DNA of 34,637 nucleotides from Chloroflexota bacterium (lineage in GTDB: Bacteria; Chloroflexota; Dormibacteria; CF-121), in the NCBI GenBank assembly GCA_005889345.1, contig VBFR01000220.1, positions 1 through 34,637 on the forward strand. The letters run 5' to 3'. Each line of letters opens with the position of its first letter. Position 1 is the stretch's first letter. The notes below the pieces were generated by a model. The model searched no databases. It saw only the letters and a list, made by a program, of their open reading frames with translations, and had not been told where the DNA came from. Positions 1 to 34,637 of the stretch are shown piece after piece. A program made the translations under genes and the position numbers.

Positions 1-1
1 C

Positions 2-346
2 GGGGTTCCGCACCGCGTCTCGCGCGACCGCTTCGCGCGTCTGGCGGAGGAAGCGCTCGCCGGCATCCCGGAAACCTTCCAGACGCAGATGTCCAACACC
101 ATGATCGTGGTCGATGACCTGCCCGACATCGACGCGGTCCGCGAGGGCGAGGATCCGGACCTCCTGGGACTCTACGAGGGCGCAACGGTGCTCGAGCACG
201 GCCTGCCGGAGCGCATCGTCCTCTACCAGCGCAACCACGAGAACATCGTCAGCGACGATCGGGAGCTCGCGGAAGAGGTGCGTGAGACGATGCGCCACGA
301 GGTCGGACACCACTTCGGAATGGCCGAAGACGAGCTGCCTTACTGA
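2..346 (+). CDS. Zincin-like metallopeptidase family protein (DUF1025-type), 5' partial
   Basis: The open frame runs from the window edge, so the true start lies upstream. The residues before the first in-window ATG (base 89) read GVPHRVSRDRFARLAEEALA, which matches the usual N-terminal helix of this small-protein family, so the ATG at 89 is internal. Near the C-terminus is HEVGHHFGM, a zinc-binding HExxH followed by a third His and a downstream acidic residue, as in minimal zincins. The family is about 110-140 residues and its substrate is unknown. There is no signal or membrane segment, so it is probably cytosolic. Its stop lies one base from the stop of the convergent gene on the minus strand. 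The family call is solid; the activity is inferred. Confidence 0.85.
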   Translation, partial: GVPHRVSRDRFARLAEEALAGIPETFQTQMSNTMIVVDDLPDIDAVREGEDPDLLGLYEGATVLEHGLPERIVLYQRNHENIVSDDRELAEEVRETMRHEVGHHFGMAEDELPY

Positions 347-347
347 G

Positions 348-1160
348 TTAGGTCTTGATCGGGAAGGGGTTGCCAGATGCAGGGAGCGCCAGCGTGCCAC
401 CCTGGTCGATCGTGGTCAGCGCCGCGATGAAATCGTTGAAGCCCTGTTGCGGGTCGTAGCCGGCCAGCGCCTGGTAGGTCGCTCCCAAGGTTGAGCCGCC
501 CGCCCCGCAGACCGTCGTCCAATCGAAGGTCAGCTGGGAGTGCAGGTAGTAGAGGAAGAGATCGCCGCAGCCGGAGGCGATCTGGTCGGTGTCGCCGGCG
601 GAGTTGTCGTTGACGTAATCGCGGTGCCCCTGCGACCACCAGTCCTGCTCGGTCGGGTTGAACTCCCCGGCGATTTCCGGATGGCGCTCGAACGCCAACA
701 CGCGCGAGAGCGATTCGCCGTTGGTCACGGCGCAGTCCCAGCCGTTGTTGATGGCCGCCTCGAAGACCTCGACGATCTCCGCGGTCAGGAACCCCGGTGC
801 ACGCACCGGATCCGAGAGCACGTGGACGTCGGTGCCGGCGCACGTCATGTGATACGCGCCGCCCGCGTTGGGATCCGCGTAGACATAGAAGGGCAAGCTC
901 GGCGGCGTCAGCCCGCCGAACCACACCTGGGTCGCGGCGTAGTCGGACTCGGCTTTGTCCAGCATCGCCTGGGCCGCGGCGTCGCCATCGGCGGTCCCGT
1001 CAGAGAAGACGATGAAATTTTGTGTCTGCCCGGCCTTGGTCTGGCCCACGGCCGCCGGATGCCGCCGCCGGTGAGCCTCGACCGCGCTGGCGGGCAACGT
1101 GAGTCCGGGCGGCATGAAGACGCGCGCGTGCGGCTTTGAGCCGAAGAGGCTTCGCAACAT
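348..1160 (-). CDS. Hypothetical protein, last gene of the transketolase cluster
   Basis: This is a 270-residue protein that I do not recognise with certainty. It has no signal peptide or membrane segment. It carries a central block with NGESLSRVLAFERHPE and a later GCGDLFLYYLHSQL block with several Trp/Tyr/Phe residues. That pattern is reminiscent of large secreted or gluzincin-like hypothetical proteins, but no HExxH zinc motif is present, so I do not call it a protease. The ATG at 1160 lies 13 bases after the dodecin stop, so it is very likely co-transcribed with dodecin and transketolase. Its 3' end meets the convergent zincin gene with a one-base gap. Coding status is supported by length, GC-rich third positions and context. 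Confidence 0.75.
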   Translation of the reverse strand: MLRSLFGSKPHARVFMPPGLTLPASAVEAHRRRHPAAVGQTKAGQTQNFIVFSDGTADGDAAAQAMLDKAESDYAATQVWFGGLTPPSLPFYVYADPNAGGAYHMTCAGTDVHVLSDPVRAPGFLTAEIVEVFEAAINNGWDCAVTNGESLSRVLAFERHPEIAGEFNPTEQDWWSQGHRDYVNDNSAGDTDQIASGCGDLFLYYLHSQLTFDWTTVCGAGGSTLGATYQALAGYDPQQGFNDFIAALTTIDQGGTLALPASGNPFPIKT

Positions 1161-1173
1161 GACGGCCGGCGCC

Positions 1174-1407
1174 TTACGCCTTTTTCTTCGCGGCGCTGCC
1201 GGCGCTCCGCTCGATGCGGAAACCGATCCGGACCTGCACCTGATACTCCGTGAGCCTGTTGTTCTGCACGACCGCCTTCGAGTGCACCACCTCGACCGTC
1301 TCGATGCCGCGCACCGTCTTGGCGGCCTCGTTGACGGCTTCGCGGGCCGCGTCGCTCCAGCTTTCCTTCGAGGTCCCCACCAGCTCCAGGATCTTCAGAA
1401 CGGCCAT
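1174..1407 (-). CDS. Dodecin family flavin-binding protein
   Basis: The protein has 77 residues. Dodecins are 65-75-residue proteins that form hollow dodecamers binding and storing flavins or their breakdown products. The fold signature is visible: a first strand (MAVLKILELVGTS), a helix with KESWSDAAREAVNEAAKTV, then GIETVEVV and two further strands ending in a VRIGFRIE-like segment. The C-terminal tail is Lys/Ala rich. The ATG at 1407 follows a strong AGGAGGG ribosome site that overlaps the stop codon of the upstream transketolase gene, so translation of the two is probably coupled. Transketolase uses thiamine diphosphate rather than flavin, so a shared biochemical role is not evident. Confidence 0.92.
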   Translation of the reverse strand: MAVLKILELVGTSKESWSDAAREAVNEAAKTVRGIETVEVVHSKAVVQNNRLTEYQVQVRIGFRIERSAGSAAKKKA

Positions 1408-1417
1408 GCCATCCCTC

Positions 1418-3292
1418 CTATATTCCGTAGAGTCGCTTAGCGGCCGCCACGATATGCCGCGCGGAGATCTCCGCCTTGTCCATCAGTTCGACCGGCTTTC
1501 CCGAACCCGGCAGTCCCCGCACCGCGAGGTGCACGATCCGCGGCGGGTCCATGTCCGACGCAAGGGCCTCCATCACCGCGGCGCCGACGCCGCCCTCGGG
1601 GTAGTGGTCCTCGACGACCACCAGGCGGCCGCGCGTGAGGGCCGCCGCCTCTTGCAGCGTGACCCGGTCGACCGGCTTGACACTGTAGAGGTCGATGACG
1701 CGGGTCTTGATGCCTTCCTTTTCGAGCTCGTCGGCCGCGGCCAGGCAGTTGTGCACGGTCACACCCGCCCCGATGAGAACCACCCGGTCGGTCGGATCGC
1801 TGCGGACCAGCTTGGAACCACCGATGGGAAACCTCGTGCCGGCGTCGTAGAGCACCGGATACGCGCCCCGTGTGGTGCGCAGATAACTGATCCCCGGATG
1901 ATCGGCCATCGCGACGACCAGCGAGGCGGCCGAGGTGGCGTCCGAGGGGTAGAGGACCGTCGAGCCGTGGATCGCCCGCATCATGGCCAGGTCCTCGAGC
2001 GCCATCTGCGACGGGCCATCCTCGCCGATCTCGACCCCGGCGTGCGATCCGGAGAGCCGGATGTTCGCCTGGGAGATCGCCGCCATGCGGATGAAGTCGT
2101 AAGCGCGGCTGAAGAAGGCGGCGAAGGTCGAGGCGAACGGGATGTAGTGGCGCACGCTCATCCCGACGGCGGTTGCGACCAGCTGCTGCTCGGCGATGAA
2201 GATCTCGAAATAGCGGTCCGGGTAGGCTTTGGCGAACTCCTCCGCGAAGGTCGAGTTGCTCACCTCTCCGTCCATGGCGACGACCGCCGGACGGGCCCCC
2301 AGCGCTTTGAGCGCGTCGCCGTACGCCTTGCGCGTCGCCACCTTGTCGCCCTTCTTGTAGGTAGGGGGCGTGATCTCCACGCGGGCGTCCCTGATCGCGG
2401 GTTCGCCGGGTTGCGGTTTGATCCCATCGACGCGGAGGTGGCGCACGCCGCCGAGCTCGGTGATGGCGCGCTCCGCCATGTCGGCGGGCAAGGCCTTGCC
2501 GTGCCAGCCATCTTTGTTCTCGATCTCGCTGAAGCCCTTGCCTTTGATGGTGCGGGCGATCACGACGGTCGGCTTGGCGGTCGCCTCGCGAGCCTGCCCA
2601 AGAGCTTGGTCGATCTGCTCCAGGTCGTGGCCGTCGATGACGATGGCGCGGCAGCCGAACGCCTGGACCCGGTCGCGGTAGACGTCGGTTTCCCACTCGT
2701 ATTCGGTGGGTCCGCGCTGTCCCAGGCGATTGATGTCGAAGATGGCGGTGAAATTCGAGAGGCCGTAGAAGCCCGCCTTGTCGAGGCCCTCCCAGATCGA
2801 CCCCTCGGCCAGCTCGCTGTCGCCGGTCAGGGTCCAGACGTGGTAGGGGAGCTGGTCGAGCTTGCGCCCGGCGAGCGCCACACCGACGGCGATCGGCAGC
2901 CCCTGGCCGAGCGACCCGGTGGCGACGTCGACCCAGGGCAGGATGGGGGTGGGGTGTCCCTCGAGCCGGGACCCGAACCTGCGGAAGGTGAGCAACTCGA
3001 CATCGCTGACCACGCCGACCGCCTTAAAGATGGCGTAGAGCAAGGGCGACGCGTGACCCTTGGAGAAGATCAGGTGGTCGTTGTTGGACTGCCTGGGGTC
3101 GTTCCAGTCGTAGTGGAAATAGCGCGTGATCAGCACGGCCATCAGGTCCGCCGCCGACATCGACGAGGTTGGATGGCCCGAACCGGCGGCGGTGCTGGCC
3201 CGGATGCTGTCGACTCGCAACTGCTGCCCCAGCTCCCGGATGAAATCCAGGCCCTGGGTCGTGTGGACCTCGCTGACCGAGCTTTTTGCCAT
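1418..3292 (-). CDS. tkt: Transketolase
   Basis: The 624-residue enzyme transfers two-carbon ketol units between sugar phosphates (pentose phosphate pathway) using thiamine diphosphate and a divalent metal. The N-terminal TPP domain contains SGHPTSSMSAADLM, LIFSKGHASPLLYA and the metal/TPP motif GDSELAEGSIWEGL ending in DINRLGQ. The motif has Ser where Gly is commoner (GDSE versus GDGE). The middle pyrimidine domain (from about residue 315) has MDGEVSNSTFAEEF and the FEIFIAEQQLVATAVGMS segment, whose Glu is the expected catalytic glutamate. The C-terminal domain follows from about residue 495. Its length fits the shorter animal/archaeal-like full-length class rather than the ~660-residue E. 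coli type. It is co-directional with the helicase upstream (39-base gap) and dodecin downstream. Confidence 0.95.
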   Translation of the reverse strand: MAKSSVSEVHTTQGLDFIRELGQQLRVDSIRASTAAGSGHPTSSMSAADLMAVLITRYFHYDWNDPRQSNNDHLIFSKGHASPLLYAIFKAVGVVSDVELLTFRRFGSRLEGHPTPILPWVDVATGSLGQGLPIAVGVALAGRKLDQLPYHVWTLTGDSELAEGSIWEGLDKAGFYGLSNFTAIFDINRLGQRGPTEYEWETDVYRDRVQAFGCRAIVIDGHDLEQIDQALGQAREATAKPTVVIARTIKGKGFSEIENKDGWHGKALPADMAERAITELGGVRHLRVDGIKPQPGEPAIRDARVEITPPTYKKGDKVATRKAYGDALKALGARPAVVAMDGEVSNSTFAEEFAKAYPDRYFEIFIAEQQLVATAVGMSVRHYIPFASTFAAFFSRAYDFIRMAAISQANIRLSGSHAGVEIGEDGPSQMALEDLAMMRAIHGSTVLYPSDATSAASLVVAMADHPGISYLRTTRGAYPVLYDAGTRFPIGGSKLVRSDPTDRVVLIGAGVTVHNCLAAADELEKEGIKTRVIDLYSVKPVDRVTLQEAAALTRGRLVVVEDHYPEGGVGAAVMEALASDMDPPRIVHLAVRGLPGSGKPVELMDKAEISARHIVAAAKRLYGI

Positions 3293-3331
3293 CAGCTCAC
3301 CCCGCTGTTCGTTTGTCCGCCGTTCTTTAGA

Positions 3332-4624
3332 TTAAGCGCCGGCCGAGGCGGGCCGCTGGTCGGATCGATACGGGCCGCCCCCGCGAGGACGACGCCGGCG
3401 CCGATTCCACGATTGGGCAGGACGGGCGGCACCGGACGGCCCGGGCGTTACGCGTGCGGTCCGCACCCTGGGCTCAGCTTCGACCAGCGATGCGGCGACG
3501 TAGCGCCAATCACCCTCGGAGAGCAAGTGCCGCACGTCGACCTCGGGCAGGGCGGGTGCGCCCTGACGACGGAGCGTGCGCCAGGCCGCCTCATCCTCGG
3601 GGGTGACGAAGGTCAGCGCGCGGCCCTTGACGCCCATGCGGGCGGTGCGGCCGACGCGATGGGTGAGCCATTGCGGTGAGTCGGGGAGGTCGTAGTTGAT
3701 CACCAGGTCGACGTGGCTGATGTCGAGGCCGCGGGCCGCGACGTTGGTAGCGACGAGGATGTTGGTCCGCAGTCCGCGGAAGGCGTCCATGGTGCGGTCG
3801 CGGACGTTCTGCGAGAGGTTGCCCTGCAGATCGGCGCTGTCATGGCCGAGGTTGCGCAGGTCGCGGCTCAGCTTGCGAACGCCATGCTTGGTGCGGCCGA
3901 AGACGATGGCGGAGCCGCGGTGCCGCTGGAGCAGCTTGCTCAGCGTGCGCAGCTTTTCCGGACGGGACACCCGCAGGAGCCCGTGCTCGAGAGCCTCCTC
4001 GGCTGGCGCGGCAACCACGACGCGCACCGGGTCGTCCAGGTGACGCTGGATCATGCGGCTGACCCAATCGGGCATCGTCGCGGAGGCGAGGGCCATCTGC
4101 GGCTGATAGGTCAGCTCGATGATGCGCTCCACGTCCGGCGCGAAGCCGGCATCGAGCATCTCGTCACCCTCGTCGAGCACGAGCAGCTGCACCCGGCTCA
4201 ACGACAGGCGGCGCCGCGAGACCATGTCGAGAATGCGGCCGGGCGTCCCGATTACGAGATCGACGCCGCTGCGCAGCGCCTGTTCCTGGGTGACATAGCC
4301 GACACCACCGTAGATGAGGGCTGATTTCAGGTCGGTGCGCAGGGATTGGAACACCCGGTCCACCTGGATGGCGAGTTCCCGCGTCGGCGTGACCACCAGG
4401 GCCCGCGGGCCGGGGCCCTTGACGGCGATCAGCCGTTCCACGATCGGGAGGATGAAGGCAAGGGTCTTCCCGGAGCCGGTGGGGGCCTGGATGACGACAT
4501 CGCGGCCGCGAAGCAGGGGCGGGATGGCCTCGACCTGGACGGTCACGGGGGTGTCGATCGAGTTTTTGGCGAGGGCGGTCAGTAGGCGGGCATTCACGCC
4601 CAGGTCGGCAAACGTCGTTGTCAA
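3332..4624 (-). CDS. DEAD-box family ATP-dependent RNA helicase (motif II = DEGD)
   Basis: The 430-residue protein has both RecA-like domains of a DEAD-box RNA helicase. Visible motifs are a Q-motif region (residues 25-35), APTGSGKT (47-54), PTRELAIQ (80-87), TPGRILDM (127-134), DEGD (151-154), SAT (181-183), ATNVAARGLDI (292-302) and HRVGRTAR (322-329). The Walker B motif has Gly in place of the usual Ala; the Asp and Glu needed for catalysis are kept. The tail after residue 390 is Arg/Pro/Gly rich, as often seen in RNA-binding extensions. The start is a TTG at 4624, chosen because GAGGAG sits 7 bases upstream. It is the likely first gene of the helicase-tkt-dodecin cluster. Confidence 0.93.
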   Translation of the reverse strand: MTTTFADLGVNARLLTALAKNSIDTPVTVQVEAIPPLLRGRDVVIQAPTGSGKTLAFILPIVERLIAVKGPGPRALVVTPTRELAIQVDRVFQSLRTDLKSALIYGGVGYVTQEQALRSGVDLVIGTPGRILDMVSRRRLSLSRVQLLVLDEGDEMLDAGFAPDVERIIELTYQPQMALASATMPDWVSRMIQRHLDDPVRVVVAAPAEEALEHGLLRVSRPEKLRTLSKLLQRHRGSAIVFGRTKHGVRKLSRDLRNLGHDSADLQGNLSQNVRDRTMDAFRGLRTNILVATNVAARGLDISHVDLVINYDLPDSPQWLTHRVGRTARMGVKGRALTFVTPEDEAAWRTLRRQGAPALPEVDVRHLLSEGDWRYVAASLVEAEPRVRTARVTPGPSGAARPAQSWNRRRRRPRGGGPYRSDQRPASAGA

Positions 4625-4714
4625 GAGGGTACTCCTCGGTCCCCTCTACCTATCTTTGTGTTGGCCGCGATCTTCAGGACACCGTTTAGGAACGGGGAGG
4701 AGAACCGAGAGCGG

Positions 4715-4739
4715 GCGACCTCGGAATTTGGGAGGTCGC
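4715..4739 (-). other. Hairpin between the membrane protease and helicase genes
   Basis: A perfect 8-base inverted repeat (GCGACCTC at 4715-4722, GAGGTCGC at 4732-4739) with a 9-base loop lies in the 162-base gap between two minus-strand genes. There is no T-run on either side, so it is not a textbook intrinsic terminator. It could end transcription of the upstream gene, or act as an operator or leader hairpin for the helicase. Only the symmetry is observed. Confidence 0.4.
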
Positions 4740-4786
4740 GAACAAGTGTACCAGCTTTTGCGCAGGCCTAAACCCGCGATCTCGGC

Positions 4787-7162
4787 TCAGACGAGCCAGC
4801 CGGTCGTCAGGAAGAACACGAGTGCCAGGTAGGCGACGAGCGTGAACCATGCCCCGGCGATCACCAGCCGCGCTCGGGTGGAAAGGGCACCCTGATCTCG
4901 CTGCCAGCGACCCGGGTAGCGCAGGCGCAGCACGACGAAGGCAAGAAACACGATCACCGGTATCAGCGGGTCGGCCACGCCCAGGCCCAGGGCGGCCGCG
5001 CCCGCGACGAGGGCCGCGAAGACGCCGACCGCCGGAAGCCACCGCCCCACGACCAGCAGAATGGCTTCGACATCGACCGTAATGAAGGGGACCAGGCTCC
5101 CGAAGAGGTTGGCGGCCGCGCCGGCCGCGACCCACGGCAAGATATGGGGAGAGCCGGTCAGGACATAGAGGGCGAGCGCGACCGCCGTCGCCAGCCCGCC
5201 CGCCAGCCCGCCGGCGAGCGAGAGGCGGGCGTGGGTGAGTCCGTCGATCTTCTCGCCGGCAAGCGCGACGAAGGCTCCGAGCAGGACGAAGACCGGCGGG
5301 GTTGTGGCCAGTCCAACCCGCCGCCCCTCGACGTAATGGCCGAGCTCGTGAACGAGCAACATCAGCATGATGCCGGTCGCGAACCAATCGCCCATCAGCC
5401 GCGAGTAGAGCACCCAGCAGGCGATAAAGGTCGCGATCGAGATCCCCAGGTCAGACTGGCCGATCACCGGCAGGCGATGCAGCCAACCGTACTCGCGGAA
5501 GAGCTGTGGCTCGGGCGTACCGTCGGACGGGGAGGGCGAATCGCCACTCATCGCCTTTACGAGCCCGTTCAGGTCGCCCATGGTGAACGCGCGGTTGACT
5601 TGACGATGCTTGTCGAGGCTCGCGAGGGAGATGGCGCGCATTGGACCGAGCTCGCTTCGACGGGTGAGCGTGACCAACGTACCCTCTGCAACGGCGTTGA
5701 ATCGCCACTCCGCGCGGTCGGGAAACCATTTCCCGACGAGATCCGCGCTGATGACCGGCTGTTGACCGCCCGTCTCGGTGACGCGGCTTTCGTACTCGAG
5801 GACGAGCCCGTCGCCGACGCGCTGGGTGGAGCGGTAGCGTCGTGACGATGGGGAACCATCCGCCGGCAACGGTTCGACCGCGACCATCACCGGCTGCCAC
5901 TTCGGCTCGTTGCGCATATCCCCGACAAAGGCGACGACCTCGGCCAGCGGTCGTCGCACCAGGATGCGGGCTGAGCATTTCAGGGTTCGCCAGTGCGGCA
6001 GCAGGCGCCAGCCGAATTGGAAAAGCACCATCACCGCAAGCGTCGCGGCGAGAAACGGGGCTCGGGGGATGAGCCACCGCTCTGCCTCGATGACGATGAA
6101 GGCCACCATCAGCGCGCGCAGGGCGGCCGCCAGCACGGTCTGTCGCTCGAGTGCCGCGAGGGAAACGACTTCGGGCTCAAGCGGCTGGGTGGGCGACGCG
6201 AGAGGGCGCAAGCGCCACACGGCCGCCGTCAGACCCAGGGTCAAAAGGATCCCCACGAGCGCGAGCGGTAACCAGGGAGGTGGCGTCGCCGGCAACTCCT
6301 GATGAGAGACGAATGCCCCTTCCCGCGTCAGGACGGTGGCGACCGGGGCGCCGCTCGACGCCGTGTCGACCAGGGCACATTGCTGCGCCTGGAAGGTCGA
6401 GGTCAATTGACCGTACGCACCCTCGGGGATGCCGCGCACGTCGTTCGCGCCGGACTTGGCGGGATTCCACCATGGCCGGTTTTCCTGCTCGACGTACTGG
6501 CGCCCGAAGCACAGCAACGGCGATCCGCTCGCGAGACCGATGGCGAAGATATTGCGCGCATCGATCGGCTGCGTCGCGAAATCCCGGTAGTCACGGCTCA
6601 GCCGATCCACAAATTGCTCGAGCGGAATCGGGAGGGCACCGGCGCGTGGCGCGAAACGCTCGGGCGACCCCGCCGTCAAGAGCTGTTCGAGCCGCTCGGC
6701 GGAATCGGGTCCGGATGCCCAGCTCTCCAAGCGAACCCGCCAGGGAGACGCCGCGTCATCTCGGACCATCACCACCAGGGCGGTCCAGAATACGTAGCGG
6801 CCTGTCGGGTCGGGTGCGTTGGTTACGCGCGTCGCCGCCACGAAGAATGCCGGATAGGTCAATTGAAGGGGCACAAGGACGCTCTGGCCAACCAGCCCAC
6901 GCCGCCCCGAACCGCCCGGCCGGTCTGACACCAGGCCGTCCATCCAGGCCAGGTCCTGGGCGAGCGCCGGCCCCTCATCGACCGCGGCAAGGACGGCCCG
7001 GTTGCGCTGCGCCAGCGCATCTTCGCGGCGGCCCCACGCTTCATCGAGGATGCCTCCGGCCTGCAGGGGTGTCACAACCGGAGTGTCGGCGGGGGCGTCG
7101 GCCCACGCCGGGAGCGAACCCAGCAAGAAGAGCACGACCGCGCCGAGGAGCACGCGCCGCAT
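4787..7162 (-). CDS. Exported/membrane SRPBCC-M50 (site-2-protease-like) fusion protein
   Basis: The 791-residue protein has an unusual layout. Residues 1-22 form a signal peptide (MRRVLLGAVVLFLLGSLPAWA). An extracellular region of unknown fold follows to about residue 290. Then come two or three membrane segments (about 295-390), an SRPBCC/polyketide-cyclase-like domain (about 396-537, starting CSARILVRRPLAEVVAFV) and a C-terminal multi-pass M50 protease domain. The M50 domain has the zinc motif HELGH at 605-609 inside a membrane helix, and a later SLVPFITVDVEA segment that could supply the third zinc ligand (Asp). M50 enzymes cleave substrates within the membrane. The SRPBCC domain, a hydrophobic-ligand-binding fold, may sense a lipid or position a substrate; that is inference. 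The start ATG gives an intact signal peptide. Confidence 0.82.
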   Translation of the reverse strand: MRRVLLGAVVLFLLGSLPAWADAPADTPVVTPLQAGGILDEAWGRREDALAQRNRAVLAAVDEGPALAQDLAWMDGLVSDRPGGSGRRGLVGQSVLVPLQLTYPAFFVAATRVTNAPDPTGRYVFWTALVVMVRDDAASPWRVRLESWASGPDSAERLEQLLTAGSPERFAPRAGALPIPLEQFVDRLSRDYRDFATQPIDARNIFAIGLASGSPLLCFGRQYVEQENRPWWNPAKSGANDVRGIPEGAYGQLTSTFQAQQCALVDTASSGAPVATVLTREGAFVSHQELPATPPPWLPLALVGILLTLGLTAAVWRLRPLASPTQPLEPEVVSLAALERQTVLAAALRALMVAFIVIEAERWLIPRAPFLAATLAVMVLFQFGWRLLPHWRTLKCSARILVRRPLAEVVAFVGDMRNEPKWQPVMVAVEPLPADGSPSSRRYRSTQRVGDGLVLEYESRVTETGGQQPVISADLVGKWFPDRAEWRFNAVAEGTLVTLTRRSELGPMRAISLASLDKHRQVNRAFTMGDLNGLVKAMSGDSPSPSDGTPEPQLFREYGWLHRLPVIGQSDLGISIATFIACWVLYSRLMGDWFATGIMLMLLVHELGHYVEGRRVGLATTPPVFVLLGAFVALAGEKIDGLTHARLSLAGGLAGGLATAVALALYVLTGSPHILPWVAAGAAANLFGSLVPFITVDVEAILLVVGRWLPAVGVFAALVAGAAALGLGVADPLIPVIVFLAFVVLRLRYPGRWQRDQGALSTRARLVIAGAWFTLVAYLALVFFLTTGWLV

Positions 7163-7308
7163 ACGAGGTTCGACGCCTGGCGGGGCGCTCCCCTGCGGGA
7201 GGCGGGCCAGATGTCGGACAGTCGGCTAAGGGCGGCTGTTGGGCAGCGGCCACGCCTCGGAACGAATCCTCTTAACAGACCTCGATTCGGTATGGGACGA
7301 TCGATGCA

Positions 7309-7704
7309 GTGTCGCCTCTTCCCGCAGAAGTCATGGATCTTCGCGTCAAAATGGCGCGTTGGGGCCTTCGAGGATTCTGGCTGCTGGCCGGCGTGGCAGC
7401 CAGCGTCATGGTGGGGGCATTCATCTTCCCAAAGCAATTCGACATCTTCCTGGATATCAGCGTGGGCCTTTGGATCGCCGCGATGTTGTGCATGGCCATC
7501 ATGTGCGTGCGGTTTGTTCAGTTTCTTCTAGCGCGTCACCGGTTCTATCGCCAGCTGTCGCACCAGTACGGAGATTCCTTTGCGAAAGATGTACGTCGTA
7601 CTGAGAATCCGCCCTGGTGGAACCGCATGAGCAGGCTGCAGAGGACGCTGTATCTCCTCGGCGCCCTGGCGCTCGGGCTGCTCGCGGCCGTCGCTCGACA
7701 CTGA
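7309..7704 (+). CDS. Small multi-pass membrane protein, unknown function
   Basis: This is a protein of 131 residues from the GTG at 7309, or 123 from the ATG at 7333 (MDLRVKMARW). I cannot decide the start because neither has a convincing ribosome site. Hydrophobic segments lie near residues 21-40, 47-70 and 111-128, separated by a basic cytoplasmic-type loop (LARHRFYRQLSHQYGDSF). I do not recognise a family. It is transcribed away from the M50 protease gene (146-base gap), so the two are divergent neighbours. Coding status is supported by the hydrophobic pattern and the lack of a better frame on either strand. Confidence 0.6.
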   Translation: MSPLPAEVMDLRVKMARWGLRGFWLLAGVAASVMVGAFIFPKQFDIFLDISVGLWIAAMLCMAIMCVRFVQFLLARHRFYRQLSHQYGDSFAKDVRRTENPPWWNRMSRLQRTLYLLGALALGLLAAVARH

Positions 7705-7765
7705 GGCCAGCGCTCGGAATCTACCCAGCACGGTGACCCCGTAGGCCATCGTCCGGTCGCGGGTG

Positions 7766-8104
7766 TCAGCTCGTAGGCGTAGCTCCGGCGGTCATATATT
7801 CCTTGAGCGGCTCTCCCTGGTATGCGACGTAGTTGACATCGATCCACTCGGGAGGCGCTTCAAAAAACGCCAGCATCTGCTTGTAGTTGTCGTTGGTGCG
7901 GGGAGCATTCGCGTTCTTGACATAACTCTCCTTGTCCTTGAACCGAATGATCCCAACGATCCGGTTGGGATCCTTGTCCTCGACCGCGAACTCACTCGAG
8001 ACCCACCCGGAGGCGACATCCGGGCCGCCCTGCTCCTGGGCGTAGCGGCGAAACGCGTCCTGCTGACCTGGCTTGATCTTCGCTCGCATGATCGTCCCGT
8101 ACAT
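7766..8104 (-). CDS. ABM-like (antibiotic biosynthesis monooxygenase fold) dimeric alpha/beta-barrel protein
   Basis: The protein has 112 residues from the ATG at 8104. I prefer this start over the GTG at 8110 because GGGAGG sits 7 bases upstream of the ATG but only one base from the GTG. The pattern MYGTIMRAKIKPGQQDAFRRYAQEQGG, then GWVSSEFAVEDKD, IVGIIRFKDKESYVK and a C-terminal WIDVNYV strand is that of the ABM superfamily: small dimeric ferredoxin-like barrels including heme-degrading and quinol monooxygenases. Substrate cannot be assigned because no heme-ligand signature is obvious. It lies 42 bases downstream of tRNA-Glu on the same strand. Confidence 0.75.
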   Translation of the reverse strand: MYGTIMRAKIKPGQQDAFRRYAQEQGGPDVASGWVSSEFAVEDKDPNRIVGIIRFKDKESYVKNANAPRTNDNYKQMLAFFEAPPEWIDVNYVAYQGEPLKEYMTAGATPTS

Positions 8105-8146
8105 CGGCACACCTCCCGTGAACTCACGTTGACGTTGCCTGAGATT

Positions 8147-8218
8147 TACCCCCAGGCGGAATCGAACCGCCGTTTTGGCCTTGAAAGGGCCACGTCCTAG
8201 CCGCTAGACGATGGGGGC
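8147..8218 (-). tRNA. tRNA-Glu (anticodon UUC)
   Basis: Read on the minus strand, the 72-base segment begins GCCCCCA and ends TGGGGGT plus an A discriminator. It has a G.U first pair and six Watson-Crick pairs in the acceptor stem. The anticodon stem is TGGCC/GGCCA with loop CTTTCAA, giving anticodon TTC. The T arm is GGCGG-TTCGATT-CCGCC. The D arm shows GTCT...AGGAC. CCA is not encoded. It reads glutamate codons and is a substrate for the GltX enzyme whose damaged gene lies about 10 kb away in this window. Confidence 0.95.
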
Positions 8219-8267
8219 GCGATCGAAGTCCATGCTAGCAAGGCAACGACCGCGACGAGGTCTGAGC

Positions 8268-9614
8268 CTAGTCGCCCCAGCGAGTCTTGAGACGCTCGAA
8301 TCCCATCGCGACCAGCGTCTCCGCGGTGTGTTCCCAGTTTCGCGGCTGCGACCACGCGACGACGAGCGCCCGGGTCGCTAGCGAAAGGGCTTCGTAGAGG
8401 CTGAAGCGAGCGCCCTTGTACCCCGGCCTCACGCTGAGGTACGCGTCGAGGAAGACGCGGCGGCATTCCTCAGCACGCGCGGTGTCCGACCAGTCCTTCG
8501 GGTTCGAAGGCACCAGGTGGCCACAATATTTCCCCAGGTCGAAGCTCGGTTCGGCCTGGACGAAGTATTCGACGTCGATCATGCCGAAGCGCTCGCCGTC
8601 ATAGAGGAACTGGTTGTATTTGTAGTCCCCGTGCGAGGCGACTGGATCCTCGGGGGCGATCTTTTCAGCCTTCACGGCGATGTGCTTGAGGAGATCGCGC
8701 AGCAGAAAAAAGGTACGCGGCGCCGACATCTTAAATTGCTCGAGGCGTCCCTGAAGCCGCTCGATTTCTACCTCCGCCGTGTGCGGCGTCCCAAGCTTGA
8801 TGCCCGAGTTGTGAATATGCCCGATGGCCCGGCCCGCCGCCTCGCATTGCGCCATGAAGATTTCGGAGTGCCGGTCGCTCTTGATCTCGTCGCCCGCGAG
8901 CGCCGACTGCAACAGGAGCGAGTGGCCAGCATGGTACGCGAGCGGCTCGGCAACGACCAGGTCTCCCGCCTGTCGCGCGGGTAAGTCCCACAGCGCGCGC
9001 ATGACCTCATAGGTCATCTCGCCGCGTTTACTGTGTTGGAGTTTCCCGTAGATCGTGAGGGGTTGCTCCTCGCCGATGTCGGCGTCGTAACGGACGATGC
9101 ACGAAATTTCCGGAAGATACTTGACCCGCGTGGCGCTCAGCGAGGCGACTTTCGAACCCGGCCGCAGATCCTCGAAGTGGCTGGCCAGCATCGGGGCCAC
9201 GTGTTGCGGATCAAAGACGCTGGCCATCTTGGGGAACACCGGATCTGTCGGAAAGAAAAACAGAAACAGGTTCAGGTCGGAAAAGAACTGCACGTATCCA
9301 TGGGGGTCCAGGGGATTTCCGTTCTGGCCAGCGAGCAGCCGTCTGATGCGGTGCTGATATTCCTCAGAGCCCTCATCGGTGAAGAACGCCTTGGTCCAGA
9401 TCAAGCTCGTGGCTGGGATGCCGCCGGAGAATTCCAGCTCAGCCTCGTAGACGTTCCACAGAACCCTCGGAGCCTCGTAGCGCCGTCCCGACTTGGGGCG
9501 AACTTTCTTGACGACTACCGAGGGCATCACCGGACCAAGCACGCGGGTCGTGAGCAGCTCGGCAATGGCTTCCGGTTCCGAAGCCGCCTTGATCGTGGAA
9601 TAGCTAACGGGCAT
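8268..9614 (-). CDS. Aminoglycoside-phosphotransferase-fold (APH/choline-kinase-like) kinase
   Basis: The protein has 448 residues. Its C-terminal half carries the catalytic loop HGDYKYN (His328, Asp330, Asn334) and the metal-binding IDVE (Asp347, Glu349), as in APH and choline-kinase-like small-molecule kinases. An expected N-lobe region with AEPLAYHAGHSLLLQSAL precedes it. The N-terminal ~170 residues are longer than in resistance enzymes and contain a conserved-looking FFSDLNLFLFFFPTDPVFP segment, so this is probably a metabolic kinase rather than an antibiotic-resistance gene. The substrate is unknown. No signal peptide is present. The ATG at 9614 has a weak purine-rich site (GAAAGGG) upstream. 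It lies downstream of, and on the same strand as, the two repeat-rich surface protein genes. Confidence 0.85.
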   Translation of the reverse strand: MPVSYSTIKAASEPEAIAELLTTRVLGPVMPSVVVKKVRPKSGRRYEAPRVLWNVYEAELEFSGGIPATSLIWTKAFFTDEGSEEYQHRIRRLLAGQNGNPLDPHGYVQFFSDLNLFLFFFPTDPVFPKMASVFDPQHVAPMLASHFEDLRPGSKVASLSATRVKYLPEISCIVRYDADIGEEQPLTIYGKLQHSKRGEMTYEVMRALWDLPARQAGDLVVAEPLAYHAGHSLLLQSALAGDEIKSDRHSEIFMAQCEAAGRAIGHIHNSGIKLGTPHTAEVEIERLQGRLEQFKMSAPRTFFLLRDLLKHIAVKAEKIAPEDPVASHGDYKYNQFLYDGERFGMIDVEYFVQAEPSFDLGKYCGHLVPSNPKDWSDTARAEECRRVFLDAYLSVRPGYKGARFSLYEALSLATRALVVAWSQPRNWEHTAETLVAMGFERLKTRWGD

Positions 9615-9665
9615 GGGGACCCTTTCGAAGCTTACGGCATGCAGCGCCCGGCTCGGTTTGACGGA

Positions 9666-9697
9666 GTGCCGCCGGCTGACATCCAGCGCGGCGGCAC
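9666..9697 (-). terminator. GC-rich hairpin after the 22-residue-repeat surface protein gene
   Basis: Eight-base arms GTGCCGCC (9666-9673) and GGCGGCAC (9690-9697) enclose a second GCTG/CAGC pairing. The hairpin lies between the stop of the surface protein gene and the start of the phosphotransferase gene. There is no T-run, so it may be an L-shaped terminator or a barrier limiting read-through. Confidence 0.45.
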
Positions 9698-9712
9698 GCC
9701 CTCATTCCCTCC

Positions 9713-11458
9713 CTATCGCGCCGACCGACCGAAGAGCTCCCTCCGCTTGAGCCACGCTGCTGTCAACAGGGCGATCAGTCCGGCCAGGACTCCGCCGGCC
9801 GCGGCAGGCGCCGGGCCGCCCGTGGCCTGGTACGCGCCCGCGCCGGTAGTTGCCAGTTGGCCGGCGGCACCTGCGCCGCTGGTCTGCCCGCCGGCGCCGG
9901 TCGTAACCCCGCCAGCACCGGTGGTCGTCTCGACCGCCGTCGCACCCGCGAGGCCCGCCGTCGTGGTGGTCTCGGTAACGGTGGCGCCAGCCGCGCCGCC
10001 CGCCGAGGCCGTCGTCTCTGTGACAGTGGCACCGCCTGCCGTGCCCGAGGTCTCGTTGACCGTGCTGGCCGCGGCGGCCGAGGCCGTCGTCTCTGTGACG
10101 GTGGCACCGCCTGCCGTGCCCGAGGTCTCGTTAACGGTGCTGGCCGCGCCGGCGGAGGTTGAGGTTTCGGTGACCGTCCCAGCTGCGCTGCCGGTGCTTC
10201 CGCCTGCAGCAGAAGTCGATGTCTCGTTCGTGGTTCCGGCGCCGTTCTCGCTGCCGGTGCTCCCGCCTGCAGCAGAAGTCGATGTCTCGTTCGTGGTTCC
10301 GGCGCCGTTCTCGCTGCCGGTGCTCCCGACTGCAGCAGAAGTCGACGTCTCGTTCGCGGTTCCGGCGCCATTGGTGCTGCCGTTGCCGCTTCCCTGCGCG
10401 ACGCTGGTTTCGCTGGTCCCGGCCTGCGAGCCCGCTGCCGAACCATTGCTGCCCTGTGCTGCCGCGCTGGTGTTGCTGGCATTGCCGGCCGATGCTGCCC
10501 CAGACCCATGGCCGCTGCCTTGAGCCGCCGCGCTGGTGTTGCTGGCGTTGCCGGCTGAGGCGGCGCCGGATGCATGCCCGCTGCCCTGGGCCGCCGCGCT
10601 CGTGTTGCTCGCGTTGCCGGCCGAGGCGGCGCCGGATGCATGCCCGCTGCCCGCCGCGCTCGTGTTGCTCGCATTGCCGGCCGAAGCGGCGCCGGATCCA
10701 TGTCCACTACCCTGGGCCGCCGCGCTGGTGTTGCTCGCGTTGCCGGCCGAGGCGGCGCCGGATCCATGTCCACTCCCCTGGGCCGCCGCGCTGGTGTTGC
10801 TTGCGTTGCCGGCCGAGGCGGCGCCGGACCCATGTCCACTCCCCTGGGCCGCCGCGCTGGTGTTGCTTGCGTTGCCGGCTGACGCGGCGCCGGACCCATG
10901 TCCACTCCCCTGGGCCGCGGCGCTGGTGTTGCTGGCATTCGCCGCTGACGCGGCGCCCGACCCATGACCGCTGCCCTGCGCCGCGGCTGACGTCGAGGTT
11001 TCGTTTACGGTGCCGGCGCCGTTGGCACTGCCATGCCCACTACCTGCCGCATGGTTTGCCGAACCCTGGGCGTCATGGCCGCTGTCCGCTCCGGTGCCTC
11101 CGGTGCCGCCGTGGCCGTCATCGCCATCCTCACCGCTCCCGCTATTACCTGGATGGAACGCGACTACTTCGTCCGCAGTGGCCGCCTTGGTCATGACTGC
11201 CGGCGCGCTTGTGCCCAGGTTGGGAATGGCAGGTGCCGGCTTTCGCGATCCAGCGAGCTGAACGACGAGCGGCGATTCGGCCGCATGGTAGGTCGGCGTC
11301 CAGGTCACGTTGCCATAGCTTGCCGACCGTCCGATAACAAGCAGCCCGGCAAATAACAGCCCAGAGAGCTTCAGGGGCCAGCTTGACTTCGAGATGAGGA
11401 CCTCTGAGTCATCGCTGAAATATGCCGCGTTCCGGGGCGCAGATACAGAAGCAATCAA
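9713..11458 (-). CDS. LAxTG-anchored surface protein with 22-residue Ser/Gly/Ala repeats
   Basis: The protein has 581 residues from a TTG at 11458. That start is preferred over the upstream in-frame GTG at 11500 because GGGAGGG lies 7 bases before the TTG, matching the RBS of the paralogue at 16429. Its parts are a long charged n-region and signal anchor (SWPLKLSGLLFAGLLVIG), a short conserved block with WTPTYHA, an Asp/Gly/His linker, and eight near-identical repeats (consensus AAQGSGHGSGAASAGNASNTSA). Then come Thr/Glu-rich degenerate repeats (NETSTSAA, TVTETT), the sortase motif LATTG (bases 9842-9856), a hydrophobic helix and the basic tail KRRELFGRSAR. LAxTG is the class E sortase recognition type. 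It is probably covalently linked to the cell wall as a disordered stalk. No folded adhesive head is visible. Confidence 0.85.
   Translation of the reverse strand: MIASVSAPRNAAYFSDDSEVLISKSSWPLKLSGLLFAGLLVIGRSASYGNVTWTPTYHAAESPLVVQLAGSRKPAPAIPNLGTSAPAVMTKAATADEVVAFHPGNSGSGEDGDDGHGGTGGTGADSGHDAQGSANHAAGSGHGSANGAGTVNETSTSAAAQGSGHGSGAASAANASNTSAAAQGSGHGSGAASAGNASNTSAAAQGSGHGSGAASAGNASNTSAAAQGSGHGSGAASAGNASNTSAAAQGSGHGSGAASAGNASNTSAAGSGHASGAASAGNASNTSAAAQGSGHASGAASAGNASNTSAAAQGSGHGSGAASAGNASNTSAAAQGSNGSAAGSQAGTSETSVAQGSGNGSTNGAGTANETSTSAAVGSTGSENGAGTTNETSTSAAGGSTGSENGAGTTNETSTSAAGGSTGSAAGTVTETSTSAGAASTVNETSGTAGGATVTETTASAAAASTVNETSGTAGGATVTETTASAGGAAGATVTETTTTAGLAGATAVETTTGAGGVTTGAGGQTSGAGAAGQLATTGAGAYQATGGPAPAAAGGVLAGLIALLTAAWLKRRELFGRSAR
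10463..10984 (-). repeat. 66-bp tandem repeats (8 units) inside the smaller surface protein
   Basis: There are eight consecutive units, seven of 66 bases and one of 60. The short unit lacks two residues (the AQ pair) and keeps the frame. The units are nearly identical in DNA, unlike the diverged 57-bp repeats of the neighbouring gene, which suggests recent expansion or frequent homogenisation. Unit length is a multiple of three, so copy-number change keeps the reading frame. Confidence 0.93.
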
Positions 11459-11548
11459 TGTTGTTCCCTCCCAACACCCAGATTGGCGTCGCCTGATCAC
11501 CGATTGTGAAACATCTGTACGTTCTTGTCGAGTTTCCGCTTGCTTGTC

Positions 11549-11577
11549 AGACTAGACCGTTCGGGAAGTTCTGTCAA
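11549..11577 (-). promoter_or_regulatory. Probable sigma-70 promoter of the smaller surface protein gene
   Basis: On the minus strand TTGACA (11572-11577) is followed after 17 bases by TAGTCT (11549-11554). It lies about 90 bases upstream of the TTG start and just beyond the terminator of the paralogous gene. The -35 is perfect; the -10 is weak. The same TGTTGACA context is seen before the paralogue at 16539-16546. Confidence 0.6.
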
Positions 11578-11631
11578 CATCCTATATATATAACCTGATA
11601 GCCATAATGGGCTGGTTTGCCTGAAACCCCT

Positions 11632-11667
11632 GGAAAGAAAGAAACCGCCGGACTTTCGCCCGGCGGT
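11632..11667 (-). terminator. Intrinsic terminator after the giant repeat protein gene
   Basis: On the minus strand, 20 bases after the TAA stop, a CCGCCGG/CCGGCGG stem (arms at 11645-11651 and 11660-11666) with a short loop is followed by a T-rich stretch (TTTCTTTCTTTCC). This separates the two paralogous surface protein genes into independent transcription units. Confidence 0.85.
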
Positions 11668-11686
11668 CTCAGCCTCGCAGCGATCT

Positions 11687-14600
11687 TTATCGAAGGAATC
11701 GCCGCAGGATCTCCTTGGGCCGCAAAAGCGCGACGCCGACCATCGCCAGGAGCGCTCCGAGCAGACCCTCGGCGCCCGTAGCCGGACCGCCGCCGGTGTT
11801 GGCGAGCGTTCCAGTGCCGGCCCCGGCTCCTGCAACGTTGCCGCCGCCCCCAGTGGTCTCCGAAGTGCCGGTCTCAGCGCCAGCCGTGCCCACAGAGCCA
11901 CTCGATCCCTCGACGCCCGAGTTTCCGGTCTCGGCGCCCAGCGTACCCTGGCTGCCGCTACTGCCCTGTACGTCCGAAATGCCGGTCTCGTTACCGACGG
12001 TGCCCATGCTGCCACCGGTGCCTTGTACGTCCGAAATGCCGGTCTCGTTGCCGACCGTGCCCATGCTGCCACCGGTGCCTTGTACGTCCGAAATGCCGGT
12101 CTCGTTGCCGACCGTGCCCATGCTGCCACCGGTCCCTTGTACATCCGAGATTCCGGTCTCGTTACCAACTGTCCCTGTTGACTCGCCGGTCCCTTGCACG
12201 TCCGAGATACCGGTCTCGTTGCCCACAGTTCCGGTTGAGCCTGAGCTGCCCTGGACATCAGAGATGCCCGTTTCGTTGCCTACGGTGCCCATGCTCCCAG
12301 CGCTACCTTGGACATCCGAAATGCCGGTCTCGTTCCCGACCGTTCCGGTCGAGCCGCTGCTGCCCTGAACATCTGAAATGCCGGTCTCGTTACCGACCGT
12401 TCCGGTCGAGCCGCTGCTGCCCTGAACATCTGAGATACCGGTCTCAGCACCCGCGGTACCTGTGCTGCCGCCCGAGCCCTGGACATCTGATTGTCCGGTC
12501 TCAGCGCCTGCGGTACCCGTGCTGCCGCTAGATCCCTGGACATCCGAGATGCCCGTCTCGGCGCCCGCTGTGCCAGTGCTCCCGCTAGATCCCTGAACGT
12601 CCGACATACCGGTCTCGGCGCCCGCGGTGCCTGTACTGCCGCTAGAACCCTGGACATCCGAGATGCCCGTTTCAGCACCCGCTGTCCCCGTGCTGCCGCT
12701 AGATCCCTGGACATCCGATTGTCCGGTTTCACCTGCGACTGTTCCCTGGCTTCCAGAAGAACCCTGGACATCTGAGACCCCGGTCTCGTTGCCGACCGTA
12801 CCGGTTGAGCCGCCACTGCCTTGCACATCCGAGATGCCGGTTTCATTCCCGACCGTTCCCGTCGAGCCACTGCTGCCCTGGACATCTGAGATGCCCGTCT
12901 CAGCGCCCGCTGTTCCCGTGCTGCCGCCCGAGCCCTGGACATCCGAGATACCCGTCTCAGCGCCTGCCGTACCTGTGCTGCCGCCAGAACCCTGGACGTC
13001 CGAGATACCAGTCTCGGCACCCGCGGTCCCTGTGCTGCCGCTGGACCCCTGGACATCGGAGATGCCTGTCTCGGCGCCCGCCGTGCCCATGCTGCCGGCC
13101 GAGCCCTGGACATCCGATTGTCCAGTTTCATTACCGACGGTTCCTTGGCTGCCGGATGATCCCTGCACATCCGAGATGCCGGTCTCGTTCCCAACGGTGC
13201 CCTGGGTACCGCTCGATCCCTGCACGTCAGAGATTCCGGTCTCGTTGCCGACTGTGCCTACGCTGCCGCTCGAACCCTGGACATCGGAGCCGCCCGTCTC
13301 AGCGCCTGCCGTGCCCTGGCTGCCGCTGGATCCCTGTACATCAGAGATGCCGGTCTCGGCGCCCGCGGTCCCGGCACTGCCTGCCGAACCCTGGACATCC
13401 GATTGTCCAGTTTCGTTACCGACGGTTCCTTGGCTGCCGGATGATCCCTGCACATCCGAAATGCCGGTCTCGTTCCCAACGGTGCCCTGGCTACCGCTCG
13501 ATCCCTGAACGTCAGAGATGCCGGTCTCGTTGCCGACCGTGCCTACGCTGCCGCTCGAACCCTGGACATCGGAGCCGCCCGTCTCGGCGCCTGCCGTGCC
13601 CTGGCTGCCGCTGGATCCCTGTACATCAGAGATGCCTGTCTCGGCGCCCGCGGTCCCGGCACTGCCTGCCGAACCCTGGACATCAGACTGACCAGTTTCC
13701 GCGCCCGCGGTGCCGGTGCTGCCACCGGATCCCTGCACGTCAGAGATTCCGGTCTCGTTGCCGACGGTCCCTTGAGTGCCGCTCGATCCCTGCACGTCAG
13801 AGATTCCGGTCTCGTGGCCGACGGTCCCTTGACTGCCGCTCGATCCCTGCACGTCCGAGATTCCGGTCTCGTTACCGGCACTACCCTCGCTGCCACTCGA
13901 GCCCTGGACGTCTGAACTACCCGACTCGCCTCCGCCGGTACCCTGGCTGCCCGACGAGCCCTGGACATCAGAACCGCCCGACTCGCCTCCGCCGGTACCC
14001 TGGCTGCCCGACGAGCCCTGGACATCAGAACCGCCCGACTCGGCGCCTGCCGTTCCCTGGCTCCCGCTGGAACCCTGGTTGTCCGAGATGCCGGTCTCGG
14101 CGCCTGCCGTACCCTGGCTCCCCGACGAGCCCTGCACATCAGAGCTGCCGGTTTCGGCGCCCGCGGTGCCAGCGCTTCCCGTCGAGCCCTGGACGTCTGA
14201 CTGTCCGGTTTCGTTGCCCGCCGTTCCGTGGCTGCCGCTTGATCCCTGCACATCAGAAATTCCCGTCTCGTTTCCGACGGTGCCGGTGCTACCCGACGAA
14301 CCCTGCACATCCGAAATTCCCGTCTCGTTTCCGACGGTGCCGGTGCTACCCGACGAACCCTGCACATCAGAACTGCCGGTTTCCGCTCCCGCGGTCCCCT
14401 GGCTGCCGGCGGATCCTTGATTGTCGGAGCTGCCGGTTTCGGCGCCCGCCGTCCCCTGGCTTCCGCCTGAACCCTGCACGTCGGAGGTTCCCGTTTCGTT
14501 GCCTACGGTTCCCGTGCTCCCGCCGGAGCCCTGTACATCAGAAGTTCCGGTCTCGTTGCCGACCGTGCCCTGGCTTCCGCTCGATCCCTGCACGTCCGAG

Positions 14601-16429
14601 ATTCCGCTCTCGTTGCCGACGGTGCCGACGCTACCCGACGAACCCTGCACGTCAGAACTGCCGGTTTCCGCCCCAGCGGTTCCCTGGCTGCCTGCTGATC
14701 CCTGGTTGTCGGAGATTCCGGTCTCGGCGCCCGCGGTTCCCTGGCTTGCGCCGGACCCCTGCACATCCGAGGTTCCCGTCTCGTTCCCGACGGTTCCTGT
14801 GCTTCCGCTCGAGCCCTGCACATCAGAAATGCCGGTCTCGTTGCCGACTGTACCCTGGCTGCCGGACGATCCCTGGACGTCCGAAATTCCGGTCTCGTTG
14901 CCGGCCGTGCCGGCGCTGCCACCCGAACCCTGGACATCAGAACTGCCGGTTTCCGCTCCCACGGTACCCTGGCTGCCGGCGGATCCTTGATTGTCGGAGA
15001 TGCCGGTCTCGGCACCCGCTGTTCCCTGGCTCCCGCCTGAACCCTGGACATCTGACATTCCGGTCTCGTTGCCTACCGTGCCCATGCTGCCGGTCGAACC
15101 CTGGTTGTCAGAGATTCCGGTTTCCGCACCGGCCGTGCCCTGGCTCCCGCTGGATCCTTGATTGTCCGAGATGCCCGACTCGGCGCCGGCCGTACCCTGG
15201 CTTCCGGTCGATCCCTGGACGTCGCTGATTCCGGTCTCGTTTCCGGCTGTCCCGACACTACCGCTCGAGCCCGGAATGTCCGAGGCTCCGGTCTCGTTGC
15301 CGGCCGTGCCCTGGCTCCCGGTCGATCCCTGTACATCAGAGATTCCGGTTTCGTTGCCGGCCGTGCCCTGGCTGCCCGTCGAGCCCTGCACGTCGGAAAT
15401 TCCGGTCTCGTTGCCGGCCGTGCCCTGGCTCCCCGTCGAGCCCTGGATGTCTGAGTGTCCGGTTTCGGCACCCGCCGTGCCCTGGCTGCCGGCCGATCCC
15501 TGCACATCAGACTGACCGGTCTCGGCACCCGCCGTGCCCTGACTCCCGGTCGAGCCCTGCAGATCGGACGATCCGGTTTCCGCACCGGCCGTGCCCTGGC
15601 TCCCCGTCGAGCCCTGCACATCAGAATGACCCGTCTCGCCGCCGGCCGTGCCCTGGCTGCCGGTCGATCCCTGTACGTCAGACTGGCCCGACTCCTGGCC
15701 TGCCGTGCCCTGGCTGCCGGTCGATCCTTGAATATCGGACTGACCGGTTTCGTTGCCGATCGTCCCCTGGCTGCCCGCGGATCCCGGAATGTCGGACTGG
15801 CCGGTTTCACCAGCGGCGGTGCCCTGGCTCCCAGCCGATCCCTGGTGGTCCGAGATGCCCGATTCGTTGCCTGCCGTGCCCTGGCTGCCGGCGGACCCCT
15901 GGACATCAGAATTGCCGGATTCGTTCCCGCCTGTGCCCTGCGTCCCGCTCGAGCCCTGGACGTCCGAAATTCCACTCTCCATGCCGGCCGATCCCTGGCT
16001 CCCGCCCGAACCCGCGGCGTCGGAATGCCCGGTTTCGTTGGCGACCGATCCGGTGACCGTGTTCGCGGTATCCGAGGCGTCGGGGAGGGACAATCCATCG
16101 CCGCTGCCGCTGGTCTTGCCCGGGGAGAATGTGATGACCTCAGCGGCGGCGCTCTTCTTGCTGATCGCGGCCGCCGGATTGCCGGGGAGGGTTTTTGGTA
16201 AGGCCGGAGGCGTGCCTGGCTTTGGCTGATTGATCACCACGATGAGTGGCGTGGGATTGGCATGGTAAGCAGGGAGCCACACGATCTGGCCGCCGCTGGC
16301 GGCTCGACCGACGACCAGCAGACCCGCGAATAACAGGCCCGAAAGCCGTAGTGGCCAGCTCGACCTGGATATGAGAACTTCGCCGTCGTCAGAAATGGGC
16401 GCGCCTATAGCAAGTGATGTGTCGGTCAC
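11687..16429 (-). CDS. Giant LAxTG-anchored surface protein with 73 tandem 19-residue repeats
   Basis: The protein has 1580 residues from a GTG at 16429, with GGAGGGAA just upstream. Residues 1-45 form a long n-region and signal anchor (SWPLRLSGLLFAGLLVVG). Residues 46-70 form a block shared with the paralogue (WLPAYHA). Residues 71-130 form a linker. Residues 131-1517 are exactly 73 units of 19 residues, consensus (N/A)-E-T-G-x-S-D-V-Q-G-S-S-G-S-x-G-T-(A/V)-G. LANTG (1542-1546, bases 11792-11806), a hydrophobic helix and the tail RPKEILRRFLR follow. Nearly every repeat has one Glu and one Asp, and none has Lys, Arg, Cys or an aromatic residue, so the stalk is strongly acidic, Ser/Thr/Gly rich and probably extended. 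Cell-wall anchoring by a class E-type sortase is inferred; no sortase gene is in the window. It is not an RTX protein: the GGxGxDxUx nonapeptide is absent. Confidence 0.88.
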   Translation of the reverse strand: MTDTSLAIGAPISDDGEVLISRSSWPLRLSGLLFAGLLVVGRAASGGQIVWLPAYHANPTPLIVVINQPKPGTPPALPKTLPGNPAAAISKKSAAAEVITFSPGKTSGSGDGLSLPDASDTANTVTGSVANETGHSDAAGSGGSQGSAGMESGISDVQGSSGTQGTGGNESGNSDVQGSAGSQGTAGNESGISDHQGSAGSQGTAAGETGQSDIPGSAGSQGTIGNETGQSDIQGSTGSQGTAGQESGQSDVQGSTGSQGTAGGETGHSDVQGSTGSQGTAGAETGSSDLQGSTGSQGTAGAETGQSDVQGSAGSQGTAGAETGHSDIQGSTGSQGTAGNETGISDVQGSTGSQGTAGNETGISDVQGSTGSQGTAGNETGASDIPGSSGSVGTAGNETGISDVQGSTGSQGTAGAESGISDNQGSSGSQGTAGAETGISDNQGSTGSMGTVGNETGMSDVQGSGGSQGTAGAETGISDNQGSAGSQGTVGAETGSSDVQGSGGSAGTAGNETGISDVQGSSGSQGTVGNETGISDVQGSSGSTGTVGNETGTSDVQGSGASQGTAGAETGISDNQGSAGSQGTAGAETGSSDVQGSSGSVGTVGNESGISDVQGSSGSQGTVGNETGTSDVQGSGGSTGTVGNETGTSDVQGSGGSQGTAGAETGSSDNQGSAGSQGTAGAETGSSDVQGSSGSTGTVGNETGISDVQGSSGSTGTVGNETGISDVQGSSGSHGTAGNETGQSDVQGSTGSAGTAGAETGSSDVQGSSGSQGTAGAETGISDNQGSSGSQGTAGAESGGSDVQGSSGSQGTGGGESGGSDVQGSSGSQGTGGGESGSSDVQGSSGSEGSAGNETGISDVQGSSGSQGTVGHETGISDVQGSSGTQGTVGNETGISDVQGSGGSTGTAGAETGQSDVQGSAGSAGTAGAETGISDVQGSSGSQGTAGAETGGSDVQGSSGSVGTVGNETGISDVQGSSGSQGTVGNETGISDVQGSSGSQGTVGNETGQSDVQGSAGSAGTAGAETGISDVQGSSGSQGTAGAETGGSDVQGSSGSVGTVGNETGISDVQGSSGTQGTVGNETGISDVQGSSGSQGTVGNETGQSDVQGSAGSMGTAGAETGISDVQGSSGSTGTAGAETGISDVQGSGGSTGTAGAETGISDVQGSGGSTGTAGAETGISDVQGSSGSTGTVGNETGISDVQGSGGSTGTVGNETGVSDVQGSSGSQGTVAGETGQSDVQGSSGSTGTAGAETGISDVQGSSGSTGTAGAETGMSDVQGSSGSTGTAGAETGISDVQGSSGSTGTAGAETGQSDVQGSGGSTGTAGAETGISDVQGSSGSTGTVGNETGISDVQGSSGSTGTVGNETGISDVQGSAGSMGTVGNETGISDVQGSSGSTGTVGNETGISDVQGTGESTGTVGNETGISDVQGTGGSMGTVGNETGISDVQGTGGSMGTVGNETGISDVQGTGGSMGTVGNETGISDVQGSSGSQGTLGAETGNSGVEGSSGSVGTAGAETGTSETTGGGGNVAGAGAGTGTLANTGGGPATGAEGLLGALLAMVGVALLRPKEILRRFLR
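11993..12163 (-). repeat. Three near-identical 57-bp units at the C-terminal end of the array
   Basis: Units 69-71 all encode NETGISDVQGTGGSMGTVG. Two are almost base-identical and the third has a few synonymous changes, in contrast to the diverged units elsewhere. This points to recent local duplication next to the wall-anchor end of the protein. Confidence 0.9.
13076..13645 (-). repeat. 285-bp higher-order tandem duplication (2 x 5 repeat units)
   Basis: Units 43-47 (13361-13645) and 48-52 (13076-13360) are the same five-unit block in tandem. The encoded blocks differ at only two of 95 residues and the DNA differs at a small number of bases. Identical landmarks such as CTGGACATCCGATTG recur exactly 285 bases apart (13106 and 13391). 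This is a block duplication by unequal exchange. Confidence 0.93.
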
Positions 16430-16514
16430 GTCAGTTTTCCCTCCAGCGACCTTGTTCTCCCCGCGGACTAAGCGTTAACCGTCTGTTACGCTCGGGTAAA
16501 GCCCCGTGTAGAAG

Positions 16515-16544
16515 AAGATACGCCCTCAGATTGAGTGGTGTCAA
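16515..16544 (-). promoter_or_regulatory. Probable sigma-70 promoter of the giant repeat protein gene
   Basis: On the minus strand TTGACA (16539-16544) is followed after 18 bases by TATCTT (16515-16520), about 86 bases upstream of the GTG start. The perfect -35 box and leader length resemble those of the paralogue, suggesting duplication of the whole transcription unit. Confidence 0.6.
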
Positions 16545-16602
16545 CAACCAGCTACACTAAGTTGATAGCGTGGTCGTCGCCTTTTGATCTGGGGCCCTCC
16601 GC

Positions 16603-16608
16603 TAAGAT
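16603..16608 (+). promoter_or_regulatory. Possible -10 box (TAAGAT) directly before the propeller lipoprotein
   Basis: TAAGAT ends three bases before the CTG that best fits as the start of the following lipoprotein. This is the geometry of a leaderless transcript. No good -35 element is seen 16-18 bases upstream. Confidence 0.35.
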
Positions 16609-16611
16609 AGC

Positions 16612-17610
16612 CTGATCCGAACTCACCGCCTGGTCCTGGCCCTTTCCGCGGCACTGCTCCTCAGCGGCTGCGGAGCGGATGCGCTCGTCCCGCACGTGCC
16701 GCTCACCCCCCTGGTCAACATCCAGCTGCCCAAGGACACCAAGCAACCGTCCTTCGACCTCCTCACGCTCGACTCGCGCGTCGGACGTCTCTACGTGGCG
16801 CACTCGAGCATGGACGCCATCGATATCGTGGACATCAAGGCCAACAAGGTGATCGGCAGCGTGGGCGGCCTCTTCAAGGTGCACGCGGTCGCGCTGACCG
16901 CCGATCCCAATATCGTGATGACCTCCGATCCGGCTGATGGGATGGTGGGCGTCGTCGACGTCGCGCAGCGAAAGATCGTGAAGCTGATCGACACCGGCCC
17001 GCAACCCGACGCGATCGGATACGACCCAACCAACGATCTCGTGGTCGTGGCACTCGCCTCCGCCAACACCGTCAAATTGATCGATCCGCACACCTACCTC
17101 GTGGTGGCGACCATCGATCTTCCCGGGACCCCGGAGCTGATGGACATCGATCCCACCCAGGGACGAGTCTTCCTCGCCATCAATGACAAGGACGAGGTCA
17201 TCATTATCGACGTCAAGGCGCGGCAGATCACGACCACCTTCAAGGGGTGCGACATCGCGATTCCGACCGGCGTCGCCTACGATCCCGATCAGCAGCGCCT
17301 CTACATCGCGAGCCGGCCCGGCAACAATCGCGAGCTCAACGTCATCGACACCCTGCTCGACCGCTGCCTCGGCGTGGTGGATATCGGCTTTGGGACGGAT
17401 CAGCTCGCGCTCAACCGACACAACCACCACGTCTACGCGGCGAACGGCGGCAGCAAGAACCTGTCAGTGGTCGATGCCCACTCGCTCAAGCCGCTCGGGG
17501 TGGTCGGAACCGGTCCGATCGCCAAGAGCGTGGCCGCCGACCCCACGACCGACCGCGTCTACGCACTGGTGGGACGCGCCGGCATCGTCGGTGTCTATCA
17601 CGACCCCTAA
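16612..17610 (+). CDS. YVTN-type beta-propeller lipoprotein (YncE-like), non-standard start
   Basis: From base 16696 the frame has an ordinary GTG start, but that would begin after a clear lipoprotein signal. Upstream in frame, bases 16612-16671 read xIRTHRLVLALSAALLLSGC, with a textbook lipobox LSGC (Cys20). No ATG, GTG or TTG occurs between the in-frame stop at 16603-16605 and 16696. The only candidate is CTG at 16612, or a base error. The mature part has about seven repeats of the type GRLYVAHSSMDAIDIVDIKANKV, DLVVVALASANTVKLIDP and HHVYAANGGSKNLSVVD, typical of YVTN/YncE propellers that bind ligands or nucleic acid outside the cell. Its stop is 11 bases from that of the convergent peptidase gene. 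Confidence 0.82.
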   Translation: MIRTHRLVLALSAALLLSGCGADALVPHVPLTPLVNIQLPKDTKQPSFDLLTLDSRVGRLYVAHSSMDAIDIVDIKANKVIGSVGGLFKVHAVALTADPNIVMTSDPADGMVGVVDVAQRKIVKLIDTGPQPDAIGYDPTNDLVVVALASANTVKLIDPHTYLVVATIDLPGTPELMDIDPTQGRVFLAINDKDEVIIIDVKARQITTTFKGCDIAIPTGVAYDPDQQRLYIASRPGNNRELNVIDTLLDRCLGVVDIGFGTDQLALNRHNHHVYAANGGSKNLSVVDAHSLKPLGVVGTGPIAKSVAADPTTDRVYALVGRAGIVGVYHDP

Positions 17611-17621
17611 CGCGCGATCGG

Positions 17622-18371
17622 TCAGGCGGCCTCGGGCGCGTTGACCATGCCCCAGGCGTCCATGAGGAGGGCCTGCAGCGTCGCGTAGCCGACATGACCG
17701 AAGCCGCCATCGCCCCACTGGCTCCCCCAGCTGTTGGCAAACTTGAACATGCGGTTGCGCCGGTCGAAGCCGACGACGCAGATCGCGTGGCCGCCGAGGA
17801 ATTCGGCCCCCGGCTGTGGCATCGGGATGATGCCGCCCGGTGCATCCATGAACGGCTCGTGCACCATCACGCCGGCGATGAAGCAATTGGTCATCAGGTA
17901 GGCCTCCATCTCGACGATGCCGGTCAGTCGCGCGTAGCTCTTCGCCCGGTAGGGTAATGCCGCCTGGCGTTGCTCCGCCGTGGGTGGCACGTTGATGCGC
18001 TGCACGGCATACGGCATGCAGGCGAGGCTGCAGACGCCCTGGTCCTGGATGATCTTCATCGCTTCGCGGATCGTCATCCCTTTATCGGCGGGCTGCTCGC
18101 GCCGCTGGCTGTAGATGTACAGCGGCGAGAACTGGTGCTCGGGATCGTTCAGCGCCCAGTGATGCTCGAGACCTTTCTGGAAGGTCTTGTCGTAGTAGGC
18201 CACCGCGCAGGCGACGCAGGTGCCGGCCGGGCCCTGGTCGAAAACCGGCGGCAGCGCTGGGGAGTGGTCGACCTGCTCGGCGAGGGGCAGCGCGCGTAAG
18301 AAGGTCGCCATCTGCAAATCCCGATGGTCGTAGGGATCCTTGATGCAGCCGAGCGCGTAGCGAGCAGGCAT
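17622..18371 (-). CDS. Papain-family (C1) cysteine peptidase
   Basis: The protein has 249 residues from the ATG at 18371. The open frame continues further upstream, but family similarity begins here (GCIKDPYDHRDLQ). Catalytic elements are all present: Gln46 and Cys52 in FDQGPAGTCVACA, His195 in GGHAICVVGFD, and Asn213 in FANSWGSQWGDGGFGHVGY. The region before the Cys is short, about 45 residues, so there is no classical inhibitory propeptide. No signal peptide is visible, which suggests a cytosolic enzyme or one exported by another route. The substrate is unknown. It is divergent from gltX (84-base gap) and convergent with the propeller lipoprotein gene. Confidence 0.88.
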   Translation of the reverse strand: MPARYALGCIKDPYDHRDLQMATFLRALPLAEQVDHSPALPPVFDQGPAGTCVACAVAYYDKTFQKGLEHHWALNDPEHQFSPLYIYSQRREQPADKGMTIREAMKIIQDQGVCSLACMPYAVQRINVPPTAEQRQAALPYRAKSYARLTGIVEMEAYLMTNCFIAGVMVHEPFMDAPGGIIPMPQPGAEFLGGHAICVVGFDRRNRMFKFANSWGSQWGDGGFGHVGYATLQALLMDAWGMVNAPEAA

Positions 18372-18455
18372 CGAGGGGTGTGACGGCGGGGCCGCGATTT
18401 TCCGCTGAGTCCATGCGGGGAATCCCCGCATCCCCGCTGACTTACGATTGGTCGG

Positions 18456-19818
18456 ATGTCCCAGGTGAACGAGCCCATCCGTGTCCGCTATGCGCCGAGC
18501 CCGACGGGCGCCCTGCATCTTGGCGGTGCGCGGACGGCCCTCTTCAATTACCTGTTCGCCCGGCAGAAGGGCGGGCAATTCCTGCTGCGCATCGAAGACA
18601 CCGACCGCGCCCGCCTCAAGCCCGGCAGCCAGGAGCAGATCGAGGAGGGCCTCCAGTGGTTGCGCATGACCTGGGATGAGACCCCGCTGATCCAATCGGA
18701 GCGCCAACCGATCTACCAGCAGGCGGCCGACGACCTCCTGGAATCGGGGGCCGCCTATCGCTGCTTCTGCACGCCGGAGCGGCTCGCGCAGATGCGGGCC
18801 GAGCAGCGGGCCCGCCACGAGCCGGAACGCTACGATCGCCGCTGCCGCGCTATCCCGCGCGAGGAATCCGATCGGCGCGCCGCCGCCGGCGAGCGCTATG
18901 TCGTGCGTCAGGCGATGCCGACGCAAGGCACGACGACACTCCAGGACCTGGTGATGGGCACCGTCACCTTTCGCAACGACACGCTCGACGACCACGTCCT
19001 CCTCAAGTCGGATGGCTTCCCCACCTACCACCTCGCCTTCGCCGTCGACGATCACGCGATGCGCATCAGCCACGTGATCCGCGGCGATGGCTGGCTCCCC
19101 TCCGCGCCCAAGCACCTGCTGCTCTTCCAGGCCTTCAACTGGCTGCCGCCCGCCTTCGCCCATGTTCCGCTCGTCCTCGGGCCCGACAAGAAGCCGCTGG
19201 CCAAGCGGCACGGCGCCAAGGATGTCCTCGAGTACCGCGAGGCCGGCTATCTGCCCGAGGCGGTCGACAACTTCATCGCCTTCCTCGGCTGGTCACCGGG
19301 GACCGACCAGGACCTCTTCACTATGGAGCAGTTGATCGCGGCCTTCGACCTGACCAAGATCCAGGCGAGCCCGGCGGTCGCGAACCTCGAGCGGCTCGAC
19401 TGGCTCAACGGCCAGTTCATCCGCCGGCTGAGCCCTGATGAACTGGCGGCGCGCATCGCGCCCAAGATGCCGACGGTCCCCGTGCAGACCCTCGCGCCCT
19501 TGATGCCCCTGGTGCAGGAACGGCTGCGCACCCTGAACGACGCGCCCGAGATGTTGCGCTTCTTCTTCGAGGAGCCCGACGGCTACCGGCCGGAGCAGTT
19601 GATCCCCAAGGGCCGCGATGCCGCCACCACCGCCACCGCGCTCACGACCGCGGCCACGACGCTGGGGTCGTTGACCGACTGGGCCCATGGCGTTGCGGGT
19701 CGCCGTCACCGGCCGAACGGTGACGCCACCGCTGATCGAGTCGATCAGCAGGCTCGAAAAGGCCACGGTCCTGGCGCGACTCGAACGCGCCGCGCGCAGG
19801 CTCGCCGCGCCGGCCTAG
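18456..19818 (+). CDS. gltX: Glutamyl-tRNA synthetase with an internal frameshifting deletion
   Basis: The catalytic domain is intact: PSPTGALHLGG (HIGH-type motif), RIEDTDRAR, and KKPLAKRHGAKD (KMSKS-type motif with Ala for Ser). It charges tRNA-Glu, or tRNA-Glu and tRNA-Gln. The frame is normal to about Trp409 (base 19682, ...TTLGSLTDW). The expected next part, the end of the anticodon-binding domain, is missing. The family's C-terminal segment ALRVAVTGRTVTPPLIESIS resumes in the +1 frame from 19687 and ends at TAG 19816-19818. About 25 residues seem lost, plus a frame change. The original frame instead runs on as unrelated Arg-rich sequence to 20084, across the opposite-strand sodX gene. 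Either the gene is broken or the sequence carries an assembly error. Confidence 0.88.
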
Positions 19819-20111
19819 AGGCGAGCCGGCGGGAGCGGCCAGTAGCGCCAGCGGACCCGGGCCATGATGTGCGCGCGCGTGACCGGGCCGAACTGCCGCG
19901 AGTCGGTGCTGGCGGCGGGATTGTCACCCGAAAGGACGATCGCGCCGCCGTCGTCGATCGCGGAGATGCGCTTGATGATTTCCAGCTCGGGTCGATCGGG
20001 GCGGCGCGCGACCACCACGTCGCCGACTCGCAAGCGCGTGCGCGAGTCGATCGGTCGGGCAACCACCAGCGCGCCGGATGGTAATCGCGGTGCCATGCTC
20101 TCACCATTCAC
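19815..20111 (-). CDS. sodX: S26-family peptidase, probable nickel-SOD maturation protease
   Basis: The protein has 98 residues from a GTG at 20111. It shows the signal-peptidase-I fold in miniature: catalytic Ser5 in NGESMAPRLPSG, general-base Lys47 in EIIKRISAID, and the GDNPAASTDSRQFGPV box. No membrane helix is present. The family includes SodX, which removes the propeptide of nickel SOD, and sodN lies immediately divergent 59 bases away. The GTG start leaves almost nothing before the Ser loop. In-frame upstream residues (IHKSVYPLRV, back to a stop at 20151-20153) look like the missing first strand, so translation may begin further upstream at a non-standard codon (for example CTG at 20141). 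The 3' end overlaps the gltX stop by four bases. Confidence 0.85.
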   Translation of the reverse strand: MNGESMAPRLPSGALVVARPIDSRTRLRVGDVVVARRPDRPELEIIKRISAIDDGGAIVLSGDNPAASTDSRQFGPVTRAHIMARVRWRYWPLPPARL

Positions 20112-20154
20112 GCGTAGCGGGTAGACTGATTTATGGATCAGCGGTTCATCCTAT

Positions 20155-20160
20155 AGGAGG
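20155..20160 (+). promoter_or_regulatory. Strong ribosome binding site of sodN
   Basis: AGGAGG lies 10 bases before the ATG at 20171. It decides the start: the open frame extends upstream to 20078, which would run through the divergent sodX start. Confidence 0.8.
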
Positions 20161-20170
20161 AGTTGGCAGC

Positions 20171-20617
20171 ATGAATGTGATGGAGTGGGTTCGCCCCAGC
20201 CGCACGGTTGAGGCCCATTGCGATCTTCCCTGCGGGATCTACGATCCCGAGCAGGCGCGCATCGAGGCGGAGTCGGTCTACAACATCATCAAGAAATACA
20301 ACGACTCGAAGGACGAGGTCTACCGGCAGCGCGCGATCGTCATCAAGGAGGAGCGGGCGGAGCTGGCCAAGCACCACCTCGACGTCCTCTGGAGCGATTG
20401 GTACAAGCCGGAGAAGCACGATGCCAAGTTCCCCGAGCTCAAGGACGCGCTGAAGACCGCGGTCAGCCAGGGGTCGAAGGTAAAAGCGTCGGTGGACCTT
20501 AACGAGGCGCAGAAATTCCTCGACCTGATCGACAAGGTCGACCAGATCTGGGAAAAAGCCGGCGGCCCCCAGGAGACCCGCGTGGCTCGCGCCAGCGCGG
20601 CGCCAACCCGCGCCTAA
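20171..20617 (+). CDS. sodN: Nickel superoxide dismutase
   Basis: The protein has 148 residues. NiSOD converts superoxide to oxygen and hydrogen peroxide. The Ni-hook HCDLPCGIYDP starts at His16. After cleavage this His becomes residue 1 and provides the N-terminal amine and imidazole ligands, with Cys2 and Cys6 (here Cys17 and Cys21) as thiolate ligands. The 15-residue propeptide MNVMEWVRPSRTVEA must be removed, and the divergent sodX-like peptidase is the obvious candidate. The rest is the expected four-helix bundle, with QARIEAESVYNIIKKYNDS and a conserved WSDWYKPEK turn. The C-terminal tail beyond about residue 132 is extra Ala/Arg-rich sequence. There is no signal peptide, so it is cytosolic. 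Confidence 0.95.
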   Translation: MNVMEWVRPSRTVEAHCDLPCGIYDPEQARIEAESVYNIIKKYNDSKDEVYRQRAIVIKEERAELAKHHLDVLWSDWYKPEKHDAKFPELKDALKTAVSQGSKVKASVDLNEAQKFLDLIDKVDQIWEKAGGPQETRVARASAAPTRA

Positions 20618-20777
20618 TGGCTTAGCGCCGCTCGCGGCGCCGCCCTTTCGGGCGTAATAGGGCGGGCGTCGTATGCGGCCTGTACGCGCACACGAGGCCG
20701 TCGTGATTTCGGCCGAGTGCGCGATGGGCCGCTGGACGACGCACCCGCCCGGTTAGTCTCTGTATAACTGCGAACCG

Positions 20778-21809
20778 TCAGGGGGACCACGCCAGCCGCG
20801 AGTCGGCGTCGAGAAAGCTCCCGTGCGTCACGGCCTTCGCCGGGCCGGTCGCGTGAACGCTGCCGGCCGCATCCGTGGCGACCGGCAGGATGAAGAGATC
20901 GAAGCTGCCATTGACCAGCATCAGGAAGGCGATCGCGCTGCCGTCCGGCGCCCACACCGGCTGCGAGACGATGCCGGCCTGGAGCAGCGTCGCCGCCTCG
21001 CTCGGCTCGGGTTGTGGCTCGCGACTGAAGCTCGAGGCCAACGACATGACATAAAGGTCGTCTGACCCGGAGCCGGCGCGCACGAAGGCGAGGAAGCGGC
21101 CATCGGGCGAGAAGGCCGGCTCGAAATTGCGGGCGCCGTCGGGCGACAGGTAGACGCGCGCGCCCGTCCGCAACGACATCCAGGTGAGCCGTGACACGGG
21201 CGTCAGCGGGGCGCCCCCATATAGATAAGTGGTATAGAGCAGCTGGTCGTTGGCTCCCGGGCGAAACGCGGGATCACTGTCGCCGCCGGTGTAGGGGATC
21301 GGCGCGATCAGCCGCCGCGCCGCGCCGCCGGCGAGGTCCTGGCTGAATACCGCGAGGTCGTTGGGCTGCAGGTTCTGCGGGTTCGACTCTTGCTTTCCCC
21401 GATCGCTGAGATAGACGATCCGCTGGCCGTCGTCGGAAAAGCGCGGGGCGAACGCCCAGAGCTTGCCCTCGGGCCCGGCGGCCGGCGTGACCGTTTGCAG
21501 GTTGTCGCCGCGGGCATCGCTGATGCCGATCGTCGAGCTCTGCTCCTGGAGCTGGGCAAAGGCGAGCTGCGAGCCGTCCGTGTTCACGGCCGGGTCCTTT
21601 ACCCTCACCCCGGTCAGCAGCTTGACCAGGTGGGCGCCAGAGAAGCGGTAGAGCGTCCGCGACTTGGTGGCATAGAGCCGGCCGGCGACCTCGACCTGCT
21701 TGACCGGCAGCACCACCTTGCCGGGATCGCGTGGGGCCGCCGGGCTCGGCGTGCAGCCGGCGGTCGCCAGCAGCACCATCACCAGCGCGGCGGCGGCGCG
21801 ACGCGTCAT
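20778..21809 (-). CDS. TolB/PD40-type beta-propeller lipoprotein
   Basis: The protein has 343 residues. It has a signal peptide with lipobox LATAGC (Cys19), then repeated PD40 blades: FSDDGQRIVYLSDR, FSPDGRFLAFVRAG and WAPDGSAIAFLML. The start overlaps the stop of the LCP gene by four bases (ATGA-type), so the two are translationally coupled. This suggests a role at the outer face of the membrane alongside cell-wall glycopolymer attachment. Resemblance to the LpqB/TolB propeller class is structural only. The 160 bases between its stop and the convergent sodN stop contain only small GC hairpins (for example GCGCCG/CGGCGC near 20635) without a T-run. Confidence 0.85.
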   Translation of the reverse strand: MTRRAAAALVMVLLATAGCTPSPAAPRDPGKVVLPVKQVEVAGRLYATKSRTLYRFSGAHLVKLLTGVRVKDPAVNTDGSQLAFAQLQEQSSTIGISDARGDNLQTVTPAAGPEGKLWAFAPRFSDDGQRIVYLSDRGKQESNPQNLQPNDLAVFSQDLAGGAARRLIAPIPYTGGDSDPAFRPGANDQLLYTTYLYGGAPLTPVSRLTWMSLRTGARVYLSPDGARNFEPAFSPDGRFLAFVRAGSGSDDLYVMSLASSFSREPQPEPSEAATLLQAGIVSQPVWAPDGSAIAFLMLVNGSFDLFILPVATDAAGSVHATGPAKAVTHGSFLDADSRLAWSP

Positions 21810-22810
21810 GGCAGGAGGTCGCCGCCAAACAGCTGGCGCAGGTAGGCGTTGACGGCCGGCCAGTCGGCTTGAAGGATTTGCTGCCCATCCGGCGAGACCG
21901 CGTCGCGCACGAAGGGTGTGATGAAGGCCTGGTGCACGTCGGTCGGGCGCAGGCCGCGCATGAACAGCATCAGCTGGGTCAGGCGCACCAGGTCGAGGTC
22001 CGTCTTGACGTGGCCATTGAGGTCGCGCGCAAAGGCCGGCAGCGCCGTCACCAGGTCCATCCCCGCCGTCCGCTGCTGCATGGCGAGCAGCACCTGCTGC
22101 TGCCGGACGGAGCGACCGAAGTCGCTCAACAGGTCACCGTGGCGCGAGCGAACGTACTGCAGGGTGTGCCGGCCGTCGAGGTGCTGCGGACCGGCGGCGA
22201 GGTAGACCCGCTCCGTCCCATAGCCGCTATCGCTGAAGTCGTTCGGATAGTTGTCGTCGAGCACGGGATGCAGCACATCGACGTCGACCCCACCGAGTCG
22301 GTCGACCACCTTGATCAGCCCGTTGAGGCCGATCCAGGCGTAGTAATGGATGGGAATCCGAAAGGCCTTCTCGACGGTCGCCCGCGCCAGCGGGGCGCCA
22401 CCCTCCTTGTACGCCAGGTCGATCTTGGCGTTCGCGTGTCCCGGGATCGCCACCCAGAGGTCGCGGGGCAGTGAGAGCAGCGTGACCTGGCGCTTTGCCG
22501 GGTCGATCGACACCACGATCATCGTCTGCGAGAGGACCGCATCCTGGGCGAACTTCTGGTCGTTGTCGCTGCCCAACAGGAGGATGTTGACGCGCTGCTT
22601 GGAGTCGAGCGGCGGCGGGGTGGCCGCCGGCGTCACCAGCGGTTTGCCGGGCGAGAGATCGTGGTTGTCGAGCAGTGCCAGTACCGGCGACAGGTAGAAG
22701 AGCACGCCCCCCAGCAGCGCGAGCCCGCACACGATCGCGGCCAGCAGGATCCAATGCGCGCGCCGCAAGCCGCCAGCGCGCGGCACACCGGCGGCACCGG
22801 GGTGACTCAT
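21806..22810 (-). CDS. LytR-CpsA-Psr (LCP) family cell-wall glycopolymer ligase
   Basis: The protein has 334 residues. It has a short basic cytoplasmic N-terminus, one membrane helix (about 18-45) and an extracellular LCP domain. Family motifs are visible: NILLLGSDND, TLLSLPRDLWVAIPG, KIDLAYKEGG, VVDRLGGVDVDV, and YVRSRHGDLLSDFGRSVRQQ, whose Arg/Asp residues bind the polyprenyl-pyrophosphate donor. LCP enzymes attach teichoic-acid-like or arabinogalactan-like polymers to peptidoglycan, which supports a monoderm cell wall. The start ATG follows GGAAGC. Downstream it overlaps the propeller lipoprotein gene by four bases. Confidence 0.93.
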   Translation of the reverse strand: MSHPGAAGVPRAGGLRRAHWILLAAIVCGLALLGGVLFYLSPVLALLDNHDLSPGKPLVTPAATPPPLDSKQRVNILLLGSDNDQKFAQDAVLSQTMIVVSIDPAKRQVTLLSLPRDLWVAIPGHANAKIDLAYKEGGAPLARATVEKAFRIPIHYYAWIGLNGLIKVVDRLGGVDVDVLHPVLDDNYPNDFSDSGYGTERVYLAAGPQHLDGRHTLQYVRSRHGDLLSDFGRSVRQQQVLLAMQQRTAGMDLVTALPAFARDLNGHVKTDLDLVRLTQLMLFMRGLRPTDVHQAFITPFVRDAVSPDGQQILQADWPAVNAYLRQLFGGDLLP

Positions 22811-23005
22811 GCTTCCAACCCGAGGCGCGCCCGACTGCGCCCCGACCTCCCATCTCTATTAGGCGTGGCCGCCGATCGCGCCGTCAAGTCGCCCCCGCCG
22901 AAAGGCGCGCCGTAACCGTGGAAGCGGGATGAGAAAGCGTTACGAAATCGTGGCGGCGAATCCCGAACAAGCCGGTGAATACTGGACGTTACCAAGATTA
23001 GAGAG

Positions 23006-23221
23006 ATGCACGAGCCAGGAAATATCCTCTCGCTCCGTTTCGGCTCTCCGGCGGTTCCGCACGCGTACCGCACCCCTGCGCAGCTGACCTTCTGCTACCA
23101 GTGCCATTGCGCGGTCGACCTGAGTGCCACCACCACGGCGCTGCGGTCGGGACACTGGGCGCGGATCGGCACCTGCGCGCACTGCGGGACCACGATCACC
23201 CGGATCCTCAAGGCAAGTTAA
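23006..23221 (+). CDS. Small zinc-ribbon protein, unknown function
   Basis: The protein has 71 residues, with two Cys pairs: FCYQCH and TCAHCG, separated by about 28 residues. This is the layout of a minimal zinc ribbon. There is no membrane or signal segment. GAGAG lies shortly before the ATG. It sits 9 bases before the putative GTG start of the deaminase gene on the same strand, so co-transcription is likely. No family could be named. The 195 bases upstream, to the divergent LCP gene, hold no recognisable gene. Confidence 0.65.
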   Translation: MHEPGNILSLRFGSPAVPHAYRTPAQLTFCYQCHCAVDLSATTTALRSGHWARIGTCAHCGTTITRILKAS

Positions 23222-23230
23222 GATCGATCG

Positions 23231-23812
23231 GTGACCTCCCGGCCTTCCCGGCCAGCGGCGCGCCGCGCCCGCCGGGCCGCCCCCAACGCGGACGCCGTCG
23301 AATCACATGCCGCCAAAGAGCAGGGACGCCCCGACAAGGGCTCGTACGCGATGATCCTGGCGTTTGCCGCGGCGCTGCGCTCGACCTGCCTCAGTCGAAA
23401 AGTCGGTTGCGTGATCGTCCGCGATGGGCAGGTGATCGCGACCGGCTACAACGGCACCCCCAAGGGCACCTGGCACCCGGAGGAGTTTCCGCGTCCCTGT
23501 CCCTGCGTCGGCGGTGTTAGCGGCGCCGACCTCTCGCTCAAATACTGCGCCCACGCGGAGGCCAACGCGCTGGCGCAGAGCGCCTATCGAGGATCATCGA
23601 CGGCGGGCGCCGATATCTTCTGCACCAACTTTCCCTGCATCGAATGCGTCAAGCTCCTCATCAGTGCCGGCATTCGCGCCATCTATTTCGTCCATGGATA
23701 CCCGGACGTGAGCGGTCTGCGGGACCGCTACTTGAGCCAGGCGGGGATCCCGAGCCACCCTATCGCGTGGTCGCGGATCCAGCCGCATCTGTCGGCGCTG
23801 GCGAAGGGCTAA
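23231..23812 (+). CDS. Cytidine/deoxycytidylate deaminase family protein (dCMP deaminase-like)
   Basis: The protein has 193 residues from a GTG at 23231. The zinc-dependent deaminase signature is complete: HAEANAL (His108, catalytic Glu110) and PCIECVK (Cys136, Cys139). The block STCLSRKVGCVIVRDGQVIATGYNGTP is typical of the dCMP deaminase/ComEB branch, which makes dUMP for thymidylate synthesis. The first ~35 residues are Arg/Ala/Pro rich and not part of the fold; homology begins near SYAMILAFAAALRSTC, so an internal start cannot be excluded. It probably forms an operon with the preceding zinc-ribbon gene. The last 50 bases overlap a small opposite-strand gene. Confidence 0.88.
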   Translation: MTSRPSRPAARRARRAAPNADAVESHAAKEQGRPDKGSYAMILAFAAALRSTCLSRKVGCVIVRDGQVIATGYNGTPKGTWHPEEFPRPCPCVGGVSGADLSLKYCAHAEANALAQSAYRGSSTAGADIFCTNFPCIECVKLLISAGIRAIYFVHGYPDVSGLRDRYLSQAGIPSHPIAWSRIQPHLSALAKG

Positions 23813-23954
23813 CCGGCGCGTCGAGCGCGGCCGGCTCGACGATAAAGGACACGCTCAACGCGGGATGGGGCCTCACCGGAAGCGCGGCCGCGGACGGCAG
23901 GAAGACCGCGCAGGCGATGGCGGCGACCAGCCAGCGGCGCCACGATGCCCCCAC
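23760..23954 (-). CDS. Small exported protein, unknown function
   Basis: The protein has 64 residues from a GTG at 23954. Residues 1-24 (GASWRRWLVAAIACAVFLPSAA) are a convincing signal peptide, followed by a Pro/Ala/Ser-rich tail. Codon third positions are G/C rich, as in real genes here. It starts 72 bases after the stop of the PfkB-like gene on the same strand. Its last 53 bases overlap the end of the convergent deaminase gene. No family was recognised. A chance open frame antisense to the deaminase is the main alternative for the tail, but most of the frame lies outside that gene. Confidence 0.5.
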   Translation of the reverse strand: MGASWRRWLVAAIACAVFLPSAAALPVRPHPALSVSFIVEPAALDAPVSPSPAPTDAAGSATTR

Positions 23955-24026
23955 ACAGCAGCAACGGGCCGGGCCGGTGGCACCAACCCGGCGTCGCCGG
24001 GCTGCTCCAGCGGCGCCATGGGGACG

Positions 24027-24929
24027 TTACAGCCGGGAGGGCTCCTCCCTGCCTTTTGCCGCCACGGGCAGGGACGCGTGCGCCTGGCGGGGTGCGCCCG
24101 CCCGCCGAACCGACTGCGCATAGCGGACGGAATCGGCGGCGGCTTTCTTGGGGAGCGACCGCTGCGCCAGCGCCACCCAGAATGCGGCGGGGCCCGCGTA
24201 GCGATCGCGCGGCGCATCGTCGCCGGCCTGCGCGGGATACCAGTGGACGCGGCCACCCTCGCGCAGCCACACGCCGCCGTCCTGCTCCGCCAGGTAGACG
24301 AGGCGCGGCCCCAGCCCCGCGAGTAATCGCAGGGCCTCGCGGCTGTCGGCGGATGGGAACAGCACGCGCGCGTCCGCGGCCTGCAACGCCACGCTCTCCA
24401 CGGCGGCGAGCGCTGGCTCGAGCACGCGGCGGGTCATGCGCGCATTCGTCCACCAGAGAAGGTCGGCCTCGAGCAGCAGCGCGGAACGGCCGCCGCGCGC
24501 GCGCGCCCCGGCCAGGGCCCCCAGCGCCGCCGAGCGCGCGGGCTCGACCGAGAGCGTGTAGCCGGAGACCACGGTGAGCGCCGCCGTCACAAAGGCGGGC
24601 GGCAGCTCGTCGAGCCGGAGCGCGAGGTCGGCGCCGCGCTCGACCCGCCGCCCCTGGGCGTCACCGTCAGGCTGATGCCAGATGGTGGTGCGCAATCCCG
24701 GCGCCTCGCGCAGCCAGCGAAGATCCACCTTGAGGCGTTCGAGGGCGTCGCGCACCCGGCGCCCTGCCTCATCGGCTCCCACCTTGGCGACGAGTGCGGT
24801 GCGAGCGTGCAGCGCGGCTGCATGCGCCGTCAGCCGGGCCGCCCCACCGCCCAGGATTCCCGGACTGCTGGCCGACGCGCGTTCTTCCGCCACGTCGCCG
24901 ACGGCGAGCCAGTCGAGTCCCCCGCCCAT
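24027..24929 (-). CDS. PfkB/ribokinase-fold protein, probably without kinase activity
   Basis: The protein has 300 residues. The N-terminal half matches PfkB sugar kinases: WLAVGDVAEE, then GGGAARLTAHAAALHARTALVAKVGADEAGRRVRDAL in two successive stretches, with the usual GG and KVG-D-G positions. The C-terminal signature, normally DTTGAGDAF with the catalytic Asp, reads DDAPRDRYAGPAAF (about 237-250): the GAGD core is lost and the catalytic Asp is replaced. The ATP-binding side is also Ala/Arg rich. It may be a ligand-binding or regulatory relative. It lies 15 bases after a small membrane protein gene and before a small exported protein gene, all on the minus strand. Confidence 0.75.
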   Translation of the reverse strand: MGGGLDWLAVGDVAEERASASSPGILGGGAARLTAHAAALHARTALVAKVGADEAGRRVRDALERLKVDLRWLREAPGLRTTIWHQPDGDAQGRRVERGADLALRLDELPPAFVTAALTVVSGYTLSVEPARSAALGALAGARARGGRSALLLEADLLWWTNARMTRRVLEPALAAVESVALQAADARVLFPSADSREALRLLAGLGPRLVYLAEQDGGVWLREGGRVHWYPAQAGDDAPRDRYAGPAAFWVALAQRSLPKKAAADSVRYAQSVRRAGAPRQAHASLPVAAKGREEPSRL

Positions 24930-24944
24930 ATCGGGTCATGATAG

Positions 24945-25388
24945 TTAGTCGCCGTCGTCGGGTTTTTGCGTGCCAGGCTGCGGACCCGGCTCGCGAACAA
25001 CCGGCGGGGCGGACGGGTGCGGCGCCGGCTGTGATGATGCGACCGGGACTGGCGATGCGACCGGCCGCGCGGAGGCGGGCGCCGTGGATCCGGCGGGCGT
25101 GCCCGACGAACGATGCGTTGCTGCCGAACGCGCCGAGACCGCTGCCACCGGCGCCGGAGTGGCCAGCGTCCCGAGCGCGAGTGTGCCACCCGAGGCCCAC
25201 GCTTCGGGTTGTTCGTCGGCCTCGACGGCGGGGATCGCGAGCGAGAGATGGAGCTCGCGGCTCCCGGCCGGACCCAGCACGAGGGACGTCATCTGGTAGA
25301 GGGTAAGCCCCGCGGCGGCGATCAGCAGGCTGCCGGCTGAGAGGCCGCGTTGGCCGGCGACGGCGATCAACCCCCGCATGCCATGCAT
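24945..25388 (-). CDS. Single-pass membrane protein with Pro/Ala/Ser-rich tail
   Basis: The protein has 147 residues. A membrane segment at about 15-38 (LSAGSLLIAAAGLTLYQM) is followed by an external part with LHLSLAIPAVEADEQPEAWA and a low-complexity Pro/Ala/Ser/Val tail ending in acidic residues. The short LxLSLAIPAVEA stretch resembles the LSVSFIVEPAAL stretch of the small exported protein at 23760, hinting that the two are related. It is the first gene of the three-gene minus-strand cluster with the PfkB-like gene. Function unknown. Confidence 0.6.
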   Translation of the reverse strand: MHGMRGLIAVAGQRGLSAGSLLIAAAGLTLYQMTSLVLGPAGSRELHLSLAIPAVEADEQPEAWASGGTLALGTLATPAPVAAVSARSAATHRSSGTPAGSTAPASARPVASPVPVASSQPAPHPSAPPVVREPGPQPGTQKPDDGD

Positions 25389-25469
25389 CCTACGGACCGT
25401 TGATTTCGACCACGTAGTCCATCTGGCCCATTACAGCAGCCATTGGGAGGAGGGCCGTAGAGTGATGCG

Positions 25470-27485
25470 ATGGCGAATCGACTCGCGCAGGAGACCAGTC
25501 CCTATCTTCTCGAGCACGCCAACAATCCGGTCGACTGGTATCCGTGGGGTTCGCCGGCGCTGGAGCGCGCCCGTGCCGAACACAAGCCGATCCTGCTGAG
25601 CATCGGCTACAGTGCCTGCCACTGGTGCCACGTCATGGCGCGCGAGTCCTTCGAAGACGAGCAGACGGCGGCGCTGATGAACCGCGACTTCATTTCCATC
25701 AAGGTCGACCGCGAAGAGCGACCGGACCTCGACCAGGTCTACATGCGCGCGGTGCAGGCGATGACCGGTTCCGGCGGATGGCCGATGACGGTCTTCCTGC
25801 TGCCCGACGGCACGCCATTTTTCGCCGGCACCTACTTTCCGCCGACCGATCGTTCTGGGATGCCGGCGTTCCAGCGGGTGCTGGCCGCGGTCGCCGATGC
25901 CTTTGCGAAACGCCCGGCCGACGTCCTGGAAACCGCCACCCAGGTCCGCGACTTTCTGCACCGTCCGTCCGTGCCGCTGGCGGCGGGCGACCTCACGCCG
26001 GCGCTGTTGGAGGAGGCCGCCACGGGACTCGCGCGCGACTTCGACCCGGAGCACGCGGGCTTCGGCGGCGCACCGAAGTTTCCACAACCGATGCTCATCG
26101 AGGTTCTGTTGCGTCACCACGCGCGGACCGGGCAGCCGGCCGCGCTCGAGATGGCGTTAGAGACATTGCGCGCGATGGCGGCGGGCGGGATCTACGACCA
26201 GCTGGGAGGAGGATTCCATCGCTACGCCGTCGACGAGCGCTGGCTCGTGCCGCACTTCGAAAAGATGCTCTACGACAACGCCCTGCTGACGCGCGCCTAT
26301 CTCGATGCCTGGCAGCTGACCCACGACCCCGCTCATCGACGCGTCGCCGAGCAAACGCTGGCCTTCGTGCTGCGCGAGATGACCTCGCCGGAGGGCGCCT
26401 TCTACTCCAGCCTCGACGCGGATAGCGAGGGCGAGGAGGGCCGCTTCTACCTCTGGACGCCGGCGGAGCTCGAGGCCGTGCTCGGCGTCGACGACGCGCG
26501 CGCGATTGCCCGCGCCTTCGATGTCACGCCCGCGGGGAATTTCGAGGGTCGCAACATCCTGCATCCCGTGGTGTCGGACGCGGTCGAAATCCTCGATGGC
26601 GCGCGCGACCGGCTGATGGCGGCGCGGGCGCGGCGTGCCCGGCCGCATCGCGATGAGAAGGTGATCGCCGGATGGAACGGCTTGATGCTGCGCGCCGTGG
26701 CCGACGCGGGACGCGTGCTCGACCGGCGGGACCTGGTCATCGCCGCCGAGGCGAATGCGCGATTCCTGCTCTCGCGTATGCGAGAACGCGGGCGCATGCG
26801 GCGCAGCTACAAGGACTCACGCGCGCCGCTGGCGGGCTTCCTCGAAGACCAGGCGGCCGTGGCCGACGGGTTGTTGAGCCTCTACGAGGCGACCTTCGAT
26901 CCGCGCTGGCTCGACGACGTGCGCGAGCTCGTGCGAGAAATGCTGGCCGCCTTCTGGGATGAGGACGCGGCCGCCTTTTTCGATACCGGAAAGGACCAGG
27001 AGCAACTGGTGGTGCGACCGCAGGATGTCACCGACAACGCGATTCCTTCGGGAACATCGCTGGCGGTTGACGTCCTGCTGCGCGCCGGCCTGCTGCTGGG
27101 CGAGCCATCATGGCAGGACCGGGCGCGGCGAACGCTCGAGCGCCTGGCACCGACCGCGGCCAAGGCGCCGCTGGCGTTCGGACGCCTGCTCGCGGCGCTC
27201 GATTTCCACCTCGGCCGGGTCGTGGAGCTGGCCGTGGTCGCGCCACCGGGGGACGCGTCAGCGGATCGGCTGCTCGCGGTCGTCCGCGAGCGCTTTCTCC
27301 CCAATCGCCTGCTCGCCGTCGGCGCGAGCGACCCGGGCATCCCGCTGCTGGCGGACCGGCGCGCCATCGATGGCAAGGCGACGGCCTATCTCTGCGAACA
27401 CTTCGTCTGCCAGGCGCCGACCCGGGACCCCGGGGAGCTGGCGGATCAGCTGGATTCCTTCACGGCGAAGCCGGTTGCGTCGTGA
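25470..27485 (+). CDS. Thioredoxin-domain protein of the DUF255/YyaL (SSP411) family
   Basis: The protein has 671 residues. The N-terminal thioredoxin-like domain (about 1-160) opens with the signature [21 protein letters not shown] and carries CHWC at Cys50/Cys53, followed by [13 protein letters not shown] and [19 protein letters not shown]. The rest is the (alpha/alpha) barrel domain with [38 protein letters not shown] and [13 protein letters not shown]. The family is widespread but its substrate is not settled. There is no signal peptide. GGGAGGAGG lies about 14 bases before the ATG. The last 26 bases overlap the convergent mobA gene. Confidence 0.93.
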
Positions 27486-28056
27486 GCCACGCCTCGTAAT
27501 CGGCCGGCGTGTTGATGTTGCGAAACGAGCGTAGCTCCGGATCGATGACGCGCAGCTCCTCTTCCGTCACGTAGCGAACCCTGCTGGCGGCCAGCAGACT
27601 CCTGATGCTGCGCTCGCCGGCGTTGAGGAGGCCATCGATCCGGGATGCGAGGCTGCGCTGGTAGAGAGCGCAGACGCCCTGGGGCTCGCCGCCGATGCGC
27701 GGCACGACGGCATCGTATCCGGCAGACATCTCTCCTAGCCGCGTGACAACGGCCGGCTGGACGTCCGGCAGGTCACAGGCGACCACCCACACGTGAGGGT
27801 ACCGGGCTGCCGTCAAGCCGGCGTGCATGCCGCCGAGTGGACCGAGGCCGTCGGCGCGGTCGGCCACAAGGCGCACATCGGGAAGGTTTGGCGTGACAGA
27901 TCCCCCGGCGACGATCGTCTCAAGGACGACCGGCGCGAGCCGGCGAGCGATGTGCTCGATGAGCGTGCCGTCGCCCGCCGGCAGAGCCGCCTTGTCGCGA
28001 CCCATGCGGCGGCTGAGGCCGCCGGCAAGGATCACGAGGCTGCAGCCGCCGCGCAT
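27460..28056 (-). CDS. mobA: Molybdenum cofactor guanylyltransferase
   Basis: The protein has 198 residues. MobA attaches GMP from GTP to molybdopterin-Mo to give the bis-MGD cofactor precursor. The nucleotide-binding motif [14 protein letters not shown] (about 10-23) is complete. Also visible are [13 protein letters not shown], the metal-binding ACDLPDV, and the C-terminal [13 protein letters not shown], which is characteristic of the family. No other cofactor gene or molybdoenzyme is in the window. It starts 22 bases after the pilin gene stop on the same strand; its 3' end overlaps the convergent YyaL-family gene by 26 bases. Confidence 0.92.
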
Positions 28057-28078
28057 GGCAAGAGCCTAACGCGCCGGC

Positions 28079-28264
28079 TTACTGCCCGATGGCGCCGCTG
28101 ATGTTGCAGAAGACGTTCGCCACCTGGTTGCCCAGGAGGATCAGCACGACGATGACGACCACCGCGATCAGGACCAGGATCAAGGCGTACTCGACCATCG
28201 ACTGGCCCTGCTCGTTGTCGACCAAACGCGCCATTAAACGCCGGATGAGTTCAACGAGATGCAT
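28079..28264 (-). CDS. Flp/Fap-type type IVb pilin subunit
   Basis: The protein has 61 residues from the ATG at 28264. The open frame extends upstream, but this start gives a typical short leader. It shows the prepilin peptidase site EQG|QSMVEYALI: cleavage after Gly20, Glu at +5, then a long hydrophobic helix (about 24-46). The short tail ends NVFCNISGAIGQ, with one Cys. Flp pilins build thin adhesive pili through the Tad secretion machinery; no tad genes are in the window, so this is an orphan copy here. It is divergent from the CAP-domain gene (202-base gap) and followed by mobA. Confidence 0.9.
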   Translation of the reverse strand: MHLVELIRRLMARLVDNEQGQSMVEYALILVLIAVVVIVVLILLGNQVANVFCNISGAIGQ

Positions 28265-28466
28265 GACGGCATTGTCCGTGCCCGACCTTGCGCCATTCGT
28301 TACAGGACCGTCGCAGCCGCGCGACCGCGCCATCTTGAGCGCGGGCACGGCCGCCGGGCGGCGTTCGACGGCACTGTCGCAATCCGGGTTCCAACCTTTC
28401 GCCGGCGCAACCCGGCCCCTCCGACGCGGGTTGTACGCCCCAGCATCTTCGGAGGGAGGTATCCGC

Positions 28467-29129
28467 ATGTCATTCATCGCTTCACGTCTGGGTTCCGGCG
28501 CCGCCGCCCTGCTGGTGGCCGCCGGGTTGACCCTGAGCTCGACACCCGTCGAGGCCGCCGCGCCACGCGCCGCGGGCAAGACGGTGGTGCGCTGCACCAC
28601 CCGGCATCACGTGCGCCACTGCGTGCGGGTCGTCGTCCACACGACCAGGCGCACCACGACCAAGAAGAAGCCGGTCGCGCCCACGCCGCATCCCACGACG
28701 ACCGTGACCACCGTCAGCACCGCCCCCTCGGGGAGCCTGGTCGCGCAGGAGCTGGCCCTGGTCAACGCCGACCGCCGGGCGGCGGGCCTGCCGGCGCTCG
28801 CCGAGTCGGCGGCGCTCGATCGCATCGCAACCGCGAGGGCGCAGGACATGGCGGTCAACGGCTACTTCAGCCATTACCGTCCCGGTCACAGCACCCTGGC
28901 CGTGCTCGAGCTGCTGCGCGCCAATGGCGTGCGCTTTAGCTGGTACGGCGAGAACATCATCTGGGAGTCCGGCCAGCCCGCCGCAGCGGTCGCCGGCCAC
29001 TTCAATACCTGGTGGATGAACTCACCGGAACACCGCGCCAACCTCCTCAACACGCACTACGGCCACATCGGCATCGGGGTCGCGGTCAGCGGATCGCGCG
29101 TCTACATGGTGGAGGACTTCACCAACTAG
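28467..29129 (+). CDS. Secreted CAP/SCP-domain protein (YkwD-like)
   Basis: The protein has 220 residues from the ATG at 28467, chosen because GGAGGGAGG is 7 bases upstream; the longer open frame has no such site. It has a signal peptide with cleavage near STPVEAA (about residue 30), then a basic Arg/His/Thr/Lys-rich linker (about 40-80). The CAP domain follows (about 92-220): LALVNADRRAAGLPALAES, RAQDMAVNGYFSHYRP, YGENIIWE and WWMNSPEHRANLLNTHY-like motifs with the conserved His and Glu residues of the cavity. CAP proteins are extracellular; bacterial roles are poorly known. The gene ends at a strong shared terminator. Confidence 0.92.
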   Translation: MSFIASRLGSGAAALLVAAGLTLSSTPVEAAAPRAAGKTVVRCTTRHHVRHCVRVVVHTTRRTTTKKKPVAPTPHPTTTVTTVSTAPSGSLVAQELALVNADRRAAGLPALAESAALDRIATARAQDMAVNGYFSHYRPGHSTLAVLELLRANGVRFSWYGENIIWESGQPAAAVAGHFNTWWMNSPEHRANLLNTHYGHIGIGVAVSGSRVYMVEDFTN

Positions 29130-29151
29130 CGGGCGTCGTCTCTCGCACATG

Positions 29152-29187
29152 AAAAAGACCGGCCCCGGGGCCGGTCTTTCTTCTTTG
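29152..29187. terminator. Bidirectional intrinsic terminator (26-base perfect palindrome)
   Basis: AAAGACCGGCCCC (29154-29166) is followed directly by GGGGCCGGTCTTT (29167-29179). A T-rich run follows on the plus strand (TTTCTTCTTT) and AAAAA on the left gives a T-run on the minus strand. It serves the CAP gene and the convergent small membrane protein gene. Confidence 0.92.
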
Positions 29188-29200
29188 CTGGCTCGGAAAA

Positions 29201-29419
29201 TTAGGGGGATGTAGAGGCGGATGCCGAGGCCGCGATCGACGGAGCGTTCGACGGCGGATTGATGATGGTGGTGTTGCTGCCGCCGACCCCGAACCAGTGC
29301 CCCACCGCAAATCCGTAGAACAGGATCGCGAGGATGACGATCAAGGCGATCAGGAAGATCGCCACCACCGCCGCACTGGAGCCACCGTCGCCATCGTCGT
29401 GCTCATGAACGACTGCCAT
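29201..29419 (-). CDS. Small single-pass membrane protein, unknown function
   Basis: The protein has 72 residues. A short acidic/His N-terminus (MAVVHEHDDGDGGSS) is followed by a long hydrophobic helix (about 16-39) and a Ser/Ala/Asn/Pro-rich tail. GGGAGG lies 5 bases before the ATG, and a good promoter is found upstream, so this is a real independently transcribed gene. No family was recognised. The 165 bases upstream, to the SDR gene, contain only its promoter. Confidence 0.78.
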   Translation of the reverse strand: MAVVHEHDDGDGGSSAAVVAIFLIALIVILAILFYGFAVGHWFGVGGSNTTIINPPSNAPSIAASASASTSP

Positions 29420-29463
29420 GTTTACCTCCCTGGTACCTTGATGACTTAGTTGATACCGCAGCT

Positions 29464-29492
29464 ATCATATCAATTGCCTGCCGCGTGGTCAA
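29464..29492 (-). promoter_or_regulatory. Sigma-70-type promoter of the small membrane protein gene
   Basis: On the minus strand TTGACC (29487-29492) and TATGAT (29464-29469) are separated by 17 bases. The predicted start of transcription is about 40 bases before the ATG. Overlapping it is an inverted repeat TTGATA/TATCAA (29450-29455 and 29468-29473), which could be an operator. Confidence 0.65.
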
Positions 29493-29584
29493 TTCTTGAG
29501 ATGGCGGAACGCTCCTGGTCGCTGGGTGACGCGCACCCTGTGAATGATGTGGAAGGCCTGTGAATAAGCTGGACAGCGGGCGCG

Positions 29585-30337
29585 CTAGCTTTTGCGGGCG
29601 ACGTCGCGGACGGTCGCCTGGGCGATCGGCCGGACCACCATCTCGTCGACGTTCACGTGGGGTGGCCGGGTCACCACCCACACGATGCAGTCGGCGACGT
29701 CGGCGCCGGTGAGGGGCTGCATCCCCTTATACACGTTCGACGCCCGCCCCTGATCGCCCTTGAAGCGGACGAGGCTGAACTCGGTCTCCACCATGCCCGG
29801 CTCGATCTCGGTGACGCGAATCGGCTCGCCCATCAGTTCGAGGCGAAGCGTCTTGGTGATGGCGCGGACAGCGTGCTTGCTTGCCGTGTAGCCCACGCCG
29901 CCCGGATAGACCTCGAAACCAGCGACCGACCCCAGGTTGACGATGTGCGCGTGCGGGGCCCGCCGCAGCAGGGGGAGCATCGCCCGGGTGACGCGCAGCA
30001 GGCCGAGGACGTTGGTTTCCATCATCTGCACCCAGTCGTCGTCGTTGCCTTCGGCGAGTGGCTGCAGGCCAGCCGCCAGGCCGGCGTTGTTGACCAGGAT
30101 CTCGACCTTCCCGTACTCCGCCGCGATCGCGGCCGTGAACGAGTCGATGCTCGCCGGATCGCGAACGTCGAGCACGAGCCCTCGACCGCCGAGCTCGCGG
30201 GCGACCGCCATCAGGCGATCCTCGCGGCGGGCGCCGAGCACCACGAAGAAGCCGGCCTCGCGGAGTCGTCGCGCGGTCGCCTCGCCGATCCCGGAGCTCG
30301 CGCCGGTCACGACGGCGATGCGATCGGAGCCGGGCAT
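29585..30337 (-). CDS. Short-chain dehydrogenase/reductase (YdfG-like SDR)
   Basis: The protein has 250 residues with all classical SDR signatures: the cofactor motif TGASSGIG (about 11-18), LDVRDP, NNAG, the catalytic Ser in NLGSVAG, and YTASK with catalytic Tyr and Lys. An Arg pair after the second strand (GARREDRL) favours NADPH. The C-terminal part (GMVETEFSLVRFKGD, PPHVNVDEMVVRPIAQ) matches the YdfG/serine 3-dehydrogenase-like branch. The substrate cannot be assigned. There is no operon partner: the next minus-strand gene downstream has its own promoter, and upstream the neighbour is divergent. Confidence 0.93.
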   Translation of the reverse strand: MPGSDRIAVVTGASSGIGEATARRLREAGFFVVLGARREDRLMAVARELGGRGLVLDVRDPASIDSFTAAIAAEYGKVEILVNNAGLAAGLQPLAEGNDDDWVQMMETNVLGLLRVTRAMLPLLRRAPHAHIVNLGSVAGFEVYPGGVGYTASKHAVRAITKTLRLELMGEPIRVTEIEPGMVETEFSLVRFKGDQGRASNVYKGMQPLTGADVADCIVWVVTRPPHVNVDEMVVRPIAQATVRDVARKS

Positions 30338-30439
30338 TCGTTAATGGTAGGCGGGCGTGAGCAAGCCACGGACTGTTCTTTTTCCATCACGCTCGGTATC
30401 CTGTTTGGGAGAATTCTCGGCAGGAGGCAAGGGAAGGGC

Positions 30440-30967
30440 ATGGACCTGCGCCAGCGTGGGCTCACGCTCGCCGCAGCATTGGTGCTGCTGGCCGCCTGCG
30501 CGTCCCTGGCAGGCATCGGGCCCGGCTCGTGGATAATGCCCGTCGTCGCGGCGCGGCCGCATCCGTCGCCAACACCGATACCCACGCCCAGGCCAACACC
30601 GACGCCCACGCCCAGGCCCACACCGACACCCACGCCCGAACCGACGCCGACCCCTACCGTCACGCCGGCCCCGAGCGCCACGCCGGCCCCGGCGGCCATC
30701 GCGCCACCCGCAGCCACCCCGACGTCGCAAGCCGTGGCCGCGGCCGGTCCGGCGGGCGCCGGCCGCCTGCCCCTGGCCGGTCCACCCCCGGCCGAAGGCT
30801 CAGCTCAGGCGGTGGCGGTGGCGCCGACCGTGCAAGGTGCGAACGCCGCCGACACGGGAGGCACGCCGGAGTCGGAGAGCCCGTTGTTGTTGATCACGCT
30901 CGTGCTGCTGGGCGTCCCCGCCCTGCTCATCATGACGCTGCTGGCGACGGTGCTGACCCGGCGCTGA
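30440..30967 (+). CDS. Proline-rich surface protein with N-terminal lipobox-like signal and C-terminal membrane anchor
   Basis: The protein has 175 residues from the ATG at 30440, with AGGAGG 12 bases and GGGAAGGG 2 bases upstream. The N-terminus LTLAAALVLLAACAS is a signal with a possible lipobox (LAAC). A PTPTP-type spacer (bases about 30565-30680) follows, then an Ala/Pro-rich part, then AADTGG, a hydrophobic helix (about 147-172) and the tail TRR. AADTG-helix-basic tail resembles a sortase sorting signal (LAxTG) but lacks the Leu, so wall anchoring is only possible. The last 38 bases overlap the 3' end of the convergent permease gene. Confidence 0.75.
   Translation: MDLRQRGLTLAAALVLLAACASLAGIGPGSWIMPVVAARPHPSPTPIPTPRPTPTPTPRPTPTPTPEPTPTPTVTPAPSATPAPAAIAPPAATPTSQAVAAAGPAGAGRLPLAGPPPAEGSAQAVAVAPTVQGANAADTGGTPESESPLLLITLVLLGVPALLIMTLLATVLTRR
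30565..30680 (+). repeat. Thr-Pro/Arg-Pro coding repeat (wall-spanning spacer)
   Basis: The segment has imperfect tandem copies of CCGACGCCCACGCCCAGG-like units encoding PTPTPRP and variants. Such extended rods commonly span the cell wall in monoderm surface proteins. Confidence 0.8.
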
Positions 30968-31871
30968 GCCGGGTGAAGAACACGACCAGGGGAACGACCA
31001 TCGAGACGAAGGCCGCGGCCGTGAGGTACTCGATGTGCTGTCCCAGAGAGCCGACCAGGTTGGTCAGCGTGAGGGTGAGCGGGGCGACCTCGGGCGTCCC
31101 ACCGATATAGATCAGCGCCACCAGCAGGTCGTTCCAGACCCAGAGAAACTGGAAGATGATCAATGACGCCAGCGCCGGTACCGACAGCGGCAGGATGAGG
31201 CGGAAGAAGACCGTCACCGGACCAGCGCCATCGATCTCGGCCGACTCGAAGAGGTCCGACGGCAGCACGCGGAAGAAATTCGCGAGCAGGTAAATGGCAA
31301 AGGGCAGCCCGTAACCGGTGTGCGCGATCCAGACCGCGATGAACCCGGCGTTGAGGCCGAAGGGGAGGGTATTCCCCGAGGTGAGCCCCAGGTGGACCGC
31401 GATTGTCAGCAGCGGGATGAACGTCATCTGCAGCGGTACGGCGAGCAGCCCGACCAGGGCGAGGAAGATCCAATTGCGGCCCGGGAACTTCATCCAGGCA
31501 AAGGCGTAGGCGGCAAAGGCCGCGATCGCCGTCGGGATGATCGTCCCCGGGATGGTGATCATGAAGCTGTTGAAGAAGGCGGAGGGCAGGTCGCTCGCGC
31601 CCAGGACGTGGCTGTAGCTGTCCAGCGTGAACTGATAGGGCGGGGCCAGTGCCGTCCACCAGCCGCTCGTGTTGAACGCGCCGCTGGGCCGGAAGGAGTT
31701 GATCAGCAGCCCGAGCGTTGGCGTGACCCAGGCCAGAGTGAGGGCCAGCACGGCGACGTTCAACCCAGCGCTCGATACCCGCGCCGACAGTCGCTCTGTC
31801 TTGAGTTTCGGCCGGCGTGCGGGTGCCGAGCTCGTGGGCGTGGGGACCGGCGTCGTGACGGCCACGCTCAT
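30930..31871 (-). CDS. Carbohydrate ABC transporter permease (MalG-type)
   Basis: The protein has 313 residues. It has a cytoplasmic Pro/Ser/Thr/Arg-rich N-terminus of about 35 residues, then six membrane helices. The cytoplasmic EAA loop, which contacts the ATPase, reads ESAEIDGAGPVTVFFRLILPLSVPA, typical of the MalG/CUT1 family. Its start overlaps the stop of the MalF-type gene by four bases. The 3' end overlaps the convergent proline-rich gene by 38 bases. No ATPase (MalK/MsmX-type) gene is in the window, so the energising subunit is probably shared and encoded elsewhere. Confidence 0.93.
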   Translation of the reverse strand: MSVAVTTPVPTPTSSAPARRPKLKTERLSARVSSAGLNVAVLALTLAWVTPTLGLLINSFRPSGAFNTSGWWTALAPPYQFTLDSYSHVLGASDLPSAFFNSFMITIPGTIIPTAIAAFAAYAFAWMKFPGRNWIFLALVGLLAVPLQMTFIPLLTIAVHLGLTSGNTLPFGLNAGFIAVWIAHTGYGLPFAIYLLANFFRVLPSDLFESAEIDGAGPVTVFFRLILPLSVPALASLIIFQFLWVWNDLLVALIYIGGTPEVAPLTLTLTNLVGSLGQHIEYLTAAAFVSMVVPLVVFFTRLSAGSAPSPAAS

Positions 31872-32905
31872 CGCCGCGACTCCACTGCTCGGAACTGGCG
31901 CAGGTTGAAAATCAAGACCGGGACCACGGCGAGCAACAGGATCACGGCGAGCGCGCTCGCGTTGGCGTGGTTGCCCGCTTTGTACAGCTCCGCGTACATC
32001 CGCCGGGCGAGGATATCGGTGTTGTAGTTTCCGGCGGTCATGACGTACACGACGTCGAAGGCCTTGAGTGCGAAGATCACCATGGTGGTGCCGACGACGA
32101 CGATGGTGGGCATCATCAGCGGCAGGATGATGCGGCGAAACACCGTGAGTTCGTTGGCGCCGTCGACGCGGGCGGCCTCCAGCAGCTCACCGGGGATGCC
32201 CTTGAGCGCGGCCGAGAGGATCACCATCGCAAAGCCGGTCGCACCCCACACACCGATGAAGATCAGGGCGAAGTTATTGAAGCGCGTGTCCTGGATCCAG
32301 GTCTGCGGCTGGCCGTGAAAGATGTTGACCAGGATGGCGTTGAGGATGCCGGTCTGTGGCACGTCCGACGGCCGGTAGTAATAGACGAACTGCCAGATGA
32401 CGGCCATTGCCACAAAGGAGATCGCCATCGGCATGAAGATCAGGGACTTGACCGGCTTTTCGTACTTGACTCGGTCCGATAGGACCGCCATCAGCAGGCC
32501 GAAGAGGAGGACCAACCCGGGGTAGAGAATCAGCCACAAGACGTTGTTCCTCAGCACGATCAGGATGCCACCATCGGTCAGGAGCCTCGTAAAGTTGCCG
32601 AGCCCCACGAAGCTGGTGCCGTTGCGGTCCAAGAGACTGGTCCAGACGGTGCCAACCATCGGATACACGAGGATTACGGCGACGAAGAAGATGGCGGGCC
32701 CGACCCAGATCCAGGGACGGACCGATGGCTGGGCACGCTTGGGGAGCCGCTTGACGAGCAGCTCGGCTCCGACGATGTAGGCAGCCAGGGCGACGGGGAC
32801 GCCGATGATCACGAGCAGCAGCACCGGGAGGTTGACTGTCAGCAGCGTTTGCCAATCAACCTCGAGCGCCGGCAGCCGGGTGATCAACGGCGTGACCCCG
32901 TCCAT
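31868..32905 (-). CDS. Carbohydrate ABC transporter permease (MalF-type)
   Basis: The protein has 345 residues. An extra N-terminal helix (about 14-45) precedes six core helices, as in CUT1 MalF-type permeases. The EAA loop is EAARVDGANELTVFRRIILPLMMPT. The periplasmic-type loop between core helices carries RNGTSFVGLGNFTRLL. The gene is 29 bases downstream of the binding-protein gene and overlaps the MalG-type gene by four bases, forming one operon. Partner permease and binding protein are encoded side by side, so they surely form one importer. The substrate is likely an oligosaccharide or alpha/beta-glycoside. Confidence 0.93.
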   Translation of the reverse strand: MDGVTPLITRLPALEVDWQTLLTVNLPVLLLVIIGVPVALAAYIVGAELLVKRLPKRAQPSVRPWIWVGPAIFFVAVILVYPMVGTVWTSLLDRNGTSFVGLGNFTRLLTDGGILIVLRNNVLWLILYPGLVLLFGLLMAVLSDRVKYEKPVKSLIFMPMAISFVAMAVIWQFVYYYRPSDVPQTGILNAILVNIFHGQPQTWIQDTRFNNFALIFIGVWGATGFAMVILSAALKGIPGELLEAARVDGANELTVFRRIILPLMMPTIVVVGTTMVIFALKAFDVVYVMTAGNYNTDILARRMYAELYKAGNHANASALAVILLLAVVPVLIFNLRQFRAVESRR

Positions 32906-32934
32906 GTCGCTATCTCATAGTTAGGCGTGTTCGG

Positions 32935-34239
32935 TCAGGAGCCCGCGTAAGCGGTCGCTTGCTTCTTATCCAGGTCGGCCAGGATGGCATCGAGCTGACC
33001 CTGGTTCTGAACAAACTTGAGGATGCCCGACCAGTAGGCGTCGCGCATGTCGCTCGGCATCAGGTCGCCGGCGTCGTAGCGCGCGATCTTGGTTGAGACC
33101 ACGACCTGCGCCAGGGCCTTCGCGATAGGATCGGGATAGTCACTCAGGCTCACCTGCTTGTTGATCGCGATCTTGCCGCCGCCGCGCTTGACCCAGATGT
33201 CCTGCGCGTCCGCGGTCGCCAGGTATTTCAGCAGTGCCCGAGCCTGCGGGGTGTCCTTCGTCATAACGAAGGCGTCACCGGCGACCACGTGGGCACCCGC
33301 GTTCGAGCTGCTCACGTCCGGCAAGGGGAAGACGGCGTAGTCGGTGCCGGCGGCCGGCTTGGGGGTGTAGGCGTCGAAGAACGAGGTGATGAACGACCCC
33401 TGGTTGAACATGTAGCACTTGGGCGGGCTGGTGAAGAGCCCCTGGCCGCCTTCGCCGAACTTCGTTGCGACCATGTACTGCGAACCGCCGTAGACGTTGC
33501 TGTCACCAGTACCGAGGACCTTGCCCCAGGTCTGCCAGGCGGATTTGATCTCGGTCGATGTCCACTTCTGCTTGCCCTGCCACCACTTGTCATAGACATC
33601 ACCGCCGGCCTGGCTGAGCACGATCTCCTTGACCCAGTCGCTGCCCGGCCAACCGGAGGCGGCTTCGCTCTCGAGCGCCACGCACCACGGCTTGCCGCCG
33701 TCCGACTTGATCTTGTCCTGCAGTGTCATCAACTCATCCCACGTCTTGGGCACCTGGTAGTTCTTCGCCGCGAACGCCTTGGGGTCGTACCAGACGAGCC
33801 CTTTCAGCGCGGCCCACGCGTAGAGCGTGTAGAGCTTGCCGTCGATCTTCCCCAGGTTGATCCAGTCAGCGCCGTAATTGGCGTTGAGCGCGCTCATGTC
33901 CAGCTTGTCTTCGAGCGTGGGAATTTTGCCGGCCTTGACGAGCTTGATCAGCGTGCCGATGCCCGGAGCACCGGTGACATCGGGTGGATTTCCAGCGGCA
34001 ACCTTTGTCTGGAGGATGGCGTCGAGGTCACGGGTGGCCTCGAAGGAAATCTTGATGCCGGTCTGATCCGTGAACGGCTTCATGACCGCGTCGAACGAGT
34101 CCTTCTCGCCACCGGTCCAGGTTCCGAGGATATGGACCGTGCCACCGATCTTCCCGGATGCGGCGTTGCTGGTCCCGCAGGCGGTGACGCCGAGAACGAC
34201 GATGGCCATCGCGGCCAGAATTCGGGTAAGTCTTCCCAT
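32935..34239 (-). CDS. Extracellular sugar-binding lipoprotein of the ABC transporter
   Basis: The protein has 434 residues. It has a lipoprotein signal with Cys21 (VVLGVTAC) and a Thr/Ser/Asn/Ala linker, followed by a family 1 solute-binding fold. Typical segments are VHILGTWTGGEKDSFDAVM, KVAAGNPPDVTGAPG, YGGSQYMVATKFGEGGQG and AVFPLPD. Many exposed Trp residues (GWPGSDW, YDKWWQGKQKW) suit carbohydrate stacking. It resembles the AglE/alpha-glucoside-type group, but the ligand is not provable from sequence. AGGAAGGAGACC lies right before the ATG. It begins the transporter operon, about 175 bases downstream of the hydrolase gene. Confidence 0.92.
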   Translation of the reverse strand: MGRLTRILAAMAIVVLGVTACGTSNAASGKIGGTVHILGTWTGGEKDSFDAVMKPFTDQTGIKISFEATRDLDAILQTKVAAGNPPDVTGAPGIGTLIKLVKAGKIPTLEDKLDMSALNANYGADWINLGKIDGKLYTLYAWAALKGLVWYDPKAFAAKNYQVPKTWDELMTLQDKIKSDGGKPWCVALESEAASGWPGSDWVKEIVLSQAGGDVYDKWWQGKQKWTSTEIKSAWQTWGKVLGTGDSNVYGGSQYMVATKFGEGGQGLFTSPPKCYMFNQGSFITSFFDAYTPKPAAGTDYAVFPLPDVSSSNAGAHVVAGDAFVMTKDTPQARALLKYLATADAQDIWVKRGGGKIAINKQVSLSDYPDPIAKALAQVVVSTKIARYDAGDLMPSDMRDAYWSGILKFVQNQGQLDAILADLDKKQATAYAGS

Positions 34240-34375
34240 TGGTCTCCTTCCTCCCTTTGGCCGGACGGCGGCCCGGCGCGATCACGCAGAGGCCCAAGGG
34301 ACCCCTCGCAGCGAGTCTATGACCGGCGCTCCCGCTTTGTCAATGAATTCGCGCCTCGCCTGCGTAGGCATTAGG

Positions 34376-34441
34376 AAGTATTAGCGCCGCGCGCGGTTTG
34401 GGTGACAGGAAGTGTTAGCGGCGTTTTAGGGTTTGCGTGAC
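34376..34441 (-). repeat. Imperfect tandem duplication covering the 3' end of the glycoside hydrolase gene
   Basis: AGGAAGTATTAGCG... (from 34374) and AGGAAGTGTTAGCG... (from 34408) are followed by similar GGTTTGGGTGAC / GGTTTGCGTGAC ends, about 34-38 bases apart. The gene-proximal copy contains the stop codon and last codons (VTQTLKRR). The second copy lies just downstream of the gene. Confidence 0.65.
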
Positions 34442-34637
34442 GGGGCGCAGGATCGCGGCCTCGACTTTAGGCCGGCGCTCGAACGTCAGCAGGCCATTGC
34501 ATTCCTGCTCGACATCGGTGAACTGCGTGTAGCAGAAGCCTTCCACCGGACCCGGCGCCATCAAGGCCGCGACAAGCTCCCGGTATCGGTCGACCAGCTC
34601 GGCCGCGCCGGCGCTCGTTTCATAACCCCAACCGCCT
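34415..34637 (-). CDS. Glycoside hydrolase family 2-type protein, C-terminal fragment at window edge
   Basis: The minus-strand frame runs off the right edge; 73 C-terminal residues are present, ending at TAA 34415-34417. They include GGWGYETSAGAAELVDRYRE and VEGFCYTQFTDVEQECNGLL, then TFERRPKVEAAIL. The GFxYTQxTDVEQExNGL signature is the conserved end of the catalytic TIM barrel in family 2 hydrolases (beta-galactosidase, beta-glucuronidase, beta-mannosidase types). The exact activity cannot be read from this fragment. It precedes the sugar-binding lipoprotein and permeases on the same strand, consistent with a glycoside import and degradation locus. Confidence 0.85.
   Translation of the reverse strand, partial: GGWGYETSAGAAELVDRYRELVAALMAPGPVEGFCYTQFTDVEQECNGLLTFERRPKVEAAILRPVTQTLKRR

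Follow-up and report, generated by a model that had tools for sequence, protein, structure and literature searches.

The 791-residue protein encoded at one locus of the window, by which we mean the whole 34,637-nucleotide stretch of Dormibacteria DNA that was analysed, carries a signal peptide, an exported domain, an SRPBCC domain and an M50 site-2-type protease core in a single chain. This fusion is real, rare and lineage-restricted, and it gives a known kind of protease a domain architecture that is new. Site-2 proteases that carry a PDZ or a CBS domain for regulation are known, and a Pfam scan of the 791-residue protein gave no CBS match. We give an even chance to the reading that the fusion is a one-chain site-2-type protease with altered substrate handling that is regulated from both sides of the membrane; its protease activity, ligand, gating and substrate are all putative.

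Domain anatomy of the fusion protein

The original prediction had described a signal peptide, an exported region of about 270 residues, an SRPBCC domain and an M50 core with HELGH at residues 605-609 in one chain, and the open reading frame, the Pfam matches and the relatives all agree with this anatomy (Table 1). The exported region extends from the signal peptide to the first transmembrane (TM) segment and holds a conserved cysteine pair. That description named the domains correctly and lacked the TM segments in front of the SRPBCC domain, the predicted cytosolic position of that domain and the altered NPDG motif. Pfam places Polyketide_cyc2 at residues 395-505 (E 2e-5, 25.4 bits, just below the cut-off of 27.4) and Peptidase_M50 at residues 594-684 (E 0.0047, 16.7 bits, below the cut-off of 27.2). 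The window sequence alone would be weak ground for the anatomy because both matches lie below their cut-offs, and we consider the anatomy firm because the relatives support it. Residues 1-22 end in AWA-D, which we take to be a cleavage-like sequence. Cysteines occur only at positions 218, 262, 396 and 582, and the chain ends seven residues past its last TM segment.

Table 1. Features of the fusion gene and its product, with positions in the window.
Feature	Residues	Position	Strand	Basis
Whole gene, fusion protein of 791 aa		4787..7162	-	ORF exact, ATG start
Signal peptide	1-22	7097..7162	-	Hydrophobic stretch 4-22 after MRR
Exported domain	23-296	6275..7096	-	Between signal peptide and first TM segment; profile searches
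Cys218 of conserved pair, probable disulfide	218	6509..6511	-	Co-occurrence in 11 homologues
Cys262, partner of Cys218	262	6377..6379	-	Co-occurrence in 11 homologues
TM segment, out to in	297-315	6218..6274	-	Hydropathy; model helix 298-317
TM hairpin	342-381	6020..6139	-	Hydropathy; model helices 335-364 and 369-384 (low pLDDT)
SRPBCC (Polyketide_cyc2-like) domain, predicted cytosolic	~391-540	5543..5992	-	Profiles and full-length model
M50 site-2-type protease core	~569-790	4793..5458	-	Profiles, model and structure matches
HELGH zinc-binding/catalytic motif	605-609	5336..5350	-	Sequence and alignment
Degenerate NPDG (NxxPxxxLDG), SLVPFITVDV	689-698	5069..5098	-	D697 kept, N689->S, G698->V

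Occurrence and origin of the fusion

A domain-architecture search for SRPBCC-M50 fusions recovered the predicted fusion order in four of 110 Dormibacteria genomes, all of one family, among the matches listed (G000, G191, G304 and G302), where G000 is the genome of the window protein (P0001). In G191, which represents another genus, the gene is a single complete open reading frame of 841 aa (L002) with the same domain order and 27% identity. The other two genomes belong to the same genus as the window. The gene of G304 is split across two contig ends into pieces of 260 and 473 aa, and we infer that these halves form one fusion gene. The copy in G302 (L032) is frame-broken and its HExxH segment is missing, which may reflect a deletion or an assembly error in one draft assembly; it retains an intact NLAP-LDGG stretch. 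At L032 961-3149 (G302:C186), a canonical NPDG motif stands without an HExxH segment, the opposite of what the other three copies show.

Beyond these four, the exported domain, SRPBCC and M50 were not found together among the matches listed from the 110 class genomes. Two phylum samples of 301 and 400 genomes, in which scoring covered up to three and up to two first-look candidates per genome, respectively, yielded no further fusion among the matches listed; in both samples, the fusion was spanned in G000 and G191 only, and G302 and G304 were not among the matches listed. The genome search database holds one genome each for 97,973 of 199,900 species. A pattern scan of named species genomes, built from the M50 alignment, returned 113 relatives, and the M50 frame was free of SRPBCC and exported domains at 79 of the best 80 loci, which were the ones examined. 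The remaining locus (L097, VBJI01000010.1, Chloroflexi bacterium CF_152) carries the C-terminal SRPBCC-M50 half of a fusion in a public MAG. No SRPBCC-M50 fusion was found outside the one Dormibacteria family among the matches listed, and seven long stop-to-stop frames at other M50 genes (507-944 aa), scanned for extra Pfam domains, matched M50 only. The literature searched, which left most subscription journals outside its scope, yielded no paper on an SRPBCC-M50 fusion or a START-domain-S2P fusion.

It might be supposed that the architecture is an artefact, either a chance open reading frame or a mis-joined contig, given that both Pfam matches of the window protein are sub-threshold and that its source genome is a draft of 306 contigs. 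Against this stand the complete homologue from another genus, which shares the domain order and is 27% identical, and the SRPBCC-M50 half recovered from a named public MAG. Because the same domain order recurs in relatives, neither a chance reading nor a local join in the assembly accounts for the fusion; we consider an artefact extremely improbable and reject it on the strength of these independent homologues. In the M50 tree, the three fused cores stand apart from the stand-alone cores of the same family on very long branches, with 32 rows in neither group, an unresolved join to the other class rows and long branches that could be grouped artefactually. The fused cores likely go back to one fusion event.

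The SRPBCC domain

A lipid or a small hydrophobic molecule is often bound within the SRPBCC fold. In all three relatives that hold the domain, PF10604 scores above its cut-off of 27.4 (48.6, 49.4 and 44.7 bits), and the family profile matches the TcmN aromatase/cyclase in the PDB at E 1.4e-4 over most of the domain, together with other cyclase-like structures. The original prediction placed an SRPBCC fold at residues 396-537, and the models agree with it in part. The full-length AF2 model, which was built from a 59-row alignment with two rows across the SRPBCC part, has a strand at 392-401, a helix at 406-418, six strands between 425 and 505 and a helix at 519-539, with block pLDDT of 35-78; this is the helix-grip order at low confidence. 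A Foldseek search with that model gave fifteen matches at E <= 0.001, which were SRPBCC proteins and included TcmN at E 1.4e-5. VIA matched the model to lipid carriers and to START and Bet v 1 proteins with Z of 8.4-9.4, little above the values that the VIA notes call common. When the isolated domain was folded from two sequences, the model reached a pLDDT of 42 and had no match at E <= 0.001. The sequence profiles are stronger evidence than the models, and they clearly favour an SRPBCC assignment. The likeness to TcmN ARO/CYC and Cgl2373 (SRPBCC cyclase/START-like) rests on the profile match to TcmN and on the fold match of the low-confidence model; in contrast to those proteins, the SRPBCC domain here is tethered on one side to a TM hairpin and on the other to an M50 core.

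The same domain could instead be a structural or substrate-docking module that senses no ligand, so that the protease would be constitutively poised or controlled by partners only. According to two papers, processing by SpoIVFB does not strictly depend on its cytosolic CBS domain, and SpoIVFB is controlled by the partner membrane proteins BofA and SpoIVFA (PMC6242693, PMC9042235); no ligand-site residues could be assigned in the fusion SRPBCC domain. Many SRPBCC structures nevertheless carry hydrophobic ligands, with TcmN, Bet v 1 and START among the fold matches, and the immediate neighbourhoods inspected have no partner gene in common, although a partner could lie elsewhere. We regard a purely structural or docking role as unlikely.

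Matches in the class include proteins with TM segments before an SRPBCC domain and without M50 (L083-L088). A membrane-tethered SRPBCC domain without a protease is present in the Dormibacteria family of the fusion as well: in G191, the 309-aa product of L083 1716-2645 on the reverse strand has hydrophobic segments followed by SRPBCC (50.8 bits), and an FtsH-like gene adjoins it by inspection.

The exported domain

A profile of residues 23-296 matches 11 of the 110 class genomes, namely the four fusions and seven stand-alone frames of 362-494 residues (stop to stop), and in the 400-genome phylum sample all five exported-domain matches fall in Dormibacteria. Cys218 and Cys262 are both present in nine of the 11 homologues and both absent in the other two, and from this sequence pattern we consider the pair a probable disulfide. 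That the two cysteines are present or absent together supports placing the N-terminal domain outside, in an oxidising environment, as does the single N-terminal TM segment in every one of the seven non-fused homologues.

No Pfam or PDB match to the exported domain was found. In NCBIfam, the SCO2278-family lipoproteins (NF053531) gave weak matches to the exported domain in all six sequences scanned, with E values of 0.1 (P0001), 0.014 (L002), 2.4e-4 (L045), 8.6e-5 (L032), 0.0042 (L081) and 2.6e-5 (L082). Because the scores are 11-23 bits against a cut-off of 210, and hence below threshold, the exported domain is not a member of that family, and the lipobox cysteine of these lipoproteins was not found in the window protein. 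L081 and L082, the two of the seven stand-alone proteins that were scanned with Pfam and NCBIfam, gave only these weak lipoprotein-family matches.

Membrane topology

Hydropathy places the signal peptide, one TM segment and a TM pair ahead of the M50 core (Table 1). The hairpin pair is also found in L031 and L032, and L002 has one segment that passes the threshold. The three crossings after the exported domain (one plus two) would bring the SRPBCC domain into the cytosol; the single segment of L002, if real, would leave its SRPBCC domain outside. The loop charges are nearly neutral, with three K+R and three D+E in the linker 316-341 and 25 K+R and 21 D+E in the SRPBCC stretch 382-571. Because of this near neutrality and the segment fewer in L002, the argument from hydropathy alone is a moderate one.

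The N terminus of the SpoIVFB/mjS2P group is cytosolic. One paper describes the regulatory CBS domain of this group as cytosolic and its first and sixth helices as a lateral gate for substrate entry (PMC6242693). From the TM count, the M50 orientation and homology, the SRPBCC domain is probably cytosolic and lies before the first core helix. The M50 orientation disfavours a position outside the cell, and so do the TM segments counted for the window protein, L031 and L032; L002 has one segment fewer. The TM count and the orientation of the SpoIVFB/mjS2P group together imply that the SRPBCC domain would be attached straight to the gate helix, on the same membrane face as the catalytic site, and from the topology and the models we infer a cytosolic SRPBCC domain beside that helix. 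The original prediction had raised the question of whether the SRPBCC domain faces the active-site side. The predicted topology puts both on the cytosolic side, and the placement of the SRPBCC domain relative to the core in the AF2 model is not reliable (pTM 0.49).

The M50 core and its active site

The fold of the core is modelled with block pLDDT of 86-97 over residues 571-690, 64-79 over 691-760, which includes D697, and 86-91 beyond; H605, E606 and H609 lie inside a transmembrane helix at 592-615 with block pLDDT of 95-96. From the helix before HExxH, VIA aligned 138 residues to SpoIVFB (Z 11.3, rmsd 3.7) and 159 residues to mjS2P (Z 10.6, rmsd 7.3), values that helical bundles may reach by chance and with which the mjS2P profile match agrees. 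The M50 profile matches mjS2P at E 3e-10 and SpoIVFB at E 3.5e-4, with the HExxH motif and the LDG aspartate aligned. As in the Group III site-2 proteases SpoIVFB and mjS2P/MJ0392, the core starts one helix before HExxH, has an HExxH plus Asp zinc site and no PDZ domain, and is accompanied by a cytosolic regulatory domain (predicted here). Unlike those proteases, which carry a C-terminal CBS domain, the fusion has its SRPBCC domain, predicted cytosolic, on the N-terminal side, bears an exported domain and extra TM segments in front, and has lost the NPDG asparagine. The closest relatives of the core that we found are stand-alone M50 proteins of Dormibacteria and Actinomycetota (L105 and L150 among them), at approximately 25-36% identity in the alignment, which differ from it in that their frame includes neither SRPBCC nor the exported domain (at the 79 loci described above).

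None of the three readable fused cores (window, L031 and L002) has lost H605, E606, H609 or D697, and D697 aligns with an aspartate in 85 of 85 stand-alone relatives, whose LDG in turn aligns with mjS2P and SpoIVFB. The rest of the NPDG motif is altered. The N, P, L, D and G of the motif are all kept in the 85 stand-alone cores, whereas position 689 is S in the window protein, S in L031 and Q in L002; position 696 is V, M and T, respectively; and position 698 is V, S and G, so that the glycine is lost in two of the three. The window protein keeps P692 and lacks the full NxxPxxxLDG motif (N689->S, L696->V, G698->V).

Of the 31 sites with at least 97% conservation across the 85 stand-alone cores, 11 are kept in all three fused cores and 20 are changed in at least one. 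The four zinc/catalytic residues are among the 11 (hypergeometric P 0.010, a value weakened by near-copy rows and by a set that was partly fetched by two patterns, one of which holds HExxH). The 85 cores pool two sets (57 + 28) from which only identical strings were removed, so that near-copies may count twice, and the larger set comprises 57 of the 71 stretches listed, from 79 loci. Because HExxH is in one fetching pattern, the conservation of H, E and H among the stand-alone cores cannot count as independent; the contrast at N689 is unaffected. That H, E, H and D are kept although 20 of the 31 conserved sites are changed speaks for catalysis having been retained.

In human S2P, according to PMC4935805, the N459S protein, altered at the first residue of the NPDG motif, is stable, and its cleavage of OASIS and its activation of ATF6 and SRE reporters are impaired. 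This impairment is one of several observations consistent with a different reading, according to which the M50 part has ceased to be a normal protease and is decaying or has been repurposed as a zinc-binding scaffold in the membrane, and the protein is a two-sided sensor or lipid handler with SRPBCC as its business end. In addition to the asparagine lost in three of three fused cores and the glycine after D697 lost in two of three, the HExxH segment is missing in G302, the fused M50 branches are long, and Pfam M50 is below its cut-off in L002 and L031 (10.3 and 15.9 bits) as in P0001, whereas all eight stand-alone relatives scanned pass it. Set against these points, the four zinc/catalytic residues persist in three of three cores despite the changes elsewhere, a pseudoprotease would be expected to show drift of the catalytic glutamate, and the break in G302, found in a single draft assembly, could be an error of assembly. 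We hold the scaffold reading to be rather unlikely. Judged from the sequences, the zinc site looks to be under selection, and either substrate presentation may be altered or the domain may be moving toward another role.

A proposed protease regulated from both sides of the membrane

According to the reading of a two-sided regulated protease, which we prefer, the exported domain would sample the outer side of the cytoplasmic membrane, and one TM segment and the TM hairpin would bring the chain back into the cytosol. There, the SRPBCC domain, a possible holder of a hydrophobic ligand, would be attached to the first helix of an M50 core of the SpoIVFB/mjS2P type. If the SRPBCC domain changed state, with its ligand bound or free, or if the exported domain did, the change could then reach the lateral gate directly, and opening of the gate would let a candidate membrane substrate reach the zinc site. 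The loss of the NPDG asparagine from all three fused cores and the frame-broken G302 copy without HExxH count against this preferred reading as well.

Gating by a hydrophobic ligand, the mechanism put forward in the original prediction, is compatible with the predicted placement of the SRPBCC domain and the catalytic site on the same cytosolic side. It becomes more plausible because the SRPBCC domain is predicted to be cytosolic and gate-adjacent, and less certain because the NPDG motif is changed. The more specific proposal of a dual-input, ligand-gated site-2 protease, in which a cytosolic SRPBCC domain with a lipid or hydrophobic metabolite is wired directly to the lateral-gate helix of a core with a replaced NPDG asparagine and the fused domains have thereby taken over substrate presentation, is one that we advance tentatively and consider rather unlikely. 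The literature searched held no description of a ligand-gated site-2 protease of this kind. If the proposal is true, a small hydrophobic ligand acting directly on the protease would be an input new to site-2 proteases, and the state of the membrane or of a metabolite would be coupled to cleavage within one chain. The fused cores, which have naturally lost the NPDG asparagine beside a complete zinc site, also offer a direct test of the need for that asparagine. Because the family was found in few Dormibacteria only, its general impact would be limited unless activity is shown.

Genomic context

In the window, the neighbours of the fusion gene encode a transketolase and a DEAD helicase. Elsewhere, an amidohydrolase adjoins L002 and a CHAP protein adjoins L031, and by inspection a response regulator gene precedes L032. 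No gene is common to the fusion neighbourhoods among the immediate neighbours, with longer flanks covered by four domain profiles only. The immediate neighbours are ordinary, and they suggest no substrate or partner.

Several other genes of the window were recorded. Just upstream of the fusion gene and divergent from it, 7309-7704 on the forward strand encodes a 131-aa protein with hydrophobic stretches, and downstream of the transketolase gene, 348-1160 on the reverse strand encodes a 270-aa protein; neither has a Pfam match at E <= 0.01. Two adjacent reverse-strand genes at 9713-11500 and 11687-16429 encode surface-like repeat proteins of 595 and 1580 aa, each with an N-terminal hydrophobic segment. 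The C-terminal tails of these two proteins, LATTG/LANTG-like, hydrophobic and basic, resemble sortase signals by inspection. The repeat arrays of the gene pair (9713-16429) comprise approximately 62-66 copies of a 57-nt period and approximately eight copies of a 66-nt period.
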